DNA of 64,000 nucleotides, taken from the NCBI RefSeq assembly GCF_038618305.1, contig NZ_CP152017.1, positions 1,465,501 to 1,529,500 of the forward strand, read 5' to 3'. The position numbers and the translations under genes are program-made. Shown here piece by piece: positions 1 to 64,000 of this stretch. The notes under the pieces are model-generated. The model ran no database searches, was not told the origin of the DNA, and worked only from the letters and a program-made list of their open reading frames with translations. Origin of the DNA: Sporosarcina sp. FSL K6-2383. Lineage in GTDB: Bacteria; Bacillota; Bacilli; Bacillales_A; Planococcaceae. The first letter of the stretch is position 1. Every line of letters begins with the position of its first letter.

Positions 1-774
1 CTCGATTATCACGGGTCGCCTGAGGCTTATGCTTTTGCAAAATCGGCAATCACGACGAACCAAACACAAGAGGATTACGTCATTTACAATGATGATCAGC
101 CAGGGCTTCGCAACTATGTGACGGGCTCCTTGGCAGTAAAAATACCTTTTTCTCTAACCGGAAAGAAGGAGCAGGGGATATCAGCGGATGATGAACTAAT
201 CTATTGGAACGGTGAGCCTTACGTAAAACGTTCTATTATCAAGTTGCCGGGTCAACATAATCTTGAAAATATACTTGCGGCTACTGCTGCAGCGATTCTT
301 TCTGGCTGTGATAAAACAGCCATTGAAAATGTGCTTAGCTCCTTTACAGGTGTCCGGCATCGAATGCAGTTTGTCAAAGAGTTACAGGGTCGTAAGTTTT
401 ACAATGATTCGAAAGCGACGAATACACTGGCAACGAAAAGCGCATTAGCTGCATTTCATGCGCCGACTATTTTACTAGCAGGCGGATTGGATCGTGGACA
501 GTCATTTGAAGAGCTACGACCCTATATGGCAACAATTAAAGCTGTCGTCGCACTAGGAGAAACTGCTGAGCGATTTGCTGTTTTTGCCGCTTCCTGTGGT
601 ATTGAAGAAATTATTTATGCTGAAAATGTCAAGGATGCTGTGCAAAAGGCTTATCCATTCACTGAGGTGGGAGATATTATTTTGCTGTCGCCGGCCTGTG
701 CAAGTTGGGATCAGTATGAAAGTTTCGAAGTACGGGGCGACGAATTTATTGAGGCGGTCATGCAGCTACAATGA
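1..774 (+). CDS. murD: UDP-N-acetylmuramoylalanine--D-glutamate ligase MurD, C-terminal part
   Basis: This is the last 257 residues of MurD, the cytoplasmic ATP-dependent ligase that adds D-glutamate to UDP-MurNAc-L-Ala. The reading frame is open from base 1, so the start lies outside the window. The first residues (LDYHGSPEAY) belong to the central ATPase domain. HNLENILAA leads into the C-terminal domain, which carries NDSKATNTLATK and LLAGGLDRG, both typical of MurD. The gene is followed at 20 bp by an ftsW/spoVE gene, as in the Bacillus dcw cluster. Only the truncation by the window edge is unusual. Confidence 0.95.
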   Translation, partial: LDYHGSPEAYAFAKSAITTNQTQEDYVIYNDDQPGLRNYVTGSLAVKIPFSLTGKKEQGISADDELIYWNGEPYVKRSIIKLPGQHNLENILAATAAAILSGCDKTAIENVLSSFTGVRHRMQFVKELQGRKFYNDSKATNTLATKSALAAFHAPTILLAGGLDRGQSFEELRPYMATIKAVVALGETAERFAVFAASCGIEEIIYAENVKDAVQKAYPFTEVGDIILLSPACASWDQYESFEVRGDEFIEAVMQLQ

Positions 775-794
775 TTGAGTAATTTTGCGGAAGG

Positions 795-1892
795 ATGCGT
801 TCACTGGAAAGTAAGTTGAAAACGTTGTTTATCGTTTCGGCCGTGGCGCTGTCATTCATAGGATTGGTTTTCGTCCATTCAGCGGGCTCATACTGGGGAG
901 CTGTCCATTACGTAGATTCTTCACCATTCATCGTAAAACAAGCTATTTATATGGCGGTATCGATCGGCATTGCCATTGTCATAATGAAAAGTCCATTAAC
1001 ATCCAACCCGAAAATGTGGACGGTATTCTATTCGGTTATGATCATACTACTTGTTGCAGTCCTTATACCTGGTATCGGGGCCGTAAGAAATGGATCTCAA
1101 AGTTGGATTGCTTTTGGTCCCTTTAGTATACAACCTGCCGAATTCATTAAGGTTGCACTCATCGGCAAGCTGGCTTGCAGTATGAATGATACGGCCGGGA
1201 AAGGCATTTTCCGACTAAGTCATTTCGGTTTAATCCTCCTGCCGGCAGGTCTCATCATGCTTCAACCGGATCTTGGTTCCGCGGTCATTATGATTGTTTC
1301 GGCTTTCGTCATATTATTCATCGCTGGCTACCCATTAAAGTTCTTTGCATTTCTAGGTGGTGGAGGAATTGCTGCCTTTATCGCTTTAATTGCAGCAGCA
1401 CCGTATCGTTTAGATCGTATCAAGTCATATATTGACCCTTGGAGTGATCCGCGTGGAACAGGTTTTCAAGGGATTCAGTCGCTATTTGCTATCGCTCCTG
1501 GTGGATTGGTCGGGCATGGCTATGGTAACAGTCGTCAGAAGTATTTATATTTGCCAGAGCCGCAAAATGATTTCATCTTTTCGATTATTGCGGAGGAAAC
1601 GGGATTCATCGGTGCGACTGTGGTGTTATTACTATTTGTCATGCTATTGGTGACAACGTTTGGTATCGCTATTCGAACGAAAGGACGCTATGCATTTCTG
1701 ATGGTCGCTGGAATGGGTTCGATGATTCTTTTTCAAACCTTTTTGAATGTAGGCGTTGTATCGGGACTATTGCCTGTAACAGGTGTCACACTGCCGTTCA
1801 TCAGCTACGGGGGATCGTCTTTAATGACGACTTGGATGGCGGCTGGAACTATTATGCATTTTACAAGTAATAATAAGAAGAAGCTAGGTTGA
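795..1892 (+). CDS. FtsW/RodA/SpoVE family septal peptidoglycan polymerase (SEDS protein)
   Basis: A polytopic membrane glycosyltransferase of the SEDS family, about 365 residues with roughly ten hydrophobic segments. Family motifs are visible: RNGSQSWI, QPAEFIK, QPDLGSAVI, PYRLDRI, the LPEPQNDFIFSIIAEE loop and LPFISYGGSS near the C terminus. Its place directly after murD corresponds to spoVE of B. subtilis; from sequence alone it could be the vegetative FtsW or the sporulation SpoVE. The start is uncertain: GGAAGG touches the ATG at 795 with no spacing, while CTG at 804 and TTG at 816 are further in-frame candidates. No murG or murB follows, unlike B. subtilis. Confidence 0.88.
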   Translation: MRSLESKLKTLFIVSAVALSFIGLVFVHSAGSYWGAVHYVDSSPFIVKQAIYMAVSIGIAIVIMKSPLTSNPKMWTVFYSVMIILLVAVLIPGIGAVRNGSQSWIAFGPFSIQPAEFIKVALIGKLACSMNDTAGKGIFRLSHFGLILLPAGLIMLQPDLGSAVIMIVSAFVILFIAGYPLKFFAFLGGGGIAAFIALIAAAPYRLDRIKSYIDPWSDPRGTGFQGIQSLFAIAPGGLVGHGYGNSRQKYLYLPEPQNDFIFSIIAEETGFIGATVVLLLFVMLLVTTFGIAIRTKGRYAFLMVAGMGSMILFQTFLNVGVVSGLLPVTGVTLPFISYGGSSLMTTWMAAGTIMHFTSNNKKKLG

Positions 1893-1908
1893 GAAAGGAG
1901 AGGCAGAT

Positions 1909-2706
1909 ATGGACAAAGTCATTGATATTGAAGACCGAATCCCTTCCATGCGGGAGAAGCGTCGCAGGAAGACGAACAAGAAATTCCTGTTCATGTTGAT
2001 GATATTTGTTGTTGCGCTCCTCGCTATTCTCTATTTCCAATCGGCCCTGAGTAAAATCGGTGACATAAGTGTTAAGGGGGCAGTGCTCCATGAGTCGTCC
2101 CTTTACAAGGAGCGGAGTGGGTTAACAACGGCCGCCCCTTTATGGAGTTTCAGTATTGCGAATGTGGAAGAACGATTGATGGCTATTAATGGTGTTGAGG
2201 AAGTAGCAGTTTCTCGGAAATGGCTGAGAGATATCGAAATTGTCATTACTGAATGGGACACGGTGGCTTATCTTGAAGAGGCCGGACAATATAGCTTGTT
2301 GCTCGAAAATGGTGATACATTTCCGGCGGGGGTGTTATTGCCGGAAGCAGAGGCTCCCATACTCAATAATTTCACGAATGCGGATAGTCTAAAGCGAATG
2401 TCGACTCAGTTGTTAAAAGTGGAAAATGATGTCTACCATCTCATTTCTGAAATCATTTTCGATGAGTCGGCGGAAGATGAAGAAAGTATTACCGTTTACA
2501 TGATTGATGGATTTGAAGTCCGTGCCATCATTTCGACATTTGCAGAAAGGATGGCATTCTATCCAGAAATTACTGCACAATTGAAGGGCCATGAAAAAGG
2601 TGTTATTGATATGGAGGTGGGTACATTCTTTGTTCCATTCAGTAAGATGTACGGTCCTGTAGATGAAGAAGAGGAGGTTGATCCCGTTGACGAAGAAGAC
2701 GAATGA
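1909..2706 (+). CDS. divIB: Cell division protein DivIB/FtsQ
   Basis: A bitopic divisome protein that stabilises the FtsL-DivIC complex at the septum. The 265 residues show a short basic cytoplasmic tail (MREKRRRKTNKK), one membrane segment at about residues 25-45, a POTRA domain beginning near ISVKGAVLHESS, a beta domain and a very acidic C-terminal tail. AGAAAGGAGAG precedes the ATG at a normal distance. It follows the SEDS gene by 16 bp and overlaps the start of the next gene, so the group is probably cotranscribed. Confidence 0.9.
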   Translation: MDKVIDIEDRIPSMREKRRRKTNKKFLFMLMIFVVALLAILYFQSALSKIGDISVKGAVLHESSLYKERSGLTTAAPLWSFSIANVEERLMAINGVEEVAVSRKWLRDIEIVITEWDTVAYLEEAGQYSLLLENGDTFPAGVLLPEAEAPILNNFTNADSLKRMSTQLLKVENDVYHLISEIIFDESAEDEESITVYMIDGFEVRAIISTFAERMAFYPEITAQLKGHEKGVIDMEVGTFFVPFSKMYGPVDEEEEVDPVDEEDE

Positions 2707-3409
2707 TGAGTATAAGAAGAGAGGAAGGCATATTCTTTTTTCTGTCGTCTTTCTTGTTCTTGGTTTCATACTAGCCTTTTCCTATCGAACACTTGGCACG
2801 CATGATGAAACTGATAATATTCAATCTGCATCTTTCCTCAACGAAGAAAAGTATCGGGAAGATTTGATAAGTCAACAAGAACGCAACAAGGAGTTAACGG
2901 ATGAAATCGCCGCTAAGCAGGAAGAGATTCATGAGTATGAGCGTTCTTTTTCTACTAGGGAGGAAGATCATGCTGGTCTCGTTGAAGAGGCACAGGATCT
3001 TCGCTTGCTGCTTGGTGTAATACCAGCTGTTGGACAAGGTGTCAAAATTACGCTTAAAGATGCCGAATATGATCCAGTTGAACAAAATCCGAATGATTAT
3101 ATTGTTCATGAGAGCCATATTTTTCGGGTCATCAATGAACTTAAAATTTCGGGGGCACAAGGATTAGCGATAAATGGACAAAGAATTACGTCAAATTCTT
3201 ATATTAAATGTACTGGGCCTGTTATTACGATTGATGGACGGACTTTTCCCGCGCCATTCGTTATCGAAGCGATTGGAGATATGGATGTACTGTCCGCATC
3301 ACTGCATTTAAAGGGGGGCGTCATAGATAGCCTCATTCGCGATAATATCGTTGTAACAACGGAACAACTAAAGGAAATCCAATTATCTGCATTAAGGACT
3401 GATAGTTGA
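2687..3409 (+). CDS. DUF881 family protein, YlxW-like
   Basis: One membrane helix near the N terminus (about residues 15-32) is followed by a Glu/Lys/Gln-rich coiled coil and an extracytoplasmic DUF881 domain. The family has no firmly established biochemical role; it sits between divIB and ftsA in many Bacillales (ylxW, ylxX). I place the start at TTG 2687 because GAGGAGG at 2671-2677 stands 9 nt upstream; an in-frame ATG at 2663 lies in front of that ribosome-binding site and would lack one. With this start the gene overlaps divIB by 20 bp and encodes 240 residues. Confidence 0.75.
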   Translation: MTKKTNDEYKKRGRHILFSVVFLVLGFILAFSYRTLGTHDETDNIQSASFLNEEKYREDLISQQERNKELTDEIAAKQEEIHEYERSFSTREEDHAGLVEEAQDLRLLLGVIPAVGQGVKITLKDAEYDPVEQNPNDYIVHESHIFRVINELKISGAQGLAINGQRITSNSYIKCTGPVITIDGRTFPAPFVIEAIGDMDVLSASLHLKGGVIDSLIRDNIVVTTEQLKEIQLSALRTDS

Positions 3410-3427
3410 AGGTAGGAGGTTGGACGG

Positions 3428-4147
3428 GTGAAAAAAGTGATACATTGGAGATTCACGTTAATCTTACTAATCGTTGGGTTTATGATAGCCGTCCAATACA
3501 GTTCGATGAAAAGTCCGGAGGAGCGCGATACACGAGATATTTGGACGATTCGCAATGAGTTGTCCACAGAAAAACAGCTACACTCCGAATTACTGTCTGA
3601 AATCCGCGAGTTGGACAGAACGATTTATACCTACAAATCATTAAATGATGAAAATACAGGGAAAGCCCTTACTGAAACGGTAGACAATTTGTATCGACAG
3701 GCGGGTATGACAGATGTGGAAGGTCCGGGTATTCTTATCGAAGTACGACCATCTGCAGAAAGCATTGCATACGGCATGCCAATCCAAGATATTTCCCCAG
3801 ACCTACTGACCCGTTTTGTCAATGAAGTGAGTCGTTACAAAGGGTTCACACTTGAAATTGACGGTAAACGATTTACAACATTAAGTTCAATCAGGGATAT
3901 CAATAGCGTGACGACGGTAAATGGATTGAACGTGTCAACCCCGCCGTTTTCTATAAAGATTATTTCACCATCGCAGAAGGAAACTGAAAAGATGTACAAT
4001 TATTTAGCTGCCTCACCGATTCACGATGATTTTTATCTGGACAATCTTCTGTTGGATATCGGAAAACCAATAGCGCAAATGGAAATCCGTGGCTTTTCAG
4101 AGAAATTCGATAACCAATTTTTGAAGGAACTGCCGAAGGGAGAATGA
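3428..4147 (+). CDS. DUF881 family protein, YlxX-like
   Basis: A second DUF881 protein of 239 residues, a tandem paralogue of the preceding gene. It has an N-terminal membrane helix (about residues 8-24), a coiled-coil stretch (about 35-85) and a conserved DUF881 domain with NEVSRYKGFTLEIDGKRF. The start is GTG 3428 behind GTAGGAGG. The gene overlaps sbp by four bases or nearly abuts it, depending on the sbp start. Location in the dcw cluster suggests a role around the envelope or divisome, but this is only context. Confidence 0.78.
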   Translation: MKKVIHWRFTLILLIVGFMIAVQYSSMKSPEERDTRDIWTIRNELSTEKQLHSELLSEIRELDRTIYTYKSLNDENTGKALTETVDNLYRQAGMTDVEGPGILIEVRPSAESIAYGMPIQDISPDLLTRFVNEVSRYKGFTLEIDGKRFTTLSSIRDINSVTTVNGLNVSTPPFSIKIISPSQKETEKMYNYLAASPIHDDFYLDNLLLDIGKPIAQMEIRGFSEKFDNQFLKELPKGE

Positions 4148-4149
4148 CT

Positions 4150-4521
4150 ATGTGGTTACCTTTGCTCGGGCTGATACTTGGAATTTCACTTGGTTTATTA
4201 TCAGACATACAAATTCCACAAATTTATAGCAATTACTTATCGATTGCAGTGCTCGCTGCTCTCGATACGTTATTTGGAGGCATCAGGGCCTATTTACAGC
4301 AGGTGTATGATGATAAGGTGTTTGTGTCAGGGTTCTTCTTCAACATTGCTCTTGCGGCTGTTCTGGCATTTCTAGGCGTACATTTAGGAGTTGATTTGTA
4401 TTTAGCAGCAGTTTTTGCCTTTGGTGTACGATTATTCCAAAATATCGCCGTCATTAGGAGGATTATACTCACTAAATGGACGGAGCGGGGCAAACATTCT
4501 GCGACAAATGCTTCGGAATAA
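4150..4521 (+). CDS. sbp: Small basic membrane protein Sbp (DUF1290)
   Basis: A 123-residue protein matching the Sbp family: MWLPLLGLILGI at the start, SNYLSIAVLAALDTLFGGIRA, FVSGFFFNIALA and GVRLFQNIAVIRR. It has about three hydrophobic segments and a basic, hydrophilic C terminus. The function is unknown; in Bacillus it lies just upstream of ftsA, as here. ATG 4150 fits the usual N terminus (MWLP) and stands about 6 nt behind GGGAGA; the ATG at 4144 overlaps the stop of the previous gene and is the alternative. Confidence 0.85.
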   Translation: MWLPLLGLILGISLGLLSDIQIPQIYSNYLSIAVLAALDTLFGGIRAYLQQVYDDKVFVSGFFFNIALAAVLAFLGVHLGVDLYLAAVFAFGVRLFQNIAVIRRIILTKWTERGKHSATNASE

Positions 4522-4547
4522 AAGGATTTGAATAAGAGATGTCGAAA
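4521..4547 (+). promoter_or_regulatory. SigH-type promoter of ftsA-ftsZ
   Basis: AAAGGATTT (4521-4529) and GTCGAAA (4541-4547) are 11 bp apart. This matches the SigH consensus RNAGGAWWW-N11/12-RNNGAAT except for the last base. In B. subtilis ftsAZ is known to have a SigH promoter used at sporulation onset. The assignment is by pattern and position. Confidence 0.6.
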
Positions 4548-4635
4548 ATATTTAGACAATGCGCCTGTAATACAATAGAATGGGGTATATATGTAATATT
4601 AGTGTTTAGAAATAGTTGTAATGGGAGGTGCTAGT

Positions 4636-5919
4636 TTGAGCCAATCAGAATTATATGTATCACTTGATATAGGTTCTTCAACAGTTAAAGTGTTAATAGG
4701 TGAAGTGGATGGTGGGACCCTACATGTCATTGGGGTAGGCAATGTCCAATCTGCCGGAATCCGCAAAGGGACAATTATTGATATTGATGCAACCGTTCAA
4801 TCTATCCGAAAAGCGGTTGACCAAGCAGAACGAATGATTGGAATGCAAATTCGCGAAGTCATTCTCGGTATTCCTGCAAATGGTATTTTATTGCAGGATG
4901 TCAAAGGTGTTGTAGCTGTTAACTCGGAAAATCGGGAAATTACAGACGATGATTTGGAACGAGTGATGAAATCGGCGCAAGTGATGTCCGTCCCGCCAGA
5001 ACGAGAAATTGTTAATATTATTCCGAAGCAGTTTATTGTTGATGACTATGATGAAATTACAGATCCCCGTGGAATGATTGGTGTACGTCTTGAAATGGAT
5101 GGTACACTAATTACGACATCCAAAACGCTTGTTCATAATATATTGCGCTGTGTCGAGCGTGCGGGTCTTGTCATTCGTGAAATTTACTTACAACCGTTAG
5201 CCGCAGGTACATTTGCATTGACGGATGATGAGAAAAATCATGGAACTGCCTTTATTGATATCGGTGGAGGTTCTACAACAATTGCGATATTCGGAGAAAA
5301 TCGGTTTATGGCAACGGCGGTTATCCCAGTAGGCGGTGACCATATTACGAAAGATTTATCGATTATTTTAAAAACACCAACTGAACAAGCAAGAAAGATT
5401 AAGCATCAATACGGTCACGCCTTTTCGGATGATGCTTCCGATGATGAGTTATTTGAAGTACCTGTCATTGGGGCAGATTCAAAAGATCAATATAGCCAAC
5501 GATACATATCGGAAATTATTGGTGTCCGACTGGAAGAGCTCTTTGAACTCATTTTGGACGAGTTTTATCGCATGGGCATACGTGACTTACCAGGAGGTGT
5601 CGTACTAACTGGTGGAATTACGAAGCTTGATGGTATTTTACAGCTTGCTAGACATGTGTTGAAAACGAGAGTTCGTATTCATACACCAGAATATATCGGT
5701 GTAAGAGAGCCGATGTATTCGACGGCAGTAGGGCTGATACGTTATGCACATATGCAAGATGCCTATTTTGGTCATGAATCGGCTTCGGAGACGGTGACAG
5801 CGATAGATCATCATGCACCTGCTTCGAGTAACAAGAACAAGCCGGTGGAAAGTAATAAGGAAAAGAAGCCAGGCATTTTGGATAAGGCTAAGAAAGTTTT
5901 CGACAATTTCTTTGAATAA
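4636..5919 (+). CDS. ftsA: Cell division protein FtsA
   Basis: The actin-like ATPase that tethers FtsZ filaments to the membrane. The 427 residues show the phosphate loops DIGSSTVKV and IDIGGGSTTIAIF, the adenosine motif VLTGGITKLDG and a C-terminal amphipathic membrane-targeting helix (KAKKVFDNFFE). TTG 4636 is chosen because GGGAGGTG is correctly placed upstream and the product then begins MSQSELYVSLDIG, as in Bacillus FtsA; ATG 4621 lies before the ribosome-binding site. ftsZ follows after 20 bp. Confidence 0.95.
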   Translation: MSQSELYVSLDIGSSTVKVLIGEVDGGTLHVIGVGNVQSAGIRKGTIIDIDATVQSIRKAVDQAERMIGMQIREVILGIPANGILLQDVKGVVAVNSENREITDDDLERVMKSAQVMSVPPEREIVNIIPKQFIVDDYDEITDPRGMIGVRLEMDGTLITTSKTLVHNILRCVERAGLVIREIYLQPLAAGTFALTDDEKNHGTAFIDIGGGSTTIAIFGENRFMATAVIPVGGDHITKDLSIILKTPTEQARKIKHQYGHAFSDDASDDELFEVPVIGADSKDQYSQRYISEIIGVRLEELFELILDEFYRMGIRDLPGGVVLTGGITKLDGILQLARHVLKTRVRIHTPEYIGVREPMYSTAVGLIRYAHMQDAYFGHESASETVTAIDHHAPASSNKNKPVESNKEKKPGILDKAKKVFDNFFE

Positions 5920-5939
5920 GTGAATGAGGAGGAGAGACG

Positions 5940-7109
5940 ATGCTAGAATTTGATACAAATGTCGACGCACTTGCGGTTATCAAGGTAATCGGAGTTGGCG
6001 GCGGTGGCAATAATGCTGTAAATCGAATGATTGAACATGGTGTACGAGGTGTGGAATTCATAGCAGTGAACACGGATGCACAAGCTCTCAACCTATCAAG
6101 TGCGGAAGTAAAATTACAAATAGGTGGTAAACTAACACGCGGGCTTGGAGCAGGTGCAAATCCAGAGGTTGGTAAAAAGGCTGCTGAAGAAAGTAAGGAA
6201 CAGCTAGAAGAAGCGCTACGCGGTGCAGATATGGTATTTGTCACGGCTGGTATGGGCGGTGGAACAGGGACAGGTGCTGCACCTGTTATTGCACAAATTG
6301 CGAAGGATCTTGGCGCACTGACAGTGGGTGTTGTTACAAGACCGTTTACATTTGAAGGGCGCAAGCGTTCCACTCAAGCAATCGGTGGTATTACTGCAAT
6401 GAAGGAATCTGTCGATACGCTTATCGTGATTCCGAATGATAAATTACTAGAAATTGTTGATAAGAATACACCGATGCTTGAAGCATTCCGCGAAGCGGAT
6501 AATGTTCTACGTCAAGGGGTACAAGGGATTTCAGATTTGATCGCTGTACCGGGGCTTATTAACCTCGACTTTGCGGATGTGAAGACAATTATGTCCAATA
6601 AAGGCTCAGCATTAATGGGAATTGGGATGGCAACTGGTGAAAACCGGGCGGCAGAAGCAGCAAAGAAAGCTATTTCAAGCCCATTACTTGAAACGTCTAT
6701 CGACGGTGCAAAAGGTGTTTTGATGAATATTACGGGTGGTTCAAACTTGAGTCTATTCGAAGTTCAGGAAGCCGCAGACATTGTAGCCTCTGCATCAGAT
6801 GAAGATGTCAATATGATCTTCGGTTCTGTCATCAATGATGATTTGAAAGATGAAATTATCGTTACAGTTATTGCAACAGGATTTAACGAAGCGCAACTTA
6901 CACAAGCACGACCTGCAAGGAGTGCAGGCTTTGGTGCAGGCCGTCAACAGCCTGCTGAACAGCCAGCAACAGCACAACAGCCGCTTGTACGTGAGCGCAG
7001 GGAGGAAGCGGCGCCGTTTCAGCAACAGGAACCAACGCGCCAGCAACAGGGCAGTCAGCAGGATGACACGCTCGACATCCCAACATTTTTACGCAATCGT
7101 CGTCGATAA
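5940..7109 (+). CDS. ftsZ: Cell division GTPase FtsZ
   Basis: Bacterial tubulin that forms the Z ring. Visible motifs are [13 protein letters not shown] for nucleotide binding, the tubulin signature [10 protein letters not shown], and [11 protein letters not shown] containing the T7 catalytic loop. A Gln-rich linker (about residues 325-375) is followed by the conserved C-terminal peptide [11 protein letters not shown], which binds FtsA, SepF and others. The length of 389 residues is typical. GAGGAGGAGAG precedes the ATG. A strong terminator follows immediately, so this ends the dcw transcript. Confidence 0.98.
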
Positions 7110-7116
7110 AAAAAGA

Positions 7117-7159
7117 AAAGCTACGTCCTTATCAATTTTGATAAGGACGTAGCTTTTTT
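7117..7159 (+). terminator. Rho-independent terminator after ftsZ
   Basis: A perfect 18-bp stem (7117-7134 with 7139-7156) and a 4-nt loop, followed by a T run, starts 7 nt after the ftsZ stop codon. Confidence 0.93.
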
Positions 7160-7191
7160 ATTGTCTAGTAAATTATAAAATTTTCGTAATT

Positions 7192-7335
7192 CGTAGTCCA
7201 GTTTGTCGGAAAGGTAGCCGAGTTCGTGAAAAAGGTAGTCGGGTTTCCCCGAGGTAGTCGAGTTTTCGTAATTCGTAGTCCAGTTTGTCCGAAAGGTAGC
7301 CGAGTTCACGAAAAAGGTAGCTGAGTTGCCCTGCG
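7192..7335. repeat. 21-bp tandem array, family GGTAGTCSAGTT (7 units)
   Basis: Seven units begin at 7192, 7213, 7234, 7253, 7274, 7295 and 7316; the spacing is 21 bp except one unit of 19. Each begins GGTAG(T/C)C(G/C)AGTT or nearly so, followed by a variable end. There are no unique spacers, so this is not a CRISPR. The same unit forms a larger array at 30367-30676. It lies right after the ftsZ terminator. Function unknown. Confidence 0.92.
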
Positions 7336-7349
7336 AAATCCAAGAATAT

Positions 7350-7443
7350 ACTTTTAGTGGTGGAACTATGCGAAGGGCGAAGAAAAGTCCCAATTGAATT
7401 ATTTTCGCTTGGGACGTGGAAAGAGGCGCTTTAGCGCTTTTGT
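7350..7443. repeat. Conserved flank of the 21-bp array, with GTCCCAA hairpin
   Basis: About 95 bp that recur after the second 21-bp array (30686-30772). Shared parts are AGAATATA, the ATGCGAAG box, a hairpin starting GTCCCAA and ending TTGGGAC (7387-7415), and GTGGAMAGAGGCGCTTT. The downstream end here can form a second GC-rich hairpin around GCGCTTTAGCGC. Array plus flank therefore behave as one composite element. Confidence 0.8.
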
Positions 7444-7565
7444 TCTTTCCAAAAAAACATGGAGAAAAAGTGCAATATATGTCGGTTATTTCATAGGTTT
7501 TCCTCCTTGTTCTGACAAATATTTTAGCCTATAGATGCTATCGTTGTTTGCAGGGAGGGCGGTCT

Positions 7566-8408
7566 ATGTACGGGGAAATCATTATTGGCGTGAATATGCT
7601 GTTCAATTATGCCATCCTGTCATTTGCGAACAAAGTAGGTAACGCTCATGCGACTCGAAGACGTCTCCTGCTCGCTTCCTTTGTAGGTGCACTACCTGTC
7701 ACCATTTTTTCGTCATCCGCTGTCGCTGTTGTTCTGTCTTTTATCGGCATGACCTATTGTGCTTTTGGCAAGGCTTTTGAACCGTGGAAGAAATCTGCAA
7801 CGATGGTGTTGATTGGCGCGGTATTTGCTGGAGGGTTATTAACGGCATTCCACTTCCGCATTCCGACAATCAATTCATCGCTTAACGTCCTGAGTTATGC
7901 GGTTGTGGCGTATGTTGCCCTCTATTTCATGAAAAAGAAATGGCTGGATGTGAGGACAGCTCGTCATGTATCAGAACTTAAATCGTCGTCTGTTCTCCAG
8001 ATTTGGGAGAAGAGTATTCCGATGGATGTATTCATCGATTCTGGTAATAGCTGCACAGAACCGTTGTCGGGCGCACCCGTCCATTTTGTAGCGTTGAAGG
8101 CAGTGGAAGAGTATATGCCTGATGATTTAAAGGAGCCACTGCTTACTTGGGATGGCACTCCCTCGTTATCGGAGTTTCCAGAGGATTATCAAAAATCGCT
8201 GCGGTTGATACGATTACTGACAATTCAAGGACGGTCATGGGCAGTAGGCTTAAAATTTGAACAATGGACAATTGGAGCCGGCAATCCGCTACAACATGGT
8301 TATATCGTGCTGACCAAAAATGATCGTCGCTATCCTGACGGTGCACAAGCCATTTTACACGTATCTGCAATGGAATCATTAAAAGGGGGAACTGTACATG
8401 TTGCATGA
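7566..8408 (+). CDS. spoIIGA: Sporulation sigma-E processing peptidase SpoIIGA
   Basis: The membrane aspartic protease that cleaves pro-SigE after asymmetric division. The N-terminal half has about five hydrophobic segments (residues 1-125). The C-terminal half holds the protease motif FIDSGNS with the catalytic aspartate at residue 158. The length of 280 residues is close to B. subtilis SpoIIGA. ATG 7566 is chosen because GGGAGGGCGG stands just upstream and the product starts [12 protein letters not shown]; an in-frame TTG at 7548 precedes that site. It overlaps sigE by 11 bp, so protease and substrate are cotranscribed. Confidence 0.93.
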
Positions 8409-9108
8409 ATTGAAGAGGTGGATGTCGGTAATTGCCAGCTTTTTTAAACGAAAAAACGGCGTATACTACATCGGAGGACATGAATCACTGCCGAAACCAT
8501 TGACACGTGAGGAAGAAGCGAAGGCGATTCATGCTTTTATGGAGGGCGATATGAATGCGCGAGACACACTCATTGAAAAAAATCTTCGTCTCGTCGTATA
8601 CATTGCTCGTCGTTTTGATAATACCAATACACATATCGAAGACCTCATTAGCATTGGGGCCATTGGACTTATCAAAGCGATTGAGACATTTAAAATTGAT
8701 AAAAACATTAAATTAGCCACATACGCATCGCGCTGTATTGAAAATGAAATTCTCATGCATTTACGCAAAACAAATCGAACGCGATCAGAAATTTCTTTTG
8801 ATGAACCGCTTAATTCAGATGCAGATGGCAATGAATTACTTCTTTCTGATATTCTCGGCACAGATGAGCATATTATTACCGATGATGTTGAAAAGAAAAT
8901 TGAACGTCAGCATATGATTGAGGCGATTGGAACGCTTGACGAACGAGAGCGTTATATTATGGAATGTCGCTTTGGCTTAACGGGACAAGTGGAAATGACG
9001 CAAAAGGAAGTGGCGGAATTGCTCGGGATTTCCCAATCCTATATTTCACGGCTTGAAAAGAAAATTATTATGGATTTACGTGAACGATTAAATCATTCCA
9101 TTGTGTGA
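8398..9108 (+). CDS. sigE: RNA polymerase sporulation sigma factor SigE (pro-sigma-E)
   Basis: Early mother-cell sigma factor, 236 residues. The first ~23 residues form the inhibitory pro-sequence ([20 protein letters not shown]); the processing region NGVYYIGG matches the B. subtilis cleavage context between two tyrosines (here Tyr23-Tyr24). Region 2 is present ([19 protein letters not shown], [30 protein letters not shown]) and region 4 contains a helix-turn-helix ([18 protein letters not shown]). AAAAGGGGGAACTGTAC precedes the ATG, inside the end of spoIIGA. Confidence 0.97.
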
Positions 9109-9135
9109 TGGGTGAAATTGGAGATGTGATTTCCC

Positions 9136-9164
9136 GCATATTCTGGATGACTGCGGACAGACTA
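9136..9164 (+). promoter_or_regulatory. SigF-type promoter of sigG
   Basis: GCATA (9136-9140) and GGACAGACTA (9155-9164), 14 bp apart, match the SigF -35 (GYATR) and -10 (GGNNANANTR) consensus at every fixed position. It also resembles a SigG promoter (CAGACTA as -10). Transcription would start about 30 bp before the sigG start codon, as expected for forespore control. Confidence 0.72.
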
Positions 9165-9201
9165 TTGTTACAGTCATCTACAGAATACGGAGGAAGAGCG
9201 A

Positions 9202-9987
9202 ATGGTGCGTACAAGAGTAGAAATATGCGGAATCGATACGTCCGAATTGCCATTACTCACGAATGAAGTGATGAAAGCAACGTTTATTAGGCTGCAAAGC
9301 GGCGATCATTCCGCAAGAGAAGAGCTAGTCATCGGTAATTTGCGACTTGTTCTTAGTTTAGTTCAACGTTTTGCGTATAGGGGAGAGCAAGCGGATGATT
9401 TATTTCAAGTCGGCTGCATTGGCTTACTAAAATCAATTGACAACTTCGACTTGAAACATAATGTGCGATTTTCAACGTATGCAGTGCCTATGATTGTCGG
9501 GGAGATTAAACGACATCTGCGTGATCATCATTCTATTCGAGTTTCGAGATCGTTACGCGACATTGCATATAAGGCAATCCGTGCGAAGGAACAGTTCATC
9601 AATGACAATCAGAAGGAACCTCGCATTTCTGATTTGTCGGACGCAACGGGAATCCCAGCGGATGATATTTTGTTTGCGCTCGATGCGATTCAAGATCCGA
9701 TGTCACTCCATGAGCCAATTAATAGTGATGGCGGAGACCCCGTCTATATGATGGATCAGCTACAGGACAAAACGGTTTCAGAAGAACGCTGGTTGACGTA
9801 TGTCGCTGTAAAAGAAACGGTATCTGAAATGGATGAGCGGCAACAGGCGATTCTTTCCAAACGCTTTTATTTAGGACAGACGCAGACGGAGATTGCCAAA
9901 GAGTTAGGAATTTCACAAGCCCAAATTTCGAGATTAGAAAAGAATGCAGTGAAAATTATTCGGGATGGCATGGATCAGAAAATATAA
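9202..9987 (+). CDS. sigG: RNA polymerase sporulation sigma factor SigG
   Basis: Late forespore sigma factor, 261 residues, a close match to B. subtilis SigG. The N terminus (MVRTRVEICGIDTSELPLL) carries the segment used for SpoIIAB/Gin control. Region 2 reads GNLRLVLSLVQRFAYRGEQADDLFQVG and RFSTYAVPMIVGEIKRHLRD. Region 4 has IAKELGISQAQISRLEK. CGGAGGAAGAG precedes the ATG. The gene is 93 bp after sigE with its own SigF-type promoter, as in B. subtilis, where spoIIIG is read mainly from that promoter. Confidence 0.97.
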   Translation: MVRTRVEICGIDTSELPLLTNEVMKATFIRLQSGDHSAREELVIGNLRLVLSLVQRFAYRGEQADDLFQVGCIGLLKSIDNFDLKHNVRFSTYAVPMIVGEIKRHLRDHHSIRVSRSLRDIAYKAIRAKEQFINDNQKEPRISDLSDATGIPADDILFALDAIQDPMSLHEPINSDGGDPVYMMDQLQDKTVSEERWLTYVAVKETVSEMDERQQAILSKRFYLGQTQTEIAKELGISQAQISRLEKNAVKIIRDGMDQKI

Positions 9988-10086
9988 GAGATCTGTTAAT
10001 TAACCAAGAAATAACTTTGTGTATAGACGCTTTTGATCACTTTAGATTGAACGATTTCTATACAATAGCCGAGCTGTTTTTATGGA

Positions 10087-10113
10087 TAGAGATGCGACTT
10101 CGCCGCATCTCTA
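10087..10113 (+). terminator. Terminator after sigG
   Basis: A perfect 10-bp stem TAGAGATGCG/CGCATCTCTA (10087-10096 with 10104-10113), a 7-nt loop and a T-rich tail, about 100 bp after sigG. Confidence 0.75.
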
Positions 10114-10160
10114 TTTATTTCTTTCGGTAATCTTATGGCGGCTGTTTATCCGCTGATCGC

Positions 10161-10256
10161 TGTAGGTGCGCGACAGGCGAATATTCACATCAGCACTTCG
10201 GGCAAACATGTCGTGAATATTTAGCCAAAAGCGAACCGAAAATTATCCAATGAAAA
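10161..10256. repeat. Dispersed hairpin element B, copy 1
   Basis: About 96 bp sharing both ends with 53695-53844: TGTAGGTGCGCGACAGGC and an AATATTCAC arm at the left; ATGTCGTGAA, TTAGCC, AAAGCGAACCGAAAAT and ATCCA at the right. The arms GGCGAATATTCAC (10176-10188) and GTGAATATTTAGCC (10213-10226) can pair. It fills most of the sigG-ylmC gap. Function unknown. Confidence 0.8.
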
Positions 10257-10330
10257 TAGTATCATCTACAGCGAGATGCCATAATGGTATCTCGTTTTTA
10301 ATCATATAGTCATTCTAAGGAGGGATTTGT

Positions 10331-10576
10331 ATGAGGTTTTCGGAAATTCAGAAAAAAGAAGTTATTGATGCAACAAAAGGTTCATTCCTTGGATTTGTTC
10401 AGGATGCAACGATTGATAGTAAGAATGGCAAAGTGGAGTCATTGCATGTTGGTGGCGGAGAAAGGAATCTTTTCTTTGAGGCTAAAGATAAGGACACGAA
10501 AAAAGTTCGTCTTGAAGACATTATGACAATCGGAAAAGATATTGTTTTAGTTGGTAAAAAAGACGACAAAAAATGA
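10331..10576 (+). CDS. ylmC: YlmC/YmxH family PRC-barrel sporulation-associated protein
   Basis: An 81-residue PRC-barrel protein, found next to sigG in endospore formers and usually annotated as YlmC/YmxH. The domain reads MRFSEIQKKEVIDATKGSFLGFVQDATID, then a glycine turn (GGGERNLFFEA) and VRLEDIMTIGKDIVLV; the tail is Lys/Asp-rich. Exact role unknown. AAGGAGGGATTTGT precedes the ATG. ylmA and ylmD of B. subtilis are missing at this locus. Confidence 0.82.
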   Translation: MRFSEIQKKEVIDATKGSFLGFVQDATIDSKNGKVESLHVGGGERNLFFEAKDKDTKKVRLEDIMTIGKDIVLVGKKDDKK

Positions 10577-10636
10577 CTTATTATTGATATGTAGCCGCTC
10601 ACTTGTTACAATGTAGTGTAAGAACTATGAAAAGTA

Positions 10637-11338
10637 GTGATAATAGTGAGTAGTTTACAACAGCGAATCGAAAAAATTGAATTTGATATACAGGACGCTT
10701 GTGATCGAACGGGCCGAGAGCGCTCAGAAATTACAGTCGTTGCCGTGACGAAAGAAGTGTCAGCGACAAGAGCATCCGATGTGATTGAAGCGGGTTTTTC
10801 CAATCTTGGTGAAAACCGCCCTGAAGTTCTTCTTGAAAAGCAGGAAACGATTCAAAACGGAGCAACTTGGCATTTCATCGGAAATGTTCAAAGCCGAAAA
10901 GTGAAAGATGTTATCAATCGCATCGACTACTTACATTCTGTAGATCGAATAAACGTCGTGAAAGAAGTTCAAAAGCGCGCAGATCAACCTGTTGATTGTT
11001 TCATCCAAGTGAATGTATCAGGTGAAGAGACTAAATCGGGCGTTACGCCAGCCGAGCTACCTAATTTCATCGAACAGGTAGGAGCTTACGATAAAATCCG
11101 TGTCATTGGTTTAATGACAATGGCTCCATTCACGGAGGATATGGATAGAGTCCGTGCTGTTTTCCGTTCGTTGCGGGAGCTTCGTGACGGAATAGCGGCT
11201 CAAGGATTGCCATTTGCACCGTGTACACAATTGTCTATGGGAATGTCCAATGATTTCATAATCGCAATCGAGGAAGGTGCAACTCATGTCAGAATCGGGA
11301 CTGCACTTGTCGGAGCAGAAAGCGGGGAGGACGCATGA
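10637..11338 (+). CDS. ylmE: YggS family PLP homeostasis protein (YlmE)
   Basis: A pyridoxal-phosphate-binding protein with an alanine-racemase-like TIM barrel that helps PLP homeostasis. The PLP lysine lies in VVAVTKEVS (about residue 38). [47 protein letters not shown] and [15 protein letters not shown] motifs are the usual YggS landmarks. The start is GTG 10637 or GTG 10646; neither has a strong ribosome-binding site. The 3' end overlaps sepF by 4 bp. Confidence 0.9.
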
Positions 11339-11793
11339 GTATCAAGAATAAATTTGAAAAATGGTTTTATTTAGATGATGAGGAAGAGACTGGTCAAGAA
11401 CAACAACGTCAAGAAGAGCCACGTGCTTCCCAAGAACCACCACAGCAGCGTAAGGCGCAACCAAGAAGACAGAAACAGCCGATGGGCGAAGCACAACAAG
11501 CTGCAACAGTCGTCAGCCTGCAAAGTGTTCAAAAATCGTCTAAAGTGATACTTATCGAACCGCGTGTTTATGCGGAAGCGCAAGATATTTCAGAGCACTT
11601 GAAAAATAAAAGGGCAGTCGTTGTCAACCTACAGCGAATTGAGCGTGACCAAGGGATTCGTATTGTAGATTTCCTTAGTGGAACGGTTTATGCGCTAAGT
11701 GGTGACATTCAACGCATTGGAACGGATATTTTCCTTTGCACGCCTGAAAATGTAGAAGTAGCGGGTGCAATATCCGATTACTTTGAACGATAG
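11335..11793 (+). CDS. sepF: Cell division protein SepF
   Basis: A membrane-binding partner of FtsZ that aligns and tethers filaments. The first ~10 residues are the amphipathic membrane anchor ([13 protein letters not shown]). Residues 18-58 are a variable, Gln/Arg-rich linker. The C-terminal SepF core (about 65-152) contains [30 protein letters not shown] and [22 protein letters not shown] precedes the ATG, which overlaps the ylmE stop codon. Confidence 0.94.
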
Positions 11794-11890
11794 AATATCA
11801 ATCACATCTCCGCGAGATTGCGTCCGGATTATTTCGAGCATGCTCGAAAAGTTCCTTTAAAAATCCGTGACATCCGCCGGAGGCTTGACT
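11791..11890. repeat. Structured dispersed element C, copy 1
   Basis: About 100 bp shared with 50863-50960 (copy 2) and in part with 20793-20840 (fragment, opposite strand). The outer stem GTCCGGATT (11822-11830)/AATCCGTGAC (11862-11871) encloses a perfect palindrome TTCGAGCATGCTCGAA (11833-11848). The 3' end is the constant block ACATCCGCCGGAGGCTT. Between sepF and ylmG, transcribed with them if no terminator intervenes. Confidence 0.85.
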
Positions 11891-12008
11891 TAAATCAGTA
11901 GGGTGAATGAACATCCGCTGATTTGAAATACAACACGGCATTTATCCCCCTACCTATAGAAATGGGGGACTTCTGCTGAATTAAGTAAAATGAGGTGTAT
12001 GAATTACT

Positions 12009-12281
12009 ATGGCAGTTAGTTTGATTTATAATGGTGTATACTGGGCGTTTCAAATTTATACAATAGCGTTAGTTATTTATATTTTAATGTCATGGGTACC
12101 TTCTACGCGTGACACGAAATTTGGTCAAATTCTTGCGGCGATTGTAGAGCCATATTTGAGCTTTTTCAGGAAATTCATCCCGCCACTAGGGATGATTGAT
12201 ATTTCACCAATCGTTGCGTTGTTTGCGTTGAGCTTAATTCGTGCAGGTGTTATTTCAATATTGAATATTGTTTTCTTTTAA
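12009..12281 (+). CDS. ylmG: YggT family membrane protein (YlmG)
   Basis: A 90-residue YggT protein with two membrane segments (about residues 10-30 and 62-85). [12 protein letters not shown] and [19 protein letters not shown] are typical of the family. It is a conserved member of the division gene cluster, with a proposed role in chromosome or envelope organisation. AAATGAGGTG precedes the ATG. A terminator hairpin follows. Confidence 0.88.
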
Positions 12282-12290
12282 AATATAATG

Positions 12291-12318
12291 CAAATCCTCA
12301 CCTTGGTGGGGATTTTTG
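12291..12318 (+). terminator. Terminator between ylmG and ylmH
   Basis: AAATCCTCACC pairs with GGTGGGGATTT (one G-T wobble), followed by T residues. It may only attenuate read-through, since ylmH starts 18 bp later. Confidence 0.65.
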
Positions 12319-12335
12319 TGTAAGAGGGGTACATC

Positions 12336-13112
12336 ATGGAAACCATATTACAACATTTTCGTAAAGATGAGCAGCCGTTCATTGAGATGGCAATTGGTTG
12401 GATTCGCGAAGTCGAGGATAGTTATGCCCCTAAATTGACGGGGTTTCTTGATCCGAGACAGCGGTTTATTGTTGAATCATTAGCACGTAATTCGATGCTA
12501 TTGGTTGGTTCATACGGGGCATTTGCCGAGGCGGAGCGACTGCGGATTTTGATCTATCCAGATTATTATGTGTCCGAAACGGATGATTATCAAATTGCCA
12601 TGTTCAATGTGAAATACGCTTCGAAATTTTTGCAGCTGGAGCATAAAGATATTCTGGGATCTATGATGTCACTTGGGATTGATCGTTCAAAATTTGGCGA
12701 TATCCGTGTAGGTGAGGAAGAAGTACAATTTGCAGTTGCTGATGAGCTGAAGGATTATATGACGGCTAATTTTGTTTCGATCGGCAAAGCAAAAGTAACA
12801 GTTGAAGAAAGTAATAGTCCGGAGGATTGGATAGCTTCGACAGATAGCTGGACGGAAGAAATGCATATTGTCAGTTCTTTGCGACTTGATACGGTTATTG
12901 CGGCGCTGGCAAATGTCTCAAGACAAAAGGCAGCATCGCTTATTCATGGGGACAAAGTAAAAGTGAATTGGGCAGTTCGGGATCAGCCTGCGTTTGAACT
13001 GCAAGAGTTGGACATGTTATCTGTTAGAGGTTTCGGTAGATTTAAAGTGATGGCGATTGAAGGAAGAACACGAAAAGATAAAATTCGGCTCGTCGTTGGA
13101 AAGTTAGAATGA
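12336..13112 (+). CDS. ylmH: S4-domain RNA-binding protein YlmH (RqcP-like)
   Basis: A 258-residue YlmH protein with a C-terminal S4 RNA-binding domain (from about residue 182: LDTVIAALANVSRQKAASLIHGDKVKVNW). The N-terminal region has the YlmH landmarks FLDPRQRFIVESLA and ILIYPDYY. In B. subtilis YlmH has been reported to bind stalled 50S subunits and to replace RqcP in alanine tailing; this is family knowledge. The RqcH gene is also in this window, at 36239-37930. The start is ATG 12336 behind AGAGGGG. Confidence 0.88.
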   Translation: METILQHFRKDEQPFIEMAIGWIREVEDSYAPKLTGFLDPRQRFIVESLARNSMLLVGSYGAFAEAERLRILIYPDYYVSETDDYQIAMFNVKYASKFLQLEHKDILGSMMSLGIDRSKFGDIRVGEEEVQFAVADELKDYMTANFVSIGKAKVTVEESNSPEDWIASTDSWTEEMHIVSSLRLDTVIAALANVSRQKAASLIHGDKVKVNWAVRDQPAFELQELDMLSVRGFGRFKVMAIEGRTRKDKIRLVVGKLE

Positions 13113-13150
13113 CTTTTCAGATAATAGTTTTTGAAAAATGCTGTTTTCTA

Positions 13151-13176
13151 ACACTCTAGCATGTATAATAGAGTGT
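13151..13176. promoter_or_regulatory. Inverted repeat around the divIVA -10 box
   Basis: ACACTCTA (13151-13158) and TAGAGTGT (13169-13176) form a perfect 8-bp inverted repeat. TATAAT (13164-13169) lies between the arms. No good -35 box stands 17 bp upstream. A regulator site or a chance palindrome are both possible. Confidence 0.45.
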
Positions 13177-13203
13177 AAATGATGTTGTAGGGGGATGCGT
13201 TGA

Positions 13204-13710
13204 ATGGCTCTATCACCAATTGATATACATAATAAAGAATTCACTAGTAAATTCCGCGGCTATGATGAAGATGAGGTCAACGAGTTTCTAGAGCAAATCA
13301 TGAAAGACTTTGAAAATCTTCTTGAAGAAAATAAAACGCTGAAAAATAGCTTGAAGCAATCGACTGAACAAGTTACTCATTTCAATTCAATTGAACAAAC
13401 GCTACAAAAGTCTATCCTAGTTGCACAGGAGGCTGCAGAAGATGTGCGTCGTAACTCCATGAAAGAATCTAAGTTAATTGTGAAAGAAGCAGAAAAAAAT
13501 GCAGATCGAATTGTCAATGAAGCACTCACACGTGCCCGTCGAATTTCGGTGGAAATTGAAGATTTGAAAAAGCAATCAAAAGTATTCCGTACTCGTTTCA
13601 AAATGCTGATTGAAGCACAGCTGGACTTGATTCAATCTGATGACTGGGATAGTCTAATGGAGTACGAAATTGATACAGAACGGTTAGAAATGGTAGCGGA
13701 TAACGAGTAA
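13204..13710 (+). CDS. divIVA: Cell division initiation protein DivIVA
   Basis: A curvature-sensing coiled-coil protein of septa and poles; in spore formers it also anchors the origin region. The N-terminal lipid-binding domain reads SPIDIHNKEFTSKFRGYDED and VNEFLEQIMKDFE. Coiled coils cover about residues 30-60 and 75-150. The length is 168 residues, near B. subtilis DivIVA. The ATG follows a GGGGGATGCG ribosome-binding site. The ileS promoter starts only 2 bp after the stop codon. Confidence 0.95.
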   Translation: MALSPIDIHNKEFTSKFRGYDEDEVNEFLEQIMKDFENLLEENKTLKNSLKQSTEQVTHFNSIEQTLQKSILVAQEAAEDVRRNSMKESKLIVKEAEKNADRIVNEALTRARRISVEIEDLKKQSKVFRTRFKMLIEAQLDLIQSDDWDSLMEYEIDTERLEMVADNE

Positions 13711-13712
13711 GC

Positions 13713-13742
13713 TTGACATTTATCTAATTGTACACTTATAAT
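13713..13742 (+). promoter_or_regulatory. SigA promoter of the ileS T-box transcript
   Basis: TTGACA (13713-13718)-N18-TATAAT (13737-13742), both boxes perfect, directly after divIVA and before the T-box leader. Confidence 0.85.
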
Positions 13743-13769
13743 TGTCTCCATATATTTAGAATGGCATTG

Positions 13770-14000
13770 ACAGAGATAGTAATTTTCAAATTTGTGCATA
13801 GCGAGTCGGGGATGGTGAGAGCCCGGTCAACAAATTGGAAATGAAGATCACTCCTGAGCCGGATTGCGGAAAGTATACACAATCCCGGAAACACCCCGTT
13901 ACGGTGTCTGAGTGGTAGCAAATACATTTGCTACAAGTAGGGTGGTAACGCGAGAATAATTCTTCGTCCCTTTTTAGGGGCGGGGGATTTTTTTTGTTTT
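13770..14000 (+). promoter_or_regulatory. Isoleucine T-box riboswitch of ileS
   Basis: A tRNA-sensing leader. The T-box core AGGGTGGTAACGCG lies at 13939-13952. The probable specifier codon ATC (Ile) is at 13847-13849, just before ACTCCTGAGC. The leader ends in a terminator: CGTCCC/GGGGCG with a long T run at about 13965-13995. Uncharged tRNA-Ile would stabilise the antiterminator and switch ileS on. Confidence 0.93.
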
Positions 14001-14013
14001 TAGGAATGAATAT

Positions 14014-14101
14014 AGCGAAGGCGCTTTAACGGGGGTAGCCGGAGCCGTAAGACTGACGGCGAAGCTGTCTGGCTTATGGCGGGAGGCATCCCCCAGCGCC
14101 A
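14014..14101. repeat. Structured dispersed element A, copy 1
   Basis: About 88 bp shared with 45539-45626. Nested stems: GGCGCT/AGCGCC (14020-14025 with 14095-14100), GGGGG/CCCCC (14031-14035 with 14090-14094) and GCCGTAAG/CTTATGGC (14044-14051 with 14073-14080). Bases differing between the copies mostly keep pairing. It lies between the T-box terminator and the ileS ribosome-binding site. Confidence 0.87.
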
Positions 14102-14160
14102 GAGCGGCTTCAATGGACTTTTTTATATCAATTACTCAAAATTAAAAGGAGGAATACAAA

Positions 14161-16923
14161 ATGGAATACAAAGATACATTACTAATGCCGAAAACAGACT
14201 TCCCAATGCGTGGAGGTTTACCAACGAACGAGCCGAAAATGCAAGAGAAATGGGAACAGATGGACATCTACAAATTAGTACAAGAACGGACAGCAGGTCG
14301 CCCGTACTTTATCCTTCATGATGGACCTCCCTACGCAAACGGCGATCTTCATATGGGCCACGCAATGAACAAAGTACTCAAAGATATGATCGTCCGTCAT
14401 AAATCAATGACAGGCTTCCACGCACCATACGTCCCAGGTTGGGATACACACGGACTGCCGATTGAACAGGCACTCGTGAACAAAGGTGTAAAAAGAAAAG
14501 AAATGTCACTAGCTGAATTCCGTAAAATGTGTGAGGACTATGCGCTTGGCCAGATTGATAACCAACGCAGTCAATTTAAACGCATCGGTGTCCGTGGAGA
14601 TTGGGATAATCCATATATTACATTAAAACCTGCTTTTGAAGCACGTCAAATTAAAGTATTTGGCGATATGGCGAAAAAAGGCTATATCTATAAAGGCTTG
14701 AAGCCAGTTTACTGGTCACCTTCAAGTGAATCTGCACTTGCAGAAGCAGAAATTGAATATCAAGATAAAAAATCAGCATCTATCTATGTTGGTTTCCCTG
14801 TCAAAGACGGTTTAGGTGTCATTGATGCAGATGTTCAATTCTTAATCTGGACAACGACTCCGTGGACGATTCCTGCCAACCTTGGGATTTCCGTTCATCC
14901 GGAATTCACGTACGTTATTGTGAAAGTAGGAGAAGAAAAGTTCTTAATTGCCAAAGACTTGCTTACATTCGTAGCAACAGAAATTGGCTGGGAAGATTAT
15001 GCGGTTGAACGTGAGTTGAAAGGTTCTGAGTTGGATCGCGTTGTTGCGAAACATCCATTGTATGATCGCGATTCACTCGTTATGTTAGGTGATCATGTTA
15101 CAGCAGAAGCGGGTACTGGATGTGTCCACACGGCACCTGGTCACGGGGAAGATGACTTCTACATCTCGAAAGCTTACGGCATTGATGCATTATCGCCAAT
15201 TGATGATCGTGGAGTGATGACAGACGAGGCACCTGGCTTTGCAGGACTATTTTATGAAGATGCGAATAAAGCAATTACAGAAGCGCTCGACAAAGTAGGC
15301 GCACTGAAGAAGTTATCATTCATCACACACTCGTATCCTCATGATTGGCGCACGAAAAAACCGGTTATTTACCGAGCGACGGCACAGTGGTTTGCTTCCA
15401 TCGAATCATTCCGTACAGAACTGCTAGATGCGATCAACAATACGAAATTCACGCCGGCATGGGGTGAAACACGATTGTACAACATGGTACGTGATCGCGG
15501 CGACTGGTGTATTTCACGTCAACGTGTGTGGGGAGTTCCAATTCCTGTGTTCTACGCAGAAAATGGCGAGCCAATCATTACAGATGAAACGATTGATCAT
15601 GTTGCAGAGCTATTCCGTGAGCATGGTTCAAATATTTGGTTTGAACGTGAAGCAAAAGATCTTCTACCAGAAGGATTCACACACGAAGGAAGTCCAAACG
15701 GGGAGTTTACAAAAGAAACGGACATTATGGACGTTTGGTTTGACTCAGGCACAACGCATCAAGGTGTGCTCGTCGAAAGAGATGACCTTGTTTACCCAGC
15801 TGATTTGTATTTAGAAGGATCTGACCAATACCGTGGATGGTTCAACTCATCCCTAACGACAAGTGTTGCGATTAATGGTCATGCACCTTACAAAGGCTTG
15901 CTAAGCCATGGTTTCACACTTGATAAAGACGGACGTAAAATGAGTAAATCGATTGGGAACGTTATCGTTCCGGCAAAAGTGATGAACCAGCTTGGAGCTG
16001 ACATTCTTCGTCTATGGGTTTCTTCTGTTGATTACACGGCGGATGTGCGGGTTTCGGATTCGAACTTCAAGCAAGTTTCTGAAGTGTATCGGAAAATCCG
16101 TAACACACTGCGCTTCTTACATGGTAATACGTCTGACTTCAATCCTGCGACAGATGCGGTCGCATTCGCAGATATGCGTCCTGTTGACCAATTTGTCTAT
16201 GTGAAATTACAGGATTTGATCAAAGAAGTACGCGCGGCATATGACAACTATGAATTTGCAACAGTTTACCATGCAGTGAATAACTTCTGTACGGGCGAAT
16301 TGAGCTCGTTCTACTTGGATATTGCCAAAGACGTTGTCTATATCGAAGGTGTGGACCATCCACATCGTCGTGCGATGCAAACAGTCATGTACGATACATT
16401 GATGGCAATGTTGAAATTGTTGACACCAATCGTGCCACATACAACAGATGAAATGTGGGCTTATATCGAGCATAAGGATGAAGTGAGTATCCAGCTAACA
16501 GATATGCCAGAAGCACAGGATCTTGGAGAACAAGCGCAAGCATTGCGTGAACGTTTTGCAACACTAATGCTTGTTCGCGATGATGTCTTGAAAGCACTTG
16601 AGGAAGCACGTAATAGCAAAGTTATCGGTAAATCACTTGAAGCAAAAGTGACAGTTGCGGTTCCTGAAAACTTACAAGGTGTCTTTGCAGCAGAGGATAT
16701 TGACTTTGCGCAATTCTTCATCGTATCGAAGTTTGCGGAAGGCGATGCTGCGAATATGCCTGAAGGAACATTGAAGCTAGACACAGTAAGCGTTCTTGTG
16801 GAACCAGCAGATGGTGAGAAATGTGAGCGTTGCTGGACAATTTCTGAAACGGTTGGTCAGGATGATACGCATGCAACATTATGTGTACGTTGTGCAGATG
16901 TTGTGAAAAAGCATTACGCGTAA
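14161..16923 (+). CDS. ileS: Isoleucyl-tRNA synthetase
   Basis: Class I aminoacyl-tRNA synthetase that charges tRNA-Ile, 920 residues. The HIGH motif lies in [11 protein letters not shown] (about residues 57-67). The editing domain is in the CP1 insertion (about 190-390, with [11 protein letters not shown]). The KMSKS motif is in [10 protein letters not shown] (about 592-601). A C-terminal zinc site is made by CERC and CVRC (about 887-910). AAAAGGAGGAATAC precedes the ATG. Expression is under the T-box just upstream. Confidence 0.98.
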
Positions 16924-16928
16924 AATTA

Positions 16929-16975
16929 AAAACAGCTGTGGCGGTCTACTCAAAGACTTGCCACAGCTGTTTTAT
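16929..16975 (+). terminator. Terminator after ileS
   Basis: AAACAGCTGTGGC pairs with GCCACAGCTGTTT, followed by TTATT, 8 nt after the stop codon. Confidence 0.9.
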
Positions 16976-17036
16976 TCTGTCTAATCTCTAGTGCTGAGCC
17001 TTGCTAAAAAGAATCTCGACGTCAGCTTGCTAGTTA

Positions 17037-17067
17037 CTGACACCCTCGCCCCTTAATGTGGTAAAAT
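17037..17067 (+). promoter_or_regulatory. Likely promoter of lspA-rluD
   Basis: An extended -10, TGGTAAAAT (TG at 17059-17060, TAAAAT at 17062-17067), with a weak -35 CTGACA at 17037-17042. Confidence 0.45.
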
Positions 17068-17099
17068 AATACGTAATCTGTTGGACGGGGGTATCGGGA

Positions 17100-17576
17100 T
17101 TGTTTATATATTATGGATTGGCGGCATTCGTCATTATTTTAGATCAGTTGACAAAATGGCTCGTCGTTAAAAACATGGAACTTGGCGAGAGAATCAGTAT
17201 TGCAGATCCCTATTTGGGCTTGCTTTCCCATCGTAACAGAGGAGCAGCATGGGGAATGCTTGAAGGGCAGATGTGGTTATTTTATATCGTCACGGTCGTA
17301 GTTGTAGCAGGCATTATCTACTTCTTCCATAAAGAAGCGAAAGGCTCTGTCCTTTTTGGATTAAGTCTGATGTTCCTTCTGGGAGGAGCGATTGGTAACT
17401 TCATTGATCGTCTGCTACGCAAGGAAGTCGTCGATTTTGTTGACGTCATCATTCCAGTTATCAATTATGATTTCCCGATATTCAATGTAGCCGACGCAGC
17501 ATTGACTGTTGGTGTAGTCTTAATCATCATCCACGTCATTATGGATGAAAAAAAGAATAAGAAAAAGGTGTCCTAA
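17100..17576 (+). CDS. lspA: Lipoprotein signal peptidase (signal peptidase II)
   Basis: The membrane aspartyl peptidase that cleaves prolipoproteins before the lipidated cysteine. Its 158 residues have four membrane helices. The two conserved active-site regions are NFIDRLLRKEVVDFVDV and FPIFNVADAALTVG. NRGAAWGML is also diagnostic. The start is TTG 17100 behind GACGGGGGTATC. The stop codon overlaps the start of rluD by one base. Several lipoproteins are encoded in this window (30785 and 52187). Confidence 0.95.
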   Translation: MFIYYGLAAFVIILDQLTKWLVVKNMELGERISIADPYLGLLSHRNRGAAWGMLEGQMWLFYIVTVVVVAGIIYFFHKEAKGSVLFGLSLMFLLGGAIGNFIDRLLRKEVVDFVDVIIPVINYDFPIFNVADAALTVGVVLIIIHVIMDEKKNKKKVS

Positions 17577-18505
17577 TGGATCAATTTGAAATTGTAATAA
17601 CAGAAGAATATGCAAATAACCGTATTGATAAGGCTTTAACAACAGTGAACCCTGACTGGTCACGAACGCAAGTCCAGCAATGGCTAAAGGACGGCTTAGT
17701 GCTAGTAGGCGGTGTTCAAGTTAAACCGAATTATAAAGTGAAGCAAGGCGATACGATTATTGTAGATGAACCGGTACCAGAGGAACTTGATGTCATTGCA
17801 GAGGATTTAAATCTTGATATCATTTATGAAGATAAAGACGTCCTTGTTGTCAATAAACCTCGCGGTATGGTTGTCCATCCAGCTCCTGGACACTCGACAG
17901 GAACAGTCGTCAATGGCCTCATGCATCACTGCAAGGACTTGTCGGGTATTAACGGTGTGCTACGCCCTGGCATTGTTCACCGAACTGACAAAGATACATC
18001 AGGACTTCTAATGGTAGCAAAAAACGATCAAGCTCATGTATCCTTAGTGGATCAGTTAGTTGCTAAATCGGTCACACGTGTGTACCAAGCGTTTGTTCAT
18101 GGCCATATTCCGCATGATAATGGGACAATCGATGCGCCGATTGGTCGCGATCAACGCGATCGCCAAAGCATGGCTATTGTCGATAAAGGCAAACATGCAG
18201 TGACACATTTTAAAGTGCTCGAACGTTTCGGCGGCAATTATACACTTGTTGAATGTCGATTAGAAACCGGAAGAACGCATCAAATTCGTGTCCATATGAA
18301 ATATATAGGTTATCCACTTGTTGGAGATCCGAAATACGGTCCGAAAAAAACGCTTGAATTTGGCGGACAAGTATTACATGCGGGGACACTTGGTTTTAAC
18401 CATCCAACGACAGGAGAATATATGGAGTTTACAAGTCCTCCACCTGAAGATTTCCAAGCATTAGTTGATAAAGTGCGAAAAGGCGTTGACAAAACAGAAG
18501 AGTGA
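17576..18505 (+). CDS. rluD: RluA-family 23S rRNA pseudouridine synthase (RluD/YlyB)
   Basis: Converts uridines of 23S rRNA to pseudouridine. The N-terminal S4 domain (about residues 12-75: RIDKALTTVNPDWSRTQVQQW) is followed by the catalytic domain with HRTDKDTSGLLMVAK, where the Asp is the nucleophile, then LETGRTHQIRVHM and GYPLVGDPKYG. The length of 309 residues is typical. ATG 17576 overlaps the lspA stop. The -35 and part of the -10 of the pyr promoter lie within or at the end of this gene. Confidence 0.93.
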   Translation: MDQFEIVITEEYANNRIDKALTTVNPDWSRTQVQQWLKDGLVLVGGVQVKPNYKVKQGDTIIVDEPVPEELDVIAEDLNLDIIYEDKDVLVVNKPRGMVVHPAPGHSTGTVVNGLMHHCKDLSGINGVLRPGIVHRTDKDTSGLLMVAKNDQAHVSLVDQLVAKSVTRVYQAFVHGHIPHDNGTIDAPIGRDQRDRQSMAIVDKGKHAVTHFKVLERFGGNYTLVECRLETGRTHQIRVHMKYIGYPLVGDPKYGPKKTLEFGGQVLHAGTLGFNHPTTGEYMEFTSPPPEDFQALVDKVRKGVDKTEE

Positions 18506-18515
18506 AGGATATACT
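18486..18515 (+). promoter_or_regulatory. SigA promoter of the pyr operon
   Basis: TTGACA (18486-18491)-N18-TATACT (18510-18515). The -35 box is inside the last codons of rluD. Transcription would begin about 30 nt before the PyrR-binding element. Confidence 0.82.
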
Positions 18516-18545
18516 GAACAAAGAAATTGAATAGCGATACCTTTA

Positions 18546-18668
18546 ACATCAGTCCAGAGAGGCTGGGAAGGTTGCACGGAAGTACAACAGAACTGCTGCG
18601 CGCAGTTTCTTTGTACAGTTTTTCTGCACATATACCCTCCCGCCGTCTAAGGCAGGAGGTTTTTTTAT
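18546..18668 (+). promoter_or_regulatory. PyrR-dependent attenuator 1 (before pyrR)
   Basis: The PyrR-binding anti-antiterminator ATCAGTCCAGAGAGGCTGG is at 18548-18566. A terminator CCTCCCGCC/GGCAGGAGG (18636-18644 with 18651-18659, one mismatch) with a T run follows. With UMP bound, PyrR should favour termination and repress the operon. Confidence 0.92.
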
Positions 18669-18696
18669 GTTCCTAACTCCTTCGCCTTAGACTTAA

Positions 18697-19263
<567 letters not shown>

Positions 19264-19330
19264 TTAGATCAAATCTAGCAGGGATTTAAACCCCTATAAA
19301 ATGAAAAATCAGATACGGGGGAAATTAGCA

Positions 19331-20617
19331 ATGACTGAAAAAGTATTGGATGTTCATGAAAAGCCTAGAGCAGATAGGTGGCTCATCCTTAGTTTACAAC
19401 ATATGTTTGCCATGTTTGGCGCAACAATTTTAGTACCTCAACTTGTAGGATTAAGCCCAGCAATTGCCTTACTAACAAGTGGAATTGCAACAATCGTTTT
19501 TGTACTCGTAACACGTTTCCAAGTGCCTGCTTACCTAGGCTCATCATTTGCCTTCATCATCCCGATTCAAGTGGCAACTGAAACAGGCGGTATCGGTAGT
19601 GCAATGATTGGTAGTATGTTTGTAGCGCTTGTTTACGGAATCGTTTCATTGGTCATTTGGAAAACGGGTTATCAGTGGATTATGAAAGTGCTGCCGCCGA
19701 TTGTTGTAGCACCAGTTATTATCGTCATCGGCTTGGCGTTATCACCGACTGCTATCAGTATGGCAAGTACAATCACAGTCGACGATGAAGCGGTTTACAG
19801 TATGCTGCACTTCTCTGCAGCATTAGTGACACTTGCGACGGCTATCATTTGCCTAATGTTTTTCAAAGGCATGATTAGCTTAATGCCCATCCTAATAGGG
19901 ATTATTGTTGGCTATATTTACTCAGCATTCATTGGCATTCTTGATTTTACAAAAGTACTGGAAGCAAAGATGTTTGAGTTTCCGAAGATGCTCATTCCAG
20001 GTATCGATTATGACTTTGTTATCACGCCTACATTGCTCATGATTATGGTGCCGATTGCGATTGTTACAATTTCCGAACATATTGGTCACCAGCTCGTCTT
20101 AGGACGAATTGTGGATAGAGATTACATAGAAAGTCCAGGGTTACATCGATCACTTCTCGGTGATGGGCTTGGTACACTTATTAGTGGGTTTGTCGGTGGT
20201 CCACCGAAAACAACTTACGGTGAAAATATCGGTGTACTAGCGCTAACACGTGTCTATAGTATCTACGTTATTTTAGGGGCGGCAGTATTTGCCATCGCTT
20301 TCTCATTCTTAGGTAAAGCAATGGCCCTCATAGCAACGATTCCAACAGCAGTACTTGGTGGTGTATCCATTCTCCTATTCGGAATTATCGCCTCATCTGG
20401 ATTACGTATGCTAGTGGATCATAAAATTGATTTTGGTCAACAACGCAATCTCGTTATCGCATCGGTCATTTTGGTCATTGGTATCGGTGGTGCTTCCATT
20501 GAATTTAGTGATACATTCCAAATTGAAGGCATGGCTCTGGCGGCAATCGTCGGTGTGATACTCAATCTTGTCTTACCAGGAAAAACAAATGAAACACTAG
20601 CTGATGAAACAAAATAA
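19331..20617 (+). CDS. pyrP: Uracil permease (NCS2 family)
   Basis: A proton-coupled uracil importer, 428 residues with about 12-14 membrane segments. The N terminus RWLILSLQHMFAMFGATILVP and SEHIGHQLVLGRIVDRD, followed by GGPPKTTYGENIGVLALTRVYS, are characteristic of NCS2 uracil transporters (PyrP/UraA). ATG 19331 follows GGGGGAAATTAGC; ATG 19301 lies before that site. It is the second gene of the pyr operon, and the second PyrR attenuator lies directly after it. Confidence 0.93.
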   Translation: MTEKVLDVHEKPRADRWLILSLQHMFAMFGATILVPQLVGLSPAIALLTSGIATIVFVLVTRFQVPAYLGSSFAFIIPIQVATETGGIGSAMIGSMFVALVYGIVSLVIWKTGYQWIMKVLPPIVVAPVIIVIGLALSPTAISMASTITVDDEAVYSMLHFSAALVTLATAIICLMFFKGMISLMPILIGIIVGYIYSAFIGILDFTKVLEAKMFEFPKMLIPGIDYDFVITPTLLMIMVPIAIVTISEHIGHQLVLGRIVDRDYIESPGLHRSLLGDGLGTLISGFVGGPPKTTYGENIGVLALTRVYSIYVILGAAVFAIAFSFLGKAMALIATIPTAVLGGVSILLFGIIASSGLRMLVDHKIDFGQQRNLVIASVILVIGIGGASIEFSDTFQIEGMALAAIVGVILNLVLPGKTNETLADETK

Positions 20618-20629
20618 TTACCTTTTAAG

Positions 20630-21728
<1,099 letters not shown>

Positions 21729-21729
21729 C

Positions 21730-23007
21730 ATGGAGAAATTGATTCAAGGTGTACAAATGTTAAATGAAGCAGGCGAATTGATCATTGGGGATGTTAAAAT
21801 CACCGGTGACAAAATTTCAGCAATTGGTAACGGGCTTGACAAGGACAATGCAGAAATCATCGAAGGTAAAGGGCTATTCTTAGCGCCGGGCTTCATCGAC
21901 GTACATGTGCATTTACGTGAACCAGGTGGTGAGCAGAAGGAAACGATCGCAAGTGGTACACATGCAGCTGCAAAAGGTGGCTATACAACGATTTGTGCAA
22001 TGCCAAATACACGTCCTGTGCCGGATACGAAAGAAAATTTAACACTTGTCAATGAATTGATTGGGAAAAACGCTCGCATCCGTGTCCTTCCTTACGCAGC
22101 TATTACCATTAGAGAAGCAGGTAAAGAGCGTACAAATCTTGCAGAATTAAAAGAGCACGGCGCATTTGCTTTCACGGATGATGGTGTTGGCGTGCAGGCA
22201 GCAGGCATGATGTACGAAGCGATGCAAGATGCAGCAGCAATTGGTATGCCAATTGTGGCCCATTGTGAAGATAACACGCTAATTTACGGCGGGGCAATGC
22301 ACGAAGGTAAGAAAAACAAAGAGCTTGGCTTGCCAGGCATTCCTTCCATAGCAGAATCGGTTCATATCGCACGTGATATTTTGTTGGCAGAAGCAGCAGG
22401 TGCGCATTATCATGTGTGTCATGTCAGTACGAAGGAATCTGTACGCGTTATCCGTGATGCGAAAAGAGCGGGCATCCATGTAACAGGAGAAGTAAGCCCT
22501 CATCACCTTCTGCTTTGTGAAGATGATATTAAAGGTGACGATGCTGATTGGAAGATGAACCCGCCACTTCGTGGGCAAGAGGATCTTGAGGCACTACGCG
22601 CTGGCCTGCTCGATGGAACACTGGATTTCATCGCAACAGATCATGCTCCACATACAGCGGAAGAAAAAGCGAATGGCATGAAAACAGCACCATTCGGTAT
22701 TACAGGATTTGAAACGGCATTCCCATTGCTTTACACAAACTTTGTTCAAAAAGGGATATGGACACTGAAACAACTCATTGACTGGATGACGCAAAGACCG
22801 GCGGACGTATTCGGCTTGCCATACGGTAAACTTGAAGTCGGCTCAACAGCAGACTTAGTATTACTTGATTTGAACAAAGAGCAAAAAATAGACCGTACAA
22901 CATTCGTATCACAAGGGAAGAATACACCGTTTGACGGCTGGGAGTGCTTAGGCTGGCCGGTGACAACAATTTACGGCGGACAAGTCGTTTGGGAGGATGG
23001 ACAATAA
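21730..23007 (+). CDS. pyrC: Dihydroorotase
   Basis: Zinc amidohydrolase that cyclises carbamoyl aspartate to dihydroorotate, 425 residues. Metal ligands are seen in [31 protein letters not shown] and [29 protein letters not shown] precedes the ATG. The stop codon overlaps the carA start by one base. It is the usual type I enzyme of Bacillales pyr operons. Confidence 0.96.
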
Positions 23008-24107
23008 TGAAAAAACGGTTGCTCATTTTAGAAGATGGTACGATTTTTGAAGGAATTGCATTTGGTTCTGACGCAGCTTCAATTGGGGAAACAATTTTTA
23101 CAACAGGTATGACAGGCTATCAGGAAACCATTTCAAATCCATCAGGCTGTGGACAAATTATCGTTATGACGTACCCACTTATCGGGAACTACGGCATTAA
23201 CCGAGACGACTATGAATCCATCGAGCCAGTGGCAAACGGTATTGTCGTTCGCGAATTGGAAGACGAACCGTCCAACTTCCGTAGCGGTATGACGCTTTGT
23301 GAATTGCTTACATTGAAAGGTATTCCAGGGATTCAAGGCATTGATACAAGAAAGCTAACGCGTCTTTTACGCGACAAAGGGCCGCTAAAAGGCATCCTGA
23401 CAGCAGCAGGGGAAGAAGTAGACGTTGAGGCAACGATTGCAGAGGCGGTTAACTACACGTTACCAACGGACCTTGTCGAGCGTGTATCGACGAAAAAATC
23501 CTATGCAAGCCCAGGCAGTGAAGAGCGTGTTGTCTTGATTGACTACGGCATGAAGCATGGTATTTTACGTGAATTAAATAAACGTAATTGCGACGTCATC
23601 GTTGTTCCTTATAACTCTTCTCCGAAAGACATTCTATCTTTATTCCCAGATGGGATTGTACTGTCAAACGGACCGGGTAACCCGGAAGATGTTGAAGGTG
23701 CTGTGGAAACCATCAAAGAATTACTTGGCAAAGCACCGATTTTCGGAATTGGTCTTGGTCACCAGTTGTTAGCACTAGCTTGCGGTGCTAGTACTGTGAA
23801 ATTAAAAAATGGTCATTACGGCGGCAACCATCCAGTCAAAGACTTACTGACAGGTCGTACAGAACTAACTTCTCAAGGGCATGGATACGCGGTTGTTGAA
23901 GCATCACTTGAAGGAACGAATCTAGAAGTTACACATAAAGCGTTAAACGATAGTTCGGTGGAAGGGATTAAGAGTACAGTGTACGAAGCATTTTCTGTCC
24001 AATTCCATCCAGAAGCTTCACCAGGACCAGAAGATTCGAATCACCTGTTTGACCGCTTCACAGCTATCATGAAATCGAGCAGCCGAGAGGGGAATTTCAA
24101 TGCCTAA
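23007..24107 (+). CDS. carA: Carbamoyl-phosphate synthase small subunit, catalytic cysteine missing
   Basis: The glutaminase subunit that normally feeds ammonia to CarB, 366 residues. The N-terminal CPSase domain ([48 protein letters not shown]) and the class I glutamine amidotransferase domain are full length. The nucleophile elbow, normally GICLGHQ, reads GIGLGHQ: codon GGT at 23751-23753 gives Gly249 in place of Cys. The His and Glu of the triad are intact in FHPEAS (His334). Glutamine hydrolysis should therefore be lost unless this is a base error (TGT to GGT). The enzyme might use free ammonia. The start is ATG 23007, overlapping the pyrC stop. Confidence 0.93.
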
Positions 24108-27100
24108 ACGTCAAGATATTGAAACTATACTAGTAATCGGGTCAGGTCCAATCGTTATCGGGCAGGCCGCAGAGTTTGACTATGCTGGGACACAAGCCTG
24201 TCTATCCTTAAAAGAAGAGGGCTACCGCGTTATTCTCATTAACTCGAACCCTGCAACGATTATGACAGATACAGAAGTAGCCGATAAAGTGTACATCGAG
24301 CCAATCACTCTTGAATTTGTCAGCCGTATCATTCGTAAAGAACGTCCCGACGCATTACTACCAACACTTGGTGGGCAAACGGGCTTAAACATGGCCATCG
24401 AATTGCATGAATCAGGTATTTTAGATGAACTTAACATTGAAATTCTAGGAACGAAGCTCAACGCCATTCATCAAGCGGAAGACCGTGATCTATTCCGTAC
24501 ATTGATGAACGAACTCGGTGAGCCAGTGCCAGAAAGTGATATTATCCACAATCTTGAAGAAGCCTATGCATTCGTTGAAAGAATAGGTTATCCGGTTATT
24601 GTTCGTCCTGCATTCACACTTGGAGGAACAGGAGGAGGGATTTGTCATGATGATAAAGATCTCGAGGAAATCGTCGCAAGTGGGTTGAAATATAGCCCTG
24701 TCACACAATGTTTACTCGAAAAATCAATTGCTGGCTTTAAAGAAATTGAATACGAAGTCATGCGTGACTCAGCAGATAACGCTATCGTCGTATGTAATAT
24801 GGAAAACGTCGATGCTGTCGGTATCCATACAGGGGACTCCATCGTTGCGGCGCCTAGCCAGACGATGACAGACCGTGAAAATCAAATGCTACGTAATGTA
24901 TCACTGAAAATTATTCGTGCACTTGGCATTGAGGGTGGCTGTAACGTTCAGCTTGCGCTTGATCCACATAGCTTCGATTACTACATCATTGAGGTAAATC
25001 CAAGGGTTAGCCGATCATCTGCACTTGCATCGAAAGCAACAGGTTATCCGATTGCGAAACTGGCTGCGAAAATTGCAGTAGGTTTAACGTTAGACGAAAT
25101 GATGAACCCTGTCACTGGCACAACATACGCTTGCTTCGAACCAGCACTTGATTATATTGTCACTAAAATTCCACGCTGGCCGTTCGATAAATTCGAATCA
25201 GCAAAACGGAATTTAGGTACGCAAATGAAGGCGACTGGCGAAGTGATGGCGATTGGTCGCACATTTGAAGAGTCTATCTTGAAAGCAGTGCGTTCACTTG
25301 AAACAGGACAATTCGGCTTGTCTTTAAAAAATGGTGCAACAATGACAGACGAATGGATTGAAAAACGAATCCGTCGTGCTGGCGATGAGCGACTATTTTT
25401 CATCGGCGGAGCATTCCGTAGAGGTGTAACGGTTGCTGCGGTTCATGAATGGAGCCAAATCGACGTTTTCTTCCTACGTAAGCTTGAAAAAATCGTCCAA
25501 TATGAAGCAGTCTTAGAAGCGAATCCATTTGACTTTGCTACATTGCGTACAGCAAAACGTATGGGCTTCTCCGACGTAACAGTTGCAGAACTGTGGAATA
25601 CGAGTGAGCGTGCTATCTATGATTGGCGTAAAGAGCAAGGACTCATTCCAGTGTATAAAAAAGTCGATACATGTGCTGGCGAATTCGAATCGGATACACC
25701 GTATTTCTATGGCACATATGAGGATGAGAACGAATCCGTTAAATCTGACAAGAAAAGTGTCATCGTTTTAGGGTCAGGTCCAATTCGAATCGGACAAGGT
25801 GTTGAGTTTGACTACGCGACAGTACACTCTGTTTGGGCGATTCAACAAGCAGGTTACGAGGCAATCATCATCAACAACAACCCAGAAACGGTGTCAACGG
25901 ACTTCTCGATTTCCGACAAATTATACTTTGAGCCACTAACAATTGAAGATGTTATGCACATCATTGATTTGGAGCAACCAGAGGGTGTTATCGTTCAGTT
26001 CGGTGGACAAACAGCTATCAACTTGGCGGATGGACTGGAAGCACGCGGCGTGAAAATTTTAGGTACAACTTTGGAAGACATTGACCGTGCGGAAAACCGT
26101 GATAAGTTCGAGAGTGCACTACGTGAAATCGGCATTCCACAACCACTTGGAAAAACGGCTATGTCAGTGGAAGAAGCAGTTGTAATTGCCAATGAAATTG
26201 GTTATCCGGTACTCGTTAGACCGTCCTATGTACTTGGCGGACGCGCGATGGAAATCGTCTACCGTGAAGAAGAGTTACTTCATTATATGGAGCATGCAGT
26301 AGAAACAAGTCCTGACCATCCAATTCTTGTTGACCGTTACTTAACGGGCATCGAAATTGAAGTCGATGGCATTTGTGACGGAGAAAATGTCTTGATTCCG
26401 GGCATCATGGAGCATATCGAACGTGCTGGGGTCCACTCAGGAGATTCGATTGCCGTCTATCCACCACAAAATCTGTCAGCTTCTCAAATGGAAACGATCA
26501 CTGATTATACAATGCGCTTGGCAAAGGGCTTGAAAATCGTTGGCTTGCTTAACATCCAGTTCGTAATTTCAGAAGGGCAAGTGTACGTCATCGAGGTGAA
26601 TCCACGTTCGAGCCGAACAGTGCCATTCTTAAGTAAAATCACGAATATCCCGATGGCTAATATCGCCACAAAAGCGATTCTAGGGCAGTCAATCATTGAA
26701 CAAGGCTACAAAAATGGATTGGCAGAAGCACCTGCTGGCGTTTACGTCAAAGTACCTGTGTTTTCATTCGCGAAATTACGTCGGGTTGACATTACACTCG
26801 GACCTGAAATGAAATCGACTGGGGAAGTGATGGGACGCGATACAACTCTTGAAAAAGCATTGTACAAAGGCCTTGTAGCAGCAGGTATGGAAATCAAAGA
26901 ATACGGCTCCGTGTTAATGACCGTGTCGGATAAAGATAAAGAAGAAATGGTTGGCATCGCGAGACGCTTTACTGCAATCGGCTATCGTATTTTGGCAACA
27001 GAAGGTACGGCGAAAGTGTTAAGAAATGTTGACATCCCAGTAAAAGTTGTCGATAAAATCGGCTCTGAAGGACCGACACTGTTGGACGTGATTCAAAAAG

Positions 27101-27284
27101 GAGAAGCGCAAGTCGTCATCAACACGCTGACGAAGGGCAAACAGCCTGAGCGCGATGGTTTTAGAATCCGCCGCGAATCAGTCGAAAATGGCGTACCTTG
27201 CTTCACTTCCCTGGATACGGCCGATGCCATGCTGCGTGTTATTGAATCAATGACGTTCCAAACGGAGGAAATGGGGAAACAGCT

Positions 27285-27288
<4 letters not shown>
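24100..27288 (+). CDS. carB: Carbamoyl-phosphate synthase large subunit
   Basis: The synthetase subunit that makes carbamoyl phosphate from bicarbonate, ATP and ammonia, 1062 residues. Two homologous halves each begin with a VLGSGPI-type loop (residues ~10 and ~555) and carry ATP-grasp domains ([31 protein letters not shown]). The C-terminal MGS-like allosteric domain starts near residue 930. The start overlaps carA by 8 bp, and the stop overlaps pyrK. No defects are seen, in contrast to CarA. Confidence 0.97.
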
Positions 27289-29675
<2,387 letters not shown>

Positions 29676-29679
<4 letters not shown>

Positions 29680-30311
29680 TGACGCAGAAAAAGGAAATCG
29701 CCAAAATTCTATTAAACGTAGGGGCGGTTGAATTAAGTCCGAATGAGCCATTCACATGGGCATCAGGCATTGAATCACCGATTTACTGCGATAACCGTTT
29801 GACAATGTCTGATCCGGTTGGGCGGAAACAAATTGCGCAAGGCCTTGCGGATATCATTCGTGCACAATATCCAGAAACGACAGTGATTGCCGGAACAGCA
29901 ACAGCGGGCATTCCACACGCAGCATGGGTAGCAGACATTCTTGGCTTGCCGATGATCTATATCCGTTCGAAAGCAAAAGGCCACGGACGTAGCCGTCAAA
30001 TCGAGGGTAAAATTGATGCAGCTGATAAAGCGATCATCATTGAAGATTTGATTTCCACGGGTGGTAGTAGCTTGAATGCAGCGGAAGCACTTCGTTCAGA
30101 AGGTATCGCAGTAACGGGGGTCGTGTCCATCTTTACATATGAGCTCCAAAGCGCTGACAAAACATTCGCATCTGCCGGACTGACATACACAAGCTTGACG
30201 GATTTCGGTGCTCTTGCTGAAGCGGCACAGGAAAGCGGTGCGATTAGTGAAGAGTCGATCGGTAGTTTGTTGGAGTGGCATGGTAAATTGAAGGCTGGTT
30301 TGTTGAAATAA
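29676..30311 (+). CDS. pyrE: Orotate phosphoribosyltransferase
   Basis: Transfers phosphoribose from PRPP to orotate, 211 residues. The PRPP loop is IIIEDLISTGGSSLNAAEAL. NEPFTWASGIESPIYCDNR and MIYIRSKAKGHGRSRQIEG are signature regions. ATG 29676 (overlapping the pyrF stop) or ATG 29679 may start; AAGGGG lies 5-8 nt before them. It is the last pyr gene and is followed by a strong terminator. Confidence 0.96.
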
Positions 30312-30312
30312 T

Positions 30313-30360
30313 AAAAAGCGATATCCCATGTATTTTCTACATTGGGATATCGCTTTTTTT
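30313..30360 (+). terminator. Terminator of the pyr operon
   Basis: AAAAAGCGATATCCCA (30313-30328) pairs with TGGGATATCGCTTTTT (30343-30358); a T run follows. It begins right after the pyrE stop codon. Confidence 0.95.
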
Positions 30361-30366
30361 GTGCAA

Positions 30367-30676
30367 GGTAGTCGAGTTTTCATGAAAGGTAGTCCAGTTT
30401 TCGTGAAAGGTAGTTCAGTTCGCCTGCTAGGTAGCCGAGTTTTCGTGAAAGGTAGTTCAGTTCGCCTGCTAGGTAGTCGAGTTTTCATAAAAGGTAGTCC
30501 AGTTCGCCTGCTAGGTAGCCGAGTTCGCGAAAAAGGTAGTCCAGTTTCCCCGGGGTAGTCGAGTTTTCATAAAAGGTAGTTCAGTTTGCCTGCTAGGTAG
30601 CCGAGTTCGCGAAATAGGTAGTCCAGTTTCCCCGAGGTAGTCGAGTTTTCGAAAAAAGGTAGTCCAGTTTCCTCAG
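30367..30676. repeat. 21-bp tandem array, family GGTAGTCSAGTT (15 units)
   Basis: Fifteen units start at 30367, 30388, 30409, 30430, 30451, 30472, 30493, 30514, 30535, 30554, 30575, 30596, 30617, 30636 and 30658. The spacing is 21 bp, with two 19-bp and one 22-bp units. GTCGAG/GCCGAG and GTCCAG/GTTCAG versions mostly alternate, and unit ends fall into a few types (TTCATGAAA, TCGCCTGCTA, TTCCCCGA). Same family as 7192-7335; it again follows a terminator. Confidence 0.95.
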
Positions 30677-30685
30677 ATGAGCCTA

Positions 30686-30772
30686 GAATATATGGAACCA
30701 TGCGAAGTGCGAGAAAAAGTCCCAAGTGAATTGTTTACACTTGGGACGTGGACAGAGGCGCTTTTTTGTTGG
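30686..30772. repeat. Conserved flank of the 21-bp array; minus-strand terminator of the betaine-binding gene
   Basis: Second copy of the flank at 7350-7443. A perfect 10-bp stem GTCCCAAGTG/CACTTGGGAC (30719-30728 with 30738-30747) is preceded on the plus strand by AAAAA. On the minus strand the hairpin is thus followed by TTTTT, 38 bp after the stop of the gene at 30785-31684, and looks like its terminator. Confidence 0.78.
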
Positions 30773-30784
30773 AATTTGTAAAGT

Positions 30785-31684
30785 TTACTTTTTCAAATCT
30801 TCAATGGAATTAACATCTTCCATATAAGTCGGTACAGCTAAACCTTGTTTGACACCGACCATATTCACTCCGATATCGTCCAATTGTCCATCGAATTTGT
30901 CTACATATGTTTTATGGGTATTCGGTAACCAAGCGGCAAATGTTGCATCTGCACTTCCATCAGCAACAGCTGAAAACATCGGACCCGGTTCTACCATTGA
31001 TAATTGAACAGTGTAACCCATATCTTCGAGGACGATTTTCATCATATTATGGCTCGCAAGTTCACTGTCCCACGGGGCATAGGCAAGCTTGATGGTATCT
31101 CCGTCCACGGTAGCGACTCCATCTGTCCATTCTGCTACTTTTTCTGGATTGTCATCAATCCATGTTTGTGCAGCTTCTTCAGGCTTGACACCATCTTCAA
31201 TGGCAATCATAATCTGAGCCATGTCGTCCATATCCCAATTGAAACGCTCGAAAATCGCATAGGCCTCTGGGAGATCTTCTTTCAATCCAATGCGTCCAAC
31301 GGAGTGGATTTCTTCAGCGTCCCCATAGATTAGTTTTGGATCATCCAAATACTTTAAATCGAATTTTGAAAACTTCCAATGTGGACTCCACGCGGTTATG
31401 ACAATAGGTTCTTCTTTGTCGTAGGCTCTTTTCAAAGCAGCAGTCATAGTAGCGCCTGATCCAGAAGTTACATTCCAGTCTGGGAGGTCGTAATCTTGAA
31501 GTACTTTCGCCGTTAATTCCATGTGACCTGACCCAGGGTCAATCCCTACAATTGTGTAGTCTAGGGATTCACCAACGGATGTGGTTGTTTCAACTGTTTT
31601 AGATTCATCATTGCCACATGCGGCAAGTCCAATTGCCAGCAGTGCAGCCGTTCCAATTCCAGTTATCGTTTTAAAAAGTGTCAT
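30785..31684 (-). CDS. Glycine betaine/choline-binding lipoprotein (OpuAC-like)
   Basis: Substrate-binding protein of an ABC importer for quaternary-ammonium osmoprotectants, 299 residues. A lipoprotein signal peptide ends in GLAAC with the lipidated Cys at residue 23. The mature part matches the OpuAC/ProX-like domain: YTIVGIDPGSGHMELTAKVL, SGSGATMTAALKRAYD, ITAWSPHWKFSKFDLKYLDDP, WIDDNPEKV and ADATFAAWLPNTH. No ATPase or permease gene is adjacent, so it must work with a transporter encoded elsewhere. GAGGAGGAATTTAAGAAC precedes the ATG. Confidence 0.87.
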   Translation of the reverse strand: MTLFKTITGIGTAALLAIGLAACGNDESKTVETTTSVGESLDYTIVGIDPGSGHMELTAKVLQDYDLPDWNVTSGSGATMTAALKRAYDKEEPIVITAWSPHWKFSKFDLKYLDDPKLIYGDAEEIHSVGRIGLKEDLPEAYAIFERFNWDMDDMAQIMIAIEDGVKPEEAAQTWIDDNPEKVAEWTDGVATVDGDTIKLAYAPWDSELASHNMMKIVLEDMGYTVQLSMVEPGPMFSAVADGSADATFAAWLPNTHKTYVDKFDGQLDDIGVNMVGVKQGLAVPTYMEDVNSIEDLKK

Positions 31685-32164
31685 GTTCTTAAATTCCTCC
31701 TCAATTTTTCCATATATGATATGGATTAAAAATTAATCGGGTATAAGTAAGCGTAATAGGGATAAGAAAGAATTACCAGAAGAGAGGAGCGTAATGTCCT
31801 CCATTAAAGAAGAATGACAAAGAGAGCAGTTCTTTATAGCCTCATCGAATAAAGAACTAGCTGTAATATGGGGTTTTTAGAAAAGAATATAAATTTTCCT
31901 ATCTTTTTAGTGCATCCATACAAGTTATCGACAATTCTCTTTTGTATTTCCAATAAAACCATAGCCTCTTCCATGTCAAGCGGCGTGCAATGTGTAGTAA
32001 TAAGTTATCTATTATCGACACTAGCCCCCTTAAGATAAAGATATGTGTTCAACAAACCGCAAATTAACTACATGTAAATTCCCTAATGATCTGGACTGTT
32101 CTCATCAGCCATTCATTACCCGACATAAGTGTAACATACTTTTCGAATTCCTTTATTTCCCTTT
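31685..32164. other. Intergenic stretch, no gene seen
   Basis: About 480 bp of AT-rich sequence upstream of the minus-strand betaine-binding gene. It should hold that gene's promoter, but I see no box pair good enough to name. No conserved repeat was recognised. Confidence 0.5.
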
Positions 32165-32173
32165 GTTTAAAAT

Positions 32174-32215
32174 AAACGTTGATTCCTTTTGGGCACTCAA
32201 AAGGAATCAACGTTT
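32174..32215 (-). terminator. Terminator of the MOSC gene
   Basis: A perfect 18-bp inverted repeat (32174-32191 with 32198-32215, 6-nt loop). On the minus strand it is followed by a T-rich tract and lies about 20 bp after the MOSC stop codon. Confidence 0.85.
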
Positions 32216-32237
32216 GCATTTTGTAATGTATAAAGCT

Positions 32238-32900
32238 TTACACAGGATTCGTCAAATTCTCCAATCGCTTCGTCAACCGTTCTCGCCAATCTTGCGCTAG
32301 TTCCTGAACCGCCAATACTTGCTGGATACCTTCAATATCCTTTGGGCGGTGGAAATAAAGTTGATTGGCAAAAAGGATAGAAACTTGTTGCGGATGTGAT
32401 TCCACTAATGTAATGGTCGAATCTTCGCGAACAATGCCTTCTTCAAGTACACGGCACAAATAACCCGTAAATCCTGTATCAACCATCCCTTTCATAAGGG
32501 GAGGCAGGTCAGTTCTTTTCGTAATCGTGCTGCATGGAATTCGGCCCTGTGTCACTTGGATCACAGCATCTCCAAGACGAAAAATATCTCCGATATGAAT
32601 GTCTTGTTCAAGCATATTCGTTACGGTTATATTTTCCCCGAAAGCCGCGCTTGGTAGGGGATTGTTAAACTGCTGCGCCCAATATGCATAGTGCTCGTAC
32701 GGATAGACACAAACAGCGCGGTCAAGCCCACCATGATGTTGTAAATCTGCTACGCCATCACCTCGAAATCCATCTTTCGCTAGAAAAACTTCCTCAACCG
32801 AATCTTTACAAATAGCCGTTTCTACTTCTTTGTCTTTACCGTAATTCATTTTTTTCGGTAAGCCGATGGAAAGGTTTTTTAATTCAATATTAGGTGTCAT
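32238..32900 (-). CDS. MOSC domain protein (YiiM/YflK-like)
   Basis: A 220-residue protein with a MOSC domain followed by a 3-alpha domain. These domains bind molybdenum cofactor or transfer sulfur; YiiM-type members act on N-hydroxylated compounds or have unknown substrates. Landmarks are DGFRGDGVADLQHHGGLDRA, VCVYPYEHYAYW, AAFGENITVTNM and HIGDIFRLGDAVIQVTQGR, with a conserved Cys in RIPCSTITKR. ATG 32900 (MTPNIELK) has AGCAGG upstream; the longer frame from 32969 has no clear ribosome-binding site. It stands alone. Confidence 0.83.
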   Translation of the reverse strand: MTPNIELKNLSIGLPKKMNYGKDKEVETAICKDSVEEVFLAKDGFRGDGVADLQHHGGLDRAVCVYPYEHYAYWAQQFNNPLPSAAFGENITVTNMLEQDIHIGDIFRLGDAVIQVTQGRIPCSTITKRTDLPPLMKGMVDTGFTGYLCRVLEEGIVREDSTITLVESHPQQVSILFANQLYFHRPKDIEGIQQVLAVQELAQDWRERLTKRLENLTNPV

Positions 32901-33125
32901 ATTATGTACCTGCTTTCTGCCGAATTCAACTTTTCTTATAATTAAACCACAGTAGAAGTTTGTTATCAAAATATTTAAAGAGTAGTTGTAAATTGTGTTG
33001 AATAAAAGTCCGACCAGTTGAAGATGAATGTCTTGGCACGAAGTGAAATGGATATGATATTGAGAAAGATGATGGAACTGTAGATAGGGATATAGTAATT
33101 TGCAGCATGCGAGGAGTTAAATATC

Positions 33126-33368
33126 ATGAAAGAATTCAAAATAACTTATTTTTTTGATGAAAATCATTACATCAGAAGATTTATTCATATGGAGTCAAAG
33201 GAAAGTGCAGAAGAGCTAATCCGAGGTGAACGGGATCAATATATATCGTTTTGGGATAGTAGGGAAATCTATCATGAATTAAATACACAAAACGTTCGGG
33301 TTGTTCAACTATCCGAGTATTTTAGAATTGATAAAAGTAATTCATCGGCGCCACTACCAAAATGTTAG
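33126..33368 (+). CDS. Small hypothetical protein
   Basis: An 80-residue acidic, soluble protein (MKEFKITYFFDENHYIRRF...) that I do not recognise. It has no signal peptide or membrane segment. GCGAGGAGTT stands about 7 nt before the ATG, which supports translation. The lysyl-tRNA synthetase T-box promoter starts just 14 bp after its stop, so it is a separate unit. Confidence 0.55.
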   Translation: MKEFKITYFFDENHYIRRFIHMESKESAEELIRGERDQYISFWDSREIYHELNTQNVRVVQLSEYFRIDKSNSSAPLPKC

Positions 33369-33381
33369 AAAAATTTAGTCC

Positions 33382-33410
33382 TTGACTATATGCGTGTCAA
33401 TAAATATAAT
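33382..33410 (+). promoter_or_regulatory. SigA promoter of the lysyl-tRNA synthetase T-box transcript
   Basis: TTGACT (33382-33387)-N17-TATAAT (33405-33410), just before the T-box leader. Confidence 0.8.
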
Positions 33411-33439
33411 AATAAAAATAATCAATGTATAATATAAAC

Positions 33440-33731
33440 TAACTGGCGATGAAGAGAAGAGTAATTGAGGCTAATTATTTTCAGAGAGCTCCGTTTGCTG
33501 TGAAGGAGTAATAATAACCTCAATGAAAAAAGACTTGGAGCTTCGTATGGAACTAAGTAACAAATCTTAGTCATCATGCGACGGGTTCTCCCGTTATAGA
33601 GATAGGGTATAATCGAACGTTGACGTACCCGAAGAGATTGGTATGGCAACATATCAATAAACTGAGGTGGTACCACGAAGTTCACAACTCTCGTCCTCAA
33701 GATAGATAATCTTGGGGGTGGGAGTTTTTTG
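33440..33731 (+). promoter_or_regulatory. Lysine T-box riboswitch
   Basis: T-box core AGGTGGTACCACG at 33665-33677. The probable specifier is AAG (Lys) at 33530-33532, placed before ACTTGGAGC as ATC is in the ileS leader; the overlapping AAA would also be Lys. The terminator is the stem from 33687 to 33725 (ACTC...CAAGAT with ATCTTG...GGGAGT) followed by six T. Confidence 0.9.
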
Positions 33732-33809
33732 TTGTTTATAAAGCTATGGATGGCTAGTTAGAAATATTTGGTGTCATCATGCTCGATAACAGAAAATGGA
33801 GTGGTAAAC

Positions 33810-35270
33810 ATGAGTAATGAACAAATGATTCATAGAAGAGAGAAATTAGATGTGATGCAATCGCGTGGCATTCCATTGCACCCTGAAAGTTTTCATACGA
33901 ATTATGAACTGTATGAAGCGGCAATGCTTGAGGATGGTATGAGCAACGTTCAAGTAGCTGGAAGAGTCATGAGTATTAGGTATTTTAGTAAATTATGTTT
34001 TATTACGATTTCAAACATACAAGGAAGTTTGCAACTTCTATTGAAGAAAGAAGAGGTTGGTGAGGAATCCTTTCAACTGTTCCATGAATTGCTAGATATA
34101 GGGGATTTTATCGGTGTGAAGGGGAAAATGTACAGCACGAAAACGCATGAGAAGACCCTTCGTATCGAGAGTTATGTATTTCTTGGGAAGTCAATACGTC
34201 CTCTTCCAGATAAATGGCATGGATTAAGCAATATAGATCTTCGCTATCGACAGCGCTATTTGGATGTCATCATGACAAAGGAGACACAAAATCGATTATT
34301 AGCTCGAACAAAAATGGTCAGTTCAATTCGCAGGTTCTTTGAGGATCAAAATTTCTTAGAGGTTGAAACGCCTGTTTTACAGCAAACGTCGTCTGGTGCA
34401 CTTGCAAAACCGTTTAAAACTTACCATAACTCCTTGGATTCTGAGTTTTACTTACGCATAGCCCCAGAAACTTATTTAAAAAGGCTAATTGTCGGTGGTT
34501 TTACGAAAGTATTTGAATTTGCAAGGTGTTTTAGAAATGAAGGGATAAGTCCTCAGCATCTTCAGGAATTCACAATGGTTGAAGGGTATGCTGCCTATTG
34601 GAACTATAAAGATACGATGAAGTTAATGCGTGAGATGATTTTGTATGTTTTGGATCGAACATTCGATACGACCATTTTAACTGTCCAAAGTCAATCGATT
34701 GATTTCTCATTAGAATGGGACGTCGTATCTTTCAGAGATCTGATTGTAAACGATACGGGGATTGATATAGATCTTTATCCAACTGTGCAAGAACTGTATG
34801 CAGAAACGAAAAGAAGAAATATCCTATTGGACCATTCGGATATTGAATCAATGGGGAGAGGAAATTTTATAGATCTTCTTTATAAAAAAATGTGTCGTCC
34901 ATATCTGATACGCCCGACGTTTCTAGTTCAGCACCCGATTGATTTATCACCGCTAGCTAGAGCAAATGATGATAATCCAGCTCTAACGGATCGTTTTCAG
35001 TTAGTGGTGAATGGGGCGGAAATCATAAATGCTTATTCAGAACTAGTCGATCCACTTGAACAAAGAAGGAGGTTGGAAACACAAGCACAGCTTAGGAACA
35101 ATGGAGATGTTGAGGCCATGGAGATGGATGAAGATTATCTAACTGCGATGGAATATGGCATGCCGCCTATTTCAGGTTGGGGATTCGGAATTGAACGATT
35201 GTTAATGGTGCTGAGTGATAGCGATAATATTAAGGATTGCGTGTTCTTTCCATTAACTAAAAAGCTATAG
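33810..35270 (+). CDS. Class II lysyl-tRNA synthetase, T-box-controlled divergent copy
   Basis: A 486-residue class II LysRS. An OB-fold anticodon domain (about residues 40-140) precedes the catalytic core with motif 1 (RTKMVSSIRRFFEDQNFLEVETP), motif 2 (FEFARCFRNEGISPQHLQEFTMVEGYA) and motif 3 (GWGFGIERLLMVL). The usual motif 2 and 3 forms are [22 protein letters not shown] and GLGIGIDRL, so this copy is diverged in the active-site surroundings, but NAYSEL is intact. It is far from the usual lysS neighbours and is driven by a lysine T-box, which suggests a second, inducible enzyme. ATG 33810 follows TGGAGTGG. Confidence 0.88.
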   Translation: MSNEQMIHRREKLDVMQSRGIPLHPESFHTNYELYEAAMLEDGMSNVQVAGRVMSIRYFSKLCFITISNIQGSLQLLLKKEEVGEESFQLFHELLDIGDFIGVKGKMYSTKTHEKTLRIESYVFLGKSIRPLPDKWHGLSNIDLRYRQRYLDVIMTKETQNRLLARTKMVSSIRRFFEDQNFLEVETPVLQQTSSGALAKPFKTYHNSLDSEFYLRIAPETYLKRLIVGGFTKVFEFARCFRNEGISPQHLQEFTMVEGYAAYWNYKDTMKLMREMILYVLDRTFDTTILTVQSQSIDFSLEWDVVSFRDLIVNDTGIDIDLYPTVQELYAETKRRNILLDHSDIESMGRGNFIDLLYKKMCRPYLIRPTFLVQHPIDLSPLARANDDNPALTDRFQLVVNGAEIINAYSELVDPLEQRRRLETQAQLRNNGDVEAMEMDEDYLTAMEYGMPPISGWGFGIERLLMVLSDSDNIKDCVFFPLTKKL

Positions 35271-35415
35271 AAGTTGAGTAACATTACTTTTTTCATGAGT
35301 GTATGGCACACAATCATAAAAGGTTAGCGTCGCTGACCAACAGCTTTATAGAGTATGTATCCTGATAAGGCTATATATTGGAAGGAGGCAGCTATTGAAA
35401 TAGGAGTGATAATGA

Positions 35416-35798
35416 GTGGAAGATACAAACCGAAAATTATGGCAGAGTTTTGACAACCTACAGAAGGCATTAAACCGTTTAGAAGAAGCCCTACATGAAG
35501 ATCAAGGGAATAGTCTCATCGTAGATGGAACGATTCAACGTTTTGAATTTACTGTTGGGATTTATTGAAAGATATTAAAAAATTATTACTCTGTGAAGAA
35601 ATAGAAGCGAAAACACCCCGTGAAACATTGAAAGAAGCCTATCAAGTAGGCTGGCTCCAAAATGAACGAGCATGGTTGCAAATGCTAAAATATCGAAATG
35701 AAGCCTCATATGCATACGAGGAAGAGATGGCACGGCGGATTTTACAAAACATTGTTGGGTATTATCCTGAAATGAAAAAGACATTTCATCAACTGTAG
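35416..35798 (+). pseudogene. HI0074-family nucleotidyltransferase substrate-binding (HEPN-like) protein, frameshifted
   Basis: From GTG 35416, behind TAGGAGTG, the frame reads LWQSFDNLQKALNRLEEALHE ... IQRFEFTVGIY and then hits TGA at 35566. The remainder continues in another frame from 35565 (KDIKKLLLCEEIEAKTPRETLKEAY ... YYPEMKKTFHQL). Family members read FEFTFELAWK here. Adding one G to make TGG restores both the tryptophan and the frame, so a single-base deletion is the simplest explanation. The joined product would be about 127 residues, normal for the family. These proteins pair with the MNT nucleotidyltransferase encoded just downstream. Confidence 0.8.
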
Positions 35799-35816
35799 AA
35801 AAATATCGGAAAGATT

Positions 35817-36002
35817 ATGATGCCAATGAATGAGTTGTTAGTGAAGCAACTTCGTGACATTGTCAGTCAGTATCCTGAAGTAGAGACCATTCTGTTATTT
35901 GGTTTGCGTGCTTATGGTGATTTTAATCGTTTATCTGATATTGATTTGGCGGTGAAGGCACCTGGATTGTCGGAGATGCAGTGGCTTTTGTTAGCAGAAT
36001 AA
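35817..36002 (+). pseudogene. MNT-type nucleotidyltransferase (HI0073/MntA-like), truncated
   Basis: The 61 residues cover only the front of a ~100-residue minimal nucleotidyltransferase: VETILLFGLRAYGDFNRLSDIDLAV. The nucleotide-binding motif GSRARGD is changed to GLRAYGD, losing the key serine, though the DID metal ligands remain. The frame stops at TAA (36000-36002) and would continue IDQCHKVL before another stop. With the frameshifted partner upstream, this is a decayed nucleotidyltransferase/HEPN pair. Confidence 0.72.
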
Positions 36003-36051
36003 ATAGATCAGTGTCATAAAGTTCTATAGTAGGCAGAAAGATTTGGGTGTT

Positions 36052-36172
36052 GGGCATAATATAGCCCTGTGCCGGTCATAAACTAGCTCAAGGCGGGCAT
36101 AACTTAGTCCGTGCCGGTCATAAACTGGCTTAAGACGGTCATAAAATGGTCCATGGCGGGCATAATGATGCG
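36052..36172. repeat. 21-bp tandem array, family GGKCATAA (6 units)
   Basis: Units begin GGGCATAA or GGTCATAA at 36052, 36074, 36095, 36116, 36137 and 36158 (21-bp spacing, first 22). The second half of each unit resembles CTAGYCCRTGSC. Same period as the GGTAG arrays, but a different sequence. It lies between the dead nucleotidyltransferase gene and the rqcH terminator. Confidence 0.9.
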
Positions 36173-36194
36173 TAAGTAGTAGTAGGAAATTTAA

Positions 36195-36236
36195 AAACAG
36201 CTGCTGATTTCTCGTGAAATAAATCAGCAGCTGCTT
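36195..36236 (-). terminator. Terminator of rqcH
   Basis: CAGCTGCTGATTT (36198-36210) pairs with AAATCAGCAGCTG (36221-36233). On the minus strand TTTTT follows. It starts within a few bases of the rqcH stop codon. Confidence 0.88.
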
Positions 36237-36238
36237 TA

Positions 36239-37930
36239 TTATTTTCGAAGCTTCATCACAACATCCTCATCAGGCGTCACAAACAACGTCTTCTGCTCAA
36301 AATAAATGACAAATCCAGGCTTTGACCCGTTCGGCTTTTTAACATGACGTACTTCCGTATAATCGACCGGTACAGATGATGAGCCGCGTGCTTTGCTGAA
36401 ATAAGCAGACAAAATAGCTGCTTCTCGAATCGTTTCTTCATCAGGATTTGTATCGTGAATCAATACATGTGATCCAGGAATGTCCTTCGTATGAAGCCAA
36501 GTTTGATCCCGCGCGGCAATCTTGAATGTTAAATAGTCATTTTGCTTATTGTTTTTACCGACTGAAATTTTCACGCCAGCGGATGATACATACGTTTCCG
36601 GTGCTGGTTTTTTCGGTTTGCTTTTCTTTTTCAGCTTGCGGGCCTTCAGAAAACCGAGTTCCGCAAGTTCTTCGCGTATTTCCTCGATATCCTCAGGGGA
36701 TGCTTGCATGACTTGCTGCTTAATCATTTCAAAGTAGGCGATATCTTCGGCGGCCTTTTCTAATTGCTCTGCAATCATAATGAGTGCTGTTTTTGCTTTC
36801 GCATAGCGGGAATAATAGCGCTGGGCATTATCAATCGGCGTTTTTCGTGGATCTAGCGGAATAGTTACCGTCGTTCCTTCTTCGTAATAATTGTCGACGA
36901 CCGCCTCCATCATCCCTTTTTGAAGCGCGTAACTATTGGCAGTCAGCAATTCACCGTACAACTGGAACGTTTCTAGTTTCCCAGCAGCATCTTGTTCCTT
37001 CGATAGTTTCTTAACTTTCAAATTCAGTTTAGCGATTTCATTATCAAGCCAACGTTCGAGATCCGCTGCCTGCGATTTGACACGCTCTCTTTCAGCCCGT
37101 GCAAAATAGACTTTATCTAATAAATCACCAAGTGTACCGTACTCAGCAATCGTCTTATCTGCATGTGATAACTTCGCTGCAGAAAACACCATTTTCGTCC
37201 CAATTTCTGCGATGTTCGGAGTACTTGCTCCCCCTTTAAATGAAGCAAGAAATGCTGTAAACACTGCAAATGTTTCATTTAAAGGGACGCCCTTCATTCT
37301 AAACAATAATTCCTCCGCGTGAATGGGTGAATATCCTGAAAGAGTTCCTACAATATCGCGGGCACTTTCAAACTGTGGGTATAGTGCATTAAATTGTTGT
37401 TCGGTCACGCTGAATGGATCCACTTTGTCTTGCGGTGGCGCAGGTATGAAAGGCTGTCCCGGTAGTATTGTACGATAGCTATTTACCGATGGCGGTAAAT
37501 GTTTCATGCTATCGACGATGATGTCACGATCTGGATCGACGATTAACAAGTTGCTATGCCGACCCATGATTTCGACGTACAATCTACGACTAATGTCATC
37601 GCCGATTTCATTCTTCGCCTGAATATCGAACGTAATGATGCGGTCAGTGCCAAATTGGTCAATAGCTGTAATGGTCCCGCCTTCCAAATGTTTGCGTAAC
37701 ACCATGCAAAACATCGGAGGTTCAGAAGGATTTGTAATCGCTTCTTCGGTTAGCTGGACGCGTGAATAGGATGAATGGATAGAAATAAGTAGCTTATGAT
37801 TTTTGCCTCCTGAGCGAATTAAGAATACTACTTCTTGTGCGTTAGGCTGATGAATTTTAGAAATGCGGCCATTTTTTAAAACTTGCAATTCTTGCACCAT
37901 AGCCGTGGTGAATAAACCGTCAAATGCCAT
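36239..37930 (-). CDS. rqcH: Ribosome quality control factor RqcH (NFACT family, YloA/FbpA)
   Basis: Binds stalled 50S-peptidyl-tRNA complexes and recruits tRNA-Ala to add C-terminal alanine tails; older annotations call it fibronectin-binding protein FbpA. The 563 residues comprise NFACT-N (MAFDGLFTTAMVQEL; conserved TDR in FGTDRIITFD; EIMGRHSNLLI), a coiled-coil middle (about 285-430) and the C-terminal NFACT-R/DUF814 domain (VSSAGVKISVGKNNKQNDYL, TWLHTKDIPGSHVLI). It is divergent from gmk. YlmH, the RqcP-like partner, is at 12336. Confidence 0.93.
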   Translation of the reverse strand: MAFDGLFTTAMVQELQVLKNGRISKIHQPNAQEVVFLIRSGGKNHKLLISIHSSYSRVQLTEEAITNPSEPPMFCMVLRKHLEGGTITAIDQFGTDRIITFDIQAKNEIGDDISRRLYVEIMGRHSNLLIVDPDRDIIVDSMKHLPPSVNSYRTILPGQPFIPAPPQDKVDPFSVTEQQFNALYPQFESARDIVGTLSGYSPIHAEELLFRMKGVPLNETFAVFTAFLASFKGGASTPNIAEIGTKMVFSAAKLSHADKTIAEYGTLGDLLDKVYFARAERERVKSQAADLERWLDNEIAKLNLKVKKLSKEQDAAGKLETFQLYGELLTANSYALQKGMMEAVVDNYYEEGTTVTIPLDPRKTPIDNAQRYYSRYAKAKTALIMIAEQLEKAAEDIAYFEMIKQQVMQASPEDIEEIREELAELGFLKARKLKKKSKPKKPAPETYVSSAGVKISVGKNNKQNDYLTFKIAARDQTWLHTKDIPGSHVLIHDTNPDEETIREAAILSAYFSKARGSSSVPVDYTEVRHVKKPNGSKPGFVIYFEQKTLFVTPDEDVVMKLRK

Positions 37931-37985
37931 ACTGATTCCTCTTTCAATTCGTTTTGTCCCATTTTACCACTCTATGGGTGTGGTA

Positions 37986-37994
37986 TGGTATAAT
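37986..37994 (+). promoter_or_regulatory. Extended -10 promoter of gmk
   Basis: TGGTATAAT at 37986-37994 is a perfect extended -10. No clear -35 is present. The leader before gmk would be about 85 nt. Confidence 0.6.
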
Positions 37995-38025
37995 ACAGAC
38001 ATATTGTTTTGATTTGAAAATTTGA

Positions 38026-38703
<678 letters not shown>

Positions 38704-38706
38704 ACT

Positions 38707-38931
38707 ATGTTAACACCAACACTGGATTCATTAAAAGAAAAAGTTGATTCTAAATACACACTCGTAACACTTGCTTCAAAACGTGCACGTGAAATGCAAG
38801 AAGAGGGAACAAGACTTCTCACTTCGTATAAATCACATAAAAATGTTGGTAAAGCACTTGAAGAAGTTGCAGCTGGCGTTTTGTCAAAAGCCAAACAAGA
38901 TGATTCAATTATCTACGAAGACGAAGTGTAA
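38707..38931 (+). CDS. rpoZ: DNA-directed RNA polymerase omega subunit
   Basis: The small polymerase subunit that folds around beta-prime, 74 residues. DSLKEKVDSKYTLVTLASKRAREMQ is the conserved core; NVGKALEEVAAG is the second helix. GGAAGGGGAATAAACT precedes the ATG. It is between gmk and coaBC, the usual order in Bacillales. Confidence 0.93.
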   Translation: MLTPTLDSLKEKVDSKYTLVTLASKRAREMQEEGTRLLTSYKSHKNVGKALEEVAAGVLSKAKQDDSIIYEDEV

Positions 38932-38976
38932 ACGAGTCAAGTCTTACCATGCGCCATCATTAAAATAAGCATACGC

Positions 38977-39014
38977 CATACTCCCTTAGAAACGAATTTT
39001 CTTTGGGAGTTTGT
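38977..39014 (+). terminator. Possible terminator after rpoZ
   Basis: ACTCCC and GGGAGT form the base of an A/T-rich hairpin followed by TTTGTCATTTT. coaBC starts about 25 bp later, so it may be partial or an attenuator. Confidence 0.5.
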
Positions 39015-39036
39015 CATTTTAGAAAGGATGAGAACC

Positions 39037-40254
39037 ATGCTGTTGAATAAAAAAATCCTCCTTTGTGTTACCGGTGGAATCGCAGTTTATAAAGCGGTTG
39101 CACTCGTTAGTAAGCTTTCGCAGGCAGGGGCGGATGTAAAAGTCATCATGACGGAGTCGGCACAGCAATTTGTCACCCCGCTAACCTTCCAAGCGATGTC
39201 TCGTAATGATGTGTTTTACGATACGTTTGATGAAAAAGATTCCGGAGTTATTGCGCATATCGACTTGGCCGACTGGGCTGATCTCGTAATAGTTGCACCG
39301 GCAACAGCAAATGTCATTGGGAAACTAGCAAACGGCATTGCAGATAATATGGTTACGACAACATTGTTAGCGACAACGGCAGAAGTGTGGATTGCACCTG
39401 CTATGAATGTTCATATGTATGAAAATAAAGCGGTTATACGAAATATTAATACTTTACACAAGGACGGTTATCGCTTCATTGAACCATCTGAGGGCTTTTT
39501 GGCCTGTGGCTATGTAGGAAAAGGACGTTTAGAAGAACCTGAAAAAATCGTAGAATTGATTAGAGAACGCTTTACGAAGTCCAAAGATCTTCCGTTAGCT
39601 GGAAAAAAAGTTGTTATAACGGCGGGGCCGACGCGTGAACGAATTGACCCAGTACGCTATGTGTCGAATTTCTCAAGTGGGAAAATGGGATATGCTATGG
39701 CGGAAGCAGCGGCTGCGTTGGGAGCAGAAACAGTGCTTATTTCTGGGCCAGTAGGACTTGCGAAACCGACGGGTATGACAGTTATCGACGTGGAAAGTGC
39801 GGCTGACATGCTGGAAGCTGTGCAAGCCCAGTTCGCTGATGCACATATTGTTGTCAAATCGGCAGCTGTTGCTGACTATCGCCCAAAGAATATTCATCCA
39901 GAAAAGATGAAAAAACAAGTGGGAGATTCGGTCATTGAACTCGAAAGAACGACTGATATTTTAAAAACAATGGGTGGATTGAAGACGCACCAAATTTTGG
40001 TGGGCTTTGCTGCGGAAACAAATAACGCTGTTGAGTATGGCATCGATAAGCTAGCGAGAAAAAATCTGGATTATATTATCGTCAATGATGTTACGGATCC
40101 AGATGCAGGATTTGGCAAAGATACAAATGTTGTCACACTGCTATCTAAACATGGGACACATCAGCCTTTCCATACAATGGCGAAAAAAGAATTGGCAAAG
40201 GTATTATTTGAAGCCATTTTACAAGAGGAAAGTGAACAACGCAATGATCGCTGA
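39037..40254 (+). CDS. coaBC: Bifunctional phosphopantothenoylcysteine decarboxylase/synthetase
   Basis: Makes 4'-phosphopantetheine for coenzyme A, 405 residues. The N-terminal flavoprotein CoaC half has TGGIAVYKA, APATANVIGKLANGIADN, PAMNVHMYEN and the catalytic Cys in ACGYVGKGRLEEP. The C-terminal CoaB half begins near GKKVVITAGPTRERIDPVRY and contains NFSSGKMGYAMAEAAA and VKSAAVADYRPK. ATG 39037 is chosen over 39028 because AAAGGATGAG is then well placed. It overlaps priA by 11 bp. Confidence 0.95.
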   Translation: MLLNKKILLCVTGGIAVYKAVALVSKLSQAGADVKVIMTESAQQFVTPLTFQAMSRNDVFYDTFDEKDSGVIAHIDLADWADLVIVAPATANVIGKLANGIADNMVTTTLLATTAEVWIAPAMNVHMYENKAVIRNINTLHKDGYRFIEPSEGFLACGYVGKGRLEEPEKIVELIRERFTKSKDLPLAGKKVVITAGPTRERIDPVRYVSNFSSGKMGYAMAEAAAALGAETVLISGPVGLAKPTGMTVIDVESAADMLEAVQAQFADAHIVVKSAAVADYRPKNIHPEKMKKQVGDSVIELERTTDILKTMGGLKTHQILVGFAAETNNAVEYGIDKLARKNLDYIIVNDVTDPDAGFGKDTNVVTLLSKHGTHQPFHTMAKKELAKVLFEAILQEESEQRNDR

Positions 40255-42655
40255 AGTCATTGTAGATGTATCGGCTTATCCGATTGACAGGCCTTTCGAT
40301 TACCTTGTGCCTGACACGATGGCTGCGGTCATCGAAGCCGGTATTCGCGTGAAAGTACCATTTGGACCGCGAAAAGTACTCGGCTATGTAACGGCTTTAA
40401 AAGAGGAAAGTGGACTGGACGTTGCCAAATTGAAGCCAATTGATGAATTGATTGATTTGGAGCCGGTTATTTCGAAAGAATTGCTAGAGTTATCACGCTG
40501 GTTGGCTACGCAAACATTGGCCTATGAAATTGATGCGCTGCAAGTGATGCTACCAGCTGCTATGCGTGCGAAATACGAAAAATTCATCATTGTTGAAGAA
40601 ACGGAGCGTATTGAAGACGCAGATTTCCAACAATTTCTCGCAGGCAGGAAACGAGTTTCATTGAAAGAAGCTGACCAATTAGGGCTGTTGAAAACAGTGA
40701 AACATTATGCTGAACAGGGCATTGTGACAGTCGATACAGCTGTCAATCAGAAAACAGCTGTCAAAAAAGTGCGCATGATTCAAATCGCCAATGCTGAAAT
40801 ACTGCAAACAGTACTCGATGGCGTACATGCCAATGCGAAAAAGCAAGTTGAATTGCTGCGCTGGATGCAAGAGCGTGCGGGACAAGCGATACTTGCGAAA
40901 CAACTGATGGAGCAATCGGGCATCCAGCCTGCTGTGTTAAAAGCGGTGATTGACAGAGGCGCTGCTACTGAAGAGCAGACGGAAGTGTATCGTGAGCCGG
41001 CAGCACCGCAGTTGAAGGATACGGCAATTCCAGTAGAGTTGACTGAAGAGCAATGCATCGCACTTGAGGCAGTTAGACATTCTGTGGATCAGCAAAAAGC
41101 GGAGACATTTCTTTTGCATGGTATTACTGGAAGCGGTAAAACGGAAATTTATTTGCGTGCTATTAAACATGTACTAGATAAAGGGCAGGAAGCGATTGTT
41201 CTTGTACCAGAAATATCGTTGACACCGCAAATGACATCGCGTTTCAAGGAGCGCTTCGGACCACTTGTCGCAGTGATGCACAGTGGGTTATCGGCAGGTG
41301 AGAAGTACGATGAGTGGCGTAAGATTCAACGCGGGGAAGTTAAAGTTGTCGTTGGGGCGAGGTCAGCTATATTTGCTCCATTTGAAAATGTAGGTATCAT
41401 CATTCTGGATGAAGAGCATGAATCGACCTATAAACAGGAAGATACACCACGTTATCATGCACGAGATGTTGCCATTAAACGGTCGGAATATTATGGTTGT
41501 CCCGTTATTTTAGGCAGTGCGACACCATCATTGGAATCCTACGCCCGTGCATCTAAGGGTGTCTATACATTACTGACGTTGACTAGGCGAGCAAAAGACC
41601 AGGAACTTCCTGCGGTAACGGTCGTCGATATGCGAGAAGAATTAAAAAATGGTAACCGGTCGATGTTTTCATTGCCACTGGCGGAAGCAGTTCGTCTCCG
41701 ATTGGCGAGAGGGGAACAAACAGTGTTATTCCTTAATAAACGAGGGTTTTCATCATTTGTTTTATGCAGGGACTGTGGTACGGTCGTAGAATGTCCAAAC
41801 TGTGATATTTCACTGACATACCATCGTGCGAATGAACGGTTGAAATGCCATTATTGCGGCTATGAAGAGCATGTACCGCTCGAATGTCCACAATGTAAAA
41901 GTGATTATATTCGATTCTTTGGAACAGGTACTCAAAAAGCGCAGGAAGAAATTGCGAAACTGTTTCCAGAAGCACGTGTCATTCGGATGGATGTCGATAC
42001 GACGAGGCAAAAGGGATCTCATGAACGATTGTTACGACAATTTAGCGAGGGGCAAGCAGATATTTTGCTTGGGACACAGATGATTGCCAAGGGGCTTGAT
42101 TTTCCGAATATTACGCTTGTCGGCGTATTGGCGGCAGACACAACTTTGCATTTGGCTGATTTCCGTGCTGCAGAAAAAACGTTCCAGCTAATGACACAGG
42201 TGAGTGGTCGCGCGGGTCGCCACGAATTACCCGGAGAAGTATTTATACAAACCTATTCTCCTGAGCATTATGCCATTGACCTGGCAAAAGCGCAGCATTA
42301 CGAACCTTTTTATAATTTGGAGATGGCGGCTAGGCGGCAATATGGCTATCCACCCTTCTATTTTGTAGCACTTGTCCAGTTTACCCATGAGGATTTACTA
42401 AAAGTAGCTGACTTTGCAGATAAGGGAGCTAGATTTTTAAAAGGGAACTTATCACCAGATACCGTCATCATCGGACCAACTGCTGCTGCGATTAGCCGTG
42501 TCAATAATAGATATCGTTACCAATGTTTGATAAAATACAAAAAAGAGCCAAAGTTGACAGAGACGTTGCAACAGCTCATTAAATATTATCGGACAGACTG
42601 GATCAAAGCAGGTTTAACAATGACTGTTGACTTAGAACCAGTGTCTATTTATTAA
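40244..42655 (+). CDS. priA: Primosomal replication protein N', helicase PriA
   Basis: 3'-5' helicase that restarts stalled forks, 803 residues. The DNA-binding N-terminal domain starts IAEVIVDVSAYPIDRPFDYLVP. Helicase motifs are GITGSGKTEIY (Walker A), DEEHESTYKQ, LGSATPS and QVSGRAGR. Two zinc sites are formed by CRDCGTVVECPNC and CHYCGYEEHVPLECPQC. The start ATG 40244 lies inside coaBC behind GAGGAAAG and fits the family N terminus. Confidence 0.95.
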   Translation: MIAEVIVDVSAYPIDRPFDYLVPDTMAAVIEAGIRVKVPFGPRKVLGYVTALKEESGLDVAKLKPIDELIDLEPVISKELLELSRWLATQTLAYEIDALQVMLPAAMRAKYEKFIIVEETERIEDADFQQFLAGRKRVSLKEADQLGLLKTVKHYAEQGIVTVDTAVNQKTAVKKVRMIQIANAEILQTVLDGVHANAKKQVELLRWMQERAGQAILAKQLMEQSGIQPAVLKAVIDRGAATEEQTEVYREPAAPQLKDTAIPVELTEEQCIALEAVRHSVDQQKAETFLLHGITGSGKTEIYLRAIKHVLDKGQEAIVLVPEISLTPQMTSRFKERFGPLVAVMHSGLSAGEKYDEWRKIQRGEVKVVVGARSAIFAPFENVGIIILDEEHESTYKQEDTPRYHARDVAIKRSEYYGCPVILGSATPSLESYARASKGVYTLLTLTRRAKDQELPAVTVVDMREELKNGNRSMFSLPLAEAVRLRLARGEQTVLFLNKRGFSSFVLCRDCGTVVECPNCDISLTYHRANERLKCHYCGYEEHVPLECPQCKSDYIRFFGTGTQKAQEEIAKLFPEARVIRMDVDTTRQKGSHERLLRQFSEGQADILLGTQMIAKGLDFPNITLVGVLAADTTLHLADFRAAEKTFQLMTQVSGRAGRHELPGEVFIQTYSPEHYAIDLAKAQHYEPFYNLEMAARRQYGYPPFYFVALVQFTHEDLLKVADFADKGARFLKGNLSPDTVIIGPTAAAISRVNNRYRYQCLIKYKKEPKLTETLQQLIKYYRTDWIKAGLTMTVDLEPVSIY

Positions 42656-42710
42656 AGTGAAACGAATTCAGTGCCAGTTACTGGCACCTTAATTGAAAAG
42701 AGGAATTGAA

Positions 42711-43217
42711 TTGGCAATACGTAAAATTGTGGAGCATCCAGCACCGGTGCTTCAACAAATGTGTAAAGAAGTAGTGAAGTTTGATAAGAAGCTTGCGAAG
42801 CTTTTAGATGATATGTACGACACGATGGTTGCGGCGGATGGCGTGGGCCTTGCAGCGCCACAAATTGGCGAAGCGATACGCGTTGCCATTGTTGATATGG
42901 GCGAAGGACAAGATGTTATTGAAATGGTCAATCCTGTTGTGACGGCTATCGGAGGCTCTGAAGTCGAAATAGAAGGTTGTCTTAGCTTTCCAGGACTATA
43001 CGGTGAAGTAGAGAGGCCATTCTTCGTTCGTGTAGAGGCGCAGGAGCGGGATGGTTCCTTGTACGAAATTGAAGCGGAAGATTATGAAGCGCGGGCCATT
43101 CTTCATGAAATTGATCATCTAAATGGTGTGTTGTTTGATTCTAAAATTATCCGTGTCGTCGATCCAGCTGAATTTGAAGAAATGGATGAAGAAGAGGAGG
43201 AGAGTGATGATGACTAA
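42711..43217 (+). CDS. def: Peptide deformylase
   Basis: Removes the formyl group from new proteins, 168 residues. The three active-site motifs are [18 protein letters not shown] and [10 protein letters not shown] (His-Glu-x-x-His metal site plus the cysteine). TTG 42711 is chosen because AGAGG lies 7 nt upstream and the product starts [15 protein letters not shown] as in Bacillus. The C-terminal tail is very acidic ([13 protein letters not shown]). It overlaps fmt by 8 bp; deformylase and formyltransferase are coupled. Confidence 0.95.
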
Positions 43218-44151
43218 TATCGTCTTTATGGGTACTCCTGAATTTTCAGTGTCAGTGCTCACGATGTTGCATGATGAAGGCCATACAATCTCCGCAGTCG
43301 TCACACAACCTGATAGACCAGTCGGACGTAAGCGAGTATTAACGCCACCCCCAGTAAAAGTGGAGGCGCTTCGACTTGGCTTACCGGTTATTCAGCCTGA
43401 AAAATTAACAGGCTCTAGTGAACTGGCAGAAATTATCGCGCTTAAACCAGATCTTATTGTGACCGCAGCTTTCGGTCAGATACTTCCAAAGGAATTGTTA
43501 GAAGTGCCGCAGCTCGGCTGCATTAATGTTCATGCTTCTTTATTGCCAAAATATCGTGGCGGAGCGCCTATCCATCAGTCCATTATAGATGGGGAAACTG
43601 AGACGGGCGTGACGATTATGTATATGGTCGAAAAATTAGATGCAGGCGATATTATATCACAGGTAGTTGTGCCGATTGCTGATACAGATCATACGGGGCT
43701 GTTGTTCGATGCGTTGTCTGTTGCTGGAACACAGCTCTTAAAAGAAACACTTCCTTCTATATTAAATGGTACAAATAACAAAACCGTCCAAGATGAGTCA
43801 CTTGTGACATTTGCGCGTAATATCTCACGGGAGCAAGAACGTATTGATTGGTCAAAGGGCGGCAAGGCCATCTATGATCAAATTCGCGGACTCCATCCTT
43901 GGCCAGTTGCTTACACGACGATACAAGGTGAGAACGTTAAAGTGTGGTGGAGTGAAAAAGTTGCAACGCAAGTAGATGCTACACCTGGAACGATCATTAA
44001 AATTGAGTCAGACCGAATTATTGTCAAAGCGGGCGATGATGTCGCGGTCGCTATAACGGATCTCCAACCAGCCGGGAAAAAAAGGATGCCAGCGGATGTC
44101 TTTGTTCGTGGAACCGGATCGAAATGGAATGAAGGGGACCGATTTGAATGA
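43210..44151 (+). CDS. fmt: Methionyl-tRNA formyltransferase
   Basis: Formylates initiator Met-tRNA, 313 residues. [30 protein letters not shown] (with catalytic Asn and His) and EKLDAGDII are the formyltransferase core. The C-terminal OB-like domain (from about residue 205) contains [12 protein letters not shown] and [17 protein letters not shown] 43210 or 43207 may start; AGGAGG is 9 or 6 nt upstream. ATG of rsmB overlaps its stop. Confidence 0.95.
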
Positions 44152-45506
44152 ATACTAGACCAAAAAAGAAAATTTGGAACGGCAATGTCCGTGACGCAGC
44201 ACTGTCCATCTTAATGGAAATCAATAATAACCAAGCATACAGCAATTTATTGCTACATCGAACGATTGAAAAATACGGTATCGAAGCGAAAGACCGTGGG
44301 TTACTAACAGAACTAACATATGGTACATTACAACATCGCATGGCATTAGATTATTATCTTGAACCCTTTGTCCGTGGGAAACTGGATGGTTGGGTACGTG
44401 AATTACTGAGAATGTCGATTTATCAAATTGTCTACTTAACAAAAATTCCGCCGCATGCGGTTGTCCATGAAGCGGTGGAAATTGCGAAAAGACGGGGACA
44501 TAAACGCATTGCGCCAACAGTCAACGGGATTCTTCGTTCCGTGTTGCGCAAAGGGGTTCGTTCGTTGGAAGACATGGAGGATGGCATCGCAAAAACAGCG
44601 ATTGAAACAAGTCATCCCGAATGGCTCATCAAACGCTGGAGCGAGCAATTTGGTGAACAGGAAGCAGCGATTATGGCGCACGAAAACAATAACCCACCTG
44701 CGATGACAGTTCGTGTGAATACGGCAAAAGCGACAGTTGCTGATGCGATTTCATCTCTTGAAGCGGAAGGTATTGAAGTAAGAATGGGTGAGGTTGTGCC
44801 AGAATGTATCGTTTCTGTCAACAGCAATCCGGCGAATACAGAAGCCTATAAAAAGGGCTGGATTACCATTCAAGACGAAAGCTCTATGCTACCTGTCTTA
44901 GCACTAGATGTACAACCTGGCATGAAAGTACTCGATATGTGTGCAGCGCCAGGAGGAAAAACGACCCATATTGCTGAGAAGATGAAGGATAAAGGCGAAG
45001 TGTTCGCACATGATATTCACGAACATAAGCTGGCATTGATTGAAGCGAATGCTACTCGACTTGGTTTAACATCCATTCAAGCAAAAAGTGGTGATAGCCG
45101 GAAATTGACGGAACTGTACGCTCCATCTTCTTTCGATCGAATCCTTGTCGACGCGCCGTGTAGTGGTTTAGGCGTCATTCGCAGAAAGCCTGAAATTAAG
45201 TACAACAAGACAGAAGCTGACTTCAATGGTCTCATACAAATCCAATCAGACTTACTCGACACAGCACGCGAACTGATCAAACCAGACGGCATCATCGTCT
45301 ATAGTACGTGTACAGTAGAATATATGGAAAACCGTGGTATGGTAGAGCATTTTCTAGGGCGTCATTCAGATATGGAAAAAGTTCCATTAGCTCAATTAAA
45401 TGAAATTGATAAATTAGCGATTGAAGATGACACTCTTCAAGTACTGCCACAACACTTTGGCAGCGACGGATTCTTCGTCGCAGCTTTCCGTAAAAAACAG
45501 CAATAA
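44148..45506 (+). CDS. rsmB: 16S rRNA (cytosine-967-C5)-methyltransferase RsmB
   Basis: Methylates C967 of 16S rRNA, 452 residues. A NusB-like RNA-binding domain (about residues 12-140: [31 protein letters not shown]) is followed by an SAM-dependent domain with [30 protein letters not shown] and [11 protein letters not shown], which carry the two catalytic cysteines. ATG 44148 overlaps the fmt stop. The rlmN gene that follows in B. subtilis is absent; element A occupies the gap. Confidence 0.94.
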
Positions 45507-45538
45507 GTATGCTAAACTACTGAATTTATTTATTATCC

Positions 45539-45626
45539 AGCGAAGGCGCCTTACTGGGGTAGCCGAAGTGATAAGACTGATGGTGGTTTTCCGTCAGGCT
45601 TATCGCGGGAGGCATCCCCAAGCGCC
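45539..45626. repeat. Structured dispersed element A, copy 2
   Basis: Second copy of 14014-14101. Stems: GGCGC/GCGCC (from 45545 with up to 45626), GGGG/CCCC (45556-45559 with 45616-45619), GTGATAAG/CTTATCGC (45568-45575 with 45599-45606) and CTGATGG/CCGTCAG inside. It fills most of the rsmB-prpC gap. Confidence 0.87.
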
Positions 45627-45688
45627 AAGCATTATTATTAGGATATCTATATAGTAGAGAACTCGAAACAACCAAGGGGGGATGGACG

Positions 45689-46447
45689 TTGCAATTCGAA
45701 ATCTTATCAGACGTAGGTAGGAAAAGAACCGTTAACGAAGATCGCGCAGCCGTGTACACATTGCCAAACGGCATCATTCTTGCAGTAATAGCGGATGGAA
45801 TGGGTGGTCATCAGGGCGGAGATTACGCCAGTTCAACAGCTATCCGACTAATTGGCGAGCAGTTTATGAAGCTGGATAGTACCAGCTTTGAAGAGGACCA
45901 ACATTGGATAGAATGGCTCCGTGAAGTCGTCAATCATGTTAATAGACTACTTTATAATCATGCCAGTGACAACGAAGACTTAAAAGGGATGGGAACAACA
46001 TTAGAGGCGGTACTTATTCGCGGGCGTAGCTGTCTTGTTTCACATACTGGAGATAGTCGTGTCTATGCAATTAACGACAATGGTATTTGTCAGGTCACAC
46101 GAGATCATTCCTATGTCAATGCTCTGCTAGATAGTGGAGAAATTACAGAGGCAGAGGCAGCTGTTCATCCCCAAAAAAATTGGATTATGAAAGCGATTGG
46201 CTCTGAAAAGACGATTGAGCCTGACCATTATTCAATTGAATTGGATGATAAAACGTATTTGCTTCTATGTACAGATGGTTTGAGTAATAAAGTCGGTCAA
46301 CAGCTTATGCGTGAAGTGGTCCTTTCGGATGCTACGCTACATGATAAAGCAAAAAAACTTGTAGATTTAGCAAATGAAATGGGCGGAGAGGATAATATAT
46401 CTGTCATTTTGGTTGATTCTACTAAATCGGAGGTGAATAATCTATGA
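45689..46447 (+). CDS. prpC: PP2C-type protein serine/threonine phosphatase PrpC
   Basis: Mn-dependent phosphatase that reverses PrkC phosphorylation, 252 residues. Metal-binding motifs are ADGMGGHQGGD, GDSRVYAI, TDGLSNKV and GGEDNISVIL. The start is TTG 45689 behind AGGGGGGATGG; the ATG at 45682 inside that site is out of place. It overlaps prkC by 4 bp, the standard phosphatase-kinase pair. Confidence 0.93.
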   Translation: MQFEILSDVGRKRTVNEDRAAVYTLPNGIILAVIADGMGGHQGGDYASSTAIRLIGEQFMKLDSTSFEEDQHWIEWLREVVNHVNRLLYNHASDNEDLKGMGTTLEAVLIRGRSCLVSHTGDSRVYAINDNGICQVTRDHSYVNALLDSGEITEAEAAVHPQKNWIMKAIGSEKTIEPDHYSIELDDKTYLLLCTDGLSNKVGQQLMREVVLSDATLHDKAKKLVDLANEMGGEDNISVILVDSTKSEVNNL

Positions 46448-48429
46448 TTGGAAGTAGAATCGGAGGACGTTATGAAATACTTAAAAGTATTGGTGACGGG
46501 GGTATGTCGAAGGTTTATTTAGCACATGACATCATTTTAAACCGAGATGTAGCCATTAAAGTTTTGAACTATGATTTCGCGAATGAAGAAGAACTGAAAC
46601 GTAGATTCCAACGAGAAGCACTGTCTGCCACAAGCTTAACGCATCCACATATTGTTGATATTTATGATGTGGGTGAGGAGGGGGAACTGCTCTATCTTGT
46701 AATGGAGTATGTCGAAGGGCAGACGCTGAAAAAGTTCATTCAAACAAATGGTCCATTATCTCCTAAGCAGGCATTACCGATTATGAGACAGCTTGTTTCC
46801 GCAATTTCAAATGCCCATCATAATGGTATTGTGCACCGTGATGTTAAGCCGCAAAATATATTGATGGATGCAGAAGGGAATTTGAAAATTGCTGATTTTG
46901 GAATTGCGATGGCACTCAGTGCAACTGCGCATACGAAAACAAATTCAGTAGTGGGGACAGTCCATTATTTATCACCTGAGCAAGCTCGTGGTGGGATGGC
47001 AACAAAAAAATCGGACATTTATTCACTGGGTATTGTCTTTTATGAATTACTGACAGGTGAACTACCATTTTCAGCAGAAACTGCCGTTGCAATTGCATTA
47101 AAGCATTTACAGGAGGAAACGCCCTCTGTCCGTGCACTATTCCCATCCATTCCGCAAAGTGTAGAAAATATCATTTTGAAAGCAACAACGAAGGATGCTG
47201 CAAATCGCTATCGTTCGGCGGATGAAATGTATGATGATTTACTGACTGCATTATCACAAGAACGAGCAACGGAACCGAAATTTAGTGTGCCATTTGACGA
47301 TGATCGAACGCAAGCGATTCCGGTTGTTACAGAGGCGTCCAAGTTTGAAGTTTTGGAAGCGACAAAAAAGGTGGAGCCAGTTATTGTAGTTGAACCTCCG
47401 CAAACCCCTGTTAAAAAACGGAAAAAATGGCCGCTCATTGTCGGAGGAATAGCTGGAGCTTTTGTTATAGTCCTTCTATTGTTATTGCTACCAAGCTTGT
47501 TAGGACCTAAAAAGGACTTCATTCCAGAGGTTTCTGGAAAAACACAAGCTGAAGCGACAGATATTTTACTGGAGGCGGGCTTTAAGGTTGACGAAGCAAT
47601 TGAACTGCTACCATCCGAGGAGTTTGAAGAGGGACAAATTATTAAAACAATCCCAGAAGAAGGAAAGAAGCGGGATATAGGATCTGCGGTTACGTTATAT
47701 ATGAGCACAGGGAAAGATAAGATTGAGTTTGCAGATTATAGTGACCAAGACTATGAACGAGTTGCCGAATTTTTACTTAAGAAAGATTACAAATCAGTAG
47801 ATGCGAAAGAAGTTTTTTCGGATAAAGAGCCAGGTACTATTTTGGAGCAGGATCCTGTAGAGGGGACAGGGGTAGTGCCAGAAGACACAGATGTAGTCTT
47901 TACAATTAGTAAAGGGGAAGAACTTCAAGAACTTGAAGATCTAAGAGGATATGATAAAGAAGCACTGAATGACTATGCGAAGACATCGGGGTTTGCGATT
48001 AAGGTCGTGAGAGAAGAATATTCACCTACAGTACCAGTAGGTCAAGTTATTTGGCAAAGTCCTAAACAAGGAACGGACATGAAGGTTGGGGATAAAGTAG
48101 AGGTTGCGTTGTCAAAAGGTGAAGAGAAAAAACCACTTAAGACTATTGTCCACAACGTAACGATTGAATATTTACCTGATGCAATTGATGCAGGTGAAGT
48201 GGATGAGGATGGCAATTGGGTACCAGCCCCACCACCTCCGCAGGAAATCAAAATTTATGTGCAAGACAAGACAAATATGATGGACAAGCCAGTAGAAGTT
48301 TTCACAATTGTGGAGAATACGAAAAAGAGTATTAAGCTTGAATTGGAAGAGAATCAGCGTGGGGCTTATAAGATCTCACGTGATGGCAAAATTATCGTTG
48401 AGCAATCTGTTGATTATAATGAAAATTAG
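46444..48429 (+). CDS. prkC: PASTA-domain serine/threonine kinase PrkC
   Basis: Membrane Hanks-type kinase; in spore formers it senses muropeptides and can trigger germination. Its 661 residues hold a cytoplasmic kinase domain (residues ~10-270, GDGGMSKVY, VAIKVL, HRDVKPQN with Asp133, ADFGIAM, GTVHYLSPEQA), a basic linker, a membrane helix at about 329-349, three PASTA repeats (about 355-563) and a C-terminal extracellular domain with a proline-rich hinge (APPPPQE). The start overlaps the prpC stop. rsgA follows after 14 bp. Confidence 0.95.
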   Translation: MIGSRIGGRYEILKSIGDGGMSKVYLAHDIILNRDVAIKVLNYDFANEEELKRRFQREALSATSLTHPHIVDIYDVGEEGELLYLVMEYVEGQTLKKFIQTNGPLSPKQALPIMRQLVSAISNAHHNGIVHRDVKPQNILMDAEGNLKIADFGIAMALSATAHTKTNSVVGTVHYLSPEQARGGMATKKSDIYSLGIVFYELLTGELPFSAETAVAIALKHLQEETPSVRALFPSIPQSVENIILKATTKDAANRYRSADEMYDDLLTALSQERATEPKFSVPFDDDRTQAIPVVTEASKFEVLEATKKVEPVIVVEPPQTPVKKRKKWPLIVGGIAGAFVIVLLLLLLPSLLGPKKDFIPEVSGKTQAEATDILLEAGFKVDEAIELLPSEEFEEGQIIKTIPEEGKKRDIGSAVTLYMSTGKDKIEFADYSDQDYERVAEFLLKKDYKSVDAKEVFSDKEPGTILEQDPVEGTGVVPEDTDVVFTISKGEELQELEDLRGYDKEALNDYAKTSGFAIKVVREEYSPTVPVGQVIWQSPKQGTDMKVGDKVEVALSKGEEKKPLKTIVHNVTIEYLPDAIDAGEVDEDGNWVPAPPPPQEIKIYVQDKTNMMDKPVEVFTIVENTKKSIKLELEENQRGAYKISRDGKIIVEQSVDYNEN

Positions 48430-48443
48430 AAAGAAGGTATTGG

Positions 48444-49337
48444 ATGCCGGAAGGACAAATTAGAAAAGCGATTAGTGGGTTTTATTATGTAGAGCAGGAT
48501 GGGCAATTGATACAGTGTAAGAGCCGTGGGGTGTTTAGAAATCGTGGGATTCATCCACTTGTGGGGGATCATGTGACATTTGTACCTGATGGTGATAATG
48601 ATGCGCTAATAACGGCTGTCCATGAACGCCGCAATGAACTGGTGCGTCCTCCAATTTCTAATATCGATCAAGCCTTGCTCGTTTTTTCAATGGTAGAACC
48701 GGCTTTTAGTCCACATCTGTTGGATCGATTTCTTGTTGTCGTCGAATCGTATGGCGTGCAACCCATCATCTGTTTGACGAAAAAGGATTTAGCGGATGAT
48801 GTGGAGCTCAAGAAGGTTGCAGAAGCAGCAGCCTATTATAAAGAAATCGGCTATGATGTGATTGAAACCTTTATTGATGATGAATCTCTTTCGGATATGC
48901 TGCAACCTTACTTAAAAGGGAAGACAACTGTTTTAGCTGGGCAGTCAGGTGTTGGTAAATCGACTTTATTGAATACAGTGTTACCGAGGTTGGCGTTGAA
49001 AACGGGTGAAATTTCAGAAGCACTAGGTCGTGGGAAGCATACGACACGTCATGTCGAGCTACTAGAGGTTGCGGAGGGACTCGTTGCAGATACACCGGGC
49101 TTTAGCTCGCTCGACTTCGATCATATTGACAAGGAGCAGTTATCCCATTACTTCGTAGATATGGATGAGCTGTCTGCATCATGTAAATTTCGAGGTTGCC
49201 TACATGTAAAAGAGCCAAAGTGTGCTGTGAAAGAGCAAGTGGAGGCTGGTGAAATGCCGCGTCATCGTTATGATAACTACTTGCAATTTATGCAAGAAAT
49301 AGTAGACAGAAAGCCGAGGTACGACAAACATGATTAA
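48444..49337 (+). CDS. rsgA: Ribosome small-subunit-dependent GTPase RsgA (CpgA/YloQ)
   Basis: Circularly permuted GTPase that checks 30S subunit maturation, 297 residues. An OB fold at the N terminus is followed by the permuted G motifs: LTKKDL (G4, ~112) before the P-loop GQSGVGKSTLLN (G1, ~166) and DTPGFSSLDF (G3). The C-terminal zinc site uses CKFRGCLHVKEPKC. ATG 48444 follows GAAAGAAGG. It overlaps rpe by 8 bp. Confidence 0.95.
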   Translation: MPEGQIRKAISGFYYVEQDGQLIQCKSRGVFRNRGIHPLVGDHVTFVPDGDNDALITAVHERRNELVRPPISNIDQALLVFSMVEPAFSPHLLDRFLVVVESYGVQPIICLTKKDLADDVELKKVAEAAAYYKEIGYDVIETFIDDESLSDMLQPYLKGKTTVLAGQSGVGKSTLLNTVLPRLALKTGEISEALGRGKHTTRHVELLEVAEGLVADTPGFSSLDFDHIDKEQLSHYFVDMDELSASCKFRGCLHVKEPKCAVKEQVEAGEMPRHRYDNYLQFMQEIVDRKPRYDKHD

Positions 49338-49998
49338 AATTGCACCTTCTATATTAGCAGCAGATTTTTCAAAACTTGCCGATGAGGTGAGAGAAGTAGA
49401 AGCAGCTGGGGCAGAGCTGATTCATATCGATGTAATGGATGGCCATTTTGTTCCGAACATTACAATGGGCCCAATTGTTGTGGAGGCACTTAGACCGGTA
49501 ACAAAACTACCTTTAGATGTCCACTTGATGATTAGCAATCCCGATGCATATATCGAGCAATTTGCGAAAGCAGGGGCAGATTATATCACGGTTCACGTGG
49601 AAGCTTGTCCGCATTTGCATCGTACATTGCAACTCATTAAATCATTCGGTATAAAATCGGGTGTTGTATTGAATCCGCATACCCCGATTGAAACAATTCA
49701 GCATGTTCTTGAGGAAGTAGATATGGTGTTATTTATGACGGTAAATCCTGGATTTGGCGGTCAGAAATTCATCCATTCAGTTCTTCCGAAGGTGAAACAG
49801 CTTTCAGATGTTATTCGAGAACGTAATTTGCCGATTGACATTGAAATTGATGGTGGTGTTAATGAAGAAACCATTATTCCTTGCGTCGAAGCGGGGGCAA
49901 CAATCCTTGTTGCAGGATCGGCTGTCTTTAGTTCGCCTGACCGTGCGGAGGCTTTACAACGCATCAAATTAGCAGGCGAAGGTGCGCTAAGAAAATGA
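49330..49998 (+). CDS. rpe: Ribulose-phosphate 3-epimerase
   Basis: Interconverts ribulose 5-phosphate and xylulose 5-phosphate in the pentose phosphate pathway, 222 residues. TIM-barrel motifs: APSILAADFSKL, HIDVMDGHFVPNITMGP, DVHLMI, MTVNPGFGGQKFI and EIDGGVNEET. The ATG lies in the end of rsgA, and the stop overlaps thiN by 4 bp. Confidence 0.96.
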   Translation: MIKIAPSILAADFSKLADEVREVEAAGAELIHIDVMDGHFVPNITMGPIVVEALRPVTKLPLDVHLMISNPDAYIEQFAKAGADYITVHVEACPHLHRTLQLIKSFGIKSGVVLNPHTPIETIQHVLEEVDMVLFMTVNPGFGGQKFIHSVLPKVKQLSDVIRERNLPIDIEIDGGVNEETIIPCVEAGATILVAGSAVFSSPDRAEALQRIKLAGEGALRK

Positions 49999-50648
49999 CA
50001 GTTGCCGTCATTTGTGCAGGAGGACCAAACTCGGAAATTGTAGATATGACGGAATTTTTGCAGGATGACACGATATTCATTGGTGCAGACAGAGGCGCAT
50101 TACACCTCTTGCAAAAAGGCATTACTCCACATGAAGCTGTCGGTGATTTCGATTCTGTGAGCCTCGATGAATACAATCAAATTGTGGCGGCTGTTCGTAA
50201 AGTTGGGCGGTTTCGTTCGGAAAAGAATGAAACCGACACAGAGCTAGCAGTCGACTGTGCGCTCACGTATAATCCTGAACATGTTATTTTAACAGGTGTC
50301 ACGGGAGGTAGGCTGGATCATATGGAATCTGCCCTACACCTGCTGTATCGCCTTCAAATGAAACATAAGGAGATTCGTTTCTCAATACGCAATACAACGA
50401 ATGAGTTGTCTATCCTCCTGACAGGTCATCATGAATGCCTACGTGATGATCGTTTTCCATACGTTTCTTTTTTCCCTTTCGGTGGGGATGTTGTAGGTCT
50501 TACATTATCGGGTTTTAAATACGAAACACTAGATGAGAGACTCGAAACGGGCATGACAAAATTTACGAGTAACGAACCTACGGCAGAAGTCTGTACTATC
50601 TCATTCCATCGGGGCATATGCTTAATGGTAAGGAGTTCAGATTCCTGA
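49995..50648 (+). CDS. thiN: Thiamine pyrophosphokinase
   Basis: Makes thiamine diphosphate from thiamine and ATP, 217 residues. Motifs: ICAGGPNSEI, FIGADRGALHLL, AVGDFDSVS, ETDTELAVD and GVTGGRLDH. ATG 49995 overlaps the rpe stop. spoVM follows after 13 bp, the same order as in B. subtilis. Confidence 0.93.
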   Translation: MTVAVICAGGPNSEIVDMTEFLQDDTIFIGADRGALHLLQKGITPHEAVGDFDSVSLDEYNQIVAAVRKVGRFRSEKNETDTELAVDCALTYNPEHVILTGVTGGRLDHMESALHLLYRLQMKHKEIRFSIRNTTNELSILLTGHHECLRDDRFPYVSFFPFGGDVVGLTLSGFKYETLDERLETGMTKFTSNEPTAEVCTISFHRGICLMVRSSDS

Positions 50649-50661
50649 AAGGAGTGGGGAA

Positions 50662-50805
50662 TTGCGCGTTTATACATTTACGATGCCGAAAGTTGTGAGT
50701 GGTTTCGTCCGGAAGTGCTTGGTTGTTTTTCAAAAAGAGGATTTACCAAAGGCTACTGCTAGTAATAAAACTAGAAAAAAGAAAAGAGAAAAAACACCAG
50801 GCTGA
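50662..50805 (+). CDS. spoVM: Stage V sporulation protein SpoVM with a C-terminal extension
   Basis: A 47-residue frame from TTG 50662, 2 nt after AAAGGAGTGGGG. Its first 27 residues (MRVYTFTMPKVVSGFVRK, then CLVVFQKED) align without gaps to the 26-residue SpoVM of B. subtilis, including the proline at position 9 that kinks the amphipathic helix. SpoVM recognises the convex forespore membrane and anchors the spore coat ATPase SpoIVA. The position between thiN and rpmB is the conserved one. Oddly, the frame continues 20 more residues (LPKATASNKTRKKKREKTPG), basic, and its stop codon lies inside the terminator stem. Confidence 0.82.
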   Translation: MRVYTFTMPKVVSGFVRKCLVVFQKEDLPKATASNKTRKKKREKTPG

Positions 50806-50826
50806 AGGAATTCAGCCTGGTGTTTT
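50793..50826 (+). terminator. Terminator after spoVM
   Basis: ACACCAGGCTGAA pairs with TTCAGCCTGGTGT around a GGAA loop, followed by TTTATTT. The spoVM stop codon is in the left arm. Confidence 0.92.
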
Positions 50827-50862
50827 ATTTCCGTTCACGTTCATTTTTTCGGCGTTAGCCTA

Positions 50863-50960
50863 TAGAAATCAATCGCGCCTCGGCGTGATTGCGTCGGGAT
50901 TTTGAATTGTGCAATGCACAATTAACTCCTTTCAAAATCCCTGACATCCGCCGGAGGCTT
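50863..50960. repeat. Structured dispersed element C, copy 2
   Basis: Second full copy of 11791-11890. The outer stem GTCGGGATTTTG (50893-50904)/CAAAATCCCTGAC (50933-50945) encloses the palindrome AATTGTGCAATGCACAATT (50905-50923), a different sequence at the same position as in copy 1. The end is the constant ACATCCGCCGGAGGCTT. It ends 15 bp before the rpmB stop codon. Confidence 0.87.
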
Positions 50961-50974
50961 AACTTGATTTCAAG

Positions 50975-51163
50975 TTAAACGCGTTGAACTTTACCTGATT
51001 TAAGGGCTCTTGTAGAGACCCATACACGTTTAGGTTTACCGTTAACGAGAATACGGACTTTTTGAAGGTTCGCACCCCAAGTACGTTTGCTTGAGTTCAA
51101 TGCGTGAGAACGCGTGTTTCCCGCACGAGCTTTGCGACCTGAAATAACACATACTTTAGCCAT
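50975..51163 (-). CDS. rpmB: 50S ribosomal protein L28
   Basis: A 62-residue ribosomal protein. [29 protein letters not shown] N terminus, [13 protein letters not shown] and the basic C-terminal [14 protein letters not shown] are the L28 consensus. AAGGAGGTACTAACT precedes the ATG. There are no Zn-binding CxxC pairs, so this is the zinc-free form. It is opposite to its neighbours, as in Bacillus. Confidence 0.96.
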
Positions 51164-51223
51164 AGTTAGTACCTCCTTGCGAATGATGATTAAGCGATTT
51201 ACTTGTTATTCGCATACCATAAT

Positions 51224-51252
51224 AATGTATCATATGACATACAGTGTTGCAA
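51224..51252 (-). promoter_or_regulatory. Promoter of rpmB
   Basis: On the minus strand TTGCAA (51252-51247)-N17-TACATT (51229-51224). Confidence 0.6.
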
Positions 51253-51342
51253 CCTTTTTTGTGACATCTTTCAAGGTAATTGCCTTTACACGCTTTTTTA
51301 GTGCGGAAAATGTTCACTCCCGCCTATTCGATAAATCCGTAC

Positions 51343-51474
51343 AAGGTTGATTTGCGCTTCAGGCGGACGCTTTCCGCGGGCACAGCCTCAGCCTCCTCGT
51401 CGCTTCGCTCCTGCGGGGTCTTCGGCTAGTGCTGTTCCCGCCGGAGTCGCCGCCTTACGCTCCAATCAACGATA
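51343..51474 (-). repeat. Dispersed ~130-bp element D, copy 1
   Basis: Nearly identical to 59825-59953 in the opposite orientation. The ends are GTTGATT and AATCAAC. Internal blocks are GGCGGCGACTCC, GAAGACCCCGCAGGAG, GAAGCGACGAGGAGGCT and GGAAAGCGTCCGCCTGAAG. Similar GC-rich non-coding elements are common in Bacillaceae/Planococcaceae genomes. The stretch 51475-51719 shows only the palindrome at 51657. Confidence 0.92.
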
Positions 51475-51656
51475 GTAGAACACCATACCCATGAACATTC
51501 AACCGGGTTAATGATGATCATTCATTCTATCAGGATAGTAGTAGCGCCTGTTAAAGTCTTTTCTTTACTTTAAGTCACTAGCGTTGCATAAATGTAATCG
51601 GGGCTTTCTGTCACCGTCAACCATCGTGAACGAGGAATTGGGCTTATGATCTTTCA

Positions 51657-51672
51657 CAATCGCGCCCGATTG
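51657..51672. repeat. Palindrome CAATCG-CGCC-CGATTG, copy 1
   Basis: A 6-bp inverted repeat with a 4-nt centre, preceded by TTTCA. A second version with centre CGTC lies at 52648-52663, on the other side of two small genes. Confidence 0.7.
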
Positions 51673-51719
51673 CTTTAATACAGTCTTTCATAAAAAAATT
51701 ACTTCATCCTAACTTCATT

Positions 51720-51950
51720 TTACATATAAATGGAGAAAGACCGTACTACTAAAAACATACTTACTAGTCCAAATACCGTGGCTCCCACTATCCACCAGAT
51801 AACGGGTTTAGTTGAAATCTGTTTACCCACCATACTTTCCTCGTTTTCTCTTATTAAAGCTACCTTCCTTTCCATACCTTTTGCCGTAGAAGCAAAAACA
51901 ACAAATCCGATTACGATGAAACTAACAGTTAACCAAAGGAACAAATCCAT
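51720..51950 (-). CDS. Small membrane protein, unrecognised
   Basis: A 76-residue protein with two membrane segments (about residues 4-22 and 50-70) separated by a charged loop (KGMERKVALIRENEESMVGKQ). I cannot assign a family. GGGGTG lies 5 nt before the ATG. It stands in a region of small minus-strand genes with palindromes between them. Confidence 0.6.
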   Translation of the reverse strand: MDLFLWLTVSFIVIGFVVFASTAKGMERKVALIRENEESMVGKQISTKPVIWWIVGATVFGLVSMFLVVRSFSIYM

Positions 51951-52186
51951 TTTTACACCCCATTTTTACGTGTTACTTTCCTAACAGACTACATAGTTAA
52001 AGTGCAATCCAACAAAATATCCATCATACCTTTTCAACGCAGTTTTCCAATTCCCTTTGAAGAAAGTTTACTGCAAAATGGCCCTATTCTGGCACAACGT
52101 TGTATGACAATCGCACCCGGTAAAAGAAGGTGATTTTATTATCTCCTAAGGATTAGCACCTTATGTATTATTAGGTTATTAGAATG

Positions 52187-52594
52187 TTATTCTGGGGTTT
52201 CAAATTCAAAATATTTCCCGTTATCAGAAGAACATTCAGTTAAGTAGTATCTAATTCTCTGTTCATTTTTTTCACTATCGAGTTTTACGCAGGTTCCACT
52301 TTCTGTTCCTTTGTCAGAACCTCCAAATTTATCCTTGGAATTATCATAAGTATATTTAATGTTTACTCCGTTATAATCCAAAGTATCAAAAATCGGATCA
52401 CCCTCTATTGTTCTTCGTACAATACGTATTTTATCCGCTTTCTCATTTTTAACGTTTACTATAAATCCTTCAAGTTTATCCAAGTTACTTGTTATTTCAC
52501 CTTGCTCGAATACAATATCGCTGTCTTTAACTGATTGACAAGCACTCAAAACAACGGCAAATAAAGTTAGAAGTAATACTTTTTTCAATATCAT
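52187..52594 (-). CDS. DUF4362 family lipoprotein
   Basis: A 135-residue secreted lipoprotein. The signal peptide ends in the lipobox LSAC (Cys19). The mature part follows the DUF4362 pattern: EQGEITSNLDKLEGFIVNVKNEKADKIRIVRRTIEGDPIFDTLDYNG and TYDNSKDKFGG. The family function is unknown; it occurs in Bacillaceae as isolated genes, often several per genome. GGAGG stands just before the ATG. It would be processed by LspA (17100). Confidence 0.78.
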   Translation of the reverse strand: MILKKVLLLTLFAVVLSACQSVKDSDIVFEQGEITSNLDKLEGFIVNVKNEKADKIRIVRRTIEGDPIFDTLDYNGVNIKYTYDNSKDKFGGSDKGTESGTCVKLDSEKNEQRIRYYLTECSSDNGKYFEFETPE

Positions 52595-52610
52595 ACACCT
52601 CCAATTCTTT

Positions 52611-52663
52611 CACAATTAAATAGCCCGATTGTTGAACACAAGTTAAACAATCGCGTCCGATTG
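52611..52663. repeat. Intergenic palindrome cluster CAATTAAATAGCCCGATTG / CAATCGCGTCCGATTG
   Basis: CAATTAAATAGCCCGATTG (52613-52631) and CAATCG-CGTC-CGATTG (52648-52663) lie together between two minus-strand genes. The first recurs as CAATTAAATGGCCCGTTTG near 53364; the second recurs at 51657. The arms can pair with one another in more than one way. Confidence 0.7.
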
Positions 52664-52724
52664 TGGAGGTTCGTTATAGAACTAAAGCATCTTGTTAGTT
52701 TAAGAAGTTTGTTGCTAAGAAACA

Positions 52725-53270
52725 CTAATATCCAAAAGTTTCCCCTTCATTTAATTTCAAAATACGATTGTTAATCGAAACTTCATTATTGCTTTTCCAT
52801 TCAACATTTGCGTTTTCAGTTCTTTTTTCATAATAAATTCTCTTTTTAAACCAAAGTGGTCCATTCAATTCTCCTCTTATCCCAAATGTTCCCGCTGCTC
52901 CCGCATCCCAAAGATAGAAATCTATGGTATAGCTATTATCTGGAGAACTCACCGTCTTTATAAGTTCATTTGCTCCAAATTGTGAAAAAATGAGTGTAAT
53001 CGATAGTGCTAAAAAAAGTGTGATAGATAACAACGACGACAAGGTTATCGTTAACCAACTTCTTGTTTTTGTCCGCCAGTTTCTCTTATCTTTAAGACCT
53101 TTAATTCCTAAAATAAAGGCTAGTACACTAATTATAAAGAGAATGTAATTTGGCGGTGAAATTAACCAAGTGTTGTTTATATTAGAGTATAATGAATAGA
53201 ATGCTACTCCTAAACAAATAAGTATTAAATAAAGAGACCAAAAATTATATCGTTTTTCCCAAGCACTCAA
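52725..53270 (-). CDS. DUF5412 family membrane protein
   Basis: A 181-residue protein with about three membrane segments (residues 11-28, 41-58 and 75-97) and an extracytoplasmic C-terminal domain. That domain resembles DUF5412: ELIKTVSSPDNSYTIDFYLWDAGAAGTFGIRGE, then GPLWFKKRIYYE and VEWKSNNEVSINNRIL. Function unknown. No strong ribosome-binding site is seen before ATG 53270, so the start is uncertain. Confidence 0.68.
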   Translation of the reverse strand: MSAWEKRYNFWSLYLILICLGVAFYSLYSNINNTWLISPPNYILFIISVLAFILGIKGLKDKRNWRTKTRSWLTITLSSLLSITLFLALSITLIFSQFGANELIKTVSSPDNSYTIDFYLWDAGAAGTFGIRGELNGPLWFKKRIYYEKRTENANVEWKSNNEVSINNRILKLNEGETFGY

Positions 53271-53694
53271 ACTATCCCAGCTCTCTAATACATATGGACG
53301 TTCATTGCTTTAGAGAAGTTGCGGAACATTCTTATTAAACCAGTTAGTTCGATAAGCCTTCCTCAATTAAATGGCCCGTTTGCAGAAGATTGATCTTATT
53401 GTAAGTTGGTGCAATTTGTATAATAAGTATAACATTATTGTTTCCACAAAATATGGTTTCTTATCTTTGATCATCCGTGTGAGTGGTGCGCAGGCACTGC
53501 CGCAATTCGAAGTGCGTGAATTGAGTCAATGCCAGGCACCGTATGTCCTTTTCCAAGGTTTGCTAAAAGTAAGGAAATGAACGCTTTCTACAAAGTACAA
53601 AAGTGCCCGAAATTGTATCTTCGGGCACTTATAATTCCAATAGAAAGTCATCTATTCCCTTCTTCCCAAGCAACTGCATTTTTCACTTAAACAT
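53271..53694. other. Intergenic region with hairpins, no gene accepted
   Basis: It contains the CAATTAAATGGCCCGTTTG box (about 53364), a long imperfect hairpin with GGTGC/GGCACC ends (53484-53540) and a perfect 11-bp hairpin AAGTGCCCGAA/TTCGGGCACTT (53601-53611 with 53620-53630). Short frames here have no ribosome-binding sites. Confidence 0.6.
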
Positions 53695-53844
53695 TGTAGG
53701 TATGCGACAGGCAATTATTCACAGCAAGATTACCGAAAAGAATGTGGCTAGAAATGACGAAGTCATTTCTAGCCACATTTATTCCCGCGGTAATTATGTC
53801 GTGAACAGTTAGCCGAAAGCGAACCGAAAATGATCCAGTGAAAA
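53695..53844. repeat. Dispersed hairpin element B, copy 2, with nested hairpin
   Basis: Both ends match 10161-10256. Between them is an insert holding a perfect 18-bp stem with a 3-nt loop (53741-53758 with 53762-53779), itself enclosed by TTACCG (53730-53735) and CGGTAA (53788-53793). Confidence 0.83.
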
Positions 53845-53942
53845 ACTACGCTTTTATTCAGAATATGAATGCTTTCTTTTATTATGATTGTAGATATAGT
53901 ACAATAGGGGCAAGTGAGAAAAGATGCAAGGGGGACCTAACC

Positions 53943-54305
53943 ATGTCAATTGAAGTGAAAAATGAATATGGCAAAATCGATATTACAAACGATGTCATTG
54001 CCCAAGTAGTTGGCGAGGCGGCGATTGAATGTTACGGTATTGTCGGTATGGCTTCAAGGCATCAGATTCGAGATGGGCTGACAGAAATACTTCGTAAAGA
54101 AAGCTTTTCGCGTGGAGTCATCGTCCGTAATGTTGGAGATGATACGCATATTGATATGTATGTCATTGTTGGATATGGTACTAAAATTTCCGAAGTTGCC
54201 TACCAAGTCCAATCGAAAGTAAAGTATACATTGAAAAAAATAGTGGGTATGCCTGTTAAATCGGTTAATATTTTTGTCCAGGGAGTCCGAGTGACTAACC
54301 TGTAG
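53943..54305 (+). CDS. yloU: Asp23/Gls24 family envelope stress response protein (YloU)
   Basis: A 120-residue Asp23 family protein: NEYGKIDITNDVIAQVVGEAA, CYGIVGMASR and VNIFVQGVRV. Members are linked to alkaline and cell-wall stress. ATG 53943 follows AAGGGGGACC and starts MSIEVKNEYG; the upstream in-frame sequence belongs to element B. TACAAT at 53900-53905 could be the -10 box. It precedes fakA, as yloU-yloV does in B. subtilis. Confidence 0.92.
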   Translation: MSIEVKNEYGKIDITNDVIAQVVGEAAIECYGIVGMASRHQIRDGLTEILRKESFSRGVIVRNVGDDTHIDMYVIVGYGTKISEVAYQVQSKVKYTLKKIVGMPVKSVNIFVQGVRVTNL

Positions 54306-54323
54306 AAGGAGGAAGTAATTTCA

Positions 54324-55991
54324 ATGAAGTCCATAGATGGTTTAAAGTTTGCAGAAATGATTAAGATGGGTGCACATCATCTCTATCAAAATGCTGACTA
54401 TGTTGATTCACTTAACGTTTTCCCAGTGCCAGACGGTGATACGGGCACGAATATGAATTTGTCCATGTCTTCGGGTGCAAAGGAAACGGAAGAAAATGCT
54501 GTTGCTCATCTAGGTCAGACTGCACATGCATTATCAAAAGGCCTGCTCATGGGGGCACGTGGTAATTCGGGCGTCATTTTGTCGCAACTATTCCGTGGCT
54601 TTGGAAAATCGATTGAGAATGAAGCAACTGTAGATGGTGTAAAATTTGCAGCAGCTTTGAAATACGGTGTTGAAACAGCTTATAAAGCAGTGATGAAGCC
54701 AGTAGAAGGAACGATACTTACGGTTGCAAAAGATGCTGCAAATGTTGGTGTGGAAAAAGCCGCAACAACGGATGATATCATTGCCGTAATGGAAGCGGTT
54801 GTAGAAGAATCGAAAGCGTCCCTTGAGCGGACACCGGATTTATTGGCAGTCTTGAAAGAAGTTGGCGTTGTTGATAGCGGTGGTCAAGGTCTCGTTTATG
54901 TATACGAGGGTTTTTTAGCATGTCTAAAAGGTGAAGAATTACCAGAAAGAACGATTGTTGGATCGATGGATGACCTAGTGAATGCTGAGCATCATCGTAG
55001 TGTACAAGGCTTTATGAATACGGAAGATATTGAATTTGGTTATTGTACAGAATTTATGGTGAAATTCGAGGCTGATAAATTAGCGACGAATCCATATGAT
55101 GAATCTGATTTCCGACAAGGATTAAGTCAATTTGGTGATTCACTTCTTGTTATTTCAGATGAAGAAGTTGCAAAGGTACATATTCATACAGAGGAACCAG
55201 GCGATGCCATGAATTATGGCCAAAAATTCGGTTCGCTGATCAAAATTAAAATTGAAAATATGCGTGAACAACATATGGAAATCGTCGGTGAAAATTATTC
55301 GACAGAAAATACAGCGCAAAAACCAGCTGTTAAACATCCCTACGCTGTTGTAACAGTTGCGATGGGATCTGGCATTGCTAATTTACTAAGAAGTGTAGGG
55401 GCATCCGCAGTTATTGAGGGTGGACAAACAATGAATCCATCGACCGAGGATATTGTTAAGGCCATTCAAGAAGTCGGCGCAGAACGTGTGCTTATTTTAC
55501 CAAACAATAAAAACATCATTATGGCAGCTGAACAAGCGGCTGAAGTGGTTGGTATTGAGGCAGCTGTTGTACCTACGAAAACAGTGCCAGAAGGACTTGC
55601 AGCTATTTTAGCGTTCAATCCAGAAGCAGAAGTGACTGCCAATGCAGATGCGATGAAGGAAGCGGCATCATTTGTTAAAACAGGACAAGTTACACACGCA
55701 GTCCGTGATACGTCAATCGATGGTGTTGAGATTAAAAAAGACGATTTCATGGGGATTGCGGGAGGGAAAATTATTATTTCAACTCCTTCGCTTGATGAAG
55801 CGATGAAGGCATTACTTGCATCTTTAGTTAATGAAGATGATGAAATTGTGACAATCTTATATGGTGAAGATGTTAGCACCGAGGATGCATCTACGATGGT
55901 AGATTATGTGGAGAATAACTTTAGCCATACAGAAGTTGAACTATATGATGGAAAACAGCCGTTATATCCGTACATCATTTCAGTAGAATAA
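54324..55991 (+). CDS. fakA: Fatty acid kinase catalytic subunit FakA (YloV, DhaL domain)
   Basis: The ATP-binding subunit of fatty acid kinase, which phosphorylates exogenous fatty acids carried by FakB. The 555 residues begin with a DhaL domain (about 8-200) with the metal site NVFPVPDGDTGTNM and KGLLMGARGNSGVI. A middle domain and a C-terminal FakB-like domain follow (about 330-555). GAAGGAGGAAG precedes the ATG. No fakB is nearby. The fatty acid synthesis operon is encoded 4 kb downstream. Confidence 0.92.
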   Translation: MKSIDGLKFAEMIKMGAHHLYQNADYVDSLNVFPVPDGDTGTNMNLSMSSGAKETEENAVAHLGQTAHALSKGLLMGARGNSGVILSQLFRGFGKSIENEATVDGVKFAAALKYGVETAYKAVMKPVEGTILTVAKDAANVGVEKAATTDDIIAVMEAVVEESKASLERTPDLLAVLKEVGVVDSGGQGLVYVYEGFLACLKGEELPERTIVGSMDDLVNAEHHRSVQGFMNTEDIEFGYCTEFMVKFEADKLATNPYDESDFRQGLSQFGDSLLVISDEEVAKVHIHTEEPGDAMNYGQKFGSLIKIKIENMREQHMEIVGENYSTENTAQKPAVKHPYAVVTVAMGSGIANLLRSVGASAVIEGGQTMNPSTEDIVKAIQEVGAERVLILPNNKNIIMAAEQAAEVVGIEAAVVPTKTVPEGLAAILAFNPEAEVTANADAMKEAASFVKTGQVTHAVRDTSIDGVEIKKDDFMGIAGGKIIISTPSLDEAMKALLASLVNEDDEIVTILYGEDVSTEDASTMVDYVENNFSHTEVELYDGKQPLYPYIISVE

Positions 55992-55995
55992 GGTT

Positions 55996-56037
55996 TAAAG
56001 AAGCAGTGTGCCACAGTATAGGCGCGCTGCTTCTTTA
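55996..56037 (+). terminator. Hairpin terminator after fakA
   Basis: A stem of about 20 bp (TAAAGAAGCAG/CTGCTTCTTTA continued by TGTGCC/GGCGCG with two wobbles) starts 4 nt after the stop codon. The T tail is weak. Confidence 0.68.
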
Positions 56038-56115
56038 GTATGAACTTCCGGCGGATCTAAATTAAGGAGGCGGCCTATTGGTCCATGAATTAATATTATC
56101 AAAAAACAACATCTT

Positions 56116-56144
56116 TTGTTTTAAACCATTTATTCATGTAAAAT
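56116..56144 (+). promoter_or_regulatory. Promoter of sdaAB-sdaAA
   Basis: TTGTTT (56116-56121)-N17-TAAAAT (56139-56144). An ATTCAT-N5-ATGAAT inverted repeat overlaps the -10 box (56132-56148) and could be an operator. Confidence 0.55.
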
Positions 56145-56184
56145 GAATGAAGGTACTACTTCATTTAAAAGGGGATAATATACA

Positions 56185-56847
56185 ATGAAATTTAGATCCG
56201 TTTTTGAAATTATTGGTCCGGTCATGATTGGTCCATCCTCTTCACATACTGCCGGTGCGGCAAGGATTGGACGAGTTGCACGTACGCTTTTTGGTCGCCA
56301 GCCTGAATGGGCAAGAATCCATTTGTATGGTTCATTCGCACAGACGTATAAAGGTCATGGAACGGATGTAGCAATTATTGGGGGATTGTTAGATTACGAT
56401 ACATTTGACGAGCGTATTAAAACAGCGTTTGATGAAGCTGCACAATTGGGAATGACATTTGAATTCATCGCCGAAGAGGAAGAGGCAGATCATCCGAACA
56501 CAGCACGACTTGTCATTGGAGATAGTAAAGGAACAATGGAGTTAACTGGAATTTCGATTGGTGGAGGAACGATGGAAGTTGTCGATTTGAATGGCTTTCC
56601 GCTACGTTTATCAGGGCATTATCCAGCGCTTCTTGTTGTTCATGATGACCGTTCGGGTGTTATTGCAAGCGTTTCCAATGTCATTGCAATGCAAGGTATG
56701 AATATCGCACATATGGAAGTGGGACGCAAAGAAAAAGGTGAAATGGCTCTCATGGTTATTGAAGTTGATCAGATGATTGATGATACACTGCTAAGTGAAC
56801 TACAAGCTTTGCCGAACGTCACACAAGTTTCAACGTTAGCGAACTAA
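56185..56847 (+). CDS. sdaAB: L-serine dehydratase beta subunit
   Basis: Subunit of the iron-sulfur L-serine deaminase that makes pyruvate and ammonia, 220 residues. GPVMIGPSSSHTAGAARIGR is the family signature. A C-terminal ACT domain (about 148-218, LLVVHDDRSGVIASVSNVI) probably binds serine as a regulator. AAAAGGGGATAATATAC precedes the ATG. sdaAA follows after 14 bp. Confidence 0.95.
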   Translation: MKFRSVFEIIGPVMIGPSSSHTAGAARIGRVARTLFGRQPEWARIHLYGSFAQTYKGHGTDVAIIGGLLDYDTFDERIKTAFDEAAQLGMTFEFIAEEEEADHPNTARLVIGDSKGTMELTGISIGGGTMEVVDLNGFPLRLSGHYPALLVVHDDRSGVIASVSNVIAMQGMNIAHMEVGRKEKGEMALMVIEVDQMIDDTLLSELQALPNVTQVSTLAN

Positions 56848-56861
56848 GGAGGAGAACATAT

Positions 56862-57770
56862 ATGGAAATATTATTTGGCACGGTTAAAGAGCTAGTAACA
56901 CTTGCGGAAACGCAACAAAAACCGATTTCAGAAATTATGATTGAACAAGAAATGCTAGTAACGAAACGATCACGTCAAGATATTATTGCACAAATGGATA
57001 ACAACTTGACTGTTATGGAAAATGCAATTGATAGAGGACTTCAAGGCGTACAATCGACATCAGGCTTAACGGGTGGAGATGCAGTTCTTCTGCAAGATTA
57101 TATAGCGACAGGTAAAGGCTTATCAGGTGATTTGCTATTGGATGCAGTAAGTAAAGCAGTCGCCACGAATGAAGTGAATGCTGCGATGGGAACGATTTGT
57201 GCGACTCCAACTGCTGGTGCAGCAGGTATTGTGCCAGGTACATTATTTGCTGTGAAAAATAAATTGAATCCAACACGAGAGCAAATGATTAACTATCTCT
57301 TTACGTCGGGTGCTTTCGGTTTTATCGTTGCGAATAATGCATCGATTTCAGGTGCAGCTGGTGGTTGTCAGGCCGAAACGGGATCAGCGGGTTCAATGGC
57401 GGCAGCTGCAATTGTGGAAATGGCAGGAGGAACACCACAACAAAGTGCTGAAGCATTTTCAATTGTTATGAAAAATATGCTTGGCCTTGTTTGTGACCCG
57501 GTAGCAGGTCTCGTAGAGGTACCATGTGTGAAACGAAATGCAATGGGGGCGGCTAAGGCACTCGTTGGAGCAGACATGGCACTTGCCGGTATCGTAAGTC
57601 GTATTCCGACAGATGAAGTAATTGAAGCGATGCATAAAATTGGTCAAACTATGCCCTCTGCACTGCGTGAAACAGCAAAAGGCGGTTTAGCTGCGACGCC
57701 AACAGGAAAAGCGCTAGAGGCGAAAATTTTCGGTAAGGGTAATGCTAACAGTGACCTCGTCAATTCATGA
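56862..57770 (+). CDS. sdaAA: L-serine dehydratase alpha subunit
   Basis: Catalytic, [4Fe-4S]-binding subunit of L-serine dehydratase, 302 residues. Cluster cysteines are in GTICATPTAGAAG, VCDPVAGLVEVPC. SGAAGGCQAETGSAGSMAAAA is the substrate region. AAGGAGGAGAAC precedes the ATG. The last 29 bp overlap recG. Confidence 0.95.
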   Translation: MEILFGTVKELVTLAETQQKPISEIMIEQEMLVTKRSRQDIIAQMDNNLTVMENAIDRGLQGVQSTSGLTGGDAVLLQDYIATGKGLSGDLLLDAVSKAVATNEVNAAMGTICATPTAGAAGIVPGTLFAVKNKLNPTREQMINYLFTSGAFGFIVANNASISGAAGGCQAETGSAGSMAAAAIVEMAGGTPQQSAEAFSIVMKNMLGLVCDPVAGLVEVPCVKRNAMGAAKALVGADMALAGIVSRIPTDEVIEAMHKIGQTMPSALRETAKGGLAATPTGKALEAKIFGKGNANSDLVNS

Positions 57771-59799
57771 TGCTGTCACGACGATAAAGGGAGTCGGGAA
57801 ATCGATAGGTGACCAATTAGGAGCACTCGGGATATCCACAATTTACGACTTTGTCATGACATTTCCGTATCGGCATGAAGATTTTAGATTGAAGGATTTA
57901 ACTGAAACACCACATAACGAACGGGTAACGATTGAAGGAAGGGTCGAAAGCGAGCCTTCCGTTCTTTTTTTAGGCAAAAATAGATCCCGCCTACAAATCC
58001 GTCTTCTTGCTGGCAGCCATCTTGTGAAGGCGGTCTTTTTCAATCAGCATTATTTAAAGGATCGCCTAGCACCTGGAATGATTGTGACGGTTACAGGCAA
58101 GTGGGACCGTGGCAGGCAAGTGATCAATGTGAGTAATTTCAAAGATGGACCAAAGACAGAGCAAGCTGACTTTGAGCCTGTTTATAGTTTGAAAGGCATC
58201 ATGCATCAAAAAACATTTCGTCGTTTTATGCGTAATGCATTGGATGCGGCTGTTGGGCAGCATGAAGAAGCACTCCCTTTTGATATTCGTGAGGCTTATC
58301 GTTTACCTGAAATCGGGCAGGCGCTTGAAATGGTTCATTTCCCCACGAGTCCCGAAGATGTTAAGCATGGAAGAAGACGTTTTGTCTATGAAGAATTGCT
58401 GCTATTCCAACTAAAGATGCTTGGCATGAAAAAGGCGCGAAAAGAAGCGGAACAAGGCGTTGCGATTGACTATGATTTGACGAAAGTGAAGGCTTTTATC
58501 ACGAGCTTACCATTTGAGTTAACGGGTGCTCAAAAGCGGGTCGTAAATGAGTTATGTGCAGAATTAAAAAGCCCAACCCGAATGAACCGTTTATTACAGG
58601 GAGATGTTGGATCTGGGAAGACAGTTGTGGCAGCCATCGCCTTATACGCAGCTATCACGGCAGGTTTCCAGGGGGCACTTATGGCACCAACGGAAATTCT
58701 TGCTGAACAACATGCAACTTCACTTGCGGAATGGCTAGAACCACATGGTGTTACGGTTGCCTTTTTGGCAGGATCGACAAAGGCAAAGGCGAGAAGAGCT
58801 TTGCTAGAACAGCTAGAGCTCGGTGAAATTGATTTGTTGATTGGTACGCATGCACTGATTCAGCCAGATGTTATTTTTAGCAACCCTGGATTGGTTATCA
58901 CAGATGAGCAGCACCGCTTTGGGGTCGAACAACGTCGTATTTTGAGGGATAAAGGATTGAATCCAGATGTCCTATTCATGACGGCAACACCGATTCCGAG
59001 GACGCTCGCTATTACTGCATTTGGTGAAATGGATGTATCGATTTTGGACGAATTGCCTGCAGGGCGGAAGAAAATCGAAACGCATTGGTTGAAGGAGGAT
59101 TCACTATTACCTGTATTGCGCAAGATGGAACTGGAGTTGAGCGCAGGACGTCAGGCGTATGTGATTTGTCCTTTAATCGAGGAATCAGATAAGCTGGATG
59201 TTCAAAATGCGGTAGATGTGCACGGCCAACTGGCGACTCATTTTGCTGGCAAATATACGGTCGGTCTCATGCATGGACGTCTTCATGCAGAAGATAAGGA
59301 TGCCATTATGAGAGAGTTCAGTGATGGAAACACCAATATCCTTGTATCGACGACAGTCGTAGAGGTCGGGGTGAACGTCCCGAATGCGACGTTTATGCTC
59401 ATTTATGATGCTACACGATTTGGACTTGCGCAGCTCCATCAATTAAGGGGGCGGGTAGGACGTGGAGCGGATCAGTCCTATTGTGTGCTGCTTGCTGATC
59501 CGAAAACGGAGGAAGGCAAGGAACGGATGCAAATTATGACGGAAACGAATGATGGCTTTGTTTTAGCAGAAAAGGATTTAGAATTAAGAGGAGCGGGGGA
59601 TTTCTTCGGCAGAAAGCAAAGTGGGATGCCGGAGTTTAAAGTGGCTGATCCAGTTCATGATTATCGAGCATTGGAAACGGCTAGGAAAGATGCGGAACGA
59701 TTATTGGCGTCCACTCAGTTTTGGGAGGATCCTGAATACGCCGTTCTTCAATCACAGCTTGAGCAATCAGGTGCGCTTAGTATGGAGAGATTGGATTAA
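57742..59799 (+). CDS. recG: ATP-dependent DNA helicase RecG
   Basis: Branch-migration helicase that processes stalled forks and recombination junctions, 685 residues. An N-terminal wedge domain (OB fold, about 50-150) precedes the helicase core: GDVGSGKT (Walker A, ~287), DEQHRFGVEQR, TATPIPRTLA and QLRGRVGRG. The ATG at 57742 is inside sdaAA; GTG 57754 is an alternative. Translation is probably coupled. A dispersed repeat and then the fap operon follow. Confidence 0.95.
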   Translation: MLTVTSSIHDAVTTIKGVGKSIGDQLGALGISTIYDFVMTFPYRHEDFRLKDLTETPHNERVTIEGRVESEPSVLFLGKNRSRLQIRLLAGSHLVKAVFFNQHYLKDRLAPGMIVTVTGKWDRGRQVINVSNFKDGPKTEQADFEPVYSLKGIMHQKTFRRFMRNALDAAVGQHEEALPFDIREAYRLPEIGQALEMVHFPTSPEDVKHGRRRFVYEELLLFQLKMLGMKKARKEAEQGVAIDYDLTKVKAFITSLPFELTGAQKRVVNELCAELKSPTRMNRLLQGDVGSGKTVVAAIALYAAITAGFQGALMAPTEILAEQHATSLAEWLEPHGVTVAFLAGSTKAKARRALLEQLELGEIDLLIGTHALIQPDVIFSNPGLVITDEQHRFGVEQRRILRDKGLNPDVLFMTATPIPRTLAITAFGEMDVSILDELPAGRKKIETHWLKEDSLLPVLRKMELELSAGRQAYVICPLIEESDKLDVQNAVDVHGQLATHFAGKYTVGLMHGRLHAEDKDAIMREFSDGNTNILVSTTVVEVGVNVPNATFMLIYDATRFGLAQLHQLRGRVGRGADQSYCVLLADPKTEEGKERMQIMTETNDGFVLAEKDLELRGAGDFFGRKQSGMPEFKVADPVHDYRALETARKDAERLLASTQFWEDPEYAVLQSQLEQSGALSMERLD

Positions 59800-59824
59800 A
59801 GGAATACACTATATTTCAATTTAT

Positions 59825-59953
59825 CGTTGATTGGAGCGTAAGGCGGCGACTCCAGTGGGAACAGCACGAGCCGAAGACCCCGCAGGAGTGAAGCGACGAG
59901 GAGGCTTAGGCTGTGCCCACGGAAAGCGTCCGCCTGAAGTGGAAATCAACCTT
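59825..59953 (+). repeat. Dispersed ~130-bp element D, copy 2
   Basis: Near-identical inverted copy of 51343-51474, with ends GTTGATT and AATCAAC. It lies between recG and the fapR promoter and has no convincing frame. Confidence 0.92.
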
Positions 59954-59989
59954 GTTCGGATTCTATGGCTAATTGTTCTATTGATTCAC

Positions 59990-60018
59990 TTGCATTCTTA
60001 ATTCCATCTTTATATACT
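59990..60018 (+). promoter_or_regulatory. SigA promoter of the fapR operon
   Basis: TTGCAT (59990-59995)-N17-TATACT (60013-60018). The predicted start of transcription falls in the FapR operator. Confidence 0.75.
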
Positions 60019-60021
60019 ACT

Positions 60022-60040
60022 ATTAGTACCAAGTGCTAAT
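60022..60040. promoter_or_regulatory. FapR operator
   Basis: ATTAGTACCAAGTGCTAAT is an inverted repeat that matches the known FapR site (TTAGTACCTnnTACTAA-like). It overlaps the +1 region of the promoter, as expected for autorepression relieved by malonyl-CoA. Confidence 0.85.
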
Positions 60041-60056
60041 CCGGAAGGTGAAACGA

Positions 60057-60641
60057 TTGAGAATGCCTAAAAAGGAACGGCAACGACAGCTTGGATTGTT
60101 GCTTGAAGAAAACCCGTTTTTAACAGATGGGGAATTAGCGGAACATTTTTCCGTGAGTGTGCAAACGATTCGATTGGATCGGTTGGAAGGCGGTATTCCT
60201 GAACTAAGGGAACGGTTAAAAACTGTAGCCACACGCACGATGCAAGAAGAAGTGAAGTCACTTCATTCCGATGAAATTATTGGAGATATTATAGATATCG
60301 TACTCGATAAAAGGGCTTTGTCCATTTTTGATGTGACAATAGACCATGTTTTTCAACGCAATGGGATTGCGCGGGGGCATCACCTTTTTGCTCAAGCTAA
60401 TTCACTGGCAGTTGCCGTGATGGATGATGATTTAGCGTTGACAGTAAAATCGACTCTCAACTTTCTAAAGCCTGTGAAGGCAGGGGAGCGAGTTGTCGCG
60501 CGCGCTGAAGTGAAGAGAGAAAGCTTAGTAGAAAAAAGGACGCTCGTTGAAGTTGTTTCAACGGTTGGTGATGAAACAGTGTTCACGGGAGAGTTTTATA
60601 TGTACCGAACGACGGATAGGAAGCAGGTAGAAACCATATGA
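60057..60641 (+). CDS. fapR: Transcription factor FapR, fatty-acid biosynthesis repressor
   Basis: Represses fatty acid and phospholipid genes and is released by malonyl-CoA. The 194 residues have an N-terminal HTH (about 8-50: [21 protein letters not shown]) and a C-terminal hot-dog domain with [25 protein letters not shown] 60057 is preferred because GGAAGGTG lies 8 nt upstream; ATG 60063 is the alternative. plsX overlaps the stop codon. Confidence 0.93.
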
Positions 60642-61630
60642 TTATAGCGCTAGATGGAATGGGCGGAGATCATGCACCTGGTGAAATTATTGCGGGTGCA
60701 TTGGAAAGTCTCGCTGCATTTGATGACATACATATACATATTTATGGTGATGAGCAAGCTATGGCGCCATTTTTACAACAACATGAGCGTTTGAAGGTTA
60801 TCCACTGTACAGAAAAAATTGAGGCGGATGATGAACCAGTTCGAGCCATTCGCCGGAAAAAAGATGCATCCATGGTTAGAATGGCACAAGCTGTAAAAGA
60901 TGGCGAAGCGGCGGCATGTGTATCCGCAGGTAATACGGGTGCACTGATGGCGGCGGGCTTGTTCGTTGTTGGGCGGATTGATGGTATTGAGCGTCCAGCG
61001 CTCGCCCCGACACTTCCAACGGTTGATGGTAAAGGCTTTGTCATGTTAGACCTTGGTGCCAATGCAGATGCGAAACCATCTCAGCTTGGGCAATATGCAG
61101 TGATGGGTAGTATTTACGCTGAAAAAGTACGAGGCATCGACAATCCGCGCGTGGGCTTACTCAATATAGGAACTGAAGAAGGTAAAGGGAATGAGCTGAC
61201 GAAAGCTTCGTTTGCTGTTCTGTCAGAAGCGCCTATTAATTTTATCGGAAATGTAGAAGCACGTGATTTACTGACTGGTGTAGCAGATGTCGTGGTGACG
61301 GATGGTTTTACAGGGAATGTCGTGTTAAAGACCATCGAAGGGACCGCGGGCGCTTTCTTCTCGATGTTAAAAGAAGTATATGCTACTTCAGTAAAAACAA
61401 AATTGTCAGCTGCACTTGTAAAAAATGACTTACGTGGCTTGAAAAATAAAATGGATTATACAGAATATGGTGGGGCAGGGTTATTTGGCTTGAATTCTCC
61501 TGTTATTAAAGCGCATGGTTCGTCCAATGCCAATGCTATTTTGAATGCCATCAGACAAGCAAGAACAATGGTGCAATATGATGTTTCTGGAACTATTCGC
61601 GAAACAGTAAGGAAGGTGGACATTCAATGA
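60638..61630 (+). CDS. plsX: Phosphate acyltransferase PlsX
   Basis: Makes acyl-phosphate from acyl-ACP for phospholipid synthesis, 330 residues. The N terminus [17 protein letters not shown], then [24 protein letters not shown] and [17 protein letters not shown], are PlsX landmarks. ATG 60638 overlaps the fapR stop. It is under FapR control by position. Confidence 0.96.
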
Positions 61631-62571
61631 TGAAAATAGCATTCATATTCCCAGGACAAGGCTCACAAGCAGTGGGTATGGGAACAGAATTGGCAGCAAC
61701 CTATGCCGAAAGTAAGCAATTTTTTGAGCAAGCCGACGATGTCCTTGGATTTCAACTAAGTCAGCTTATTACAGAAGGACCTCAGGCAGAATTGACGATC
61801 ACTTACAACGCACAACCGGCGCTTTTAACAGTCGGTTCAATGATTGCGGAACGATTAGTAGAAGCTGGTATTACACCGGATTATACAGCAGGACATAGCC
61901 TCGGTGAATATACAGCACTTGTCGCTTCAGGCGTTTTGTCATTTGCAGACGGTGTGTCTGTCGTTCATCAGCGCGGATTATTTATGAACGAAGCTGTTCC
62001 GGCAGGTGAAGGAGCAATGGCAGCCATCCTAGGGCTTGATGGTGACAAGTTAAAAGAAGTGACAGATGCGATTACGGTTGAGGGTTTTGCTGTTCAACCA
62101 GCTAACCTGAATTGTCCGGGACAAATTGTCATTTCCGGTACGAAGGCAGGTGTTGAAAAAGCTTGTGTCCAGCTAAAAGAAGCAGGCGCGAAAAGAGCGA
62201 TTCCACTCGATGTTAGCGGACCATTCCATTCATCATTAATGGAACCCGCAGCACAAAAGCTACGTGCAGCATTGGATGAAGTGACGATGTCAGATGCCGC
62301 AATTCCGGTGATTGCCAATGTGAATGCGTCAGTGGCTACTCATTCAACTGAGATCAAAGGCTTCCTCGTTGAACAACTTTATTCGCCTGTTCTGTGGGAG
62401 GATTCAGTTCGCACATTGTTGGAGAATGGCGTTACGCATTTCATCGAATGTGGGCCAGGGAAAGTATTGAGTGGGCTCGTCAAGAAAATAGACCGTAGTG
62501 CTACTGTACTGCCAGTTTATGATGAAGAAACGTTACAAGCTGTCATCGAAGCTTCGAAAGGGTGGTCGTAA
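61627..62571 (+). CDS. fabD: Malonyl-CoA:ACP transacylase
   Basis: Loads malonyl groups on ACP, 314 residues. [13 protein letters not shown], the nucleophile elbow [10 protein letters not shown] with its serine, and [11 protein letters not shown] with the active-site histidine are present. GGAAGGTGG precedes ATG 61627, which overlaps the plsX stop. The stop overlaps the fabG start by one base. Confidence 0.96.
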
Positions 62572-63317
62572 TGGGAAAATTTGCAGGGAAAACAGCAATT
62601 GTTACTGGAGCTTCACGCGGAATTGGTCGCGAAATCGCATTGCTTTTGGCCAAGGAAGGCGCGCGCGTAGCTGTTAACTATAGTGGAAGTAAGGACAAGG
62701 CGGATGAAGTCGTTCAATCAATTACAGAGTCCGGCGGAGAGGCTTTTGCAATCCAAGCAGACGTTTCCAACGCTGATAGCGTAAAAGCGATGGTTGATCA
62801 AATGCTAGAAACCTTTGGCTCGATTGATATTCTCGTTAACAATGCCGGAATTACAAGAGATAATTTGCTTATGCGAATGAAAGACGATGAATGGGATGAC
62901 GTTATCAACATCAACTTAAAAGGCGTTTTCCTATGCACAAAGGGTGTTACACGCCAAATGATGAGACAACGTACTGGTAAAATTGTCAACGTTGCATCCA
63001 TAGTTGGCGTATCGGGAAATCCAGGTCAAGCAAACTATGTGGCCGCAAAAGCAGGCGTAATCGGCTTTACGAAGACGGCAGCTAAGGAGCTAGCTTCACG
63101 CAACATCAACGTCAATGCGGTCGCTCCAGGCTTTATCACAACAGATATGACAGATACGTTGAATGAAGAAGTGAAAACCCAAATGCTAACGGCAATTCCA
63201 CTTGGTAAACTGGGAAGTCCAGCAGACGTAGCAAAAACTGTTGCATTTTTATTATCAGACGATGCGGCTTATATTACAGGACAGACTATCCATGTAGACG
63301 GTGGAATGGTAATGTAA
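62571..63317 (+). CDS. fabG: 3-oxoacyl-ACP reductase FabG
   Basis: NADPH-dependent reductase of the fatty acid elongation cycle, a short-chain dehydrogenase of 248 residues. [12 protein letters not shown] binds the cofactor; NNAGITRDN and the catalytic Tyr/Lys in YVAAKAG are intact; the end [12 protein letters not shown] is typical. ATG 62571 is chosen over 62562 because AAAGGGTGG is then well placed and the product starts [13 protein letters not shown]. Confidence 0.95.
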
Positions 63318-63361
63318 TGAAGGTTGATCAACTTATATAGCATTGAGGGGAGGTGACAAAT

Positions 63362-63598
63362 TTGTCAACAGTACTTGAACGTGTAACGAAAGTAATCGTC
63401 GATCGCCTTGGTGTCGATGAAAGTGAAGTTAAATTAGAAGCTTCTTTCCGTGACGATCTCGGCGCAGATTCATTGGACGTCGTAGAACTAGTTATGGAAT
63501 TAGAAGATGAATTCGAAATGGAAATTTCTGATGATGATGCTGAAAAGGTGACGACTGTAGGAGATACAGTTTCGTATATCGAATCAAAAATCAACTAA
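63362..63598 (+). CDS. acpP: Acyl carrier protein
   Basis: A 78-residue acidic carrier protein. The phosphopantetheine serine is in [10 protein letters not shown]. The sequence is very close to B. subtilis AcpA ([16 protein letters not shown]). TTG 63362 is chosen because GGGGAGGTG stands 7 nt upstream; GTG 63353 lies in that site. A strong terminator follows. Confidence 0.96.
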
Positions 63599-63612
63599 TA
63601 GTTATGCCGATT

Positions 63613-63662
63613 GAGACTCCTTCATCCTTTCTATAGAAAAGGATGAAGGAGTCTCTTTTTTC
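63613..63662 (+). terminator. Terminator of the fapR-acpP operon
   Basis: A perfect 18-bp stem (63613-63630 with 63638-63655), 7-nt loop and a run of T. Confidence 0.95.
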
Positions 63663-63679
63663 ATTTTCTGCGAATTTTT

Positions 63680-63708
63680 TTGCACAAAGGCATCGAAAAG
63701 GGTAAAAT
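63680..63708 (+). promoter_or_regulatory. SigA promoter of rnc
   Basis: TTGCAC (63680-63685)-N17-TAAAAT (63703-63708), 36 bp before the rnc start codon. Confidence 0.72.
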
Positions 63709-63743
63709 TAAACCATTATGTTTTGAAAGGCAGAATCGGTTAT

Positions 63744-64000
63744 ATGAACAGTAGACGAAATAACGGAAGAACTATTACTGCGACACTTCCAGTTGCAATT
63801 CGAAATAAATTTGATGAGCTACAACAAAGATTAGATATTCATTTTAAAAATCATGCACTCTTGTACAATGCATTTACGCATTCATCTTATGTGAATGAGC
63901 ACCGAAGAAAAAACTTCACTGATAATGAAAGACTTGAATTTTTAGGCGATGCGGTACTTGAACTCGGGGTCTCTCAGTTTCTGTATGCCACAGAGCCTGG
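63744..64000 (+). CDS. rnc: Ribonuclease III, N-terminal part
   Basis: The first 85 residues of RNase III, the double-strand-specific endonuclease that matures rRNA. The catalytic signature [14 protein letters not shown] is complete, preceded by [15 protein letters not shown]. The start is ATG 63744, with GAAAGG 13 nt upstream. The gene runs out of the window. The order acpP-rnc is the Bacillus order. Confidence 0.95.

Follow-up and report, generated by a model that had tools for sequence, protein, structure and literature searches.

Element A, a structured repeat with two copies in the window, is probably a small, non-autonomous, MITE-like mobile DNA element of Planococcaceae, and the family is apparently undescribed so far. 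Its sequences are short, non-coding, dispersed and multi-copy, and terminal inverted repeats are present on both sides of nine Sporosarcina units that contain the structured core. Direct support comes from the dispersal of the element, its filled and empty sites, its decay by core deletion, its covariation, its residence in IS3, IS1182 and IS66 elements, and a probable TA duplication at one site. A record-level search of the literature brought up no recognised account of an element of this kind in these genera, and a term search of a 2024 review of prokaryotic MITEs found the words Planococc- and Sporosarcina to be absent.

The window copies and the structure of the hairpin

The window is a stretch of 64,000 nucleotides from Sporosarcina sp. 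FSL K6-2383 (genome G000). It contains the two copies and the neighbouring features listed here.

13758..13974, + strand: T-box leader of ileS (Rfam RF00230, 129.4 bits)
13998..14136, + strand: whole unit of copy 1, approximate, with degenerate arms (left TTAGGAATGAATATA, right GGCTTCAATGG...TATATCAATTA); ends placed by flank comparison and by the unit ends of other copies
14015..14105, + strand: structured core of copy 1, between the T-box terminator and ileS; BLAST and covariance-model match in the own genome (G000:C1:1479515-1479605)
14161..16923, + strand: ileS coding sequence (open reading frame), downstream neighbour of copy 1
45508..45654, + strand: whole unit of copy 2, approximate, flanked by TA dinucleotides; ends placed by orthologous-site comparison
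45540..45631, + strand: structured core of copy 2, between rsmB-like and prpC-like genes (G000:C1:1511040-1511131)
45689..46447, + strand: PP2C phosphatase (prpC-like) gene (open reading frame), downstream neighbour of copy 2

Copy 1 lies directly downstream of the ileS T-box terminator and outside the T-box itself. The name ileS derives from the sequence-only reading and the T-box, not from a family search. We take the gene at 45689..46447 to be prpC-like from the operon order, and the rsmB-like name is likewise putative. Both downstream neighbours are conserved in the window's genus, where the first 246 amino acids of IleS and the prpC-like gene each have a match in 61/61 genomes. The window also contains a second T-box leader (33440-33701) and a PyrR binding site (18536-18668).

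The sequence-only reading had claimed two related copies in the window. Both are present, as copies of one imperfect hairpin, and each core starts one base later than that reading had placed it (14015-14105 and 45540-45631). It had correctly read the middle stem, which is GCCGTAAG/CTTATGGC in copy 1 and GTGATAAG/CTTATCGC in copy 2; the changes consist of one C-G to G-C swap and two wobble exchanges, and all eight pairs remain possible. The GGGGG/CCCCC stem does not shorten between copies, as had been proposed. Instead, the G-C pair at its outer end is replaced by T-A (columns 17/82 of alignment A1), an exchange that counts as further covariation. The predicted folds of copy 1 (z -3.9) and copy 2 (z -4.3) each beat 200/200 dinucleotide shuffles.

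The core of ~90 nt is one long imperfect hairpin composed of four helices (outer, G+C, short and middle) and a variable apex, with largely fixed internal loops between them. Covariation was counted on 49 copies from many species (alignment A3), hand-picked with truncated, antisense and near-identical matches excluded and aligned with MAFFT. On a structure drawn up by hand from these same sequences, 92.3% of A3 cells pair and double changes occur at 20 of the 27 pairs. The count of doubly changed cells is 177, compared with a mean of 52 in shuffles, and 0/500 shuffles reach the observed values. Slid control structures pair just 38-45% of cells.

Two further alignments (A4 and A5) were made by fitting copies to the model and thus lean towards its structure. 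In these, 126 distinct copies from the window's genus pair at 95.3% (387 doubly changed cells versus 116 in shuffles), and 30 further distinct copies (19 from genus g47 and 11 from loci L194-L197) pair at 92.5% (96 doubly changed cells versus 30). Further pair types are not unusual in the set of 30 (34 versus 32, a value reached by 123/500 shuffles). The original proposal of a structured, dispersed and covarying element was right, with support far stronger than two copies could give; additional copies, which had been named as a possible refutation, do not break the stem (49, 126 and 30 copies counted). A comparison with known RNA families, also suggested there, gave no Rfam 15 match at the element when the window was searched at gathering scores. 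At E<=1, an Rfam 15 match was likewise not found in five G009 loci, all of which contain an intact copy.

Distribution, units and insertion sites

We identified 22 BLAST matches in the own genome (one contig, 3.67 Mb), 14 of them near full length. The covariance model R1, built from these 14 copies (alignment A1), gives 23 matches in the same genome at E<=1, several of which are truncated or internally deleted. Across 101 relatives, R1 matches 41 genomes, all in the window's genus. The sequence-only reading had proposed a covariance-model search of Planococcaceae, and this search, run with a model built from A3 (R2), revealed a widespread element, with matches in 104/261 genomes and 7/19 genera. 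The matching genomes comprise 44 of the window's genus, 46/46 of g47 (Planococcus-type) and 14 in five other genera. An order-level search again gave 261 genomes, with 103 matching at a stricter limit. In the R1 and R2 surveys, 43 or 16 candidates were scored for each genome, so that the copy numbers are minimum values; ten genomes that were searched more fully hold 1 to 32 matches each.

Among the matches listed from a pattern scan are records titled Sporosarcina, Filibacter, Planococcus, Planomicrobium and Paenisporosarcina. One record among those listed, titled Arthrobacter beigongshangensis REN13, also carries the element (L477, a contig of 61089 bases). A plasmid or phage element was rejected, because one 113-base query from copy 1 has no match in plasmid and phage collections and the exact pattern has none in viral_contigs; diverged copies may escape both searches.

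Copies are found between many unrelated genes and within insertion sequences. Besides ORFs that lie over the element, the top 25 ORF clusters near copies contain only IS1182, IS3 and IS66 transposases and ordinary genes as recurrent members. A scan of 80 loci for a recurrent ORF family gave 11 clusters, all two-membered and either ordinary-looking or overlying the element. On the basis of these clusters, a recurrent neighbour gene was rejected. Some copies form tandem or alternating arrays with periods of ~144-283 bp (L043, L040, L047, L073, L074 and L422), including eight copies that all run in one direction at L043. Composite repeats with several hairpins were identified at 11 fetched places of G268 (L267-L277); these have common stretches of up to ~1300 bp, and their aligned pieces are ~71-96% alike.

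The Sporosarcina unit is ~150-180 bp long and consists of imperfect inverted ends (TATAwrTTGAA), two A+T-rich arms and the central core. A search by end pattern identified 10 units with TATAwrTTGAA-type ends, and nine of these have the core (150-159 bp, five in G268). In many copies these ends are more degenerate, and they differ between genera, Planococcus copies included; the description of TA sites and terminal inverted repeats is thus limited to Sporosarcina.

At one composite site, 10 comparisons of filled loci (G268, G027 and G041) with empty references (G041 loci L236 and L239, and G271 locus L196) delimit units of 145-158 bp. TA is common to both sides of the break in five of the 10 comparisons and a single base in one; the break lies elsewhere in four, all of them made against the more distant L196. 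These alignments make a TA duplication at this Sporosarcina insertion site probable, and the filled copies probably descend from one insertion, so that the duplication would rest on one event. Empty sites other than this one are too diverged for duplications to be read. The unit and its TA site would fit a MITE-like element that inserts at TA. No transposase or autonomous element with matching ends was found among the loci fetched.

Orthologous loci include filled, empty and decayed sites. At the rsmB-prpC site, G000, G057 and G014 carry the element and 9 of the 13 genomes compared are empty; G027 has a degenerate insertion of its own almost at this point. All three filled copies are intact, and decay is thus not universal. 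At the ileS site, the copy is intact in G000, core-deleted and without a match in G014, and represented in G057 by an interrupted copy of another subfamily (24 bits); G014 and G057 are the two closest relatives. A scan of 30 ileS loci found an intact copy in one, that of the own genome. The role in the ileS leader that the sequence-only reading had implied does not hold up against these observations, on which a regulatory RNA of the T-box or ileS leader was rejected.

Other sites vary in the same manner. At what we take to be a his-operon site, the copy is intact in G009, G002 and G041, interrupted in G268 and absent from the empty site of G006. At a presumed comEA-comEB-like site, G009 has an intact copy, and those of G002, G041, G268 and G031 have a deleted or disrupted core. 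Decay was also observed at the L247 site, and compared with G009 one G041 copy has lost its core, with a 7-base overlap where the sequence breaks. Element A moves or has moved, and the decay of orthologous copies is an argument that the host can do without them.

Insertion sequences, strand bias and alternative explanations

Three insertion sequence families carry the hairpin. Three copies of IS1182 in G014, 99.6-100% identical over ~1650 bases, contain the element in the stretch from the left end to the transposase, and an 8-bp duplication was read by eye at each. The element is carried by 6/30 fetched IS1182 loci (two in G014, two in G002, and one each in G058 and G031); related IS1182 copies (L372, L374, L377 and L378) are without it. 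IS66 elements have a hairpin at each end, in inverted orientation, in G014 (two elements) and G027 (one), and 8-bp duplications were read by eye at the two in G014. L243 looks like an IS66 miniature that retains both hairpins. In an IS3-family element found at two G000 loci and one locus each of G034 and G057, the hairpin lies upstream of the first gene, and the G057 locus is at the same place as one of those in G000.

The + strand of the hairpin runs outward in the four positions read (IS3 5' end, IS1182 5' end, and IS66 5' and 3' ends), and the IS-borne copies read sit outside transposase ORFs. IS3, IS1182 and IS66 have unrelated transposases and ends, yet they carry the same hairpin, which in IS66 and IS3 is accompanied by its own arms. 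Occurrence only with IS ends does not describe the element, as many copies lie away from any IS, for example between housekeeping genes.

Two side observations concern these insertion sequences. G000 and G057 have in common a 3-kb stretch with an IS3 element, at 99.5% identity (L010 and L283), and the IleS and PrpC fragments of these genomes are 95% identical; a recent transfer of the IS3-bearing stretch between them is possible. A second, unrelated G+C-rich dispersed repeat is found upstream of other IS1182 transposases (L367, L368, L369 and L371), and a sequence similar to it interrupts one hairpin copy in G268 (L331).

With identical copies collapsed and subfamily 1 chosen by its apex motif, the + strand of 126 Sporosarcina copies has 129 G.T versus 51 A.C cells. 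The subfamily-1-like set (65 versus 2) carries most of this bias, and the other Sporosarcina copies show 64 versus 49. Planococcus copies have 20 G.T versus 11 A.C cells (7 versus 1 as column events), and in 11 copies of L194-L197 the bias is reversed (3 versus 14). Fold energy favours the + strand in 104/126 Sporosarcina and 17/18 Planococcus copies; the G.T/A.C count is the cleaner strand test because the energy comparison includes fixed G.A internal loops. These data suggest a fold that is specific to the + strand.

Orientation relative to tandem genes was assessed for 123 copies, of which 118 have a gene on both sides by a longest-ORF rule and 38 were excluded at more than 400 bases from a gene. 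When orthologous copies (e.g. L228 and L248) are counted separately, Sporosarcina subfamily 1 is co-directional with its neighbours in 20 cases versus 1, and other Sporosarcina copies, IS-borne ones included, in 11 versus 14. The Planococcus-clade set (label P, with 16 g47, 4 g46 and 3 g39 loci) is co-directional in 0 versus 8, that is, antisense to its neighbours. Transcription-linked mutation could explain part of the subfamily 1 bias. The Planococcus bias, if real, is kept despite opposite-running neighbours, which would favour a role for the folded strand in the element's own propagation.

The 20-to-1 orientation of subfamily 1, its large excess of G.U over A.C and the strong covariation are what might be expected of a regulatory RNA, cis-acting or small, that the host retains, for instance in the leaders of operons or in 3' UTRs. 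We consider such an RNA most improbable given the orientation counts of the other Sporosarcina and Planococcus-clade copies, the decay or absence of orthologous copies, and the lack of a common neighbour function among the gene clusters examined. It is distinctly unlikely that the hairpin is an original part of the IS66, IS1182 and IS3 ends, an outward subterminal structure that insulates or regulates the transposase, with solo copies as decayed ends or IS-derived miniatures. The outward + strand at all four IS positions, the IS66-like miniature L243, and the IS1182-like TTTTTCAGTGGCC in which some composites end are consistent with this origin. The occurrence of one hairpin, with its own arms in IS66 and IS3, in three ISs with unrelated transposases and ends argues against it, as do its absence from most fetched IS1182 loci, related copies among them, and the solo units that were found by their own ends without IS ends.

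A quite improbable alternative is a single-strand element of the REP kind whose movement depends on a RAYT/Y1 transposase. It draws on the possibly strand-specific fold, the palindromic clusters, a GTAG motif at the base of an inner helix and the Y1 genes (~200 aa) that many of the genomes contain. Against it, R1 has 0 matches in 22 Y1 loci, and R2 over 39 Y1 loci (10 of them tested before) gives one weak 22-bit match, beside an IS200-type gene. Genomes without a Y1 match hold 21-42 element matches (G031, G184, G196 and G206), and the two RAYT loci that were read (L114 and L118) are flanked by palindromes of their own, of the CAGGTACCTGTGC and GGGGACCTGGTACCGT types. To our knowledge, a TA duplication is not expected of Y1 enzymes. 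Movement by RAYT was rejected on the missing linkage in the Y1 loci tested and the different palindromes at the two RAYT loci.

The reading that we prefer is that of a MITE-like element. It has entered intergenic regions as well as the space immediately within insertion-sequence ends, where it can hitchhike, and its core can fold into a long hairpin, probably on the + strand. A transposase acting in trans may recognise the ends. By analogy with RUP, TA targeting suggests that this would be an IS630/Tc1-mariner-type DDE enzyme. The folded strand, as single-stranded DNA or RNA, may be needed for propagation, and the structure appears to be kept by selection for spreading, not for a host function at each site. 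Several points count against the MITE reading: the loci fetched yielded no transposase with matching ends, the TA duplication probably stems from one insertion and four of the 10 comparisons place the break elsewhere, the ends vary among genera, and the strand bias is weak or reversed outside subfamily 1. In addition, tandem arrays with periods of ~144-283 bp are not typical of cut-and-paste MITEs, and a double-strand DDE mechanism would not explain a strand bias.

A further explanation draws on three features that an IS630/Tc1-mariner-type mechanism alone does not explain: the possible strand asymmetry, the tandem arrays and the presence of one hairpin in three IS families. One folded nucleic acid could serve several unrelated mobile elements as a common module. 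Such a hairpin, recognised in trans in the form of single-stranded DNA or of outward-transcribed antisense RNA, would let solo copies spread and would have been adopted repeatedly at IS ends, twice per IS66. We judge this unlikely, and its odds are lowered by a strand bias that is weak or reversed outside subfamily 1.

Relation to known repeat families

As a MITE-like element, element A would add to Gram-positive genomes a large mobile-repeat family with a core conserved well beyond its ends. MITEs are usually recognised by their termini, and element A differs by this conserved core. Its possible strand asymmetry makes it testable whether a folded DNA or RNA strand is part of element movement, and its presence in three unrelated IS families shows how larger elements can carry small ones. 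For annotation, the family accounts for many structured sequences between genes that might otherwise be taken for riboswitches or leader RNAs.

REP and REPIN sequences are palindromic and clustered, and one of their strands may be the folded one. Element A is likewise palindromic and clustered, with one strand possibly folded; it differs in having no RAYT link in the loci tested, a larger core and a probable TA duplication at one site.

By description, element A comes closest to RUP, Correia/NEMIS, ERIC and bcr1-type elements. The bcr1-bcr3 repeats of the Bacillus cereus group are described as high-copy, intergenic and MITE-like, and often part of UTRs (PMC3446304). Element A resembles them in these first three features, a likeness of description, and is set apart, again by description, by the TTTAT motif to which bcr mobility has been linked (PMC6542083). 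Correia/NEMIS and ERIC elements are described as ~100-200 bp long with TA at their ends, and their transcripts form long stem-loops that can affect mRNA (PMC2229807). Element A is similar in size class, in TA at the ends and in its long stem-loop, as far as these descriptions go; it differs in its hosts and in having conserved internal loops and lineage-specific ends, which are not among the features described there.

RUP (repeat unit of pneumococcus) is described as a 107-bp intergenic element with short inverted ends that resemble those of IS630-Spn1 and with insertion at TA (PMC2229807). It occurs in more than six IS families, where its insertions are said to inactivate transposase genes, and the review reports no structure or function signature for it beyond the ends (PMC2229807). 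Compared by description, element A is like RUP in being small and intergenic, in its short inverted ends, in its probable insertion at TA and in having entered several IS families. Unlike RUP as described there, element A has IS-borne copies that, where read, lie outside transposase ORFs, and it has a core that covaries strongly and spans genera.
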